Shown here: positions 1 through 64,000 of the stretch, piece after piece | Position numbering within the stretch: the first letter of the stretch is position 1 | Layout: each line of letters begins with the position of its first letter | Source of the DNA: Notolepis coatsorum | Taxonomy: Eukaryota; Chordata; Actinopteri; Aulopiformes; Paralepididae | DNA length: 64,000 nucleotides | Assembly (NCBI GenBank): GCA_963971535.1 | Contig: CAXASK010000014.1 | Coordinates: 1,533,002-1,597,001, forward strand | Reading direction: 5' to 3' | The notes under the pieces: model-generated | What the model was told of the DNA's origin: nothing | Databases searched by the model: none | Seen by the model: the letters and a program-made list of their open reading frames with translations, nothing else | Translations under genes and position numbers: made by a program

Positions 1-9
1 AGTGTTCAT

Positions 10-1362
10 TCATTGTTCGTTTAGCAGCCTGATGGCCTGGGGATAGAAGCTACTTCTGAGTCTTTCTGTGCTCGCCTTGAGACTCCTGTATCGCTTGCCT
101 GACGGCAGCAGTTCAAAGAGGCAGTTGTTCGGGTGGCTCGAGTCCTTAATAATTCTCTTAGCCTTCCCCTTGCAACGCTTGTAGTAAATGTTCTGGAGGG
201 TGGGGAGCCCCCCTCCAATTGTGCGTTCGGCTGAACGTGTCACTCTTTGTAGTCTGCTTTGGTCTTTTGCAGTGCTATTCCCAAACCAGGAGGTGATGTT
301 GCCGGTCAAGATGCTCTCTATTGTACATGAGTAGAAGTTCTTAAGGATCTTCTGGCTGACTTGGAACTTCCTTAGGCGCCTGAGGAAGTAGAGGCGTTGT
401 CGTGCCTTCTTCACCACACTGTTAATGTGTATGGTCCATGTCAAGTCCTCGGATATGTAGGCTCCGAGGTACTTGAAGCTGTTGACTCTCTCAACCGGTG
501 CCCCGTCGATGCTGAGGGGGCTGTAGTCCTTGACCCCCGACCTCCTGAAGTCCACAATCATCTCCTTTGTTTTGCTGACGTTCAGGGAGAGGCTGTTTTC
601 CTGGCACCATCCCGCCAGGACCTTGACCTCTTCCAGGTAGGCCCTCTCGTCGTTGGCAGAGATCAGGCCCACCACCACTGTGTCGTCAGCAAATTTGACG
701 ATTGTATTGCTACTCCGCTGAGCCACACAGTCGTGTGTGTACAGGGAGTAGAGGAGGGGACTCAGAACACAGCCCTGGGGGGCCCCTATGTTGAGGGTGA
801 TGGATGAGGAGGTGCAGTTGCCTGCTCTCACCACCTGGGGTCTGCCAGTCAGGAAGTCCAAGACCCACTGGCAGAGGTCATAGCCCAAGCCCAGGTCCCT
901 GAGCTTGGCTATGAGTATGGAGGGGACTATGGTATTGAATGCCGAGCTGTAGTCGATGAATAGCATTCTCACATAGTTCCCCTGCCTCTTGTCCAGGTGT
1001 GATGCTGCTGTGTGCAGCACATGGGATATGGCGTCCTCCGTGGACCTGTTGGGGCGGTATGCAAATTGCAGGGGGTCCATGTTGATGGGGAGGGAGGAGC
1101 AGATGTAGCCCTTTACTAGCTTCTCAAAGCACTTCATGGCTATGGAGGTGAGAGCTACAGGGCGGTAGTCGTTGAGGCAAGCAGGCTTGGATTTTTTGGG
1201 TACAGGGATAATAGTGGACTTCTTCAGGCAGGTGGGGATGACAGCCTGTTCTAAGGACAGGTTAAATATGTCAGTGAATACTGGGGCCAGTTGGTCGGCA
1301 CAGACTTTTAGGACGCGGCCGGGGATGCCGTCCGGACCTGCTGCCTTCCTGATATTCACCAC
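10..1362 (-). mobile_element. LINE reverse transcriptase, 5'-truncated ORF2
   Basis: An open 450-codon frame encodes the reverse transcriptase part of a non-LTR retrotransposon, which copies its own RNA at a nicked target. Visible motifs are GPDGIPG near residues 9-15, a [14 protein letters not shown] block, the catalytic FADD box followed by TVVVG, and a C-terminal thumb-like region (FKYLGAYIS, then [13 protein letters not shown]). The endonuclease domain is missing: the frame starts at the RT domain, and the upstream side abuts a minisatellite at about 1363, so the copy is 5'-truncated. The protein ends LLNEQ followed by TGA. Wording resembles CR1/L2-type fish LINEs; the clade is from memory. 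A fragment of the same family lies at 48205-48362 on the other strand. No stop or frameshift was seen inside, so the insertion may be fairly young. Confidence 0.9.
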
Positions 1363-2585
1363 CTAGAAACACCCTAGCAACCACCTAGAAACACCCTAGC
1401 AACCACTTATAACACCCTAGCAACCACCTAGAAACACCCTAGCAACCACCCATAACACCCTAGCAACCACCTAGAAACACCCTAGCAACCACTTATAACA
1501 CCCTAGCAACCATAGAAACACCCTAGCAACCACTTATAACACCCTAGCAACCACCTAGAAACAACCTAGCAACCATATATAACACCCTAGCAACCACCTA
1601 GAAACACCCTAGCAACCACTTATAACACCCTAGCAACCACCTAGAAACACCCTAGCAACCACTTATAACACCCTAGCAACCACCTAGAAACACCCTAGCA
1701 ACCATATATAACACCCTAGCAACCACCTAGAAACACCCTAGCAACCACTTATAACACCCTAGCAACCACCTAGAAACACCCTAGCAACCACTTATAACAC
1801 CCTAGCAACCACCTAGAAACACCCTAGCAACCACCCATAACACCCTAGCAACCACCTAGAAACACCCTAGCAACCACTTATAACACCCTAGCAACCACCT
1901 AGAAACACCCTAGCAACCACCCATAACACCCTAGCAACCACCTAGAAACACCCTAGCAACCACCTAGAAACACCCTAGCAACCACTTATAACACCCTAGC
2001 AACCATAGAAACACCCTAGCAACCACCTAGAAACACCCTAGCAACCAGCTATAACACCCTAGCAACCACCTAGAAACACCCTAGCAACCACTTATAACAC
2101 CCTAGCAACCATAGAAACACCCTAGCAACCACTTATAACACCCTAGCAACCACCTAGAAACACCCTAGCAACCACCCATAACACCCTAGCAACCACCTAG
2201 AAACACCCTAGCAACCACCTAGAAACACCCTAGCAACCACTTATAACATCCTAGCAACCACCTAGAAACACCCTAGCAACCACCCATAACACCCTAGCAA
2301 CCACCTAGAAACACCCTAGCAACCACCTAGAAACACCCTAGCAACCACTTATAACACCTTAGCAACCATAGAAACACCCTAGCAACCACCTAGAAACACC
2401 CTAGCAACCAGCTATAACACCCTAGCAACCACCTAGAAACACCCTAGCAACCACTTATAACACCCTAGCAACCATAGAAACACCCTAGCAACCACTTATA
2501 ACACCCTAGCAACCACCTAGAAACACCCTAGCAACCACCCATAACAGCAACCACCTAGAAACACCCTAGCAACCACTTATAACAC
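1363..2585. repeat. Minisatellite of 20-22 bp units (CCTAGCAACCAC)
   Basis: About 1.2 kb of tandem units sharing ACACCCTAGCAACCA. Four variants alternate: CACCTAGAA, CACTTATA, CACCCATA and CATAGAA before the shared ACACCCTAGCAAC. Pairs of unlike units form a roughly 43-bp dimer. The array starts directly at the 5' break of the LINE and ends at the next satellite. Confidence 0.95.
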
Positions 2586-4800
2586 CTTATTGTGAAATAA
2601 GAATAATATAATGTGATATGTTGATATGCTATTGTGAGATTACAACATCTGATGTGATATGACAGAGAAAGACTTTTGTCTTGTTTTTTTTAATAAAATT
2701 ACAATATATTATTGTGAAATAATAAATAAATTATGTGAAATATTCATATGCTACTGTGAGATAAAAAAATGTGATGTGATATTACAGAGGATTTTGATTG
2801 CAATATTTTATTGTGAAATAATAAATAAATTATGTGAAATATTCATATGCTACTGTGAGATTACAACATCTGATGTGATATTACAGAGGATTTTGATTGC
2901 GGTATCTTATTGTGAAATAAGAATAATATAATGTGATATGTTGATATGCTATTGTGAGATTACAACATCTGATGTGATATTACAGAGAAAGACTTTTGTC
3001 TTGTTTTGTATAAAATTACAATATTCTATTGTGAAATAAGAATAATATAATGTGATATGTTGATATGCTACTGTGAGATTACAACATCTGATGTGATATT
3101 ACAGAGAAATACTTTCATCTTGTTTTGTATAAAATTACAATATTTTATTGTGAAATAAGAATAATATAATGTGATAAATTGATATGCTATTGTGAGATTA
3201 CAACATCTGATGTGATATTACAGAGAAACACTTTCGTCTTGTTTTGTATAAAATTACAATATCTTATTGTGAAATAAGAATAATATAATGTGATATGTTG
3301 ATATGCTACTGTGAGATTACAACATCTGATGTGATATTACAGAGGATTTTGATTGCAATATTTTATTGTGAAATAATAAATAAATTATGTGAAATATTCA
3401 TATGCTACTGTGAGATTACAACATCTGATGTGATATTACAGAGGATTTTGATTGCGGTATCTTATTGTGAAATAAGAATAATATAATGTGATATGTTGAT
3501 ATGCTATTGTGAGATTACAACATCTGATGTGATATTACAGAGAAAGACTTTCGTCTTGTTTTGTATAAAATTACAATATTTGATTGTGAAATAAGAATAA
3601 TATAATGTGATAAATTGATATGCTATTGTGAGATTACAACATCTGATGTGATATTACAGAGAAACACTTTCATCTTGTTTTGTATAAAATTACAATATTT
3701 TATTGTGAAATAAGAATAATATAATGTGATAAATTGATATGCTATTGTGAGATTACAACATCTGATGTGATATTACAGAGAAAGACTTTCATCTTGTTTT
3801 GTATAAAATTACAATATTTTATTGTGAAATAAGAATAATATAATGTGATAAATTGATATGCTATTGTGAGATTACAACATCTGATGTGATATTACAGAGA
3901 AACACTTTCGTCTTGTTTTGTATGAAATTACAATATCTTATTGTGAAATAAGAATAATATAATGTGATATGTTGATATGCTACTGTGAGATTACAACATC
4001 TGATGTGATATTACAGAGGATTTTGATTGCAATATTTTATTGTGAAATAATAAATAAATTATGTGAAATATTCATATGCTACTGTGAGATTACAACATCT
4101 GATGTGATATTACAGAGGATTTTGATTGCGGTATCTTATTGTGAAATAAGAATAATATAATGTGATATGTTGATATGCTATTGTGAGATTACAACATCTG
4201 ATGTGATATTACAGAGAAAGACTTTCGTCTTGTTTTGTATAAAATTACAATATTTGATTGTGAAATAAGAATAATATAATGTGATAAATTGATATGCTAT
4301 TGTGAGATTACAACATCTGATGTGATATTACAGAGAAACACTTTCGTCTTGTTTTGTATAAAATTGCAATATCTTATTGTGAAATAAGAATAATATAATG
4401 TGATATGTTGATATGCTACTGTGAGATTACAACATCTGATGTGATATTACAGAGGATTTTGATTGCAATATTTTATTGTGAAATAATAAATAAATTATGT
4501 GAAATATTCATATGCTACTGTGATATTACAACATCTGATGTGATATTACAGAGGATTTTGATTGCAGTATCTTATTGTGAAATAAGAATAATATAATGTG
4601 ATATGTTGGTATGCTATTGTGAGATTACAACATCTGATGTGATATTACAGAGGATTTTGATTGCGGTATTTTATTGTGAAATAATAATAATATAATGTGA
4701 AATCAAAAGATACTGTCTTTTTTACATGTATTTGTTGGGATATTACAGGAGGCCTTAATTACAATATGTTACTGTAAGATAATACTGTTAAATGTTGTGA
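2586..4800. repeat. AT-rich satellite with 119-bp and 99-bp monomers in higher-order array
   Basis: Monomers begin at TGTGAAATAA. Starts read at 2591, 2713, 2812, 2911, 3030, 3149, 3268, 3367, 3466, 3585, 3704, 3823, 3942, 4041, 4140, 4259, 4378, 4477, 4576 and 4675. Spacings are 119 bp (first one 122) or 99 bp. The long form carries a segment around CTTTCGTCTTGTTTTG; the short form has GAGGATTTTGATTGC instead. Short forms occur in runs of two (three at the end) after one to four long forms. Short open frames here (for example 3295-3486 and its repeats at 3969 and 4405) are read-throughs of the satellite, not genes. Confidence 0.95.
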
Positions 4801-4829
4801 AATGCTGGTTACTTTTTACAGTGTAGGAT

Positions 4830-5500
4830 AAAACATAAAACATAAACATTTAATAAAAACACATAATAAAACAGTACAATGTGTCACATAAAAAGGCCAA
4901 TCTCTCAAAAACGGTTTAAAAAACAAAAGCCAGAGCAAATAAGTGTGTTTTGAGGCGTGATTTAAACACCTGCAGAGTGGGGGCCTGCCTAACATGCAGT
5001 GGCAGCTCATTCCAGAGCTTTGGGGCTGCCACTGCAAAAGCACGGCCCCCCCTAAGCTTCAGCCTGGAGTTTGGAACGGCCAAGAGGAGCTGGTCAGAGG
5101 ACCTGAGGGACCTTAGAGGAACATAGGGTTCCAGCAGGTCTGAGAGGTAACCCGGTGCCAAGCCGTTCAAACATTTAAAAACAAACAGTAAAACCTTAAA
5201 ATCAATCCTAAAACGCACAGGAAGCCAGTGGAGGGCAGCCAGCACAGGGGAAATGTGCTCCCTCTTTCACGTTCCCGTTAGCAGACGGGCAGCGGCGTTT
5301 TGCACCAACTGCAAACGAGAGAGGGAGGCCTGACTGACGCCCACGTACAGGGCATTACAATAATCAAGGCGAGAGGTCATAAAAGCATGGATAACCGTTT
5401 CAAAAACGGAACGGGATAAAAAAGGTTTGACCTTGGACAGCCTCCTAAGCTGGAAAAAGCTCCGTCCCGCTATTAGCGCCCTGAGGTCCCTTGGGGTTTT
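4830..5500 (-). mobile_element. L2/CR1-like LINE, RT C-terminal remnant
   Basis: Minus-strand translation from about 5477 to 4916 gives the C-terminal end of a LINE ORF2: RRLSKVKPFLS, TSRLDYCNALYVG, LQLVQNAAARLLTGT, then LAALHWLPVRFRIDFKVL and FKSRLKTHLF. An in-frame TGA follows LLTGT (about 5268-5272), so it is broken. The A-rich stretch at 4830-4880 would be the 3' tail. The motifs (LHWLPV, NAAARLL, WNELP) are typical of L2-like LINEs in fish. Confidence 0.85.
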
Positions 5501-5706
5501 TGCTTATGGAAATCGAACTAGGAAGGGTGAGGCGTGACCACTTCCGGTGTAATATAGGGCACATGGGAGTGGTGTGGTCACGTGCAAGTGGGTGCATTTG
5601 TTGTTGTTTCCTGGAGCACACTAGGTGCTAGAGATGATGAGTTATATCTCAGTAGGCAGAGCGGGACGCTCAGCCAGTATCATATAACTAGGGTTATAGG
5701 ATAACC

Positions 5707-6012
5707 TTACGTTATCAGTTCATTTACCAAAAGAGCTTTGGTTGGCAGAGAACGAATGTTGATAAGGCCAACCTTCACGCACTCTGTATATTTAACAGCG
5801 CGATTTTCAGCCATGCAGGTAGGTTTAATCGCAATTAAGTTGGCATGGTTTATTGCACAAGGACGAGCTGGGTAAAGAGGAGCGTAATGAGATATTCTAG
5901 TTTTGATTGGATATACCGGGTTAAGGATAGAGATAGAAAGAGAGGAGTGGGGAGCCTGGTGGAGGAGGGACCCAGCATAGTTAGGAAAGGTATAGGGATT
6001 GGCAGGCTCCAT
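5707..6012 (-). mobile_element. LINE endonuclease N-terminal fragment
   Basis: The minus-strand frame ends with VGLINIRSLPTKALLVNELI, the usual opening of the apurinic-like endonuclease domain of L2-type LINEs. It stops abruptly at 5707. It lies upstream, on the same strand, of the RT remnant at 4830-5500, so the two may be an internally deleted copy, though the 200 bp between them were not recognised. Confidence 0.6.
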
Positions 6013-6479
6013 CGGTTTAGCATGACTAGCAGGCTCGCTACGAGCCTGTACCCTGGCATGCTTGTGGGGTGGCTGTCAGCCCGAAGCTATAATCTTGTCT
6101 ATATTTCTAGAGAGGCGCCTTGCATGTTAGGACCACACGGCTCTCTAGGGTGGAAGAAGAAATGGCAGAGGTGGCGGTCGTAGCTGAAACCAACTCCACC
6201 GAGATCTCGGCGATTGAAGACAAGTTCCTTTTTTACGAAAATAAGGGCCTTCTCTAAGGCTATGGGAGTTGCTTGTGAGAATGGCATAGAGGTCTACCTA
6301 TTATACCCTGCGACTCTGAAGATCAAGATGGGCCGCGGAGTTGTCCTGCAACCACCTGTTCACGTCGCCGTCCGAGGCGGAGTTTCCTTCGAAGCGGCAC
6401 GGCGTCCCCCCTGGCCGAGGATGGAGAGCCGGCCCCGGCGGAGCAGGCAACGGGCACCGGGGAGTGACAGGCCTCGGAG
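6013..6479. other. No gene recognised; possible LINE 5' region
   Basis: GC-richer sequence next to the endonuclease start and the L1-like 5' region. Short frames on both strands show no recognisable domain. Confidence 0.4.
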
Positions 6480-7053
6480 CCTTGGTATGCTAAGCGCGAG
6501 CTATGCTAACTTTCCGGCTCTCCAAGCTAACACTATCGTTACCACTCGCCTACCGCAGCTTTTCGGACCAACAGAACGGTAACACTCAAGGTTTATCTAC
6601 GCTGTATTATTCCAGAAACGGGTATGCATACTGACTATTTTCAAGTATAATTCAGACAACCTGTGCTTTTTAACGCATTTGTCTTTTTATTGTCTGAACA
6701 TTGAACTTCGCACTGAACTTCGCATAGACTGTTATGCATATTGTCTTTTTTGCACTTGGATGAACTGTGTTACACAAGCTTCACTCAAACGAACTATGTT
6801 TTAACGTATCTGCTGGTCGAGGGGGATGGTCCATTCTCAGCAGCCTACGTGAATCAGGATATAACAGGCCTTGAGCCCGATTAAGCTAAGCTTGGGGCGT
6901 GCTGGTTGTCCAGCTCTCCTAGCTAACATTGCCGTTGACTTTTTGCTCCAGCTGAATGATAACGCCCAAGGTTTGTATCCACTGTGTTATCTCATCGACG
7001 GGTACGCATTTTGCCCTTTTCTCAAGTTTAACTCAGACGAGCTGTGTTTTAAT

Positions 7054-7790
7054 TAGAGGTAGGCATAGAATTTTTTTTTTAATCTAGATTAATCTATCTG
7101 CAATCCTGGATTTAATCTAGATTAATCTAGATTAAAATGGCTCAAAAAAAAAAAAAACATGCCGAAGGCATTCAAAATATGTGTGTTCTACCCAAATAAT
7201 GACCAGAAGTAAGTCCTTACTTTTTCTTTCCTCCTTATGTTTCTCAGGCCAGGTGGCCCATTACACCATGAGCCCATCTCCCGTTTCCAAAATGCATTAC
7301 AGACTGTTTGAAAAAGCTGTTTTGCTATGATAATTGGTAATGAAATATCAAAATAATGTTCAATAAGATGTACTTGTGTTTAATAAGTTGTTTTATTCAG
7401 AAGTTAACACAAATAAATAATATTACCAGTACAGTACAGTATCTAGCACACTCTCAGGAGCAAAACAGAAAGAATCATTTCAAACTTGAACTATGTGACA
7501 TGGCTTGAATCAACTGCTCCAGTGGAGTTGCTCAGTGGCCAATGGTGTCAACTATGGTTGTACTGGGCAGCTCCCAGGTGTGAATGGAACTGTATGAATG
7601 TGAAGCAGGGCGTTCCTGAAAAAGAGCATCTGTGCTCAGCGAACCTACCCTGGGTAAATAAAGGTACAAAAAAAAATCTAAAAAATCTAAAAAAAAAAAA
7701 AAAAAATTGATTAATGCGTTAATTATATTATCGCGCGATACTAGTATAGCGTTAACGCAGCACGTTAACGCCGTTAACGGCCCAGCTCTA
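7054..7790. mobile_element. Non-autonomous hAT element with perfect 8-bp TSD
   Basis: Termini are TAGAGGTAGGC on the left and CCCAGCTCTA on the right (inverted, short and imperfect). The flanks carry an exact 8-bp duplication GTTTTAAT at 7046-7053 and 7791-7798. Subterminal AATCTAGATTAATCTA and GTTAACGCAGCACGTTAACG motifs are present. No transposase frame. An 8-bp duplication plus TAGAG ends fits hAT. Confidence 0.9.
7503..7700 (+). mobile_element. SINE- or LINE-tail-like repeat inside the hAT MITE
   Basis: About 190 bp from AACTGCTCCAGTGGAG to AAATAAAGGTACAAAA is repeated closely at 15236-15395 in KLHL10 intron 1. It ends in an ATAAAGG plus poly(A) tail, as retroposon 3' ends do. No internal promoter boxes were identified, so the class is open. 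Confidence 0.65.
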
Positions 7791-7991
7791 GTTTTAATGC
7801 ACCTGTTTTTATCGTCTGCACTTTGAACTTCGCATTGAACTGCATAGATTTCTTCTCTCAGTTGAGTGAAGTGGGTTCCTTTTTTCTAAATTGTTACAAT
7901 ATACCTTACAAGTTATTGGTATGGTTAAGATACATAATGTTGTTGTGGTTGCTGTGCTCGGTCAGGGGCGACCAACTGATGTTTGATCGAT

Positions 7992-8464
7992 ACCGGACAA
8001 GTATTTTTTTTTTTTTTTTTTTATTGATATTTTTGCACAAATCTTTCCAATATTCAAAATACATCTTTCCACAGCATAATATGCAACATCCAAGATTCGT
8101 CTTTTTCTTTTTTGTAACATACAAAACATGTAAGAGACTCATACAAACACATTAATAACTGACATGGAAATTAAAAAAGCACTTACAAAAAAAAACATTA
8201 CTATACATTGTGCATATATATCCCTGATGCACATACGTTATATGTAGACCGATCTACCTGCAAGCAGGTATGTGCTGCATCTTCTATCGGGATGCCATCT
8301 TTCTCCATAGTGCACGTGAGAGGATGCGTCTCAGATATATGTAGGTGTGCGTGAGAGCATGTATGAATGTGTGTCTCAGATATGTGTATGTGGGTACGTG
8401 TATCACGTAAGTATGTGTGTATGTCTCATACGTGTGTGTGTGTGCATCACCGGACAAGTATTTT
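7992..8464 (-). mobile_element. Retro-inserted sequence with 16-bp target duplication
   Basis: The 16-mer ACCGGACAAGTATTTT stands at both 7992-8007 and 8449-8464. Between them lie a long T run (8008-8022) and about 420 bp of unrecognised sequence containing CA/TG-rich stretches. A poly(T) next to one duplication means a poly(A)-tailed retroposon in minus orientation, as made by LINE target-primed reverse transcription. The body was not identified. Confidence 0.8.
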
Positions 8465-8658
8465 GATGTGGGGGAGGGGGGAGGGAATGGGGGATTGTGT
8501 TGTTTTTTGTTTTTCTTTCCAGCCGACTCGCTCTGTTTTATTTTTGTTTTCACACTCACGCTCGGAACTCAATAGGACATTAACAAGTGGATATGTATCT
8601 ATTATGGTGTTCTACTCCAAACTAATTACATTCAGTCATACTGCAGCCTTTTTAGACT

Positions 8659-8736
8659 ATGGCTAATTTGAACATATTGATCTGGAATACAGGGGGTCTC
8701 AATATACCGCATAAACACACAAGTGTACTAAGGCTG
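8659..8736 (+). mobile_element. L1/Tx1-like ORF2 endonuclease start, truncated
   Basis: The first ~25 residues, MANLNILIWNTGGLNIPHKH then TSVLRL, match the usual start of L1/Tx1-type ORF2 endonuclease in fish and frog (NILSWNVxGLN pattern). Similarity stops at about 8734, where sequence starting AAGGCTGTCCCCGAA takes over. Only the 5' end of ORF2 remains. Confidence 0.7.
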
Positions 8737-8819
8737 TCCCCGAACCCTGTTTTTGGGATTCAAACTTCGTCAGGGTTTTTCGAACGAACGTTCGAACATT
8801 CGTTAAATTTTTTTTTTAA

Positions 8820-9237
8820 AGGGGAACTATTTTACTATTTCTTTCACTATTTGGGCACTTTTACACAATTCCTGTGAGTCTATGGAACACCTCTGTAATA
8901 TATATATTTTTTTTATTCATTGTTTTGTATTTCTAATCAAGTCCTCAAAAACAGCATTTTTCTACCTCAAGATCTCGAGCTGTTTTGAGCCTGGGCTCCT
9001 AAACCACTGCGCAGCGTCGTCTTCGCCTGAACATTAACATGCAGCGGTGTCTTTATGACATCACATATAGGCACATTTTCAAATGACTCAGTTCAGTGAG
9101 GGTGAATATTGTGAGAGGAGAATTGGAAGAATGCGCCAATATGAGAATTTTTAGACATAGATCATATTAATATAAGTTCACATAGCTAGGAAACAATGCT
9201 AAACACTCAAAAAGGCCATTTATAAGATAGTTCCCCT
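8820..9237. mobile_element. TTAA-flanked MITE, copy 1 (418 bp)
   Basis: Inverted ends AGGGGAACTAT and ATAGTTCCCCT, flanked by TTAA at 8816-8819 and 9238-9241. The same element, also 418 bp and TTAA-flanked, is at 32236-32653. TTAA duplication is typical of piggyBac and Kolobok elements. Because TTAA is palindromic, it could instead be part of the inverted repeat. No coding capacity. Confidence 0.85.
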
Positions 9238-9241
9238 TTAA

Positions 9242-9643
9242 ATTAAAGTTAATTATTTTTTACAAATATATATTTTTACTATCCTCAAACTAAATCCTCA
9301 ATTTGAATAAAGTGATTAATCTGATTAAATGAGTCTTTTCCATGTATATAGTTTTTTTTTGTTTTTTTGGTGTTTTTTGTATAACTAATTATGTATGTGT
9401 TCTGAGCCCCTTTGGCTTTGGGTCGGAGGGTCACGGGCTCGGGGTGGGGGCGGGGGGGGCCTGGTTCGGGGCCTCGGCGGGTCGTGGTGTTAAAGAGGCA
9501 TGATGCTTTGACTCGCTGGGGTGCCGGACTCTGGGCCCTCAAGGGTTGGGGATCGTGGCTGCTGTGGATGGTGATGGAGGGGGCTCGGGATGATAACTGT
9601 ACAGTCCGTACATTGTCTAGTCATTGTTGTGTTAGGTTATTGT
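9242..9643 (+). other. Unassigned spacer, possible L1 3'UTR
   Basis: T-rich then G-rich sequence (CGGGCTCGGGGTGGGGGCGG and following) with no credible gene. G-rich 3'UTRs are common in L1 elements, so this may belong to the L1 that starts at 8659 and whose A-rich end may be at 12364-12468. That link is inference. Confidence 0.35.
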
Positions 9644-9865
9644 CCTGGGCCCTATTCCCCGTACCTGGTTCAACTAAGTCGATCAAAAGTCCCATTATCC
9701 AGATTCAATTAACCTGATGTTTGAAACCGCGCTTTCCCTGTTCCTCGAACCCTGATTCAGTCTTGTTCATTCGAACCAGACTTGATACTCAGGATAATTT
9801 CGCGCGGCCGCCTCAGCTGAAAAGACAGCAGATGTCGATCGCAGAAATCCTGATTTTCTAACGGC

Positions 9866-9943
9866 ATTGATTGATTGATTGATTTAAAACTTTATTAACA
9901 GATTGCAGAATGGGTACAATACAGTACGGCCCAATAGCCTCGC
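9866..9943 (-). mobile_element. Short LINE 3' end fragment
   Basis: TTGATTGATTGATT followed by AAACTTTATTAACAGATTGC is the reverse of the 3' tail seen at 20040-20107 and 40127-40200. In the sister transposon copy the same spot holds a much longer LINE piece. Confidence 0.75.
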
Positions 9944-10703
9944 CGACAAGTTAAATGCATAATCTATAGGCTAATTTTAAGTCCCTCATTACCCCAATCA
10001 ATCAGATTATATTTCTTTAAATGTGCTGCTGGCAGTAGGCTTAATGGAATTTCAAAATAAGGATAAAAACAAGCCCAAATAGTATATCTAATTGATATGA
10101 ATTATATTATGAGGATATCTGTACTGTATGTGCTTAGGTATTATGTACTATATAAATACATGGTTCCCAAAGAGAGGCTTGGAGGGAGGCTTGCACACAG
10201 TTACACTATTAATCAGGTTTTAATCTGTTTCGGACACATAATCCATATATGCATTGAATTGATTACCCTTTGGTTTATACCAGTGACACCTCATGTTCAT
10301 CATCAGATAACAATGCTTGAAAAGATAAATGCATTTTCTAAAATTCATTCATCAAAAACGTCAAAGGCTCATTCAATTTATCAAGTCACGTCACGTCATC
10401 AAATCCACCAAACAGTGTATCTCCTCATATATTTTAAACCCAGTTACAATTTCACAATAACGTGTGACACTGTCACAGTGACAGTGATACAATTAAACAC
10501 TTCACAGATTCAGATTCCTCATAATTCATATCCACAATCCGCGCATAGACGCTTCATATGCTTGAATGAAACACAATCCGGGCACTCCGTTAAGCAAATA
10601 CACAGCGAAGTATATGAAACTAATCAGACTCAGAGCCAAACGCCCGATTTCATTCATTAAAAATATCCCTGCAGGATTCACATTTGCAATGATCCGTTTA
10701 GTC

Positions 10704-11941
10704 CAGACCTGGGCATTGTATCGTATCGGTTCAAATGTGAACGGTACCCATCCCTACTGAACACACAACTGCAGGGCAAGGGCATTTTTGCTCATGAAAT
10801 GCATAGCCATGTGAAAGCCTTCATGACAAAGTTGCAATTAATTTAAAGGCAACTAGGCAGCAACAATCTCAAACACATGAAAACCCTGAAAGAAGTCAAA
10901 CCATCAGCTGATCACCGGCACAGGTACTCATCCATGTTGGGAGCACTGCATGATGAATTTTCAAGGCGTTTTCAATATTTCAAAAAGGTTGAGGATGAAA
11001 TGCAGCTGGTTTCCTCTCCCTTTACCTGCAGTGTTGATAGTGCACCCACTGATGTTCAGCTTGAACTCATTGACCTGCAGTCTGATTCACTACTGAAAGA
11101 GCACTTTAAGTCAGCATCACTGCTAGAGTTCTACTCTGCTCTCAAGGAGGAGAACTTTCCAAACATGAGGAGACATGCTCAGAAGATGTTGGTTCTCTTT
11201 GGATCCACCTATATGTGAACAGACATTCTCAGTCATGACGTTTACCAAGTCCAGGTACAGATCCTCTCTCACTGATGAACATCTGGCAGCTGTGCTTCGC
11301 ATCTCCACCTCAGACATGCAACCTGACTTTGATGGACTTGTTAAAGCTCAACAGAGACTGGATTTATCACACTGAATGAAAAAAAAAGAGCTGAAGAACA
11401 TTAAAATGTGGAAATATAACAAGTGAAATGGGACACTTGATATTTTTTTTTTCTTTTTTTTGCACAGTTCTGAAAACATTAAATGTTTAATATAGGCATG
11501 TAAAGTAAAAAAGGCTACTGGGACACTTTTCTTTACACAGTTCAGTGACATGTCTTGTTTATTTTGGCTATAAGATGATGTGATGTCTTTAGAAAGCTAA
11601 GAAAATCCTTGTTTCAATAGTATATGAAACTCAAAATAATAACTTTATTTGTATAGCACTTTTTCATACATGCCCTTTGTTATTAATGTTTCACATTTTG
11701 TTTATCATTTTGGAAATAAATTCTATTTGAATAAATTATATTTTTGAAAGCTAACCTCACCTTTTAATTGCCAAATAATAACATACACTCTTACCAGGGG
11801 TCAAAACAATGCCATTTACTGCTTTTTATATAGAAATAAAATGTATATTATGCATAATTGAGTTTGGAATTTTGGCCCGGCCCTCCAACATATTTTCAGT
11901 TGCTCATTCGGCCCCCCGGGAAAAATAATTGCCCACCCCTG
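10704..11941 (+). mobile_element. hAT element with 8-bp TSD inside TIR transposon copy 1
   Basis: Ends CAGACCTGGGCA and TGCCCACCCCTG are inverted. The exact 8-bp duplication GTTTAGTC flanks it at 10696-10703 and 11942-11949. The sister transposon copy has the uninterrupted site (GGACTAAAC near 39310, opposite strand), which proves the insertion boundaries. It contains the C-terminal part of a hAT transposase on the plus strand; most of the transposase is deleted. Confidence 0.93.
10877..11375 (+). pseudogene. hAT transposase, C-terminal dimerisation region (broken)
   Basis: The first frame (10877-11218) reads SAPTDVQLELIDLQSDSLLK, then KMLVLFGSTYM and a stop. The second frame (11175-11375) continues CEQTFSVMTFTKSRYRSSLT. 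Together these are the LFGSTYxCEQxFSxM block that forms the C-terminal dimerisation region of hAT transposases. A frameshift after GSTYM separates them. The N-terminal zinc finger and the first two catalytic aspartates are absent, so it cannot be active. Similar proteins in fish are often labelled GTF2IRD2- or SCAND3-like; this is from memory. Confidence 0.85.
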
Positions 11942-12363
11942 GTTTAGTCCGTTATTAAAATAACTGTGTGTGTGTCGCGAGCTCAATATCCGTATAACTA
12001 TGACGTGCATTATTTAGGACAAAGTAAATTTTGTATCAGCAGTATTTAGGTCTATTATTTTACATTTCAAAAGCCCCCTCTAGGAAAACGAAGCACAAAA
12101 ACATAATTCAGAATGGTATAATGGGATGTAGACTGTGATAATTATTTCAGGAAGCGAGCTGGCATTTCTTTGCAAGGGTGTGGCCATGGTTCATCCAGCT
12201 AACTGAACTAAACCCTGCTCCGGAGCAGGTTCAAACTTTCTGATGTTACCATAGCGACTTAGAAAATCCGACGTCGGGGAACGGAAATGTCTGGCCTAAG
12301 TCAAGCTATGCTGAAAATTATCCGGCTAATTCAGTTAACCAGGTACGGGGAATAGGGCCCTGG

Positions 12364-12468
12364 GATGTATTTTTTTTTTATTATTGTTATTATTGTATTG
12401 TGATATGTTTTGTTTCATGTTGGAAAAAATAAAATAAAAAAGATTTGATCCAAACATTTTTTTTTAAG
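12364..12468 (+). other. A-rich tail-like sequence before KLHL10 copy A
   Basis: TTTTGTTTCATGTTGG then AAAAAATAAAATAAAAAAG resembles the 3' end of an L1 LINE. The KLHL10 duplication unit begins right after it (about 12469). Confidence 0.4.
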
Positions 12469-12508
12469 GTTCTTAGATGGATCCCCCCGCTGCCTCCTCC
12501 TCCAGGGG

Positions 12509-15500
12509 TCACTGCACGGCGCCACGGGGAGCGGCGTACTGGCTCATATTAGGCAGGCCATGCAATATGCAGCAGCTTAGGGCACTGCGGTGGATCTTCA
12601 TGTCCTCTGCGACAGTCCATATGTCGCTGCTCTGGTCGTAGCGCTCCACGTTGGAGATGGTGTTCAAGCCACTGTAGCCTCCGACCACGAAGAGCAGATT
12701 GTCCAACACCACGATGCCAAAGTTGCTGCGGGGGGTGAGCATGGTGGGCAGGGCGCGCCAGGTGTCAGTCAAGGGGCTGTAGGCCTCCCCGCTATGCAGG
12801 CGGTTTTCACTGTCAAACCCTCCCACCTGAGGACAGGACACATGAGAGGAATGTTTTAGTATGTGGTTAAGGCAGTCAGACACGTTATTAATCCACTTAG
12901 GCAAATGAGGGCATCACAGCAGCATTGCAAGTCAAATGATACATATCTATATAAAAAATACCTAGTATAAAGCATTTGTCTCCATGTGCACCTACCACAT
13001 AGACTTGACCTCCGTACGCAGCGACTCCCACTCCGCTACGCCTGCTGCTCATGGGGGCGATCAGAGTCCACTGGTTGATGTCTGGGCTGTAGCACTCAGC
13101 TGTGAGCACACTCTCCGCCCCGTTGAAGCCACCACAGATGTAAACCTGTAATAAGAAAGAATATTCTAATTTAGTTTATATATTCCATTTTATTTCATTC
13201 TACTTTAATTGTCTGTAAACGTTGATGCACCAAAGGACCAAGACAAATTCCTTGTATGTGCAAGCTTACTTGGCAATAAAGATATTTATGATTTCTAATT
13301 CTGAATGATACCAATCGCTTAGTTTTTAATGTGAACGTTCCTTGGGTTCATCTACCACCCATGTGGTCCTCAGTTCCACTCACCTTGCCGTGGAGGGCTG
13401 CGGCGCCGGCGTCGCTCCTGCGCTCCAGCATGGGTGAAATCACTGTCCACTGGTTGGTTTCAGGCTCGTAGCGTTCAGCGGTGTTCAGTCGCACGTATCC
13501 GTTGCACCCTCCCATGGCGTAGATACAGCCGTCCAACGCGACCACGCTGACGTAACAGCGGCGTGAATGCATGGGAGCCACCTGCAGCCAACTGCGAGTG
13601 ACGGGGTTGAACCTGCGCACACTGTTGAAATACTCTACGCCGCTGTAGCCGCCGACGCAGTAGACCAGACCGTGGAGATAAGCAGTGTCGTGGTAGGCCA
13701 GGGGACTGTCCGCCTCAACGCTCATGTCCATCCATCCACCGGCTCGGATATCGTAAGCCTCCATGCCATTGGTCAGCCTGTCGCCACTCCAGCCTCCGAT
13801 GGCCAATAGGATCTCCTGGGGCAGGCGTGGGCGCGTCAGGGGGGTTGGGAGCCTGTCAGAGCCAGGGGGGTTCAGGACGCTGAGGATGAGGGCCCTGCAG
13901 TCGTGGCTGTCCCTCACCACAGGGTTGTTCTGGACGTTGTTCAGGAAGTAGTCAGGCCTCATCAAGCCCATGCGAACCTGGGAAGAGACAAGCAGACAGT
14001 GGATACAACTTAGACAGCGGTTGTAGACGGTTTCACTGGAATTCTGTTGCTAGGGAACGGTTTCGACCCAAATGTTTGAGAACCACTGTACTAGGGAACC
14101 TAGTGTTGTTTTAATGCAATGCACAGTAATAAATTAGTTACCTTGGGCAGCAGCAAAGGGATGTGTGTTTTACGCTCCTCACAGGAGTGGTCGATCCAAC
14201 AGAGGACGGCCTCGAACACCGTCTCCTCGCTCTTCACGTTCAGGTCATCCCTCTCGATGATGTCCATCAGTTGCTGCAGGGACAGCTCCACAAACTCCTG
14301 TGAGACGCGCAGCATCTCATCAAAGTGGCACACGATGAAGAGATGGGCCTTGCGCCTCAGGTCAGGGCAGCAGTAGATGCCCGCGAACCTCCAGATGCCG
14401 ACACAGTTTTCCAGAGACAGCTGGCCCTCTAGGAAGTCAGAGCACGCTCCTATTATGCCAGTGACGAGAAGCTGGTCTGCAGCCACCAGAAGCTCTTCCA
14501 CGTTCTCTGCTGTCACCGGCACAAAACGTGTGTAGGCGTACTCTATGATGAGCTGCATCATAGCCGCGGACACCCCAGGGATACTGTAGACTGGTTTCTC
14601 TGAGTCACTCCAGCGAGTGAAGAGGGTTCTGTGGGATGCAGAGTATAGAGATATCTGATGAGTAAACAGTAAGCAACATTCTGTCCTGTGTAGTAATACA
14701 TTTTCACTGTAGAAATATAGGGTCTCTTAGCACAGTAGAAGTATAATATATTTTCACAGTAGAAGTACAGTATAGTATCTTTATACAGTAGAAGTACAGT
14801 ATAGTATCTTTATACAAGTACAGTATAGTATCTTTTTACAGTAGATGTACAGTATAGTATATTTTTACAGTAGACATACAGTACAGTATAGTATATTTTT
14901 ACTAACCAAGTTAACCTGAACCAAGCTAAAATGTTTTTTTCCCTTTTCGAGTAATACACGATCACTCGAGTATAGCATGCAATCAATCGATCTGGATTTT
15001 TCTTTAAAATGCCCATCCCTAATTTATATAGCACCATTCATACAGATTGCAGCTCAAAGTGCTTTACACAAAAAACGAAACAAAAGGAAACAAAAATAAA
15101 ATAAAATAATTGCAATCACTCCATAACTAAGGATGGAAATTATAAGACATGAAAATGATAACGGTAATAAAACAACTAGATAAGATAGTAAAAATAGCTA
15201 AATGAGACTAACAGTAAGACAATAACATAAGACAACTGCTCCAGTGGAGTTGCTCAGTGGCCAATGGTGTCAGACTGTGGTTGTACTGGGCAGCTCCCAG
15301 GTATGAATGGAACTGTGTGAATGTGAAGCAGGGCGTAGCTGAAAAAGAGCATCTGTGCTCAGCGAACCTACCCTGGGTAAATAAAGGTTAAACAAACAGT
15401 AGACGTACAGTATAGTATATTTTTACAGTAGACGTACAGTATAGTATCTTTTTACTAACCAAGCTAACCTGAACCAAGCTAACCTGAACCAAGCTAAACG

Positions 15501-15643
15501 TACCTGAAATAGTTGCTGCAGCCACACAGGATTGCCTTGTGGGCGTTAAACTCAGTGCTGTTGACTTTAATAACCACATCACAGAACCTTCCCTCCAGAC
15601 GCAGGTCATTAAGGATTGTACACGACATTGTTTCCTTTTCCAT
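12509..15643 (-). CDS. klhl10: Kelch-like protein 10, copy A (5 coding exons, 562 aa)
   Basis: Encodes a BTB-BACK-kelch adaptor that brings substrates to a CUL3 ubiquitin ligase. In mammals KLHL10 acts in developing sperm cells. Exons by GT-AG sites: 15643-15504, 14628-14142, 13977-13384, 13145-12996 and 12826-12509, with lengths 140, 487, 594, 150 and 318 nt. They join in frame to 563 codons including TGA. BTB starts at residue ~10 (LNDLRLEGRFCDVVIKVN), BACK covers ~110-215, and six kelch repeats cover ~266-550 (AIGGWSGDRLTN, APMHSRRCYVS, RLNTAERYEPETNQWT). The start ATG at 15643 gives MEKETMSC; Met6 is an alternative. The sequence follows human KLHL10 closely but is shorter at both ends (human 608 aa, from memory). 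Intron 1 contains a repeat cluster and a retroposon insertion. No stops or frameshifts were seen. Confidence 0.93.
14728..15455. repeat. KLHL10 A intron 1: ~29-bp tandem repeat split by insertion
   Basis: Units like CAGTAGAAGTACAGTATAGT then ATCTTTTTA repeat at 14728-14905 and again at 15396-15455. Copy B has the same array uninterrupted (about 30790-30990). The insertion between them (about 14906-15395) contains the L2-type tail GCACCATTCATACAG and the retroposon-like repeat also found at 7503-7700. Confidence 0.8.
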
Positions 15644-15779
15644 GTGGGGATTTTTATATTGTATCTACAGTATATATTCAAGTAGCCGGAAACAACAAAT
15701 GAGCTCTTCACTTATCTTTGCGATCTGAGATATTCTGAGAGAATTGTTGAATAGATACACAAATGTTCTAGAATGTTTG

Positions 15780-15875
15780 ATTATGACATCAACTGTGACA
15801 TCACAACGGAACATCATACTGTGACATCACAATGGAACATCATACTGTGACATCATACTGTGACATCACAACGGA
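15780..15875. repeat. Short tandem array upstream of KLHL10 A
   Basis: ACATCATACTGTGACATC and ACAACGGA units repeat several times 140 bp upstream of the start codon. Copy B has a shorter version at 31325-31395. No clear promoter motif is visible. Confidence 0.7.
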
Positions 15876-16084
15876 ACATATTTGAGTTCCATTTGAATAA
15901 TATAAATAATATGTATGATAATATAATGTAATGTTATATATTATAATATAATGTAATATAATAATAAAGTATAAGTATATTTAGCTCCCATTTGAATAAT
16001 ATAGATATTATGTCTAAAAACATGACATTCTTTAGAAGTCTTAAAATATATATATTTTTATTTAAATTAAAATAAATGTAAAAT

Positions 16085-16210
16085 AATAACGTTATTTATA
16101 TAGCACCATTCATACAGATTGCAGCTCAAAGTGATTTACACAAAAAACAAAAAACAAAAGGTTAAAAAAAAAAAAAAAAAAAAAAAAATTACAATCACTC
16201 GATAACTAAG
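16085..16210 (-). mobile_element. L2-type LINE 3' end with poly(A)
   Basis: TTATTTATATAGCACCATTC and the following TGCAGCTCAAAGTG are the reverse of the common fish L2 3' terminus. It is followed by an A-run at 16166-16188. Relatives lie at 15023, 31605 and 38130. Confidence 0.75.
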
Positions 16211-16782
16211 GATGGTGTTGGCGCAGCAGCCATTACCAGCAAAGGTCTAGATAGCCTTGGACTACTACAGAGGAATAAAAGACGCCACACACTTGCATTG
16301 TAGTTTCACATACCACTGACAAGTGAGCCAGCAATGATCCCTTTATTATCACCAGCTGTGTAATTGATTGACTGACAGATATGACATCAGCATAAGAGCA
16401 TTCAAGAGATTAATCGTTCATGACAGTTTAACAGATGGAAATTATAAATCAAATCAAATCAAATCAAATTTATTTGTAAGGCCCGACAACACACGTTAAT
16501 GTCCCCATGGGCCGTACAGGTCTTCTTTAAACAAGTCAAGAAGAAAACATAACAATAAGTCAAGAACAGAACAAGAACACCATAAGGTCCAAACATTTTT
16601 AGATGAATGCAAAAAAATAAAAATTAAATAAAAAATTAAAGAATGCAAGCACTCCCAGACATACCCCATGCGAAGGTAAGGAAAAACTCACTAAAACCTA
16701 ACAATAGGGAAAAAAGCTCCACAGGCAGTGTGGAGGAGAGAAACCTTAGAAGGGCCATTCAAGGGGGGATCTCCCTTCTTAA
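16211..16782. other. No gene recognised; A-rich retroposon-like tail
   Basis: Contains AAATCAAATCAAATCAAAT and TTTATTTGTAAGGCCCGACA at 16448-16490, probably another minus-strand retroposon tail. Nothing else could be assigned. Confidence 0.4.
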
Positions 16783-17903
16783 GGCCTCTACATGCTACAG
16801 CAACTTCAAAGCAACTTCAACACAACATCAGCGCGATTTCAGCGCGGTTGTTGTTTAGGGTCTTGTAGACTGTGTTGCGAGGAATCTGCGTACATGTCTC
16901 CAAAATCTAACCTAAACAACCGTTGCGTTGATATTGCGTAGCAGTGATTGGTTGGTTAGCGAATGGGGGCGGGGCTGTCATAGAATAATATAGGTATCGC
17001 AGAGAATACCATCCGCCATTGTTGTAGCCAGCCAGCGTTGATGCTAAATAATTAGCGTCACATAGCTGGCCTTTTTCTGAAAACCCAAGCACATATTGTT
17101 CCATAGCATACGCCTTCAGTTGATCATGACAAATCCTCTCTTACCTTGACGATAAAAAAGCCTCCATAATTTAGTAAATAAAGCTGTAGCCAGCCAGCTA
17201 GCATTGGTGCTATACAAAATGCTATCCACATTAGCTGCATAGCTAACCAACTAAATACAATGGTATCCTGAGGTAACTTTAACGTTAAATACAACGTTTG
17301 CTAGTCGAAATGACTGGACACACACAGGGACAAGTTAAACATCAATCAATTAATTTATTCCAATAGGTAGTTTGAGCTGCATGTGAGCCGGTCTTTCTCT
17401 CCTCTCCATTGGAAACGAATGAAGTTACATTAAAAAGCAAAGAACCGGCTGACAAAGGTTAAGCTGCTAGCAACAGACACTATAATACTTCCGGTCGGGG
17501 AATTTCAAAATAAAAGAGCGACGACTAAAAGCACCGTAAATACGTTTATTTTGTACATAATCTAACGTTAACACGAACCTAAACTAACTTTAGATTAGTT
17601 TAGGTTCGTGTAACGTTAGATATTGTAAAAAATAAACGTATTTACGGTGCTTTTAGACTCGCTCTTTTATTTTGAAACCCCCCGCCCGGAAGTAAAAATG
17701 ATGCTTCTTTTTCTGATTTTATCAATGGGTTGGTTGAGAAGGGAAGCGTCATCTATCTAGGGAACCTAGCTACATACGGGGTACAATGTTACATAGGCTG
17801 CGCGTTGATTTTGCAGAAGCATAAAGGTAGAGTGTCTGCAACACCGTTGCTTTGTCGATGTTGTGTCGAAGTTGCTTTGAATTTGCTGTAGCATGCAGAG
17901 GCC
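16783..17903. mobile_element. Non-autonomous TIR transposon (~1.1 kb)
   Basis: Left end GGCCTCTACATGCTACAGCA is inverted at the right as TGCTGTAGCATGCAGAGGCC, and similarity continues for about 45 bp (CAAAGCAACTTC, ACAACATC). No transposase frame. A target duplication could not be fixed, so the superfamily is open. It contains the fold-back element at 17487-17693. Confidence 0.75.
17487..17693. mobile_element. Fold-back MITE, near-perfect 207-bp palindrome
   Basis: Ends ACTTCCGG and CCGGAAGT. The arms read TTTCAAAATAAAAGAGCG, AAAAGCACCGTAAATACG and CACGAACCTAAACTAA, and return in reverse complement after a centre of only a few bases near 17590. The RNA or single strand would form one long hairpin. 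Confidence 0.85.
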
Positions 17904-17992
17904 TTTAGATGTTGGTGATAGTAGTGTTGCAGACGGACAGTTGGTAAGCATGCACTCATGTGTGTAGTGAAACACAGATGAGTGCATGCAAT

Positions 17993-18124
17993 AGCAACTG
18001 AACATTTTGAAAGATTAAAGATAAAGCTAATAGCGATAGCAACTGAACATTTTGAAAGATTAAAGATAAAGCTAATAGCGATAGCAACTGAACATTTTGA
18101 AAGATTAAGGATAGAGCTGATAGC
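17993..18124. repeat. Three 45-bp tandem units
   Basis: AGCAACTGAACATTTTGAAA and the following GATTAAAGATAAAGCTAATA repeat three times, the third with changes. The 45-bp length keeps a reading frame open, but no gene is implied. Confidence 0.9.
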
Positions 18125-18169
18125 GGATCTATTTGAGGCACAGGGGCGGCGCAAAGAGGGTCATAAGAC

Positions 18170-18725
18170 AATTTAATGTCATAAGACATTAAAATGATAA
18201 AAACGGTAATATAAAACTAGATAAGATAGTAAAAATAGCTAAATAAGACAAACAGTAAGACAATAACATAAGACAATAAAATAATTACAAATAAATAATA
18301 ATAAAGACCGAAAAAAGGAATAGTTAAAATAATAAAATAGCAACATTAGATAGTAAACAATAAGAAAACATGTAATAACACTAAAATAAGACATTAAAAA
18401 AGGACAAATAAAATCATAAAAAAATACATAAAACAATGATAACAATGATAATAAAATATTTAAGTAAAAATAATAGAAATAAAGAAAAATAAGACAATAA
18501 AATAAAGATAATAATTAATTTAAAAGCTATTTTAAAAAGGTATGTTTTGAGCAGTGCCAACCGAGTGTGCTGTCCTAATGACCTGCAGGAGAGTGTTCCA
18601 CAGTTTTGGGGCGTAGCAGTGAAAGCAGTGATCACAGCATCATGTCACGGCACCACTTGTAACTCTGCTGTGGACACTGAGCACCCGGCTCCATAGCAGA
18701 CACAGGGAGAACCAGAGGGAGGCTA
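18170..18725 (-). mobile_element. A-rich LINE-like 3' remnant
   Basis: An A-rich segment (18180-18520) followed by sequence whose minus-strand reading gives TPQNCGTLS and LLKTYLFK, like the extreme C-terminus of L2-type ORF2. The A-rich part matches 15140-15235. Highly decayed. Confidence 0.5.
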
Positions 18726-18804
18726 CTGATGCCAGTGGGTGGTGGTGATGGTGGTGATGATGAAGAAGAAGAAACTATGAAAATCACTTTCTTCTTCTTC
18801 GTTG

Positions 18805-18805
<1 letters not shown>

Positions 18806-18882
<77 letters not shown>

Positions 18883-18884
18883 CC
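18806..18884. repeat. (TCA)n microsatellite
   Basis: About 26 uninterrupted trinucleotide units. Met- or Ile-run frames over it are artefacts. Confidence 0.97.
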
Positions 18885-19639
18885 ATATTATTATTATTAG
18901 GCTATTATTATTGTTGTTGTTTTTGTTGGACAAAAGTATTAAATAGTTTAGGTCACAGTAAACTTCTGTCTTTTCTATTAAACAATACCATACTGGTAAT
19001 AGTGCAAATAGTTATTTATTCAATCAGTGCATGAAGCGGTTCCATCTTCATGTCTTTATTTGTAGCACACATTGCTACATTGTCATGCAGCGAACACACA
19101 CATGCGAGATGGGCGACACACATAGGAACACACACACACACCAGACCCGGCGCCATGGGCGGGCTTTAGGGGGCCTGGCCTGCCCACTGAGTCAGCTGTG
19201 CCCGCTCTGGCGAAATGACTAACCTCGTTCACAGTTTTATCTCCTCCGTGAGCCTGGTAAAGAACTCTGTATAGGGCTGCGGCACTGCAGATATACCCTA
19301 CTCAAAGAACTACGAAATGACCCGACCTACTCTGCCTGTGATTGGCCTACATTGATTCCTAGTTTCCTACTACCCAGTCGGAGCTCTGCTACTACCTAGC
19401 CAATGTAACGTACTAGCCAATCACAGGCAGAGTAGTGTGTACTGTACTCATACCGGCGTCGCCATCTGTGAACATTTAGCGTAGCTAAATATAATGGATA
19501 ATTATGGACATCAGACTTTTTTTTTTTTTAAGTACGACAGCTGCGTCGGAGAATCGTGAGAAAACGGGCAGCGCGGGAGGATGTGCCAGTTCGGGCCACA
19601 GCAGCACTGTCACTGATCTGATCATCTGAATAATAACAC
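18885..19639. other. No gene recognised; one inverted repeat
   Basis: Unassigned. TACTCTGCCTGTGATTGGC (about 19328-19346) returns in reverse complement as GCCAATCACAGGCAGAGTA (about 19417-19435), giving a stem with a ~70-base loop. Confidence 0.5.
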
Positions 19640-19924
19640 GACTACAAGCAGTGCCACTCCCCCTAGTAGCGTGGGCTCTGATGTCAACAACAACACTGCT
19701 AGCATTCATGCTAGGAGCAGCTACGGGCCATTGCAGGCTACTACAGCACCAAGAGATCTTGGTACTGAGAAGCCCAACAACAGAATAAAGCAAGACATTT
19801 CCTACACGCATTTTCTCTGGGAAAAAAATGTCATTCTGCAGTGCACTCTGTAGCTCCTGGTATGGAAGATTTGACTGGCTGGAATACTCAATTCAGGCAG
19901 ATGCTGCATTTAGCTTCCCATGCA
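19640..19924 (+). pseudogene. hAT/ZMYM1-like TTF zinc-finger fragment
   Basis: A Ser/Thr-rich stretch with VGSDVNNN and PRDLGTEKPNN is followed, after a frame change near 19820, by SSWYGRFDWLEYSIQADAAF then SFPCR. The WYxxxxWLEYSxxxDAAFxFPC pattern is the TTF-type zinc finger at the N-terminus of ZMYM1-like hAT-derived proteins. It stops at 19924, where a LINE 3' end is inserted. Only a fragment remains; no transposase core is seen downstream. Confidence 0.7.
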
Positions 19925-19936
19925 GGTACAGTACTG

Positions 19937-20107
19937 TATATCTGTATGTATGTCATAAATGTCATGATTAATTGAAAATGGGGGACCCTGATGTAAACAA
20001 GACAAAAGTCTTTCTCTGGTCTGCATCCCCTTAACAATTGTGTGTATTGAGCCGTACTGTATTGTACCCATTCTGCAATCTGTTAATAAAGTTTTCAATC
20101 AATCAGG
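19937..20107 (+). mobile_element. LINE 3' end (AATCAATC tail)
   Basis: GAAAATGGGGGACCCTGATG through CTGTTAATAAAGTTTTC and AATCAATC. The same 3' end occurs on the minus strand at 40127-40300 below an RT frame, which identifies it as the 3'UTR of that LINE. Confidence 0.8.
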
Positions 20108-20602
20108 ATGTTTCAGCACATACAGTAGGTGTTTAGTTTCAGCAGCACATACAGTAGGTGTTTAGTCTCAGCAGCACATACAGTAGGTGTTTAGTCTCAG
20201 CAGCACATACAGTAGGTGTTTAGTTTCAGCAGCACATACAGTAGGTGTTTAGTTTCAGCAGCACATACAGTAGGTGTTTAGTTTCAGCAGCACATACAGT
20301 AGGTGTTTAGTTTCAGCAGCACATACAGTAGGTGTTTAGTCTCAGCAGCACATACAGTAGGTGTTTAGTTTCAGCAGCACATACAGTAGGTGTTTAGTCT
20401 CAGCAGCACATACAGTAGCTGTTTAGTTTCAGCAGCACATACAGTAGGTGTTTAGTCTCAGCAGCACATACAGTAGGTGTTTAGTCTCAGCAGCACATAC
20501 AGTAGGTGTTTAGTTTCAGCAGCACATACAGTAGGTGTTTAGTTTCAGCAGCACATACAGTAGGTGTTTAGTTTCAGCAGCACATACAGTAGGTGTTTAG
20601 TT
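20108..20602. repeat. 29-bp minisatellite, ~17 copies
   Basis: Unit TTTCAGCAGCACATACAGTA plus GGTGTTTAG, with TTT or TCT as the only frequent variation. It directly follows the LINE tail. Confidence 0.95.
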
Positions 20603-20989
20603 TGAGAAGGACTTAACAAAAAAGTTCAGGAATGAGTGGAGGGACAGTGTTTTAACTGCCGCTCGGCTCTACTAATAATGGGTGAGTAGCCTGTGGAGGA
20701 ATTTTGTTAGCTTTTTTATGCACCTTATTTTTGTCAGTTCATTCGTGAATTCAAAAGTGTTGAATAAATGGAGACCCTCCAAAGATATATATCCGTTCAG
20801 TCTGTTTTTGTATAAGTGAATGTTCTTAAGAGAGAGAGAAATTAGATTTTTCAGTTGCCTCCCTGCTGTTTAGTTCAGCACTGTGGGGAGCACCAAGCAA
20901 GCCACAGCGCCACTGTCCCAGCTGAAACAGATGAAAGGGAACCTGTTATGTTGAAAAATCATTGCCCCCCCGAGAAAATTTTATGCCCC
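20603..20989. other. No gene recognised
   Basis: Unassigned sequence between the minisatellite and the SINE. No domain is visible. Confidence 0.4.
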
Positions 20990-21375
20990 CCCACTCATTT
21001 GTGTCTGACACACACGTGCATTTTTTGGGGTCGCCGATTAAATGTCCTCTGTGCGCTTCACCCATCCTGTTGTCCTTCCCGCCCAAGGGCAGCCAGGAGC
21101 AGACCCGGGGACCTGTCCATCTTTGCCAGGGACACAACAGCGTTGCAGTTCTGTTCTCCATGTTTTTCCATTGGGTTTATCTCTTTTTCTGGAGGGGAAA
21201 CCCTTGCGAGCACGGGGGAGAACATGCAAACTCCACACAGAAAGGCCGGGGAGATACCCCGCTTGGGTACCTGGCAACCCAGCAACCTGGTCCCCAAGTG
21301 GGAATCGAACCCAGGACCTTCTTGCTGCGAGGCAACACTGTTAACCAGTGTTAACCACTGCACCACCGTGGCGCT
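20990..21375 (-). mobile_element. tRNA-derived SINE-like element, copy 1
   Basis: On the minus strand it begins near GGTGGTGCAGTGGTTAACAC (A-box-like) and has GGTTCGATTCCCAC (B box), then the common fish body TGGAGTTTGCATGTTCTCCC. A second copy is at 45880-46145. A functional tRNA is excluded because no clover-leaf of normal length fits. Confidence 0.75.
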
Positions 21376-21961
21376 GTGATACTAACTATTCACTTCAGAC
21401 AGATTTCAAATATCCAAATATATATGAATATTGCATAGGGTTTACAATAGATCACCTTTTTGGTCTATTTGAGATATCGGGTTGAGATAGGTCAATTACA
21501 AAAACAGCTGGCAGTGTCCTTGTTGCCTAGTAACAAGTACAGTGTAGATACTGTACTGAAGACACATATGTATCACGGTTGTGTTTGGAACCCAATTTGC
21601 AGACAAGGAGAAACAGCAGACAGGTTTAAACCCAATATGGGTATATTTAATAGAATGGTCAATGTCCAGGCAGGGGTCGATACACAGGGGTGATACTCAT
21701 AATGTCCACGGTGTGCGTGGGGGCAAGAGAGTCAGACAGACAGGGTCAGAGCAGGGACAGTGATAGTCAGCCAGGCAGGTGTCAGATCAGTTCCTTGTGA
21801 GCCAGGCCAGTGTCTCCAGGTCTTCGCCGAGCAGCTGAGGAGAGAGGACGAGAGTACAGAGTTAGACACGGTCAAAGAACATGAGATCCAGGCGAACAAC
21901 TAGAAGCATCAGAATAGAAAATACGAGCAAAGTAACACAACCAGAGGTGCTCCCATAGTCG
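21376..21961. other. Dispersed-repeat-like sequence, no gene
   Basis: TATCACGGTTGTGTTTGG through AGGCAGGGGTCGATACAC resembles a common fish dispersed repeat (perhaps LTR-derived), but neither ends nor coding potential are clear. Confidence 0.35.
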
Positions 21962-22045
21962 AGCGGACCGTACACGGAGCGGACTCGCGCGGACTCAAAG
22001 CGGACCCAAAGCGGACTCAAAGCAGACCCAAAGCGGACTCCAAGT
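21962..22045. repeat. Short tandem array of GCGGACTCAAA units
   Basis: About six imperfect 11-13-bp units (GCGGACTCAAA, GCGGACCCAAA). Confidence 0.85.
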
Positions 22046-23312
22046 GCGAAGGTCCAATTTTCTAATGCGCGGACGTCCGCGCCGCTCACTTGGTGTCACA
22101 CAAAACGCTGCTCTGTGTTTTGGTTGACATCGACTTGCATTTAATGTGACGCCGATCTGCATTTTACTCTGACCACTCACTTTTTCACTCGCAAAAGACT
22201 ATATTGACATTACTATGGCCCATTCAACATCGGGTATCTATCGTTCCGGATGTGGGAACGTTATATTTTTTCATTCATACATTGTTGTTAATACCGTCGA
22301 GAATATAAGTATGTTTTTAAGCTTTTCTGATGTAATTCCAAAAATGCGAGTTATAGGCCCTGAAGCATATGATAGATTATCGATTGGCGTTTCTTTCCTA
22401 TACAAGCTATATTAAAAAATTCAAATGTATATGATCGGTATACATTATGCTTCATCATGCGCGAAGGAAAGGGGGGGGTGGGTCGTTTACAATTCCTTGA
22501 TCGTCAGTAACAGCTTTATTTAGTATGGGTTGATATGTTGACCAGATGGATTGCAAACAAAGAAATGGACAATCAAGCTGAAAATAACGTTATATTCCTT
22601 TTACCGTTCGCTGATGAGACTGTAGGAAAAATATTCCAATTATTTGACGTCGATCTGCTAGATCCATTTCCCGTTTGTATGACGCAATAAACGCCAAAAT
22701 CATATATATTATTGCGTTTCGAAAGCGATCCCAATGCACTCGATTGTGTCTCTTGATCCACGTAACAAGATAATACTGCCGGAGGGATTTCCTCGATGCA
22801 CCATCGCCACTTCCGGTTTGGTGTGGAGTGTAACTCGCCCGATCATCCACCAGGCGGCGGTATTGAGGCGTTGCAATATCAGACAGGGTGCCGCTGCAGT
22901 CCCGGAGGGACGCTGGATGAATTATGAATGCATGGCAAAAAAAATTAATATTGATCCCAACAACAAATTACGCCGTTGTTGGTGTTCAACGCATGGCGGA
23001 CAATAAAGATTGTTATGCCGTTGTTGGCGACCAATGTGTTAAGGACCCCACATTAAGAGTTAATAGGCCACCCCTGGAGGTCCCCGGACCCCACTTTGAG
23101 AACCACTGTCCATGAAAACCTTGATTTGATCAAACCAACACACTGATTGTGATTTATTCACAGAAATGAAGAATACGGAAGTGATGTTTTTATACTGTAC
23201 ACAAACTATGTTCATATGTGTATGCATTGGTATGTGTGTGTATGTCCATGCATGTGCGTTTGCATCTGTGTGTGTGTGCTTGCCGTCTTTTGTGTATTTG
23301 CTTATGTGTGTA
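22046..23312. other. No gene recognised; possible hAT right end at ~23111
   Basis: Frames such as 22734-23006 show no known domain. GGACCCCACTTTGAGAACCA then CTG at about 23090-23111 matches the usual hAT terminus CAGTGGTTCTCAAA in reverse. The matching left end was not found. (TG)-rich sequence occupies 23205-23310. Confidence 0.45.
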
Positions 23313-23733
23313 TGTTACGCACCCCAGTAAGGGGACGCAACACAAGGCCACAGACACGTTAGGTGAGGGTGCAGTGACACAAAACCATGAAACAATTTGC
23401 AAAATAGTATTTATTTCACAAATGAACAAAAACACAGCAACACAGAGAGCAAGGAGGACTACCTAGTGGCACCAAATAAAATAATAAAAGGAAATGAAAA
23501 CCCACCCCCCTTTACAGGCGCTGAACGCCCAAAAGTACAGGTGGTGGTGCTCACTCTAAAGCTGGTGTCTTTAACATCAGGTCACCTACGTCAGTGGTTC
23601 CCAACCTTTTTTGAGTACTGTACCACCAAAGCATTTCAAGCCAACCAAAGTACCACCTACTACGCAATCAATCGTGGTGATGCCCAGGATGTATAATTAA
23701 TAAATTAATAGTCTATATATTGTGGCAGACCGG

Positions 23734-23737
<4 letters not shown>

Positions 23738-23782
<45 letters not shown>

Positions 23783-23783
23783 T
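23738..23783. repeat. (TG)n microsatellite
   Basis: Uninterrupted TG run inside the hAT left region; another shorter one is at 23995-24025. Confidence 0.95.
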
Positions 23784-24188
23784 GAGACCTGGATAAAGTC
23801 ACATGGTCACACAGGTTGGCAGTTTATTGAAGTAAAGCTTTAGTTCTGAGACACCATTCACCATGGATAGCCACCAGCCACCATGACAGCACAGAGCAGT
23901 GTTAAGTCAAATCGGCACGTACATTAAAATTGGCACGGCGGCCGATACGTGGCACAGCGGCCCTACATTAAAATTGACATGGCGGCCCATCCAGTGTGTG
24001 TGTGTGTGTGTGTTTGTGTGTGTGTAGCTAAGGTAAAACCTGGGAGTGGAAGAAGGAGAGAAGTGATGAGGAGAGATGGAGAAGAGGAGATTTTTGTCTG
24101 TGTGACCCAATGCGACAATTAATGTGACACTTAAATCATATATTCAATCATAACTAATCATATAAATTATAATAGCCATTGTTTAAAG

Positions 24189-25224
24189 CAGTGGTCACCA
24201 ACTCTTTTAAGCCCAAGATCACTTTCTTTTGGTGAAGGCAAGATCTACCTATTGAAGCATTGAGAGAAAAAGACAGCCAAGATTGTACTTTAAACTAAAT
24301 TACTTTTATTTGCCTGTATTCTAATTACATGCAATGCTTTGGTCCAACATTAAAACGTCAAAGTATAACTGTAATGTGTACTTTCTCAGTCAGTGCTAAG
24401 TGCAGTCATCTTATGCAGCATCACTTTTCACATCAAAACAAAAGTAGAACTGTAATGTGGACCTTCTCCTATTAATTAACATTGCCAAACATATTTACAA
24501 TTAGCATTTTATAAAGTAGAACTGTACTTTCTCAGTCAGTGCTAAGTGCAGTAATCTTATGCAGCATCACTTTTCACATCAAAACAAAAGTAGAACTGTA
24601 ATGTGGACCTTCTCCTATTAATTAACATTGCCAAACATATTTACAATTAGCATTTTATAAAGTAGAACTGTACTTTCTCAGTCAGTGCTAAGTGCAGTAA
24701 TCTTATGCAGCATCACTTTTCACATCAAAACAAAAGTAGAGCTGTAATGTGGACCTTCTCCTATTAATTAACATTGCCAAACATATTTACAATTAGCATT
24801 TTATAAAGTAGAACTGTACTTTCTCAGGCAGTGCTAAGTGCAGTAATCTTATGCAGCATCACTTTTCACATCAAAACAAAAGTAGAACTGTAATGTGGAC
24901 CTTCTCCTATTAATTAACATTGCCAAACATATTTACAATTAGCATTTTATAAAGTAGAACTGTACTTTCTCAGTCAGTGCTAAGTGCAGTAATCTTATGC
25001 AGCATCACTTTTCACATCAAAACAAAAGTAGAGCTGTAATGTGGACCTTCTCCTATTAATTAACATTGCCAAACATATTTACAATTAGCATTTTATAAAG
25101 TAGAACTGTACTTTCTCAGTCAGTGCTAAGTGCAGTAATCTTATGCAGCATCACTTTTCACATCAAAACAAAAGTAGAGCTGTAATGTGGACTCTCAGGG
25201 AAAGATCTCAGGGAAAGACCACTG
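24189..25224. mobile_element. Nested hAT MITE with 146-bp internal tandem repeats
   Basis: Begins CAGTGGTCACCAACTC and ends AAAGACCACTG; the exact 8-bp duplication GTTTAAAG flanks it at 24181-24188 and 25225-25232. Inside, 146-bp units start (CTTTCTCAG) at 24381, 24527, 24673, 24819, 24965 and 25111, nearly identical, so the element grew by internal tandem amplification. Confidence 0.93.
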
Positions 25225-25259
25225 GTTTAAAGACTAAAAAAAAGTTTCTAACTCACCAA

Positions 25260-27140
25260 TTAATGTGACACTTGAGCCTGTTTCTCTCTCATCAGTTTTG
25301 TCAGTCTGGGGGAGATTGTTGCAACAGCTGTGACCAGGTTATTCTCCAAGTTGAGTCTGTTCCTGTGTTTAGTTTTGATGTGGGTCATGGCGGAGAATGT
25401 CACCTCACACAGGTATGTGGACCCAAAAGGCAACAGTTCATTCAGGGCATGTTTCCCCAATTCAGGATACTCCTTCTCCACATCACACCAGAACTGTGTC
25501 AGTGGTGTGCTTGAGTACCTCATCTTCAGGCTCCTATCTGAGGACACATCTATGAGGTCTTCTTGCAGTCTGGCGGGAATGCTGCTGTTAATGCATGTCA
25601 CAAATGGATTACGCACCCAGTCCAGTGTGGATGACTTGTTGTCAATATCAGGGAAGTAAGAGTTGAACTCATTCTTGAGCTTGGACAAATGTGTGTGTAC
25701 TATTTTCACAATTGCAGCTCTGTCACATTCACCAGCAGCAATGTATGCGTTCAGCTGCAGGAAACAACTTGTATCCCCTTTTTCACATTTGCTCTGCCAG
25801 AGCCTGATCTTCTCCGTGAATCCACACACTTTGTCATACAAGCTAAGAACAGTTGTGTCTTTACCTTGAAGAGAGAGATTCAGCTGGTTGAGTTTGCTGA
25901 AAATATCAGAGAGGTATCCCAGCCGAGCTACCCAGTCTGCATCGTCGAACATCGCCACAAGGGGGTGTGTGTGCTCAGACAGAAATGCCCTCACTTCATT
26001 GCGCAGCTCAAACAGCCTCTGCAGCGTCTTCCCTCGGGATAACCACCGGACGTCGGTGTGAAGCAGGAGCTGTTTGTGTTCTGACCCACCGTCTTCACAC
26101 AGTGACTGAAACAGTCTATGATTCAAAGGCCTGGACTGTATGAAGTTGATCACTTTTACGGCATCATTCAAAACATCATTTAGCTCTGGACTCATTCTCT
26201 TGCTAGCGAGTGCTTCTCTGTGAATCATACAGTGCATCCATGTGACGTCAGGGTTTACCTTTTTTACGTGGGCCAATAATCCATTTACTCTGCCGGTCAT
26301 CGCCGCAGCGCCGTCTGTGCACACATGAGAGCAGTATTTCCAATCCAGTTTGTGTTGAGAGAAGAAATTGTCAATAACGTTAAAAACGTCCAGTCCAGTA
26401 GTTCTCCCCGTGAGTTTCTTACAAAACAGAATGTGCTCGTTGATCATCTTCTCCAAAGTGTCTTTGTAACGCACAAACGCAATCAGTTGTGCTTCCCCAC
26501 TGACATCCGTTGATTCATCCAACTGCAAAGCGAACATGCCAGATGCTTTACATTTTTCAACCACTTGGTCAATAATGTCAATTCCCATGTCGTCGATCCG
26601 ATGGCACACAGTATTATTTGACAACGGCACTTTCTTGAGGACATCAGCTGCTTTCTTATCAAGCATAGTTTCTGCGAGAATTATAGCAGCAGGCAAGATG
26701 AGCTCTTCGGCTATGGTAAATGGCTTTTTCGATTTAGCCACGAGTAGCGACACGGCATAAGATGCCTCCAAGGCCTTGGTTGAGACAGATGTCGCTTTCT
26801 TTAGTTTGCCTTGGCTTCCTTTAAATTCAGCCAGCTTTTGGTGGAAAAACCCTGCAGGCTTACCCACACAGGAGGGATGTTTAGTACTGAGGTGCCGATG
26901 TAAATGTGATGGTTTCATGCTATTATTAGAAAGCACGGCGCCACAGATGAAACACATTGGCTGTGGTGGCTCTGTGGCCGTGACAGTAAACCCGGAGAGC
27001 ACATACTGTTCATCAAAATGCCGAATCGTCACCTTCTCAGTTTTCTTTTTCTTGAGAACAGGTTCTCCTGATTCAGCAGTGCCAGTATCATCCGTGCTGT
27101 TGTTTCTGGATGAACCAGCTCGACTCAGCCATTGATCCAT
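25260..27140 (-). CDS. hAT transposase, BED-finger type (626 aa, intact)
   Basis: Single-exon transposase of the hAT element that contains it; it would cut the element at its ends and reinsert it. Residues 63-88 form a BED zinc finger (C63-x2-C66, H83-x4-H88). Catalytic aspartates sit in QLDESTDVSG (D208) and CTDGAAAMTG (D276). The C-terminal dimerisation region has LPFGSTYLCEVTFSAM and HRNRLNLENN. A Lys-rich stretch near residues 30-36 could be a nuclear signal. No stop or frameshift is present, and 626 aa is a normal full length. Relatives in vertebrates are the ZBED5/FAM200/SCAND3-like proteins, some domesticated; here TIRs and a target duplication show it is a transposon gene, not a host gene. 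Confidence 0.95.
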   Translation of the reverse strand: MDQWLSRAGSSRNNSTDDTGTAESGEPVLKKKKTEKVTIRHFDEQYVLSGFTVTATEPPQPMCFICGAVLSNNSMKPSHLHRHLSTKHPSCVGKPAGFFHQKLAEFKGSQGKLKKATSVSTKALEASYAVSLLVAKSKKPFTIAEELILPAAIILAETMLDKKAADVLKKVPLSNNTVCHRIDDMGIDIIDQVVEKCKASGMFALQLDESTDVSGEAQLIAFVRYKDTLEKMINEHILFCKKLTGRTTGLDVFNVIDNFFSQHKLDWKYCSHVCTDGAAAMTGRVNGLLAHVKKVNPDVTWMHCMIHREALASKRMSPELNDVLNDAVKVINFIQSRPLNHRLFQSLCEDGGSEHKQLLLHTDVRWLSRGKTLQRLFELRNEVRAFLSEHTHPLVAMFDDADWVARLGYLSDIFSKLNQLNLSLQGKDTTVLSLYDKVCGFTEKIRLWQSKCEKGDTSCFLQLNAYIAAGECDRAAIVKIVHTHLSKLKNEFNSYFPDIDNKSSTLDWVRNPFVTCINSSIPARLQEDLIDVSSDRSLKMRYSSTPLTQFWCDVEKEYPELGKHALNELLPFGSTYLCEVTFSAMTHIKTKHRNRLNLENNLVTAVATISPRLTKLMREKQAQVSH

Positions 27141-27406
27141 AATGATTTTTATCTTTTTATCTCAATAATGTTGTTTTGCTAGCCAGCGCGCCACTACAAT
27201 GATGAATTTTTTTTTTCTTCAGATGAACACCTGACAGGACAGACAGTCCGGCGCCGGCGGGCGGGAAGCTGAACTCTGCGCCAATAATATAATTATAGCC
27301 AGCAAATGATTACTTAATTTGAATGCCCCCAATTTTGGTTACATTATTACAGATTATGCATTATTCGGGTACAGTTCTCTTGTACAATTTATAATAAAAC
27401 AAATAA

Positions 27407-27439
<33 letters not shown>

Positions 27440-28092
27440 CAAAATCTTTTCACGTACCACCTGGGGACCACCCACGTACCACTAGTGGTACGCGTACCAC
27501 CGGTTGGGAAACACTGACCTACGTGATGCAAAATGTAGACCCCAGGGTATCTTCCTGTCCTCAATGTCCCTGTATGCGAAACAAAAGATGAATACAAAGA
27601 AAAGCAATCACCATAGGCTGGGTGACACAAGGGAAACAAATATACAAAGGGTTAATACAGAAATGTACAGCAAACTAAAGAACACCAAAACACAATGAAG
27701 TGAACCAGAGCTTTCACCAGCTTTACCAAATGTACCTAACAACCAGAGCTTTTACCTCTGAAGAGCCACTGCTCTATATACCTAAGAACCAGAGCTTTTA
27801 CCCCTGAAGAGCCACTGCTCTATATACCTAAGAACCAGAGCTTTTACCTCTGAAGAGCCACTGCTCTATATACCTAACAACACACAGAATTATCACCAAA
27901 GACACAGAGACACCCACCACCACAATGAGCCAAAAGAGCTAACTAACACTGCACAAAATGGGATATATAAAGGGAGAGTGGAGCTTAATTGCAGATCAGC
28001 TTCAGCTGCCGTTGCACTGGGGTGAGTTGCTGATTGACCAGCTGGCTGCTGATGCTGCAACTGGGAGACACCTGAGAATGGGATATGTTACA

Positions 28093-28260
28093 CAGGAGGG
28101 AGACAAAAACAGAACAACCTAAACATGTCTATATATACACACACACAACAGATAACATACATAACCCCCATATATATACACATAAGGACACAGTCTGTAA
28201 CAGTGTATATGTATATTGATGTTTACTATGTAATCATTGTCTTACTGTACCATGTGCTTG

Positions 28261-28318
<58 letters not shown>

Positions 28319-28562
28319 TCAGGTGTCCAGTATCTCTCAGTGAGGTAGCCTCCATATAGAGAGAGTGATCTGCAATCTGCTTGGGTTGGAGGTGCAATTC
28401 CTAACAGGCTCAACCATATGGATAAAAGTACCCATATTATGTGCATTACACAAACCAAAAACATATCGGAATTACTAGAAGAAAGAAACGTCACCACCTT
28501 TGGCTGATAGTAATTTATTCATTTATTAGGATTTATTTTGGACTGGTCTAATAAATGTTTAC
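28093..28562. other. No gene; (GT)n microsatellite at ~28264-28316
   Basis: Low-complexity sequence with a long GT run, leading to the KLHL10 copy B duplication boundary at about 28563. Confidence 0.8.
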
Positions 28563-28603
28563 GGTTCTTAGATGGATCCCCCCGCTGCCTCCTCCTCCAG
28601 GGG

Positions 28604-31176
28604 TCACTGCACGGCACCACGGGGAGCAGCATACTGGCTCATGTTAGGCAGGCCATGCATTATGCAGCAGCTTAGGCCTCTGCGCGGGATCTCCATGTCC
28701 TCTGCTACAGTCCACCTGTCGCTGCTCTGGTCGTAGCGCTCCACGTTGGAGATGGTGTTCAAGCCATTGAAGCCTCCGACCACGAAGAGCAGGTCGTCCA
28801 GCACCCCGATGCCAAAGTAGCTGCGGGGGGTGAGCATGGTGGGCAGGGCGCGCCAGGAGTCAGTCAAGGGGCTGTAGGCCTCCGCGCTATGCAGGCCAAA
28901 CCCTCCCACCTGAGGACAGGACACATGAGAGGAATGTTTTAATATGTGGTTAAGGCAGGAAGACACGTTATTAATCCACTTAGGCAAATGAGGGCATCAC
29001 AGCAGCATTGCAAGTCAAATGATACATATCTATATAAAAAATACCTAGTATAAAGCATTTGCCTCTGTGTGCACCTACCACATAGACTTGTCCTCCGTAT
29101 GCAGCGACTCCCACTCCGCTACGCCTGCTGCTCATGGGGGCAATCAGAGTCCACTGGTTGGTGTCTGGGCTGTAGCACTCAGCTGTGAGCAGACGCTCCG
29201 CTCCGTTGTCGCCACCACAGATGTAAACCTGTAATAAGAAAGAATATTCTAATTTAGTTTATATATTCCATTTTATTTCATTCTACTTTAATTGTCTGTT
29301 AATGTTGATGCAAAAATTCCTTGTATGTGCAAGCTTACTTGGAAATAAAGACATTTATGATTTCTGATTCTGAATGATACCAATCGCTTAGTTTTTAATG
29401 TAAGCATTCCTTGGGTTCATCTACCACCTGTGTTCCTCAGTTCCACCCACCTTGCCGTGGAGGGCTGCGGCGCCGGCGTCGCTCCTGCGCTCCAGCATGG
29501 GTGAAATCACTGTCCACTGGTTGGTTTCAGGCTCGTAGCACTCAGCGGTGTTCAGTCGCACGTGTCCGTCGCACCCTCCCATGGCGTAGATACAGCCATC
29601 CAACGTGACCACGCTGACGTGACCGCGGCGTGAGTGCATGGGAGCTGCCTGCAGCCAGCTGCGAGTGACGGGGTTGAACCTGCGCACACTGCTGAAATAC
29701 TCTGTGCCGTTTTTGCCGCCGACGCAGTAGACCAGACCGTGGAGATAAGCAGTGCCATGGAAGGCCCGGGGACTCTCCGCGTCAACGCTCACGTCCATCC
29801 ATCCACCGGCTCGGATATTGTAAGCCTCCATACCATTGGTCAGGCTGCCACCACTAATGCCTCCGATGGCCAATAGGACCTCCTGGGGCAGGCGTGGGCG
29901 GGTCAGGGGTTTTGGGAGCCTGTCGGAGCCAGGGGGTTTCAGGACGCTGAGGATGAGGGGCCTGCAGTCGTGGCTGTCCCTCACCACAGGGTTCTTCAGG
30001 ACGTTGTTCCCGAAGTAGTCAGGCCTCATCAAGCCCATGCGAACCTGGGAAGAGACAAGCAGACAGCGGGTACAACTTAGACAGCGGTTGTAGACGGTTT
30101 CACTGGAATTTTGTTGCTAGGGAACAGTTTGGACCCAAATGTTTGAGACAACTAGGGAACCTAGTGTTGTTTTAATGCAATGCACAGTAATACAATTAGT
30201 TACCTTGGGCAGCAGCAAAGGGATGTGTGTTTTACGCTCCTCACAGGAGTGGTCGATCCAACGGAGGACGGCCTCGAACACCGTCTCCTCATTCTTCACG
30301 TTCAGGTCATCCCTCTCGATGATGTCCACCAGTTGCTGCAGGGACAGCTCCACAAACTCCTGTGAGACGCGCAGCATCTCCTCAAAGTGGCACACGATGA
30401 AGAGATGGGCCTTGCGCCTCAGGTCAGGGCAGCAGTAGATGTCCGCCAACCTCCAGATGCCGACGCAGTTTTCCAGAGACAGCTGGCCCTCTAGGAAGTC
30501 AGAGCACGCTCCTACTATGCCAGTGACGAGAAGCTGGTCTGCAGCCACCAGAAGCTCTTCCACGTTCTCTGCTGTCACCAGCACAAAGTGTGTGTAGGCG
30601 TACTCTATGATGAGCTGCATCATAGCCGCGGACACCCCAGGGATAGTGTAGACTGGTTTCTCTGAGTCGCTCCAGCGAGTGAAGAGGGTTCTGTGGGACG
30701 CAGAGTATAGAGATATCTGATGACTAAACAGTAAGCAACATTCTGTCCTGTGTAGTAATATATTTTCACTGTAGAAGTATAGGGTCTTAGCACAGTAGAA
30801 GTATAATATACTTTCACAGTAGAAGTACAGTATAGTATCTTTATACAGTAGTACAGTATAGTATATTTTTACAGTAAAAGTACAGTATAGTATCTTTTTA
30901 CAGTAGAAGTACAGTATAGTATCTTTTTACAGTAGACGTACAGTATAGTATCTTTTTACAGTAGACATACAGTATAGTATCTTTTTACTAACCAAGCTAA
31001 CCTGAACCAAGATAACCTGAACCAAGCTAAACTTACCTGAAATAGGTGCTGCAGCCACACAGGATGTTCTTGTGAGCGTTAAACTCAGTGCTGTTGACTT
31101 TAATAACCACATCACAGAACCTTCCCTCCAGACGCAGCTCATTAAGGATTGTACAGGACATTGTTTCCTTTTCCAT
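28604..31176 (-). CDS. klhl10: Kelch-like protein 10, copy B (5 coding exons, 558 aa)
   Basis: Tandem paralogue of the gene at 12509-15643, same strand and same introns. Exons: 31176-31037, 30690-30204, 30044-29451, 29228-29079 and 28909-28604 (140, 487, 594, 150 and 306 nt), in frame, ending GAVQ then TGA. The last exon is 12 nt shorter: GGFGLHSAEA replaces GGFDSENRLHSGEA, removing four residues from the start of a kelch blade. BTB and BACK are close to copy A (3 changes in 47 residues of exon 1, 10 in 162 of exon 2). The kelch part differs more, mostly in loops after the GG pairs (GGISGGS for GGWSGDR, GGKNGTEYFS for GGYSGVEYFN) and SRRGHVS for SRRCYVS. At those sites copy A is nearer to human KLHL10. 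Function is inferred as a CUL3 adaptor. No disabling change was seen. Confidence 0.92.
30790..30990. repeat. KLHL10 B intron 1 tandem repeat (~29 bp)
   Basis: Units of CAGTAGAAGTACAGTATAGT then ATCTTTTTA, uninterrupted here; the same array is split by an insertion in copy A. Confidence 0.85.
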
Positions 31177-31604
31177 TTGGGGATTTTTAAATTGTATCTA
31201 CAATATATATTCAAGCTTACAGACAAGTAGCCAGAAACAACAAGTGAGATCTTCACTTGTCTTCTGAGATCTGAGATCTTCTGAGAGAATTGTTGAATAG
31301 ATACACAAATGTTCTAGAATGTTATGACATCATACTGTGACATCACAACGGAACATCATACTGTGACATCATACTGTGACATCACAACGGAACATATTTG
31401 AGTTCCATTTGAATAATATAAATAATATGTATGATATAATATAATGTAATGTTATATATTATAATAGCATGTAATATAATAATAAAGTATAATATATTTA
31501 GCTCCCATTTGAATAATATAGATATTATGTCTAAAAACATGACATTCTTTAGAAGTCTTAAAATATATATTTTTTATTTAAGTTAAAATAAATGTAAAAT
31601 AATA

Positions 31605-31735
31605 ACGTTATTTATATAGCACCATTCATACAGATTGCAGCTCAACGTGCTTTACACAAAAAACGAAACAAAAGGATAAAAAAAAAATTATAATAATTGC
31701 AATCACTCAATAACTAAGGATGGAAATTATTAGGG
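31605..31735 (-). mobile_element. L2-type LINE 3' end
   Basis: TTATTTATATAGCACCATTC and TGCAGCTCAACGTGC, as at 15023 and 16085. It is shared with copy A, so it predates the duplication, and marks its upstream edge (TAACTAAGGATGG, after which A and B differ). Confidence 0.75.
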
Positions 31736-32231
31736 CTGTCCCAGACTAAGGATTTGTATAGTCGATTTGTAGTCGCCAAAATTAGCTGATAGTCGACTAT
31801 TAGTCGACTATAAAAAAATAAATTAAATAAAAAGTATAATATATTTTTTTCTTTTTTCGTTCCATTTGGGCTGTGGGGGTGCTTAATGTCTGAAGGAGTT
31901 GACAGAAGGCTTCTTGTTCTCTGCGAAAGCATGAAATTGGTCCACTGATGGATACATCTTGATATTTGTGACTAGCCGTAGAGATTAGGGACTTGTTGAA
32001 CCATCTTCAAATTTTCTTTTTTACATAAATTATGAAAGTAGAGATTCATACCTTCAAAATAAGCCATCACATGAACATTTTGGTGGGATACTTTTCAAGC
32101 TACTTCCTATGAATCATGGTGATTATCACAAAACCTAATAGACCACTACACTTCCGCGTTACATTGAAATCGGGGAGGAGATTGCGGGGGGGGGGGGGGC
32201 AAATGAATGAATGTGGATGAGAGCCTTGACA
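31733..32231. other. hAT-like left end, remainder unassigned
   Basis: TAGGGCTGTCCCAGACTAAG and repeated AGTCGACTATTAGTCGACTA fit the terminal and subterminal part of a fish hAT MITE. No matching right end was found, so it is probably truncated. A G-run lies at 32187-32199. Confidence 0.5.
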
Positions 32232-32235
32232 TTAA

Positions 32236-32653
32236 AGGGGAACTATTTTACTATTTCTTTCACTATTTGGGCACTTTTACACAATTCCTGTGAGTCTATG
32301 GAACACCTCTGTAATATATATATATTTTTTATTCATTGTTTTGTATTTCTAATCAAGTCCTCAAAAACAGCATTTTTCTACCTGAAGATCTCGAGCTGTT
32401 TTGAGCCTGGGCTCCTAAACCACTGTGCAGCGGCGTCGTCGCCTGAACATTAACATGCAGCGGTGTCTTTATGACATCACATATAGGCACATTTTCAAAT
32501 GACTCAGTTCAGTGAGGGTGAATATTGTGAGAGGAGAATTGGAAGAATGCGCCAATATGAGAATTTTGAGACATAGATCATATTAATATAAGTTCACATA
32601 GCTAGGAAACAATGCTAAACACTCAAAAAGGCCATTTATAAGATAGTTCCCCT
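32236..32653. mobile_element. TTAA-flanked MITE, copy 2 (418 bp)
   Basis: Same ends (AGGGGAACTAT, ATAGTTCCCCT), same length and same orientation as 8820-9237, with TTAA at 32232-32235 and 32654-32657. Only a few base differences are visible between the copies. Confidence 0.88.
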
Positions 32654-32657
32654 TTAA

Positions 32658-33129
32658 GTGATTGCAGATACGGCTGTGGGGGTGCTGGAGACATGATCCA
32701 ATAGACTTGTATGCGCCTGAATCTCCTGAACACGGGCGCGAGACATTCCTAATCGATCAGAACTAAATCGGCAGCGAAAAAGACCGTTTTTAAGCATCGA
32801 TTCCCCCATGCACATGCGCAGATTGGCCACGGAGTGTGACGCAACGCACATCCACCCTGGAATGTTCCATTGAGGGGGTGTTGTGTTGCGAGAATGATAA
32901 GATAGAATTAAATATACAGTAAAAGGAATACAGTACAAATATACAGAAGTCTACATTAAGTGTAATATTGCACAGTGTTGTGCATTTATAATCAGTAGCT
33001 TAGGCTACATAGTAGGCTAATGACAGCCTATTCTAGTCTAGCAGGTGCTGGTATAGACGTATAATATATGACATATATGACATATATGACATTTTTTATA
33101 CGTAAATTCTACCTACCTCCACCGTAACA
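32658..33129. other. No gene recognised
   Basis: Unassigned sequence; (CATATATGA)-type short tandem near 33065-33090. Confidence 0.4.
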
Positions 33130-33290
33130 GTGATGAGAAGTATTTTAAAATGTATCCTGTATTTGATCGGAAGCCAGTGGAGGTCGTGGAGGACAGGGGT
33201 CATGTGATCAGAGCGACGGGTGAAGGTGAGCATGTGGGCAGCAAAGTTTTGGACATATTGGACTTTATTGGGGATAGATATTATATACAC
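33130..33290 (-). mobile_element. LINE RT C-terminal fragment
   Basis: Minus-strand reading KVQYVQNFAAHMLTFTRRSD, HMTPVLHDLHWLPIKYRIHF and KILLIT matches the C-terminal segment of L2/CR1-like ORF2 (QNxAAxL...LHWLPIxYRIxFKIL). Confidence 0.8.
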
Positions 33291-33697
33291 TTGTCCTAAT
33301 ATACTAACCTACACTGTAGCACTCAACACTTTGATGAACATTGTTACTCAGCTGATAGAGTTGTGCCCTTCCTGATGACTTGTCGTACAGACCTTGTAAG
33401 TCTAAAAGTGGATAAAAGCGTTCAGCTAAATGACTAAATGTAAATGGGAAATGGGGGACCCTGATGTAAACAAGACAAATCAAGTTTCAAGATTTTATTA
33501 TCATTTAAAATAACACAAGATTTATTCACATACACACCAGGGCATACAGTGAAATGCGGGTGGCCATGCCCACTTTGATTGTGCAGTAATACTAATAAAC
33601 TAATAAAATAGACATAATAAACAGGTAAAAAAATAGGCAGGATAAAATAGACATGCTAAAGTCAATGTTCAATGTTCTGATGGCCTCTCCAGAGTGA
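33291..33697. mobile_element. Retroposon 3' ends
   Basis: GGATAAAAGCG and GCTAAATGACTAAATGTAAA (33410-33448, plus) are a common fish SINE/LINE tail. It is followed by a fragment of the GGGGGACCCTGATGTAAAC 3'UTR (33452) and by the reverse tail CAAGATTTTATTATCATTT (33488, minus). Confidence 0.6.
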
Positions 33698-34148
33698 TCA
33701 CTGTGGTCTTTTTGAACCGCTGCTGGATACTTTGGCTGGTGCTGGGCATGTGATGTCTTGGGCTTTATCATCACAGAACTCTCTGATCTTGTGGAACAGA
33801 TAGTGTTGTCTTGCAGAGTCCAGTCCCAGTGGTGGCAGCACAGGAAGTCCATCTATAGGCGGCAGGACACGGACGTCACGGAGCAGCTGGAATCTGGTTT
33901 CAGCGCCATCAGTAGACATCTTTGCCACAACCACACCAGGTTCCTTGGAATCAAAGCTGCAATAATAAAGTGAAACGTTAGTACAGGGCACATAACAATA
34001 TCAATGCATTTGTATCATTTGCCAATGACATTCTTTGCACTAAAGTGTGAATAATTAATTACAGTAAATACACAACACACAGTGACCACACCCACCTAAA
34101 GTGCTGGTACTGCTTGATCTGTGGCAGTGGCTTGAAGTAAGGCCCCAG

Positions 34149-34814
34149 TGTCAGGATCCTAGGCCCGGTCCTGGCTGGACTGGGCAGGATGGTAACACTG
34201 GGCAGTACCCTCCACCTAACTTTGGGCAATGCCCTCTATCTGACATTGGCCCTCGGCCTGACATTGGCGCCCTACCACCCTCTAGTGGTGACAAACAATC
34301 GGTGCGCTCCAGTACACTGGACATCCTGACTACTGTGTTAACTATAATTAATAGTTTGATTAATGTGGTGTCATGGTGTGTACTGTCATTGTCTTTCCCT
34401 TCCCTGGTGTGATGTCATACACTGTTTTGGGTTGTTAGGAGTTGCTTTTGTGTTTAGTTGTGTTTAGTTGTGCTTTGCTTATTGTCTAGGTGTTGTTTGT
34501 GATTCTGTGTTGGCCAGGTGTTCTTAATTGCTAATTAGTCTGGGTATTTAGGTGTCTGTCTGTCTCCCCTTCGTTGTGGCGACATTCCTCCAGTTACCCC
34601 CTGTTCCTCCACGTCGTGTCACACCGTTCTCCCTCTAGTAAGTCTTAGTGTTTGTTGTTTTGTATTGTGAAGTTTGTTATTTAGTTTCTGTATTTTCCTT
34701 GTATTGCACTGGATTCTACAGTAAACTTCATTCTCCAAGCTTCACTCCTCGTCTCTGCCTCCTCCATTCCTTCCCTTTCTGTATTATTGCATTCTACCTA
34801 ACCCCATCGTGACA
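34149..34814 (+). repeat. 5' LTR
   Basis: 666 bp, TG...CA. A TATA-like GTATTTAGG at 34544-34552 lies ~30 bp before GTGGCGACATTC (34576), which would place the transcript start there. No canonical AATAAA was seen. Confidence 0.93.
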
Positions 34815-34826
34815 GAATGTCGCCAC
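34815..34826 (+). promoter_or_regulatory. Self-priming primer binding site
   Basis: GAATGTCGCCAC starts at the first base after the 5' LTR and is the exact reverse complement of 34576-34587. The start codon of the internal frame (34817) lies inside it. Confidence 0.8.
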
Positions 34827-36868
34827 CAACATTAACGAATGCAGCAGGAAAGGCAAGCGATACCATCACCGTTGTCCTGGCCCTGATGGCCGGTGACATG
34901 AAGAGTTACTCACTGGCCAAATGGGGGTTCCTACTCCGGAAGATCGACCAGGTCGCCACTGAGAACCCGACACTGCAGACGGCGATGTGGGAGATGGCTG
35001 AACATATTGCGGTCCTCATGGAGAAGCATAAGCCGAAGGCTAGTGTAGCTAGCCTGCCGACTGTTCTCAGGCTTACGGTCAGCCTAGATCCTCCCACAGC
35101 CGCTGAGGTTGCTCGGATGTCCATCGCCGGTCGGACGTCCACAGCTAACCTAGCTCCGCCGGTTAGCTTAGTGTCAAGAGCTAACCAGCCTCTCCCAGCT
35201 AACCTAGCTCCGCCCGTTAGCTTCATGCCAATAGCTAACCAGCCACTCTCAGCTAACCTAGCTCCGCCCGTTAGCTTCATGCCATTAGCTAACCAGCCAC
35301 TCCCAGCTAACCTAGCTCCGCCCGTTAGCTTCGTGCCAATTGCTGACCGGCTGTTCCCCGTTAGCACAGCTCCTCCTGTTAGCTCCGCCACTATAGATGG
35401 CCAGACGTCCCCAGTTGGTACAGCTCTACCCGTTAGCTCCGCTCATACAGCTAACCAGACGTCCACAGCTAACATAGCTCCGCCGGTTAGCTTAGTGTCA
35501 AGAGCTAACCAGCCACTCCCAGCTAACCTAGCTCCGCCCGTTAGCTCCGTTTCAATAGCTAACCGGCCGTTTCAAGCTAGCACAGTCTCCACTGCCAGAC
35601 TAGGCTCCAGGTTCAGGGTGAGCCTAGTATCTGAGACAGACCAGATGTCTCCAGCTAGCACAGTCTCCACTGCCAGACTAGGCTCCAGGTTCAGGGTGAG
35701 CCTAGTACCGGAGACGGACCAGATGTCCCAAGCTAGCCAGGCATCCCCAGCTAACATAGCTCCGCCCGTTAGCCCCGTCCCAATAGCTAACCGGCCGTCC
35801 CCAGTTAGCACAACCCCGCCTGTTAGCCCCGCTACAGTAGCTAACCAGACGCCCACTGCCAACCTAGGCTCCAAGTTCAGGGTGAGCCTGGTAGCGGAGA
35901 CAGACCAGATGTCTCCAGCTAGCACAGTCTCCACTGCCAGACTAGGCTCCAGGTTCAGGGTGAGCCTAGTACCTGAGACGGACCAGATGTCCCAAGCTAG
36001 CCAGGCATTTTCAGCTAGCACAGTTCCCACAGTGAGTCCAGGGCCCACAGTTAGCCTAGCCCCCGAGGCTAGTATGGCTAGTAAGGCCTCCACAGCTGGT
36101 CCAGCTTCCACGCCCAGTCCAGCCTCAGCTCTGGGTCCTGGCTCCTCATCCCCGGATCCTACACCACGCCTCGCCGCCGGGACCGATCCGGTCTCCACGC
36201 CCTGCCCGGCCTCTCCACCTGGTCCGGCTGCCGTGCCGGCTCCCGGCTCTTCGACGGATCCTGGCTCCCCGTCTGGTCCAGCTCTGCGCCGTGATCGGCG
36301 TCCTGGTCCTCGCCGTGGTCTCCGCCGGGGTCTTCGCCGTGGTCTTCGCCGGGGCCTGCGTGGGATCCTGCTCCGGGGGTCGTCGCCGCCGCACCTCCAT
36401 TCCGGCTCTCCTGAACCGGTCCCTAGTCCGGCGGCTGGAGGGCCTCTCGTCCGGGATCCGGCTCCAGGGTCCAGCTCCCCTTCCCGGGCTTCTACACCTG
36501 TACCCACCCCCCCTCGTCGGGCCTCGCTTCCCAGGTCCAGCCCTCCTCGTCGGGCCTCGGTTCTCAGGTTCTGCCCCCCTCCCCGGGTCTCGGTGCCCAT
36601 CCCCACCCCCCCTCGTCGGACCTCTGTTTCCAGGTCCAGTCCTCCTCCCCGGGCCTCTGTTCCCATCCCCACCCCCCCTCTCCGGGCATCTGCGCCCGTT
36701 TTCTACCCCCCTGGCTGCTATGCCCCTCCTGGGTTTTTTGTTCAGCCTCCTGGTCCCTCGTCTTCGGGTCCTCTCCCTGGGTCCTCTCCGGGGTTCCGGC
36801 TTCCTCCCTCACCTGCTTATGGACGTTGTTTTCGGGTGTCTGGAAGCCACCCGTTGAGGGGGGGGTAC
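34817..36868 (+). CDS. Pro/Ser/Ala-rich protein of the LTR element (gag position)
   Basis: The frame opens in the primer site with MSPPTLTNAAGKASDTITVV and stays open through the internal region, the purine tract and into the 3' LTR (stop at 37130-37132; 771 codons in all). The first ~100 residues look globular (SLAKWGFLLRKIDQVATENP). From about 105 to 400, units of ~27 residues repeat (ANLAPPVSFMPIANQP and STARLGSRFRVSLVPETDQM). The rest is Pro/Arg/Ser-rich. No CCHC zinc knuckle, protease or RT motif is visible, so a normal Gag is not shown; the position only suggests a Gag-like or accessory role. The minus strand is also open over 35572-36672, a by-product of base composition. Confidence 0.6.
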
Positions 36869-37534
36869 TGTCAGGATCCTAGGCCCGGTCCTGGCTGGAC
36901 TGGGCAGGATGGTAACACTGGGCAGTACCCTCCACCTAACTTTGGGCAATGCCCTCTATCTGACATTGGCCCTCGGCCTGACATTGGCGCCCTACCACCC
37001 TCTAGTGGTGACAAACAATCGGTGCGCTCCAGTACACTGGACATCCTGACTACTGTGTTAACTATAATTAATAGTTTGATTAATGTGGTGTCATGGTGTG
37101 TACTGTCATTGTCTTTCCCTTCCCTGGTGTGATGTCATACACTGTTTTGGGTTGTTAGGAGTTGCTTTTGTGTTTAGTTGTGTTTAGTTGTGCTTTGCTT
37201 ATTGTCTAGGTGTTGTTTGTGATTCTGTGTTGGCCAGGTGTTCTTAATTGCTAATTAGTCTGGGTATTTAGGTGTCTGTCTGTCTCCCCTTCGTTGTGGC
37301 GACATTCCTCCAGTTACCCCCTGTTCCTCCACGTCGTGTCACACCGTTCTCCCTCTAGTAAGTCTTAGTGTTTGTTGTTTTGTATTGTGAAGTTTGTTAT
37401 TTAGTTTCTGTATTTTCCTTGTATTGCACTGGATTCTACAGTAAACTTCATTCTCCAAGCTTCACTCCTCGTCTCTGCCTCCTCCATTCCTTCCCTTTCT
37501 GTATTATTGCATTCTACCTAACCCCATCGTGACA
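36869..37534 (+). repeat. 3' LTR
   Basis: Matches the 5' LTR over its full 666 bp by eye, indicating a recent insertion or gene conversion. Confidence 0.93.
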
Positions 37535-38030
37535 CCCCAGATGTTCCTGCCAGTTGTAGGACTGCACGATTACAGTGCCATCTTCCTTTCCTACTAGCTG
37601 TGGTATGTTGACTCCAGCCACTGAGCTGTCCCTTACGACTGCTGCAATCTCATCAAGAGTGTTCACTTATTGCAGGGTAGTGCACCTGCAATAAATGAAT
37701 AAGGATTTTAGAAAGAAAAAAAGGGAGCAATGCAGTAGTTATAACAATTATAACAGGATTGGGTTGTGAAAGAGGGCTTGGTATGTAGTCACCCTTTGAG
37801 CGTAGTCGAAACTGTAATGCATTGTCATGGGCTTACTTGCCGGTGGCACATGACCACCCAGAGAAAGACCATCACGGATCTCCTTGGCGGCTTTAAGCAT
37901 GGCGTTGTAGGCAGCCCTCTCGGAGGTTACATGCGTAAATGTTGCTCCTGCTGCTTCAGCTTCGCAGACTTCTCAGCCTCTGGCAGATTGGCACTTCTGT
38001 AAACCTGGGAGAGTTAAGTAAAGGATGATA

Positions 38031-38035
38031 TTAAT

Positions 38036-38130
<95 letters not shown>

Positions 38131-38165
38131 ACTTTATTTGTATAGCACTTTTCATACAGAAGTTG
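38031..38165. repeat. (TAA)n microsatellite plus L2-type LINE tail
   Basis: About 97 bp of TAA/AAT units, followed by CACTTTATTTGTATAGCACT, the reverse of a LINE 3' end. The tail sits in an intron of the pseudogene. Confidence 0.9.
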
Positions 38166-38903
38166 CAGTTCAAAGTTCATAACACTGTGATGTTCACTAA
38201 CCAGATAATTGTTCTTCTGACACACCCAGCAAAGATCAGACATTGGTCTGATTGATGTGATATGACGCAGTAATTGCCTCCAAAGGGACTTAAATGTGGA
38301 CAGGCCCACTGCTCGCTGGCCTGAAAGATTAATAAGAAGACATGAGACAAGCTCAATGTAGCACAATTTGTCATTCATTTTCAAGCTTTGTTTTTATTTG
38401 ACAATGCTTAAACCTACCAACTGGCATTGCCTGGGTATATAAACGCCACACAGATGCCTTCGTGACGAAAGACGGTAACAGCTGAGCGGTAAAGTTCTTT
38501 TTTGGTGTGGTTGGCGTCCTGGTAGGTGCATTGCATGGTCTTCTGCATAATTCGATACGAATCGAACTACTTTTTCGATGTCCTCAAATTGTATGAAATG
38601 CTTGTTGTTGCGTGGCGCTCGCTTCTTAGTGCGAACACACGTGCCATTTTCGGCCATGTGTTTGGTAATTGCTATCAAGCGATCCTTACCAATTCTTTGG
38701 AGAGAAGAGGGGAGGGGGAGACAGAGAGAGATAGTTAGATCATCATCATCATCATCATCACAAGTACCTGTACCACACCCAGTCTACATGATTGTTTTCA
38801 AGAAGAATTGCTGTATTGTGATTGTAATAATCGTGAATGAAGAATGCAGAAACCAAAGACCATCTTGGAAAAAGATTAAACATAAACAAAAACAATATTA
38901 CAT

Positions 38904-41699
38904 CCTGGGCCCTATTCCCCGTACCTGGCTAACTGAGTTAGCCGGATAATTTTCAGCATAGCTTGACTTAGGCCAGACATTTCCGTTCCCCGACGTCGGA
39001 TTTTCTAAGTCGCTATGGTAACAGATCAGAAAGTTTGAACCTGCTCCGGAGCAGGGTTTAGTTCAGTTAGCTGGATGAACCATGGCCACACCCTCGCAAA
39101 GAAATGCCAGCTCGCTTCCTGAAATAATTATCACAGTCTACATCCCATTATACCATTCTGAATTATGTTTTTGTGCTTCGGGGGCTTTTGAAATGTAAAA
39201 TAATAGACCTAAAATGCTGATACTAAATTTACTTTGTCCTAAATAATGCACGTCATAGTTATACGGATACGGCGCTCGCGACACACACAGTTATTTTAAT
39301 AATGGACTAAACGGATCATTGCAAATGTGAATCCCGCAGGGATATTTTTAATTAATGAAACCTATCAGGCGTTTGGCTCTGAGTCTGATTAGTTTCATAT
39401 TCTTCGCTGTGTATTTGCTTAACGGAGTGCCCGGATTGTGTTTCATTCAAGCATATGAAGCGTCTATGCGCGGATTATGGATATGAATTATGAGGAATCT
39501 GAATCTGTGGAGTGTTTAATTGTATCACTGTCACTGTGACAGTGTCACATGTTATTGTGATATTGTAACTGGGTTTAAAATATATGAGGAGATGCGCTGT
39601 TTGATGGATTTGATGACGTGACGTGACTTGATAAATTGAATGAGCCTTTGACGTTTTTGATGAATGAATTTGAGAAAATGCATTTATCTTTTCAAGCACT
39701 GTTATCTGATGATGAACATGAGGTGTCACTGGTATAAACCAAAGGGTAATCAATTCAATGCATATATGGATTATGTATCTGAAACAGATTAAAACCTGAT
39801 TAATAGTGTAACTGCGTGCAAGCCTCCCTCCAAGCCTCTCTTTGGGAACCATGTATTTATATAGTACATAATACCTAAGCACATACAGTACAGATATCCT
39901 CATAATATAATTCGTATCAATTAGATATACTATTTGGGCTTGTTTTTATCCTTATTCTGAAAGAGTTGAACTAATTATTTTCGCTAGCAAGATCTCATTT
40001 GATTATTCATTCCATTAAGCCTACTGCCAGCAGCACATTTAAAGAAATATAATCTGATTAATTGGGGTAATGAGGGACTTAAAATTTGCCTATAGATTAT
40101 GCATTTAACTTGTCGACGAGGCTATTGATTGATTGATTGATTGATTGAAAACTTTATTAACAGATTGCAGAATGGGTACAATACAGTACAGCTCAATACA
40201 CACAATTGTTAAGGGGATGCAGACCAGAGAAAGACTTTCGTCTTGTTTCCACCAGGGTCCCCCATTTTCAATTCATCAGGACATATATGACATACATGAC
40301 ATACAGATAGTCAGTACTGCTACATCTATACATTTATGACATACCAGATTTGCAAATACAGTACTGTTTGTGATACAGAAGGAGTCAAGAAAAGGGAGTA
40401 TATACATTTGACGTAGAAACTGTACATTGGAGGAGGTTGGGTGGGGGGGGTTGGGTACACTGGGATATTGACAACCATACTGGGTAATTTACATTGGAGG
40501 TGGTTGGGGGGGGGGGGGGGGGGGGGCACACTGTATAAACAAGCAAAACTGTACATTGAGGGGGGGGAGACTCTGTACAAACAAACAAAATTGTACATTG
40601 GACTATTGACAAAACCATACTAGGTAAATGACTGTACATTGGAGGGGGTTGGGTTAGGATATTTACAGGGGCCAGTGTTGAATTGCAGTCTCCCGTAGGT
40701 GTCTCTTGAGAGAGGTTTTGAAAGTGGGTAGTGATCCACATTCCTTTACAGCTTTGGGTAGGGCGTTCCACATTGATGTGGCATAATTGCGAAACGTGTT
40801 TAGTCCCTTATTTGAGCCGAATCTGGGTTTAACATGATTTGTGGAGCTCCCTCTGGTGTTGTGATCGTGGTATTCACTGACCTTTGGGAAGTATTTTGCC
40901 ATGTACATGGGTACCTTGGTCGTGTAGTGTATCTTGTAGACCAGGCCCATTGCAAGTTGCTGTACTCTGTCATCTACTCTAAGCCATCCTAGGTTGTCAA
41001 AGTGGGCAGGGGTGAGGTGGGTTCTAGGAGTAAGGTCAAGCAGTAGTCTGACCAGTTTGTTTTGAGATGTTTGTAATTTTGTTTTTAGCGCCTTTGAGGT
41101 GCTTTGGTACCATGAGGTGCAAGCATAGTCGTAGTACCCCTGAATGAGTGCTCCTGCCAGAGTCTTCAGGGTATTCTTGTTTACCAGAGAGGAGATCCGG
41201 TACAAGAATCGAGTTCGTTGGTTGACTTTTTTTATTACATTGGATGCCATTTTGTCACAGGAGAGATTAGCCTCTAGGATGGAACCCAGGTAGGTAATTT
41301 CATCTTTCCTTGTGACAATATTGTCACCCACTGTAACTGAGAAGCCGTCGGTCTTGCTGAGTTTGTTATTTGAACCGAAGAGAATGGACTCTGTATTGAG
41401 CCGTACTGTATTGTACCCATTCTGCAATCTGTTAATAAAGTTTTAAATCAATCAATCAATCAATCAATCAATGCCGTTAGAAAATCAGGATTTCTGCGAT
41501 CGACATCTGCTGTCTTTTCAGCTGAGGCGGCTGCGTGCAATTATCCTGAGTATCAAGTCTGATTCGAATGAACGAGACTGAATCAGGGTTCGAGGAACAG
41601 GGAAAGCGCGGATTCAAACATCAGGTTAATTGAATCTGGATAATGGGACTTTTGATCGACTTACAGTAGTTGAACCAGGTACGGGGAATAGGGCCCAGG
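38904..41699. mobile_element. TIR DNA transposon, copy 2 (inverted relative to copy 1)
   Basis: Bounded by CCTGGGCCCTATTCCCCGTA and its exact inverse ending GGGCCCAGG. It is homologous to 9644-12363 read backwards: 38904-39320 matches the right end of copy 1, and 41460-41699 the left end. It lacks the hAT found in copy 1 and instead holds a ~1.3 kb LINE piece. No own transposase. Confidence 0.88.
40127..41403 (-). mobile_element. 5'-truncated LINE with RT C-terminal frame
   Basis: The frame 41427-40663 reads ESILFGSNNKLSKTD, EITYLGSILEANLSCDKMAS, TRFLYRISSLVNKNTLKTLA, YYDYACTSWY and NALPKAVKECGSLPTFKTSL: the C-terminal third of a LINE ORF2 after the catalytic site. It has no stops. The 3'UTR runs to ATTGATTGATTGATTG at 40127-40147. 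The first codons of the frame (QNGYNTVRLNT) are only the antisense of an older LINE tail at 41402-41450. G-runs lie at 40504-40528. Confidence 0.85.
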
Positions 41700-41740
41700 A
41701 CTATAAAACCTATACAAATCAATGTAAAGATCAGAGCTAC

Positions 41741-41870
<130 letters not shown>

Positions 41871-42076
41871 CTGTCTCAATAGAAACAGATGGCGAGAATA
41901 TTACTGTCTCAATGTTAAAACCAACATTAGAAATGCCAGCTGAGACATGTAAACAAATTGTGCCTAACGTGCATGCTTACATGTAAACAAACACATGTGC
42001 CTAATTTGATTAATTTGAGTAAATTGAATTGTGGGACAAATCAAAAGACACTTACCTATGGATGAAGAGAAAAGTT

Positions 42077-42412
42077 TCACGGCAGATTTGCACAGCGCCA
42101 AAGAAGTAGTGCGTGTAGGCGCGTTTTTTTTTTTTTTTTTTTGGAAATAGATTTATTTCCAGCTGTCCATTCGACCCTTCTACCAAAAGCCTGGAGCTGA
42201 GCCATAATAATCAGGTCTTTCTGTTCCTCTTCTAATGCAGCTATCTCGTATCGCCTTTTGTAAATTTCATCACGGTCCAATCTTGTGATACAGATACACG
42301 AGCGGTGAACAAACTTCTCATTTTCTTTTATCACTCTGGGCGCATTTACAAGTGAATTGCAAAAGTCTTTCCATTTCGTGTTCGTGGCTCGCGTCAGATT
42401 CAACTCCAACAA
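42077..42412 (-). other. Unrecognised open frame, 111 codons
   Basis: The frame starts MLELNLTRATNTKWKDFCNS and contains FVHRSCICITRLDRDEIYKR, with a poly-Lys run from an A-tract. The composition looks protein-like (mixed charged and hydrophobic, KENEKFVHRSC), perhaps an exon of a repeat-encoded protein. No splice context or family was recognised. Confidence 0.3.
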
Positions 42413-42741
42413 AGCTCATTATGTGTTTGACCTCGTCTGCAAATCCGTTATCTATAGCGGTGCATCACCATCATCATCATCTGGCTCTTCAGCGTTGCTG
42501 TCAGTGATTATAGCCCCAAGAACTTTGTCGTCATCGTCTTCGCACAGTGACTCTTCGATGGACTGACTTTACGTGGGTGGTGCTCATGTTGTATGCTATG
42601 CTTGTTGGTTCGCAACCGGTGCACTTGACTCTGCTGTTTACTGTTTGCTGTTGCAGTATTACTGTTCTAGGATTGTTTTTGTTTTATTATTATATTATTT
42701 TTTTATATTTATTTATAGTCGTGTTAAAGACTCGGGAGGAG

Positions 42742-43087
42742 GGGGGGGGCAGGTGGCGCACGGAGACTACTACGTTCGTCACCAACACCGGGAGACACTA
42801 GGATTCGCCTGTTCGAATCCAGCTCCCGGCGTTGCTATCAGCTTGGCTGGCCCCTCACACTGATACAATTGGCTGTATCAGGGGGTGGGAAAGCTGAAGG
42901 GTGGGTCCTGGGCGTTGTGGACAGCGACCCCTACAGTTCGGTCGGGGCGCCTGCTCAGCGAGGGTTGGAACTGAGGAGAGATAGTGTGGCCCAACAGTAG
43001 GGGAAAGTACGCAACAACCAGGAAGGGTGGGATGGGAGAAAAATCGGGAAAAAGGAGGGGAAGAAAGATTAAAAAAAAAAAAAAAAA
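42742..43087 (+). mobile_element. tRNA-derived SINE with 15-bp target duplication
   Basis: Flanked by AAGACTCGGGAGGAG (42727-42741) and AAGACTTGGGAGGAG (43088-43102), one mismatch. It contains CAGGTGGCGCACGGAGA (A-box-like), TGTTCGAATCC (B box) and a terminal A-run (43071-43087). The duplication and tail show LINE-mediated insertion. Confidence 0.9.
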
Positions 43088-43102
43088 AAGACTTGGGAGG
43101 AG

Positions 43103-43568
43103 ATAGGGAATATTGCACTCCGGTTACGTAGATTGGTGCACGCACCGGAAAGGGAAGTAGTTAGGCTACTGCTCTGATGTAAACAGACACACACTTCCCC
43201 CGGCTCGTGACTTGTTTGATTATTGTCATTTCGCGGATTAAAGCAAGTGAACAAATATAATGTTGTTCTTATTTAATAAAGAGATGAAAAATGTAGATAC
43301 TTTTGTGGAACAGTGGTGTTACAAGGAGGTTATTTGCTCGGTGGTGGATGAGGAGTTGGCATTCTGCGATGTTTTCATGTGAATGTGCCTAGGTTTTTTT
43401 TGGGGTTTCGTGGTTGTGTTGTTGGAGTTTGCAGTTTTTTTTTTTTTTTGCTGAGATGTGAGGTATTTGTTTGATTGTATTGTTGGATCCCTTGTAGTAT
43501 TGGTGTGTAAATAAAGTGTTTTATAAAATCAAATCCAGTCGCCTAAAGTATAGAGGCAACCGGGCGGG

Positions 43569-43570
<2 letters not shown>
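43103..43570. other. No gene recognised
   Basis: Unassigned; T-run at 43434-43449. No domain in any frame. Confidence 0.4.

Positions 43571-43635
<65 letters not shown>
43571..43635. repeat. (CT)n microsatellite
   Basis: Uninterrupted CT run of about 64 bp. Confidence 0.97.
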
Positions 43636-43637
<2 letters not shown>

Positions 43638-43817
43638 GACTGCTAGATTGCAGCTGAACACACACTCATCTGTTATGTCAGATGCTAAACTGGGCCAGAT
43701 AAGAGCCCTCATCTCCTCCTTGATGGCGTGGTTGGGATTGATGTGTGAGAGGGTCTTCAAACTGATGAACAACAAACTAAGGACAAAAGGATGAGCAAGC
43801 AAGAGGGCTTGTATTAA

Positions 43818-43941
43818 CCCTTTCACTGCCACACGACAGAAGGTTAACCCTTTACTATCACACAACTGACGGTCACCGGTTAACCGGCTGTCGTGTGGCA
43901 GTGAAAGGGTTAACCGTTTTGGTAGTGCGGCAGTGAAAGGG
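43818..43941. mobile_element. Palindromic TTAA element (piggyBac-like MITE)
   Basis: CCCTTTCACTGCCACACGAC returns as GTCGTGTGGCAGTGAAAGGG (43890-43909), and a second end GGCAGTGAAAGGG lies at 43929-43941. All three ends abut TTAA (43814, 43910, 43942). The inner 92-bp form is a strong hairpin. Confidence 0.75.
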
Positions 43942-43949
43942 TTAAATGA

Positions 43950-44106
43950 TGTGTGTATATATGTATATGTTTATATGTATATATATATATGTATGTTTAT
44001 ATGTATGTATATATGTGTATGTGTATATGTATATATATGTATGTATATATGTGTATGTTTATATGTATATATATATGTATGTATATATGTGTATGTTTAT
44101 ATGTAT
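43950..44106. repeat. (TATG/TA)n low-complexity tract
   Basis: GTATATATGTATGT-type repeat serving as target for the two LTRs that follow. Confidence 0.95.
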
Positions 44107-44660
44107 TGTGGCAGATATCAACCCCCCTCTCATGGATATATGAAGGACGGGAGATATTACTCCCACGGAAAGAGTGGAAACAATTAGGTAGCTGATTAGT
44201 ACTGATAGAACACACCTGTGCATCATTAGTTCACCCACATCTCACACGCATACACCCCAGACACACACACTACAAATACACTAGGATAGAGAGAGTTGAG
44301 TGAGTGGAGGTGAGGTTGGAGTTATTGTATTGAGAGAGAGATTGTTTGTGTACGGAGTTTTGCGAGGTGAGAGGTAACGAGAGGAGAGGTGAAGGTGAGA
44401 AGGTGTTCATTGTGTACTGGACCCTGGACTGGCTCTGAAACCCCCTTGTGTTCTGACCCTGGACCGGACGACTACTCTGAGTATTGAACAATCCCTTTTT
44501 TGTACAAGAGCCTGTTTTTGTGTTTACGACCATTCTATTTGCCCATCGTACTATTATTCTGCCTGTAAATCAATACATATTTATTGATATTGCACTTGTG
44601 TGGACATTTGAATTTGTTTGTTTTTAAACCGTGACGAGTCTGAACACCAGGCTCGTCACA
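44107..44660 (+). repeat. LTR-like element, first of an inverted pair
   Basis: Begins TGTGGCAGATATC and ends CTCGTCACA (TG...CA). Its reverse complement follows after 33 bp at 44694-45235. Internal marks: GTACTGATAGAACACACCTG, TACTGGACCCTGGACTGG, ATACATATTTATTGATATTG. No genes lie between the two copies, so both are solo LTRs or an inverted duplication. Orientation is arbitrary. Confidence 0.7.
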
Positions 44661-44693
44661 ATATATGTATGTATATACAGTATGTGTATGTAT

Positions 44694-45235
44694 TGTGACG
44701 AATTGGCCACGGTTCAAATACAAACAAATTCAAAAGGTCCACACAAGAGCAATATCAATCAATAAGAATATTTATTGAATTAAAGCAAGAATCCAGTTTG
44801 ATAAGCAAGAGAATGGTCAAAAACACAAAACAGGCCCTTGTACAGAAAAAGGATGGTTCAATACTCAGGGTAGTCGTCCGGTCCAGGGTCAGTACACAAG
44901 GGGGAATCTCAGCCAGTCCAGGGTCCAGTACACAAAGAACACCTATCTCGCTTTCTCCTCACCTCTCACTACCTCTCATCGTCACAACTCTGAATACTCA
45001 ATCTCTCTCCCTCTCAATAACACAACACCAACTCCTACTCCGCTCAACTCAACTCTCCTAGTGTATTTGTAGTGTGGGTGTCTGGGGTGTGTGCGTGTGA
45101 GATGTGTGTCAACTAATTATGCGCAGGTGTGTTCTATCAGTACTAATCAGCTACCTAATTTACTCTACTCCTTCCGTGACGGACATATCTCCCGTCCTTC
45201 ACATATCCAAAGGAGGGGGGAGGAGATATGTCACA
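44694..45235 (-). repeat. LTR-like element, second of an inverted pair
   Basis: Reverse complement of 44107-44660 with scattered differences; TGTGACGAATTGG to GATATGTCACA. GTAT occurs on both flanks (44690-44693, 45236-45239), a possible 4-bp duplication, but the flank is low-complexity. Confidence 0.7.
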
Positions 45236-45314
45236 GTATATATATATATATATACATATATATGTATACAGTATGTAGCCTATCATACGTATGGATGTAA
45301 TCTATGTTAAATTA

Positions 45315-45590
45315 AGTTAAATTGTACCTTTATTCAATTCGTCCTCTTTTTACCTTGGGTAAATTTGTCCTCTGCATTTGACCCATCCTAACTATTTAGG
45401 AGCAGTGGGCAGGCAGCCACACAGTGCGGCACCCGGGGACCAACTCCAGTTGTAATGCCAGTACCTTGCTCAAGGGCACCGGCAGGATATACCTGGTGTG
45501 GGAGGAAAACCAACGCAAACACAGGGTGAGACATCCACACAGTCAGGCCCCCTGCTGGGGTTTGAACCCAGGACCTCCTTGCCTACATCC
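45315..45590 (-). mobile_element. SINE-like element
   Basis: On the minus strand it begins GGAGGTCCTGGGTTCAAACC (B-box-like) and continues with the common fish body reading (reverse) GAGCAAGGTACTGGCATTAC. Decayed; class from memory. Confidence 0.6.
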
Positions 45591-45879
45591 TGTGTCTCCT
45601 GTCCTTCCAGAGAATCCTCTGGTTTGGTTACACATTTTAAATCCTATTGACTGTGAAAATATGTATACACATCTTCAATAAACTGAAAAGTTGAATGAAC
45701 CCTTTCCTAAAGGATTTTAGAAAATATTGCATCCTTTCTCTGGTCTTGGTAAACAATCCAGGCCTATGTTAAAATAACGTGTTATGTACGAATCAATGTG
45801 TTGTGCTATGTGTTGACTTGATTACGAGATGAATGAGAAATGAGAAACAAAAATAAAAATGCTAAGAAGTCTTTAATTG

Positions 45880-46145
45880 TCACACACACACAGGTTACCC
45901 ACAGGAACACACACATGCACTGAGTCGCCGATGAGTCGCCCCGGGGACCAATCCAAGTGCTCCTGTCCGTCTTCGTCAGGGACGTGACAGCGTCAGCGAT
46001 CTGTTCTGCATGTTTTTCCATTGGGTTTATCTTATCGGGAGGGGAAACCCTTGCGAGCACGGGGAGAACCCCACACAGAAAGGCCCGGGAGATACCCCAC
46101 CTGGCAACGCGGCAACCTGGTTCCCAACCTTCAAACCCAGGACCT
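45880..46145 (-). mobile_element. tRNA-derived SINE-like element, copy 2
   Basis: Matches 20990-21375 over CATGTTTTTCCATTGGGTTT, GGGGAAACCCTTGCGAGCAC and the ACCCAGGACCTTCT end. It lacks the final A-box part. Confidence 0.75.
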
Positions 46146-46178
46146 TCTACTTATTTACTATTATTTTATTAGTACTAA

Positions 46179-46310
46179 TTGTGTGTTCTTGGCTGTACTA
46201 ATCGGTCCGACCGGGAAAAGCATTTGGAGGATTTCAGATTGCCAAAAGCTATTACAAATCAGGGAGAAGAGTGCAAAATATTGTCTGAGGAAAGGAGGCG
46301 AACACCCCCT
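46179..46310 (+). pseudogene. THAP-type zinc-finger fragment
   Basis: Reads CVLGCTNRSDREKHLEDFRL then PKAITNQGEECKILSEERRR: the N-terminal half of a THAP-like C2CH finger as encoded by many fish repeat-family genes (CxxxxC, then a F-R-L/I-P motif, then LSExRRR). The C-terminal part (Trp, CxxH) is missing; from 46300 a CTCCT repeat takes over. Probably a stranded exon. Confidence 0.6.
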
Positions 46311-46493
46311 CTCCTCTCCTCTCCTCTCCCGTCTGAACGAACTACCAAAGTACCGATCAGCATTTCGATCCAAAAAATGTGGACTAGTAGACTATTAGAA
46401 AAAAAACAATTCAAATGTAAAGATCAGTTGATCTAGAAACGTTATTAAATCACCTGCCTTGGCTTTCGCTATACACATGTCATCGATGAGCTG

Positions 46494-46802
46494 TTACTGT
46501 GCCTCGCTCACCCATCCACACACCATCTGGTTGTAGGCATCCAACCCTTTGTAAGATGTAATGTCTTCATCCGTGTATGGGCTTGGTGAAAAAACGAGGT
46601 GGTTCACTGTGTCGGGATGGGCCATAGAAGGCCGAATTGTCGGGTCGTAGCTCCAAGATGAAGGAGCCAGCTCGCACGGATCTTCACCACCTATTACTCT
46701 GAGTTCATCATAATATCGCGCCCTTTCCTGCCGACTAAGTCCTTCTCTGTAGGTTCTAGCAGCTTCCACACACTTTCCTGAACTTTTATGTGGTTTCGAC
46801 AT
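46494..46802 (-). pseudogene. Exon-like fragment of a fish repeat-family protein
   Basis: An open frame of 102 codons: MSKPHKSSGKCVEAARTYRE, ARYYDELRVIGGEDPCEL, DTVNHLVFSPSPYTDEDITS, YKGLDAYNQMVCGWVSEAQ. The segment PSxxxPDxxNxLVFxPSPYT...YKxLxAYNQxVxGWV recurs, from memory, near the N-terminus of uncharacterised fish proteins, often with SWIM and YqaJ nuclease domains. No following exons were found. Its neighbour at 46179 is on the opposite strand. Confidence 0.5.
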
Positions 46803-46825
46803 CCCTAAAATCGACTTAAATCGAA

Positions 46826-47125
46826 CATGAATGAATGAATGAATGAATGAATGAATGAATGAATGAATTAATGAATGAATGAATGAATGAATGAATGAAT
46901 GAATTAATGAAAAGTTTATTTCTTGGACATGTTATTCTTCTTATTTCTTCAACCAACTCACAGTGTCTTGATCCGTCAGAACAAACAATCATAACAACAA
47001 AGAAAAAAAAACATTTAAAAAAAAAGAACAAAGAAAAAACAGGAATTATAAACAAAAGAGCAATGAGTTTGGTTGGCAGACATGTCCAAAAAAAAGGAGT
47101 AGAGGGAAGCTTAGCTTATTGATCC
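46826..47125 (-). mobile_element. (GAAT)n tract and LINE-like 3' end
   Basis: An ATGA/GAAT run (46826-46910) adjoins AAAAGTTTATTTCTTGGACA, which in reverse is a typical LINE terminus ending in a tetranucleotide tail. Confidence 0.6.
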
Positions 47126-48204
47126 CTACCCCCTTACATTTGTATTTGTTCTTCCATTAATATGACTAGAATTTACATAATTGAGTATATTGCAATATAG
47201 AATATTATTTTTACTTATATTAAAAGTTTACAATGAAAAACATGATTCACTTGACAGCGGTGAATATAGTACATCACTACATACACAATATAACATAATT
47301 TTGTTTATCCTCACTATACTCATTTCTGTATTTTTCGAATGTGTATTTTTTTTAACTGCTTTTTAAATTGTGCCACATGTTTACTCAGTTTGATGAAATC
47401 CATTCTGATGTTTAATAAAATCCCAGTATCTCCCCAATGGCTGCGCACCCGCCGGGTTACTGACCAAACCGCGACGTCGGTGCAAACACTCCGAGAGAGA
47501 CGTGTAGCCGGCTGGCTACTGACGCTAGAAGAACAGGCGCGGGTCGGAGAGCCTGCGGTTTCTGTCTCTAGCGTCCTCCTGCGGCGCTAGCTCACGCGCC
47601 GTGTGTTTACATAAGTGTGCAGACGCTGCACTTCCAAGAGTGAGTCAGAGAAGCCCAGGGACCCGAGAGGTGCACGTACTGTACGCTGCTCCAAGCAGAA
47701 CATTTACAAAAAAAAGGTACATTAATAAGTAAAGCCTGTGCATATTTTATGACGCACCCTCCACAGATAAGTGGAAATCGGACCATTTGGAGACTGGAGA
47801 GGAGAAAATGGTTGATGTACAGTATATATAACCGTGTAACCAGGGGGGGGGGGGGAAGCTACTTTGATTCTATATTGAACTTGGCTGCTGTAAGATGTAC
47901 GTTTAAGCATAATGTATGGAAAACGAATGTTGCTTGTTAACGCAGCATCCTGCATTTTCTTTTATATATACGCCTATAAATGGCCTCAGCGTCACTGGCA
48001 TATAATTACACCTCAATAAAGGTCTTTGGAGGCAATGATTCATGACGGGGGGACGGGGGGGGTAATAAAATAATCCTGCACCTTTACTGCCCTAATGCAA
48101 CACATCTCTGTGCCTCCAGATTCATGGAAAGACTCCAAGAATGATGAGAGAAGTTTAGAGAAAACGTTGTATGATGATGAGTCTAGTGTATTCGAAGCCA
48201 CAGG
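47126..48204. other. No gene recognised
   Basis: AT-rich sequence, then a GC-rich block (47420-47600), then unassigned sequence with a G-run at 47844-47856. No domain or splice-supported frame. Confidence 0.4.
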
Positions 48205-49165
48205 CGCCTAAGGAAGTTCAAAGTGAGTCAGAAGATCCTTCTACTCGTGCACAATAGAGAGCATCCTGACTGGTAACATCACCTCCTGGTTTGGGAATAG
48301 CACCGCACACGACCGCAGCAGACTGCAGAGAGTGGCCCGTTCAGCCAAACTTATTATATCCTTATATTACAGCATATATATATATATATCCATATTGGTC
48401 TGAATATACCTGCATATAACCCCCCTATATACTTACTTATACACCTGCATAATCCTTATAACCCTGTCAGTGGCTCAGGAGGTAGAGCAGTCGTCTGGTA
48501 ATCCGGAGGTTCCCGGTTCAATTCCTGCTCCTCCCGGGCAGCGTGTCGTGTCGAAGTGTCCTTGAGCAAGACACTTAACCCCTAATTGCTCCCGATGAGC
48601 AGGTTGGCACCTTGCATGGTTTCCTCCGCCGTCGGTGTGTGGATGGGTAAAATGTGAGGAACAAATTGTAAAGTGCTTTGGATAAAAGCTGCTATATAAA
48701 TGCACCATTTAGCTTAGCATGATGTAGTATGATAGCATGTACAAATGCTGTATATACCATATATATATTATATATATATATTTATTCTCACCACATATCT
48801 ATCCACACCTGTCTGTAATTACCTGCACATAGTCCTTTTACATATCTGTAGATACTATCTATATCTGTACATATCCTACTCTTACTAGTTACACTGCTGG
48901 CCAGTATGACTTACTACCATAGTGTCTTTATACCTGTATCACTGTACATATTAATACTACAATTCTGTACATACATCTGATTAGCACTACACTCAGTAGT
49001 ACTAATTTGTATATTTTATACCCAGTTTAATCACCTGTGCATTGTATATTGCTGTTGCACTTCACTGCTACATTTGCACTCTGGTTGGATGCCAAACGTC
49101 TTTTCGTTGTACTGTACTTGTCCTGTATAATGACAATACGTTTGAATCAAATCTAATCTAACGTA
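48205..49165 (+). mobile_element. LINE 3' region (same family as 10-1362), interrupted by SINE
   Basis: GGCGCCTAAGGAAGTTCAAA reads RRLRKFKVSQKIL, then after a frameshift [20 protein letters not shown], matching the RT at 10-1362. The 3'UTR ends TGTCCTGTATAATGACAATA near 49119-49140. The SINE at 48471-48712 is inside. Confidence 0.8.
48471..48712 (+). mobile_element. tRNA-derived SINE
   Basis: Head GTGGCTCAGGAGGTAGAGCA (A box), CCGGAGGTTCCCGGTTCAAT then TCC (B box), body TTGAGCAAGACACTTAACCC, tail TTTGGATAAAAGCTGCTATA TAAATGC. Not a functional tRNA: the head is SINE-like and continues without a 3' end. Confidence 0.9.
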
Positions 49166-49929
49166 GTCCTTCTAAATAGTTAACAAACGCTAATTGTCCT
49201 GTATAACGATAATACCTTTGAATCAAATCTAATCTAATGTAGTCCTTCTAAATAGTTAACAAACGCTAATTGTCCTGTATAACGACAATACCTTTTAATC
49301 AAATCTAATCTAACGTAGTCCTTCTAAATAGTTAACACACGCTAATTGTCCTGTATAACGACAATACCTTTTAATCAAATCTAATCTAACGTAGTCCTTC
49401 TAAATAGTTAACACACGCTAATTGTCCTGTATAACGACAATACCTTTGAATCAAATCTAATCTAACGTAGTCCTTCTAAATAGTTAACAAACGCTAACAA
49501 TCTCTACCTCCCAATAACTCAAAAACCAAAAACAGTGCTTTTCAAACCAGATTGAATTGACTTCCAGTTTGTGACAAATAAGATAGGCGTTTAAGTGAAA
49601 CAGTCCCATTAGAAAAACAGCCATCTTGTCCACCACAGGACGTGTGTACGAGCTTGATTAAAAAGGCATCTTAGGTAATTAAAGGAAGCTGTAGGAAATA
49701 ATGCCAGGAGGACCAACACTAGACAGGTGGAGGTTAATTAAGACTCCTGGCTGTTTGGCCCCCCGGAGCCACAGGGGACCTGAGCTGGAGCACAGTGTCT
49801 ACCAGAGGACACACAGGAGACCTGGACACTCAGGACACACAGGACCCGCATAGCTGTCAACACTCCCGTTTTTCCCGGGATTGTACTGTATTTCAACCTT
49901 CTTCACGCCCTGTTCACGGTTCACGGAAT
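48758..49929. repeat. 1,172-bp direct tandem duplication, unit 1
   Basis: Every landmark recurs 1,172 bp later (CTCACCACATATCTATCC at 48787 and 49959; ATGTCTACCAGAG region at 49795 and 50967). It contains the LINE 3' end, 75-76-bp tandem units and the start of the TIR element. No difference from unit 2 was noticed. Confidence 0.93.
49119..49500. repeat. 75-76-bp tandem repeat of a LINE terminus
   Basis: TTGTCCTGTATAACGACAAT, AAATCTAATCTAACGTAGTC and TAAATAGTTAACAAACGC repeat about five times; repeated again at 50291-50672 by the larger duplication. Confidence 0.93.
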
Positions 49930-51101
49930 TATATATATATTATATATATATATTTATTCTCACCACATATCTATCCACACCTGTCTGTAATTACCTGCAC
50001 ATAGTCCTTTTACATATCTGTAGATACTATCTATATCTGTACATATCCTACTCTTACTAGTTACACTGCTGGCCAGTATGACTTACTACCATAGTGTCTT
50101 TATACCTGTATCACTGTACATATTAATACTACAATTCTGTACATACATCTGATTAGCACTACACTCAGTAGTACTAATTTGTATATTTTATACCCAGTTT
50201 AATCACCTGTGCATTGTATATTGCTGTTGCACTTCACTGCTACATTTGCACTCTGGTTGGATGCCAAACGTCTTTTCGTTGTACTGTACTTGTCCTGTAT
50301 AATGACAATACGTTTGAATCAAATCTAATCTAACGTAGTCCTTCTAAATAGTTAACAAACGCTAATTGTCCTGTATAACGATAATACCTTTGAATCAAAT
50401 CTAATCTAATGTAGTCCTTCTAAATAGTTAACAAACGCTAATTGTCCTGTATAACGACAATACCTTTTAATCAAATCTAATCTAACGTAGTCCTTCTAAA
50501 TAGTTAACACACGCTAATTGTCCTGTATAACGACAATACCTTTTAATCAAATCTAATCTAACGTAGTCCTTCTAAATAGTTAACACACGCTAATTGTCCT
50601 GTATAACGACAATACCTTTGAATCAAATCTAATCTAACGTAGTCCTTCTAAATAGTTAACAAACGCTAACAATCTCTACCTCCCAATAACTCAAAAACCA
50701 AAAACAGTGCTTTTCAAACCAGATTGAATTGACTTCCAGTTTGTGACAAATAAGATAGGCGTTTAAGTGAAACAGTCCCATTAGAAAAACAGCCATCTTG
50801 TCCACCACAGGACGTGTGTACGAGCTTGATTAAAAAGGCATCTTAGGTAATTAAAGGAAGCTGTAGGAAATAATGCCAGGAGGACCAACACTAGACAGGT
50901 GGAGGTTAATTAAGACTCCTGGCTGTTTGGCCCCCCGGAGCCACAGGGGACCTGAGCTGGAGCACAGTGTCTACCAGAGGACACACAGGAGACCTGGACA
51001 CTCAGGACACACAGGACCCGCATAGCTGTCAACACTCCCGTTTTTCCCGGGATTGTACTGTATTTCAACCTTCTTCACGCCCTGTTCACGGTTCACGGAA
51101 T
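49930..51101. repeat. 1,172-bp direct tandem duplication, unit 2
   Basis: Copy of 48758-49929. Junctions lie in (TA)n: unit 1 ends GGTTCACGGAATT before ATATATATAT, unit 2 ends GGTTCACGGAATT before GGCAAGTTT, the original continuation. Confidence 0.93.
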
Positions 51102-51625
51102 TGGCAAGTTTTTTCCAAAATTGATATATATATATATATTTTTTTTTTAATATAATTTTTTTTTTAAACTCATAAAATATATTGGGTCGCACCTAAATTG
51201 GCAGGGTCGGTCGGCAACTGGAAACAAACCATTATTTTTTTTAGGCCTAAGTGGTTGCCTAGTGGAGATTTAGGATTCACTGACTGTACACTGTAAGAAA
51301 AAAAGCTGCAAGAAAACTAAATGTCTGGCATCAATGGTTTCCAAATACTGTCAAATTACAGTAAAATCAAATACATTTACAGATTACAACCTTTATTTAA
51401 TGGTTAATATTTTGATAAAAGGTAATTTACTGTATTTTTATAGCATTTACACTTAAAGTAGGAAAACAAAAGTAATCTGTAAAATAATAGTGAATTTCCT
51501 TAACACAGGTTTTGAGCAGCAGATGGCAGCGACGAGGCAGCTCCATTGGGAGGGGGCGGCGCCGGGTGGGAGGGGGCGGGGCAAAAATGTGCAAGTTTTT
51601 TCTCCTGCCAATGTTGACAGCTATG
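51021..51625. mobile_element. Non-autonomous TIR element
   Basis: CATAGCTGTCAACACTCCCG on the left and CAATGTTGACAGCTATG on the right are inverted. Unit 1 of the duplication (49849-49929) holds only its left 81 bp. The duplication flank is not clear, so the superfamily is undecided. Confidence 0.7.
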
Positions 51626-51677
51626 ACAGGAGACCTGGACACTCAGGACACACACGGGAGACCTGGACGCGTCTATT

Positions 51678-52120
51678 CTTTTACCAACGGATTTCCAGTT
51701 CCGCGTTCGCGTTCCGTGATCTGATTGGCCACTGACGTTTCTGGTGCGATCTGATTGGCCCTCTGACGTTTCTGGTCATGTGACATCATGTGCGCCCAAT
51801 CGCGTGACATGTGCGCCCATTTCCGCCTCGAACGGCCTGCAAACTATACCTAGCGCCTAGTTTATCACCGGTTAAGCTTAGGAGGCGACTCTTTCGAAGT
51901 TGGTTGAGGTTATAGAGTTTGGAATCAGGGCTGGCGTTCTATCGCCCGCTGCTCTAAAGACAAACTCTAACCTTAACCAACTTCTAAAGAGTCGCCGGCT
52001 AAACTTAACCGGTGGCAGAACTTGCCGACGTCACACGATTGGCCGCGCGACCAGAAACGTCAGTGGGCCAATCAGAGCAGCAGAACGCGAACGCGGGAAC
52101 TGGAAATCCGTTGGTAAAAG
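51678..52120. mobile_element. Fold-back MITE, 443 bp
   Basis: CTTTTACCAACGGATTTCCA and GTTCCGCGTTCGCGTT return as AACGCGAACGCGGGAACTGG then AAATCCGTTGGTAAAAG. Further pairs (TTGGCC, ACGTTTCTGG; TTAAGC, GAGTCGCC) extend inward, so most of the element can pair. TATT lies on both flanks (51674-51677, 52121-52124). Confidence 0.85.
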
Positions 52121-52849
52121 TATTCAGGCGACCTGGACAGACACACAGGACACACACAGACACCGACTGCGGCACATCGTTCTGGAGAGCCTTCCCCCCC
52201 CCCGTCTTTGAGATGCAAAGAAAACAACCACCAGCCGAAAGACTTGTTCTAATCTTTATATACATGATAATAGTCACAGGTTAAGATACACATAGTATGT
52301 ATTATACTACAAGAACACACACAATACAAGTACTCAAAAGTTAATTTTTTTCTTTTTTTTACTGGTTTTTACCTAAACTGCACATTAGGAAGAGCCGGTC
52401 AAGGGTTTGTCTTCAGTTAAGTCTGGTGTGTGTGCGCGTGCGTGCGTGTGCGTGCGTGCGTGCGTGTGCGTGCGTGTGTGTGTGTGAAAGGACAGAACTC
52501 TGTCTGTGATGTCAGAGACTGCGATGGCTTTGTCCTGTGGCTTTGGCCCACGATGAAGAACCTCCCACGCCGGCGCCTTGGGCCCTGGCCGGCGTACGTC
52601 TGGACGGGTCGCTCGAGTGGCTAACGGCGTCCTATAGGAGCGACCGCGGCCGACTCCTGGTCAGCTGGTCACTACTGGCCTACAGCACAGGAAGAGGTCT
52701 GACCACTCTTACTGGAAGAAGAGGACGCTGAGCCCATATTAGGGCAGGACTGTGACGATATCCTTGTTTTGATATTAGCCAACACACAGCGGCAAACCCC
52801 CGGAAACCAGACAGGAAGTGAAGCGTCGCCACGGCTGTTGCCTAGCAAC
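52121..52849. other. No gene recognised; (GTGC)n tract
   Basis: GACCTGGACA-type repeats continue from upstream; GTGCGTGCGTGTGC-type tract at about 52425-52487. No supported gene. Confidence 0.5.
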
Positions 52850-53195
52850 TAGGGGTGTAAGGGTACACAAAAACCACGGTACGGTACGTACCTCGGTTTT
52901 TGTAGTCAAAGTTCGGTACGGGTTTTCGGTACAGTGGGGGGGAAAGTTTGGCTTTCCATGTTCCACTCAGCGGTGATGTAGTGTGCAGTAACTAATTGTA
53001 CGTGTAGGGGCTGTCGACGAATATTCTATATTGAAATTAATAATCGACTTTTTAAAATAATAATAATTATATTAGATTGTGAAAAAAATACCGTTGTATT
53101 CGTTCGGTACACTACACAGCGTTCGGTACGGTACGGTACGGTACACCCTGAGACTTGTTCGGTTCGGTACGGATACGTGCACCTTTACACCCCTA
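52850..53195. mobile_element. hAT MITE (CGGTACGG-rich) with perfect 8-bp TSD
   Basis: TAGGGGTGTAAGGGTAC and its inverse GTGCACCTTTACACCCCTA. The exact duplication CTAGCAAC flanks it at 52842-52849 and 53196-53203. Subterminal CGGTACGGTACGG motifs. No transposase. Confidence 0.95.
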
Positions 53196-54539
53196 CTAGC
53201 AACGCATCAAACATCCCACCGAAGCCCGAGGCCAACTAGTGTGTGAAACTCGAGACGATTCCTGTTCAGATGTACGTAACGCAGGCATCAAGATGGAGAC
53301 CGTTAGTGAATATCAGGAAGTGGACCAGAAGAAGCAGACTCGGTTGAATGAGAAACATATTTGAATTCTTCTTCTTCTTCTTCTTCTTCTTTTTATTTTT
53401 TTTTATGTTACCATGAAATACAAACCATTTGAATCCAAAAGGTTGGCTGTACTCATCTAGCAGGCGGTCAGTTAAGACAACGAGGGTTGTACAGTGTTTT
53501 TTGCGCCTTGATTGTGAATGTTAAAAAAAACACACATTCAAATGAACTATAAGTGAACAAGAGCAGAATGGGTCAGTGTCGTCATGGCAACGAATGGTCG
53601 CCCTCGTTACCACGGGCAGAGCCAGTGTCCAACAAGGAAGCTATAAAGGGAAGGAAAGCCAGCGTTCTAGGCTCTGCTCGGTGCCAACAAATAAATATAC
53701 CAGCTATCTGGGGAAATGTACATCAACCAATTATATCAAACGTTAGCTAGTTAACAATGCAACACATTATTGCCGACATCCAATAAATGACTCTGACATC
53801 CGAGGTCCTGTTTAAACCACGGTCACGAACAGGGAGACGACGAGCCCATGATTCAACTCATTGTCGGCCGAACTCAAAGTTGCCACACTTGGCGCCCATG
53901 TGCGTCCCCTCGCTACACAGTGACGTGATGATGATGATGATGATGACTTCCTTCTTTTTATGGTTCCTTGGTGTCGAAGAACCCGTGAGAGAACATCGGG
54001 GCTCGTCGTGACACCCAGATTCTAGATATTCACCAACGGTCTCCATCGTGGAGTCAGGAGGCTGCTGCTTCCCAGCGAACCTTCGACGACCTTTGAGATA
54101 TGGCTGCCGCCAGAGAACTGTGCCGGAGCGGTCCGGTCGCCGTCGTCGTGTCCCTCAGTGCAAATAAGCCGGTCACTGCTATAGTTATTGATCTGAACCG
54201 TGTGTAATAACGGAGCTGGAGGAGTCTGTTTAAAAATACACTCGCTCCTCAGAAATACTGCTGCCGCTATCGACCGGTTAAAAAAAAAGTCCGCTTTTGA
54301 TCATTGTTGCCGTTCACGCCGGCGGTGAGCGCGGGAATCGCGGGTTTTCGAGAGTTTTTCCCACCGAGGAGGGGTCAGCGAACGCCCCCCCCCCCCCCCC
54401 TGACGCTCTCCTCGGCCTCGTTCAGGTGAAGACAAACCCTCCGAGACGGCATCTCCGTGCACACTTTCATAAAGTTCATTATTGCTTACAGAGGGGAGAA
54501 GAAAAAAGCATGTTGTGTACATTAGACACAGTGCAGAGT
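53196..54539. other. No gene recognised; short microsatellites
   Basis: (CTT)n at 53369-53392, (GAT)n near 53927-53946, a C-run at 54386-54400. The repeats have no gene context. Confidence 0.5.
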
Positions 54540-56625
54540 CATGGAGGGAGGGGGGGGGAGGGAGGGGGAGGGGTAGACAAAGAGAGGAGGGGGAGGGAGG
54601 GAGGGAGGGAGGGGGAGGGGTAGACAAAGAGAGGGAGGGGGAGGGAGGGAGGGAGGGGAGGGTAGACAAAGAGAGGGAGGGGGAGGGGTAGACAAAGAGA
54701 GGGAGGGAGGGGAGGGGGAGGGGTAGACAAAGAGAGGGAGGGAGGGAGGGAGGGGGAGGGGTAGACAAAGAGAGGGAGGGGAGGGAGGGGAGGGAGGGAG
54801 GGGGAGGGGTAGACAAAGAGAGGGAGGGGAGGGAGGGGAGGGAGGGAGGGGGAAGGGTAGACAAAGAGAGGGAGGGGAGGGAGGGGAGGGAGGGAGGGGG
54901 AGGGGTAGACAAAGAGAGGGAGGGGGAGGGAGGGAGGGGGAGGGGTAGACAAAGAGAGGGAGGGGGAGGGAGGGGAGGGGTAGACAAAGAGAGGGAGGGG
55001 GAGGGAGGGAGGGGGAGGGAGGGGGAGGGGTAGACAAAGAGAGGGAGGGGGAGGGGGAGGGAGGGGTAGACAAGAGAGGGAGGGGGGAGGGAGGGGGAGG
55101 GAGGGGGAGGGGTAGACAAGAGAGGGAGGGGGAGGGGAGGGAGGGGTAGACAAAGAGAGGGAGGGGGAGGGAGGGAGGGGGAGGGAGGGGGAGGGGTAGA
55201 CAAAGAGAGGGAGGGGGAGGGGGAGGGAGGGGTAGACAAAGAGAGGGAGGGGGAGGGAGGGGGGAGGGAGGGGGAGGGGTAGACAAAGAGAGGGAGGGGG
55301 AGGGGGGAGGGAGGGGTAGACAAAGAGAGGGAGGGGGAGGGAGGGAGGGGGAGGGAGGGGGAGGGGTAGACAAAGAGAGGGAGGGGGAGGAGGGAGGGGG
55401 AGGGAGGGGGAGGGGTAGACAAAGAGAGGGAGGGGGAGGGAGGGAGGGGGAGGGAGGGGGAGGGGTAGACAAAGAGAGGGAGGGGGAGGGGGGAGGGAGG
55501 GGTAGACAAAGAGAGGGAGGGGGAGGGAGGGGGAGGGGTAGACAAAGAGAGGGAGGGGGAGGGAGGGAGGGGGAGGGAGGGGGAGGGGTAGACAAAGAGA
55601 GGGAGGGGGAGGGAGGGAGGGAGGGAGGGGGAGGGAGGGGAGGGGTAGACAAAGAGAGGGAGGGGGAGGGGGGAGGGAGGGGTAGACAAGAGAGGGAGGG
55701 GAGGGAGGGAGGGGGAGGGTAGACAAAGGAAGGGAGGGGGAGGGAGGGAGGGGGAGGGGTAGACAAAGAGAGGGAGGGGGAGGGAGGGAGGGGGAGGGGT
55801 AGACAAAGAGAGGGAGGGGGAGGGGGAGGGGGAGGGGTAGACAAAGAGAGGGAGGGGGAGGGAGGGGGGGGTAGACAAAGAGAGGGAGGGAGGGAGGGAG
55901 GGAGGGAGGGGGAGGGGTAGACAAAGAGAGGGAGGGGGAGGGAGGGAGGGAGGGAGGGGGAGGGGTAGACAAGAGAGGGAGGGAGGGAGGGAGGGGGAGG
56001 GGTAGACAAAGAGAGGGAGGGAGGGGGAGGGGTAGACAAAGAGAGGGAGGGGGAGGGAGGGAGGGAGGGAGGGGGAGGGGGAGGGGGAGGGGTAGACAAA
56101 GAGAGGGAGGGAGGGAGGGAGGGAGGGAGGGGGAGGGGTAGACAAAGAGAGGGAGGAGGAGGGAGGGAGGGAGGGGGAGGGGTAGACAAAGAGAGGGAGG
56201 GGGAGGGAGAGGGAGGGAGGGGGAGGGGGAGGGGGAGGGGTAGACAAAGAGAGGGAGGGGGAGGGAGGGAGGGAGGGAGGGGGAGGGGGGAGGGGGAGGG
56301 GTAGACAAAGAGAGGGAGGGAGGGGGAGGGGGAGGGGTAGACAAAGAGAGGGAGGGGGAGGGAGGGGAGGGGTAGACAAAGAGAGGGAGGGAGGGAGGGA
56401 GGGAGGCTGGGGGAGGGGTAGACAAAGAGAGGGAGGAGGGGGAGGGGGAGGGGTAGACAAAGAGAGGGAGGGAGGGGAGGGTAGACAAGAGAGGGAGGGA
56501 GGGAGGGAGGGGAGGGGTAGACAAAGAGAGGAGGGAGGGAGGGAGGGGGGAGGGTAGACAAGAGAGGGAGGGAGGGAGGGAGGGAGGGAGGGAGGGGGAG
56601 GGGTAGACAAAGAGAGGGAGGGAGC
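54540..56625. repeat. 2.1-kb G-rich minisatellite (GGGAGGGGTAGACAAAGAGA)
   Basis: Units of variable length (about 35-75 bp) each hold GGGGTAGACAAAGAGAGGGA plus a variable number of GGGA or GGGGA blocks. The plus strand is almost purely A and G apart from one TAGAC per unit. Three overlapping minus-strand frames of up to 769 codons (Pro/Ser/Leu-rich) follow only from composition. Confidence 0.97.
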
Positions 56626-56702
56626 AGGTCTGAATGTTCCCCGGGAGCTCCTCCCTCAAGCGGTGCGTCACGGAGAGAAGAGTGACGGCTGTTTCAGGCT
56701 GC

Positions 56703-56785
56703 GGGGGGGGGGGGGGCGGGGGGCGGGGGGGGGGGGGGGGGGGGGGGGGGGGCGGGGGAGGGGGGGGCGGGGAGGGGGGGGCGGT
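56703..56785. repeat. Poly(G) tract with GGC interruptions
   Basis: About 80 bp almost entirely G on the plus strand. Confidence 0.95.
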
Positions 56786-56896
56786 CAGCGGTGTTCACAT
56801 ATCGTGTAGGAATGACGACGGTAAGCGTATTATTATGTATTTATTGCTTATATGGTGAAATGTCAGGACAGGACTGCAGACGTTTTATATTTACAC

Positions 56897-57300
56897 TAGG
56901 GATGTCCGATATTATTATCGGCCTACTGATATTATCAGCCGATATTGGCGTTCAAATGTAATATCGGAAATGATCGGTATCGGTTTAAAAAAAAAAATTA
57001 TAATAATTATAAAAAATATTATTATTTTTCTAACATTTATTTAACCTTTATTTACCCAGGCAAGCAAGTAAGAACAAATTATAATTTAATTTATTGTCAA
57101 AAGTATGCATAATGTTGTGTTAATTCCACGACAAGAGATATGTAATGTTAATTACCTGAAATTATTCCGTATTTTTTGGGGGGGGGGGGGACACCACGCA
57201 TATATCGGTATCGGTTGATATCGGTATCGGAAATTAAGAGTTGGACAATATCGGTATATCGGATATCGGTAAAAAAAAAAGCCAATATCGAACTTCCCTA
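56897..57300. mobile_element. hAT MITE (ATCGGTATCGG-rich) with perfect 8-bp TSD
   Basis: Ends TAGGGATGTCCGATA and TCGAACTTCCCTA; the exact duplication ATTTACAC lies at 56889-56896 and 57301-57308. Internal GATATCGG repeats. It carries a retroposon-tail-like TTTAACCTTTATTTACCCAG at 57040. Confidence 0.95.
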
Positions 57301-57308
57301 ATTTACAC

Positions 57309-57763
57309 CATATACCTCCCTTTTGGAGGCCCTGCTGCCCCCCCCCCCCCCCCTCCATACCCCCTCCTGCTGGGCCACACGGGCCTCTCTGTAGCTCCCT
57401 GTACAACCACGGTATAGTTTGACGGGAACGGCACTTTAACCAGCCTTTGTGTAAATAATAAACCACGGTAAAAGTCACATATTATCACCATGGTACCGAT
57501 TTTCGGCCAAAATAATATACCTCGGGGTATAATCCAATTTAAACCACGATCCCCAAATAGTCATATCATGGTAGTTCCATCACCCTTTTTTTTTTGGAAA
57601 CACCATGATAGTTTTTCTGTAAGGGCAAGACAAGTGACCTGAACAGTACAGTGTCAGCGCCCGATCTGCACAACACTGAGCCATAATCACTCAGGCCCCC
57701 TAGTGGTGATTTAACTACAAGACTTGTGTCACACACAGACAACTACACCCTACACCTCAAGCT
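57309..57763. other. No gene recognised
   Basis: Unassigned; C-run at 57338-57352. Confidence 0.4.
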
Positions 57764-58835
57764 GTGTGTGTAGTAGTGCACAAGCTGTGTGTGTAGTAGT
57801 GCACAAGCTGTGTGTGTAGTAGTGCACAAGCTGTGTGTGTAGTAGTGCACAAGCTGTGTGTGTAGTAGTGCACAAGCTGTGTGTAGTAGTGCACAAGCTG
57901 TGTGTGTAGTAGTGCACAAGCTGTGTGTGTAGTAGTGCACAAGCTGTGTGTGTAGTAGTGCACAAGCTGTGTGTGTAGTAGTGCACAAGCTGTGTGTGTA
58001 GTAGTAGTGCACAAGCTGTGTGTAGTAGTGCACAAGCTGTGTGTGTAGTAGTGCACAAGCTGTGTGTGTAGTAGTGCACAAGCTGTGTGTGTAGTAGTGC
58101 ACAAGCTGTGTGTGTAGTAGTGCACAAGCTGTGTGTAGTAGTAGTGCACAAGCTGTGTGTGTAGTAGTGCACAAGCTGTGTGTAGTAGTAGTGCACAAGC
58201 TGTGTGTGTAGTAGTGCACAAGCTGTGTGTAGTAGTGCACAAGCTGTGTGTAGTAGTGCACAAGCTGTGTGTGTAGTAGTGCACAAGCTGTGTGTGTAGT
58301 AGTGCACAAGCTGTGTGTGTAGTAGTGCACAAGCTGTGTGTGTAGTAGTGCACAAGCTGTGTGTGTAGTAGTGCACAAGCTGTGTGTGTAGTAGTGCACA
58401 AGCTGTGTGTGTAGTAGTGCACAAGCTGTGTGTGTAGTAGTGCACAAGCTGTGTGTAGTAGTAGTGCACAAGCTGTGTGTGTAGTAGTGCACAAGCTGTG
58501 TGTAGTAGTAGTGCACAAGCTGTGTGTGTAGTAGTGCACAAGCTGTGTGTGTAGTAGTGCACAAGCTGTGTGTGTAGTAGTGCACAAGCTGTGTGTGTAG
58601 TAGTGCACAAGCTGTGTGTGTAGTAGTGCACAAGCTGTGTGTGTAGTAGTGCACAAGCTGTGTGTGTAGTAGTGCACAAGCTGTGTGTGTAGTAGTGCAC
58701 ACGCTGTGTGTGTAGTAGTGCACAAGCTGTGTGTGTAGTAGTGCACAAGCTGTGTGTGTAGTAGTGCACAAGCTGTGTGTGTAGTAGTGCACACGCTGTG
58801 TGTGTAGTAGTGCACAAGCTGTGTGTAAAAGCTCT
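57764..58835. repeat. 23-bp minisatellite, ~47 copies
   Basis: Unit GTGCACAAGCTGTGTGTGTA plus GTA, with 21-bp and 26-bp variants (loss of TG, gain of GTA). Since 23 is not a multiple of 3 and no unit carries a stop on the minus strand, all three minus frames stay open (up to 398 codons); they are not genes. Confidence 0.97.
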
Positions 58836-59095
58836 TGTGTAACACCAGAGGAAGCTCAGAGGACGAGTGGTGTAATCTAGCCCGGTGAGGCTCAACGTGA
58901 GGGCCAGGGACCCCGCAGGGGTCCTCACAGGGGTTCCAGGGGTCCTCAGTCAAATGAGGAATAGTTTTAGCAAGTTACCACAGCTTGTGGTGTGTATGTA
59001 TGTATGTACTATTATGTAATATAATATTACTATGTAATATTTCTCTTGCTCAGGAAGGGTGTCCTCTGGTCTTCCATGAGGGGGAACCCAGATTC

Positions 59096-59275
59096 AAGGA
59101 GGAGGTGAGACGGAGGGTAGAGGAGGAGGAGGAGGTGAGAGGAGGAGGAGGTGAGAGGAGGAGGAGGAGGAGGAGGAGGAGGAGGTGAGAGGAAGGGTAG
59201 AGGAGGAGGAGGTGAGAGGAGGAGGTGAGAGGAAGGGTAGAGGAGGAAGAGGAGGAGAGAGGAAGGGACACAACA
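59096..59275. repeat. (GGA)n purine-rich tract
   Basis: GAGGAGGAG with interspersed GGTGAGAGG and AGGAAGGGTAGAGG units. Confidence 0.95.
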
Positions 59276-59359
59276 GCCACTCTTAAATATCTGACTTTGA
59301 ACTCCTCAATCGATAAAAGTCAATGTCAGTTTGCATCGTCCAGTTTCTCAAACAGTAGA

Positions 59360-59873
59360 ATGCCTTCGTAACAAAGATGGTAGATACAGTATAATACCTT
59401 CGTAACAAAGATGGTAGATACAGTATAATACCTTCGTAACAAAGATGGTAGATACAGTATAATACCTTCGTAACAAAGATGGTAGATACAGTATAATACC
59501 TTCGTAACAAAGATGGTAGATACAGTATAATACCTTCGTAACAAAGATGGTAGATACAGTATAATACCTTCGTAACAAAGATGGTAGATACAGTATAATA
59601 CCTTCGTAACAAAGATGGTAGATACAGTATAATACCTTCGTAACAAAGATGGTAGATACAGTATAATACCTTCGTAACAAAGATGGTAGATACAGTATAA
59701 TACCTTCGTAACAAAGATGGTAGATACAGTATAATACCTTCGTAACAAAGATGGTAGATACAGTATAATACCTTCGTAACAAAGATGGTAGATACAGTAT
59801 AATACCTTCGTAACAAAGATGGTAGATACAGTATAATACCTTCGTAACAAAGATGGTAGATACAGTATAATAC
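59360..59873. repeat. 34-bp minisatellite, ~15 copies
   Basis: Unit ACCTTCGTAACAAAGATGGT plus AGATACAGTATAAT, almost invariant. Minus-strand frames of 174-177 codons are read-throughs of it. Confidence 0.97.
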
Positions 59874-62800
59874 AATGACTCTACTCCTACTTCTTACAGC
59901 AACGTGTCGTCTGGGTGGTGTGGGGGAGACCGTGCTCTCAGTGTTACTGGTGTTAATGGGAGACGCAGAGAGACACGGCCTATTAGTGAAACATCTGTAT
60001 ACAACACGAGCGCCACATTTGGGGCCAAATAGTTCAAATTGAATTCAAAAGTGGTGATTGAATTCTGAGCAAAGATCTCGTCCGACGAGACAACTTCGTT
60101 TGGCATCTGTCCCAAATCAGTCGCTATGGTGACAGTCGGCGACGGGGGAAGGGGTCTCTTTGGGAAGAGCGAGGGTTAACGGCTACTTGTTGCCCATCTT
60201 TCCCTTCTACAGATACGATAAGATATTCCTTTATTGATCCCCCTGGGGACATTGGGGAAGATGAATCGATTATCTCTTTAGTTTTACATCCACCATCTTT
60301 GGCTGTAGCTTCATACAAAGTGAAAGAGTCAGAGGTGTAAAACATACCACACTCCATGTAGAACGGTTAAGCGTAACACTCAGGGGAAGAGATAAGTGAG
60401 CTTTATATATATATATATATCTCCTTGTACTATCTACGATTACCAAAAAAAAAATAGAAATAACTACCTAAGAATCACTGTGACGGTCCTCACTTCCCTC
60501 AAAGAACCTGGTGGCGTTTATTTAATAGGTTTGAGGTTCTGTAATGTGGCTATATTCCACACGGCCAGGCGGCCTTGAAAGACGTATATCTCTTAAAAAA
60601 AGAAAATACGCCCCCCAAAACCACCCCCCGCCCCCGAGACCGTCCACCAGCAGAGCCCAGCGGCGTTCTCCATGTACATTCTACAACATGAAACACATTC
60701 TGCCGCTGGAAGAGACTTCTCCTGAACCTCCTCCCGCCCCCTCGCTCGCGGCCTTCGACATAAACGGGCAGAGGTCGCCTCGCGAACACGCCGCCGGTCG
60801 AGAGGAGCGGTGATGAACGCGACTGTGAAAGTGACACGGTGGAAAAAGCGAGACGCTTTGTGGCGTTCGACCGACGGTGTTGACGTCCGGTGGGTTCGGT
60901 TCACTCGCTCGACCCCCCTACCCTAGTAGTTCCTATACCTCCTGCACTCGGGAAAAGGAACGGGAATAGAAGGGCTAAAACAAAATGGAGATCGTGGCAC
61001 GGTGGCGCGGTGCTGAACCAATCGCATCAAGTCTTTTCCCTACATGGTGAAACAGAACCTTCTAGCTGTTTGAACAACCGCTACCTGGGCCAGGAGAGTG
61101 GAGGCACGTATGACAGAAGCTACTGCAGTAAAGCACTAGCTAGCATGTCCTCGCTGGAAACATCGGAAGGGAAATTTGAAATATCAAGGGATTAGATAAT
61201 TGTATCAATAGCACATTGCGCGTATGGCTTTTTTGTTTACACGTGTCGTTTATATAGTACTTAGATATAGTGTAAAGTTGTAATATTATTACCCCATGTA
61301 AGCACAAATATAACGCGTCCCTTGTTTCACTTCTCTCCCTGCGGTTACCGAGTCTGGAGAGGAACTCTGTAAAAGAGGCTTTAGTGACAGATATTGAAGG
61401 CACGTGTTCTGTGGCTTTGTCTGAACTGTCCTGGCCCAAAGGAAAAGTGGCAATACCTACTGTAACGGGCGTTTACACACGAAAAGCCTGTTGCAAAGTA
61501 TTTTCCGATCAATATACAGTTTTATTCATTTTTTTTGTCGTTTTGTTTTTCTCAACGTAAATGCAAACTCAGCGCGGCGGGCCGATGTCCGATAAGCTAG
61601 TCTACTCATAAATAACAACGTGGTCCAACAAAGACTATAAATAGAATATAATTTCTTAATAATACCCGCCATCTCACTGCCATTATCCTGCTATTGTAAT
61701 ACATACATATCAGTCGACATGGTGGATTCATTCAGGTAAGTGACCGCTAATCTTATAATCCTGTATTAAGCTGCTCTTATCTACGGTCATGGAGCGGAGA
61801 CTAATGGCTCTGTGGGGAACAGAACGGCGTGTGTCTGTAGTGGCCATCTGAATGAACCACGGTATGGACGCAGCAGTTAAGGAGGGGAGGAGAGACTGGG
61901 GGGAGGTTAAGGTTAAGACTGCTCGTCCATCCAAGTCCTCTCTGTCGAAAGAACGCTGGCTTCCTCGTCTTTTCTTTGTTCGCAATAGACAGGATGCTAT
62001 ACAGATAAAAAGGGGGTCTTTCCTTGTGTGAAACTTGGTAATTTCCTTTCTGACCATCTGGTGGTTTTCCACCGAGGTTTCGATAATGTTGTTGTCCTAA
62101 TGTATGAAGAGGATGGGTCGGCATCGTCATTGAAATGTGAAAAAAAAGAAATGGCTTCCCGGACTAATCCCGTCACAGGATGTACTGTAGCGTTGTCTCC
62201 CGGTGCCGAATCACTTCTGTGACCTAATCCTCTTCTTATAATTCCAGATGTTGTCAAGGAAACGGACATTGTTCAACATCTCGAGGCGGAGAAAGTCGGA
62301 ACGTTCCATCCACATTATGCTGTTTATCGTGGTAACCTCGTCAAACTTTCGGAGCCTCGTCGGCACCGAGCCAACATTCGTTTCCGTGACATCGATTCCA
62401 AACGTTCTACGGTGGCCATTTTAAGATGTACCGGCGAAAATAACCGTTAAAGACACACAGGGTCCATTCCAAAGGTTTAAAACAGCTTCCCTTCCTCTGT
62501 CCTCCGTCCTCGATTCCTCCGGGACCCAGAAACCACACAAAGTCCCACACAAAGGCAGCCCGAGGTTTCCTTGCTTGTCTCCTCTAGTGTGTGCTTTTCA
62601 AAGACCCCCCCCCCCCCCCCCGCCCAACAAATAGCACTTCAAAATGGCACTTGACTGAACAAGGTCGTTCTATTTCTTCAAACCTGTGCTTCTCACATTC
62701 GTTTTTCTGCATCTTTTCCTCGTTTCCCCCGTGATGCGTCACTGAGGAGCCGAGGATGAAACAAACGCGAGGAAGAGGAACCTTTGGAAAGGACCCGCGG

Positions 62801-63134
62801 TTTTGAACGGGGAACGTTCACCATTCTATCAATTCTGATTCTCTACGCAGGAAACACTTTTCTACAAGTTGCTGCGAGCACTGGGAGCTGCGTGCAGCGC
62901 ACCGGGGGGGCTTAGAATAAGAAACACTTCAACTTACGAAGAAAACAAAAAAAGGGCGCTTTGAACGTGATTTCAATAGTCACAATAACGACAGCGGGAA
63001 ACAACAACCTGCTACTAACAGAACAGGAGGTGCTTGGAGGACAGCAGGAGCAGAAAGTCCCTAAGAGCAGAACTTTATAGGTGTAGCGTGGGGCGGGTGG
63101 GGCGGTGGGAGATGGGGGGGGCATCGCCGGGTCA
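59874..63134. other. No gene recognised; possible PPM1E 3'UTR and flank
   Basis: About 3.2 kb without a credible coding frame. A retroposon-like TTCCTTTATTGATCCCCCTG lies at 60219-60238, (TA)n at 60403-60420 and C-runs at 62606-62622. The part next to 63134 should be 3'UTR of the phosphatase, but its end is not visible. Confidence 0.5.
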
Positions 63135-64000
63135 TCAGGCCGTGGTGTCGTGGGGCAGTGCCATCCCTGGCCTCCTGGCGGGGCAGCGCTGGGGGTACGG
63201 CAGGGTGTGGCAGGAGCGTGGCAGGCCTGGCAGCTCCCTGGGGGCTCTGCCCACACACCTCCAGCCCAACCTGGGGCTCCCACACACCATCCTCCGGGTT
63301 CGCCTCCCCGCCTGGCCCAGCAGCGAGGCCGCCTGGGGCCACAGTGGGTCCGTGAAGCCGGGGGAGCTAGGCTCCTGGCAGGCGGGGACGCGGGATTTAG
63401 GCCTGGGCCTCTGGGGGGCCTCCTCTCGGTGGGGGCAGCAGGACGCTCCCGGCCCCCGGTCGGGTGGATGCGTGGCTGGGGCCAGTGTGATCCTGCCCTC
63501 GTCCCCCAGCGAGGGCCCCAGCAGGGCCAGGCTCGTCCGGTCCGTGAAGGAGTCCATGCGGTCTTCGTAGCCCAGGTCGCCCGGCGCCGAGCACTGCTGC
63601 AGGGGCCAGCCGCCGCGCCCCTTCCCCCCCACGTCCACGTTGCTGCCCCCTCCCCCGCCGCGCCGCTGGCCCCTCGCCGGCTCCTCCTCCTCCCCCTCCC
63701 CCTCCTCCTCCTCCGCCTCCGCCGCCTCCTCCTCGTGGACCACGCGCTGCTCCACCACCGCCGCCGCCGCCTCCTCCTCGTCCTCCTCGGCGGGCGGGGG
63801 GCAGCGCGGGTCCCGCAGGAAGACCACGATGGCGGTGATGTTGTCGCTGGACCCCGCGTCGCGCGCCGACGCCACCAGCTTGTGGGCCACCATGGTGGTG
63901 TCTCCGGTGTTCTCCAGCAGGTGGTCGCTGACCACCCTCACCGCCTCGTCCGGCTCCACCGTGTCCCAGAAGCCGTCGCAGGCCAGGATCAGGTAGTCCT
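63135..64000 (-). CDS. ppm1e: PPM1E-like protein phosphatase, terminal exon (partial)
   Basis: C-terminal part of a PP2C-family, Mg/Mn-dependent Ser/Thr phosphatase. PPM1E (POPX1) removes phosphate from PAK and CaM kinases in neurons. From the window edge inward it reads [20 protein letters not shown] (metal-binding Asp in CDGFWD), [20 protein letters not shown] and [20 protein letters not shown] (SSDN metal-site motif), which end the catalytic domain. An acidic Glu/Ala-rich stretch follows, then [20 protein letters not shown] and FTDRTSL, a PPM1E-specific segment. After that the tail diverges from mammalian PPM1E and ends LPHDTTA then stop. The local GC content is very high. The exon start lies beyond 64000. 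PPM1F is less likely because it lacks this tail. Confidence 0.9.

What the first reader, a model, noticed from the sequence alone, without database searches (positions are those of the whole stretch)
34149..37534. LTR element with the signature of self-primed reverse transcription
Seen: the 12 nt directly after the 5' LTR (34815-34826) are an exact reverse complement of 34576-34587 inside the LTR, and the latter lies ~30 bp downstream of a TATA-like motif, where transcription should begin. Known: Tf1/sushi-type Ty3/gypsy elements fold the mRNA 5' end onto the primer site and cut it to prime cDNA, using no tRNA. A chance 12-of-12 match at just these two positions is very unlikely. Here the element is non-autonomous and young.
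Basis: partly seen in the sequence, partly recalled or inferred. Interest (0 to 1): 0.8.

Follow-up and report, generated by a model that had tools for sequence, protein, structure and literature searches.

The report
Self-primed jumping gene lacking polymerase
A young mobile element in a large, fish-like genome carries a short start-of-RNA sequence that pairs with the site where DNA copying begins, so it very probably primes its own copying as known sushi-type elements do, although it appears to encode no copying enzyme of its own.

Summary
Identical 666-bp LTRs flank a 2-kb interior without recognised pol; the target duplication is 6 bp. GTGGCGACATTC (34576-34587) is the exact reverse complement of the 12 nt after the 5' LTR and starts 31 nt after TATTTA. 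The genome has 356 places with this 12+12 arrangement (reversed control 0). A sister subfamily loses one pair, inside the 2-nt spacer, so the conserved duplex is 10 nt, starting 2 nt after the LTR. Three families bearing sushi-type (DUF4939) Gag in the same genome have other primer sites, each matching its own LTR sequence 30-31 nt after a TATA-like word: 39 of 40 pairs, 8 of 10 positions with both sides changed. The one mismatch predicted another letter in that family's site; 18 of 19 displayed copies have it. Two copies with a swapped U3 rejoin 2 nt before the inferred start. No TGG, needed by a tRNA 3' end, lies within 30 nt of the LTR. Self-priming is very likely but already known in vertebrate sushi elements. 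New here: an apparently pol-less family keeping it, and an orphan ORF whose AUG lies inside the primer site. Sushi membership and a helper element are unproven.

The parts
34143..34148 (+). target-site duplication, left copy (CCCCAG)
   Evidence: Same 6 bp at 37535-37540. The two other copies with both outer flanks in hand also have exact 6-bp duplications (GTTAAT, ACCACC).
34149..34814 (+). 5' LTR (TGTCA...TGACA), 666 bp
   Evidence: Identical to 36869-37534.
34545..34550 (+). TATA-like word TATTTA
   Evidence: 31 nt upstream of 34576. In one search a TATA-like word lies 30-31 nt upstream in 13 of 13 rows: TATTTA or TATA in 9, TATTTC in 1, TACTTC in 3.
34574..34576 (+). inferred U3/R border and transcription start
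   Evidence: TATA spacing; U3-swapped copies L010 and L034 rejoin the window LTR at LTR position 426 = window 34574 (BLAST border). Inferred, no RNA data.
34576..34585 (+). self-primer core, 10 nt (GTGGCGACAT)
   Evidence: Exact reverse complement of 34817-34826; present in 28 of 28 readable copies of the 30 fetched.
34586..34587 (+). two further primer bases (TC) that also pair here
   Evidence: Pair with 34815-34816; AC in 6 of 28 copies and in 99 genome places.
34720..34725 (+). possible polyadenylation signal AGTAAA
   Evidence: Sequence only; motif recalled, not tested.
34815..34816 (+). 2-nt spacer (GA) between LTR end and primer-site core
   Evidence: GA or GT in the four families compared.
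34817..34826 (+). primer-binding-site core, 10 nt (ATGTCGCCAC)
   Evidence: Complement of 34576-34585; its first three bases are the ORF's ATG.
34817..37132 (+). ORF of 771 aa starting inside the primer site (684 codons up to the 3' LTR)
   Evidence: no Pfam family at cut-off; open to the end of the fetched stretch in 25 of 30 copies.
35064..36056 (+). repeats in the ORF (54-nt units and longer blocks)
   Evidence: families D1, D2.
36856..36865 (+). polypurine tract (GAGGGGGGGG), 3 nt before the 3' LTR
   Evidence: Sequence; role by analogy.
36869..37534 (+). 3' LTR
37535..37540 (+). target-site duplication, right copy (CCCCAG)

Best explanation
This is a copy of a young LTR retrotransposon family that appears to lack pol. 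Its RNA starts at about 34576. The first 10 nt fold back and pair with the primer-binding site that begins 2 nt after the 5' LTR. A reverse transcriptase/RNase H supplied by another element (most likely an autonomous sushi-type element of the same genome) cuts the RNA after about nt 10-12, and the freed 5' piece primes minus-strand DNA. Shown by sequence: the complementarity, its place relative to TATA and LTR end, its upkeep and its co-change between families, and the absence of a tRNA 3'-end site. Inferred: the exact transcript start, the cut, the priming, and the helper.
For: Exact 12-nt pairing at the two expected positions. Core matched in 0 of 500 shuffles. 356 genome places with the exact 12+12 arrangement, 0 in the reversed control, plus 99 places with the AC form. 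28 of 28 readable copies (of 30 fetched, all from contig C1) keep the 10-nt primer core; they were chosen by the primer-site sequence, not by the primer. Ten of ten fetched stretches upstream of sushi-type Gag, falling into three families, match 9 or 10 of 10 at the corresponding place with other sequences; own primer/site pairing 10, 10, 10, 9 of 10 against 2-7 across families, 8 of 10 positions with two or more Watson-Crick pair types. Family C's single mismatch predicted ACACTGCGAC; 18 of 19 displayed copies have it (the primers of those copies were not seen). TATA-like word 30-31 nt before the primer in 13 of 13 rows. U3-swap junction at 34574 in L010 and L034. No TGG in the 30 nt after the window's LTR, whereas four other LTR families have TGG starting within 5 nt and only 6-7 of 10 LTR matches.
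Against: No transcript data. The window's LTR has no BLAST similarity at E up to 1 to any of the ten sushi-type loci, so kinship with them rests on design, not sequence. The two side duplexes of the Tf1 'pretzel' are not above shuffles here (as good in 103 and 204 of 300), and the possible U5-side partner GTGTCACA reads GTGTCGCA or GTGTTGCA in copies displayed. In the predicted fold the primer:site duplex is 1.4 kcal/mol above the minimum (mean pair probability 0.03), 9.1 above it in L010, so annealing may need a protein. The copies descend from few progenitors, so conservation inside the family is weak evidence by itself, and the R stretch just after the primer looks about as conserved.
Confidence: 0.87

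Rival explanations
1. A cellular tRNA primes, as in most Ty3/gypsy elements, and the complementarity is incidental.
For: Sites with TGG next to the LTR, as tRNA priming needs, exist in four other LTR families of this genome.
Against: No TGG in the 30 nt after the window's LTR, so no tRNA 3' CCA end can pair there; the co-change between families is unexplained. Priming by an internal tRNA fragment was not tested, because no tRNA set was read.
Confidence: 0.03
2. The inverted repeat is kept as an RNA hairpin or protein-binding site for translation, packaging or export rather than as a primer.
For: The site covers the ORF's AUG; the inferred leader has no ATG in the window and in 19 of 28 copies; in families A, B and C the likely Gag ATG also lies 14-17 nt behind the LTR (my reading).
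Against: The place next to the LTR end (2-nt spacer) in four families and the lack of a tRNA 3'-end site fit priming. The two roles are not exclusive.
Confidence: 0.07
3. Relic: the copies were made by self-priming of an autonomous ancestor, but this family now spreads otherwise or is dead.
For: No pol recognised in the element; the helper is not identified.
Against: Identical LTRs and an exact 6-bp duplication mean recent insertion after full reverse transcription; the 41 LTRs listed are 98-100% alike.
Confidence: 0.03

Closest known systems
Tf1/sushi group of Ty3/gypsy elements (sushi-ichi and other vertebrate members; Butler et al. 2001, not read, cited in PMC6317226 and PMC10085805)
   Same: Self-complementary primer site next to the 5' LTR, no tRNA 3'-end site, same design as DUF4939-Gag families of this genome.
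   Different: No Gag, protease, reverse transcriptase or integrase recognised here, so membership by phylogeny cannot be tested; LTR not alignable to the ten sushi-type loci read.
Tf1 of fission yeast (mechanism: Levin 1995, 1996, not read, cited in PMC10085805)
   Same: mRNA 5' end complementary to a site behind a 5' LTR that ends in CA.
   Different: Conserved core here is 10 nt after a 2-nt spacer (Tf1's 11 nt is recalled); side duplexes of the pretzel not supported here.
Small non-autonomous LTR elements (TRIMs, for example biv-TRIM, PMC6934838, passages read)
   Same: LTR element without recognised pol.
   Different: About 3.4 kb with a long ORF; TRIMs are under 1 kb. The bivalve paper names self-priming elements as a precedent for lacking a tRNA site and proposes no clear mechanism for its element.

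Membership tests
Self-primed LTR retrotransposon (mechanistic class) | site behind the 5' LTR complementary to the mRNA 5' end | tested here: met
   complementarity; the mRNA start itself is inferred from TATA spacing and U3-swap junction
Self-primed LTR retrotransposon (mechanistic class) | no tRNA 3'-end site | tested here: met
   no TGG in 30 nt; tRNA set not compared
Self-primed LTR retrotransposon (mechanistic class) | RNase H cut at primer 3' end and RNA-primed strong-stop DNA | not testable with these tools
   needs cDNA analysis
Tf1 'pretzel' RNA | two side duplexes flanking the primer:site duplex | tested here: inconclusive
   shuffles as good: window 103 and 204 of 300; L077 189 and 284; L079 254 and 160; L080 27 and 46; L082 292 and 255
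Tf1/sushi group | RT/integrase phylogeny with chromodomain | not testable with these tools
   element encodes no recognised pol
Tf1/sushi group | sushi-type Gag (DUF4939) | tested here: not met
   no Pfam family at cut-off in the ORF; DUF4939 is plentiful elsewhere in the genome (7,690 candidates, 150 scored)
LTR retrotransposon | TG..CA LTRs, polypurine tract, target duplication | tested here: met

The most novel reading that the evidence does not exclude
A pol-less family parasitises sushi-type enzymes by carrying its own cis-acting self-primer, and the primer doubles as a switch: when the RNA 5' end pairs with the primer site it buries the AUG of the element's long sense ORF (which lies inside the site), turning the RNA from messenger into template. 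The ORF would make an orphan, Gag-like RNA-binding protein (N-terminus predicted helical at low confidence, Ser/Pro repeats, Arg-rich tail) that helps the RNA into foreign particles.
Probability: 0.15. Interest if true: 0.7.

Novelty: new variant of a known kind. Interest (0 to 1): 0.45.

Why it matters
Self-priming was shown in fission yeast and is inferred for vertebrate sushi elements (passages of PMC4600332, PMC6317226, PMC10085805). Here one genome holds hundreds of places that keep the 12+12 arrangement of an apparently pol-less family, plus three families with unrelated primer sequences. That gives a natural compensatory-change test in a vertebrate-like host and separates the needed core (10 nt) from the spacer (2 nt). 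A small element with the signals but no recognised enzymes is a handy reporter for what RNA a self-priming reverse transcriptase accepts in trans, and the AUG inside the primer site poses a testable question about choosing between translation and reverse transcription.

Tried and rejected
Helper element: the search for the primer site not followed by the family's usual next base gave 6 places. Searching the ORF N-terminus gave six copies with open frames of 1,261-2,574 aa (150 of 1,372 candidates scored). I first took these for autonomous partners, but runs of N count as open frame (seen in L071), so this is no evidence. The best 150 of 11,444 candidates for the Tf2-type integrase SH3 domain include none in those six. 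RT_RNaseH_2 (150 of 23,011 scored): 29 of 30 fetched hits form one cluster and none matches the window's element. Of seven 10-kb loci around such hits, four gave an LTR pair and served as controls; three (L070, L071, L074) did not and were dropped. Controls have BLAST-set LTR borders, some cut by the locus end or N; L072 had two repeat pairs and the 172-bp one was used. A megablast of the element against phage records gave nothing.

ORF function: no Pfam family at cut-off (DUF5632 at E 0.0052 is below it), no homologue in two protein searches, no PDB sequence; a single-sequence fold of mean pLDDT 63.5 had no match with E below 0.001. dN/dS of the N-terminus (ten pairs; L014 and L025 dropped for stops): 0.46-0.71 in six pairs between subfamilies, 0.66, 0.73 and 0.98 in three closer pairs, undefined for L018/L028 (no synonymous change, 6 others). 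Purifying selection is not shown. N-terminal indels that mark a subfamily are 3 and 6 nt, while two single copies have 1 and 13 nt (the script stopped by error at L036, so 27 of 30 copies). Repeat-region indels are not interpretable.

The pretzel side duplexes were tested and are not supported for this family. Within-family compensatory changes were not counted.

Full report
Observation. The window lies in a 3.42-Gb genome; fish-like is my inference. The element spans 34149-37534: two identical LTRs of 666 bp, ends TGTCA/TGACA, a GAGGGGGGGG tract 3 nt before the 3' LTR, and a 6-bp duplication CCCCAG on both sides. The two further copies with both outer flanks in hand also have exact 6-bp duplications (GTTAAT, ACCACC). 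With the flanks joined, a minus-strand frame is open across the site, so the insertion seems to have hit an exon-like stretch. The 12 nt after the 5' LTR are the perfect reverse complement of 34576-34587.

Is it chance? A 10/10 match to the core was found in 0 of 500 dinucleotide shuffles of the LTR. Genome-wide, GTGGCGACATTC followed after 215-244 nt by GAATGTCGCCAC occurs at 356 places (the pattern is its own reverse complement, so the 356 on each strand are the same places), against 0 for the reversed control. I take these to be copies of one family, so the number shows upkeep and abundance, not independent events. One search lists 41 LTRs at 98-100% identity (2,303 candidates, 40 scored); 13 neighbouring pairs in that list lie 2,666-3,126 bases apart start to start, so these copies have interiors of about 2.0-2.5 kb.

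Within the family. A pattern search for the LTR end plus site gave 30 fetched copies, all on contig C1. In 28 the primer region could be read (L009 is N there; L032 is unrelated sequence there). 22 of 28 have the full 12-nt primer, 6 of 28 (L015, L017, L035-L038) have GTGGCGACATAC, and 28 of 28 keep the 10-nt core. The AC form occurs at 99 places (47 + 52); its LTR is about 81-82% identical to the window's where measured (L036-L038). Its mismatch faces the 2-nt spacer. The conserved duplex is therefore primer nt 1-10 with site nt 3-12.

Between families. DUF4939, the Gag domain that I recall as sushi/PEG10-type, is plentiful in this genome (7,690 candidates, 150 scored). Ten 1-kb stretches upstream of such domains were fetched and all ten entered the test, with the window and two of the 30 family copies (L010, L035). 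Whether these ten elements are complete was not checked. Three families appear. A (seven loci): site core ATACCACGAC with LTR GTCGTGGTAT. B (two): ATGAAAAAGC with GCTTTTTCAT. C (one): ACACTGCAAC with GTCGCAGTGT. In all 13 rows the best LTR match to the site core starts 30-31 nt after a TATA-like word; the word is TATTTA or TATA in 9 rows, TATTTC in one and TACTTC in three, the last two forms having been added after looking at the sequences, so this count is generous. Matches are 10/10 in 8 rows and 9/10 in 5 (L076, L078, L082, L083, L085). Shuffles reaching the observed value, out of 500: 0, 1, 0 (window, L010, L035); 0, 0, 0, 0, 0, 1, 1 (A: L077, L079, L081, L084, L076, L083, L085); 2 and 45 (B: L080, L078); 13 (C). 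For some loci the LTR start was not known and all upstream sequence was used. Four other LTR families gave 6-7 of 10, reached by 135-500 of 500 shuffles, and have TGG starting within 5 nt of the LTR. A primer-by-site table gives 10, 10, 10, 9 on the diagonal and 2-7 off it; 8 of 10 positions carry at least two Watson-Crick pair types. Families A and C are recognisably kin, so the four are not fully independent; the window's LTR has no BLAST hit at E up to 1 in any of the ten loci.

Prediction test. The mismatch in family C's one locus predicted that intact copies read ACACTGCGAC. A genome search allowing A or G at that place found 124 copies (49 + 75); of the 19 whose letters were displayed, 18 have the predicted G and 1 the A. 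The primers of those copies were not seen.

Where does the RNA start? Besides the TATA spacing, two copies (L010, L034) carry an unrelated U3 centre (LTR positions 154-425 replaced) and rejoin the window LTR at position 426, that is window 34574, by BLAST borders. A junction at the U3/R border is what strand transfer between two different RNAs would leave; the kept first 153 nt need a second exchange or a shared start. L010's U3 has its own TATTTA at -30. PMC10085805 (passages read) reports a U3 difference whose border lies 9 bp from the U3-R junction in Tosmo2.

tRNA. No TGG lies in the first 30 nt after the LTR, so no tRNA 3' end can pair there. Internal tRNA pieces were not tested; ARAGORN found no tRNA gene in the window.

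RNA structure. The 12-bp duplex alone is worth -20.4 kcal/mol, the 10-bp core -16.6. In the folded leader, forcing it costs 1.4 kcal/mol in the window (mean pair probability 0.03), 9.1 in L010 and 1.0 in L079; it is part of the minimum-energy fold in L077 and L080. The extra duplexes of the Tf1 pretzel are not better than shuffles in the window's leader.

The ORF. It begins at the ATG inside the site (34817), runs 684 codons to the 3' LTR and 771 aa in all, has 54-nt repeats and an Arg/Pro-rich tail. The inferred leader has no ATG in the window and in 19 of 28 copies; 3 have one and 6 (the AC subfamily) two. 25 of 30 copies are open to the end of the fetched 1.5 kb, but a 366-aa antisense frame exists too, so openness is weak evidence. 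No relative outside the genome was found. It holds no recognised Gag, protease, polymerase or integrase domain.

Mechanism. Best reading: RNA starting at about 34576 pairs its first 10 nt with 34817-34826; a sushi-type reverse transcriptase/RNase H acting in trans cuts behind the primer and extends it into the LTR. The 2-nt spacer would be copied and later trimmed by integrase (inference). A helper of family C's kind is possible: the last 18 nt of the LTR plus spacer agree at 16 of 20 positions with family C, against 10 and 11 for A and B. This is suggestive only. A helper sharing this exact LTR and site was not found and not excluded.

Literature. Passages of PMC6317226, PMC10085805, PMC4600332, PMC3601003 and PMC6934838 were read. 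They say that self-priming is a common feature of Tf1/sushi elements, implicated from fungi to vertebrates, citing Butler et al. 2001 among others, which I did not read. Six paper searches were answered. Those that asked for non-autonomous elements listed: one pepper-genome paper without the word self-priming; eight papers, titles and abstracts only, none on a self-primed element by title; only the bivalve TRIM paper. The library lacks most subscription papers, so a prior report is possible.

Verdict. Observation confirmed, interpretation supported with two corrections. The mechanism is known; the apparently pol-less family, the 10+2 anatomy and the AUG inside the primer site are the new points as far as these searches show.

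Noticed in passing
33690-34148 and 37535-37680: The element interrupts a minus-strand frame that is open across the joined flanks. The two flank peptides tried have no Pfam family at cut-off.
   Followed up: partly
38025-38100 and beyond: A long microsatellite of TAA-type units just right of the element.
   Followed up: no
L010, L034: A subfamily whose U3 centre is replaced by unrelated sequence with its own TATTTA, the rest of the LTR kept.
   Followed up: yes
L077, L079, L081, L084 (family A) and L082 (family C): Family A's primer runs into a small inverted repeat (GTGGTATTAATTACCAC), and family C's into GCAGTGTTAAACTGC; the window's primer shows no such repeat by eye.
   Followed up: no
34635-34644: CTAGTAAGTC in the inferred leader resembles a splice donor (motif recalled); splicing was not tested.
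   Followed up: no
L071:6509-10000: Runs of N are counted as open frame by the genome search, which makes very long open frames in its tables unreliable.
   Followed up: yes
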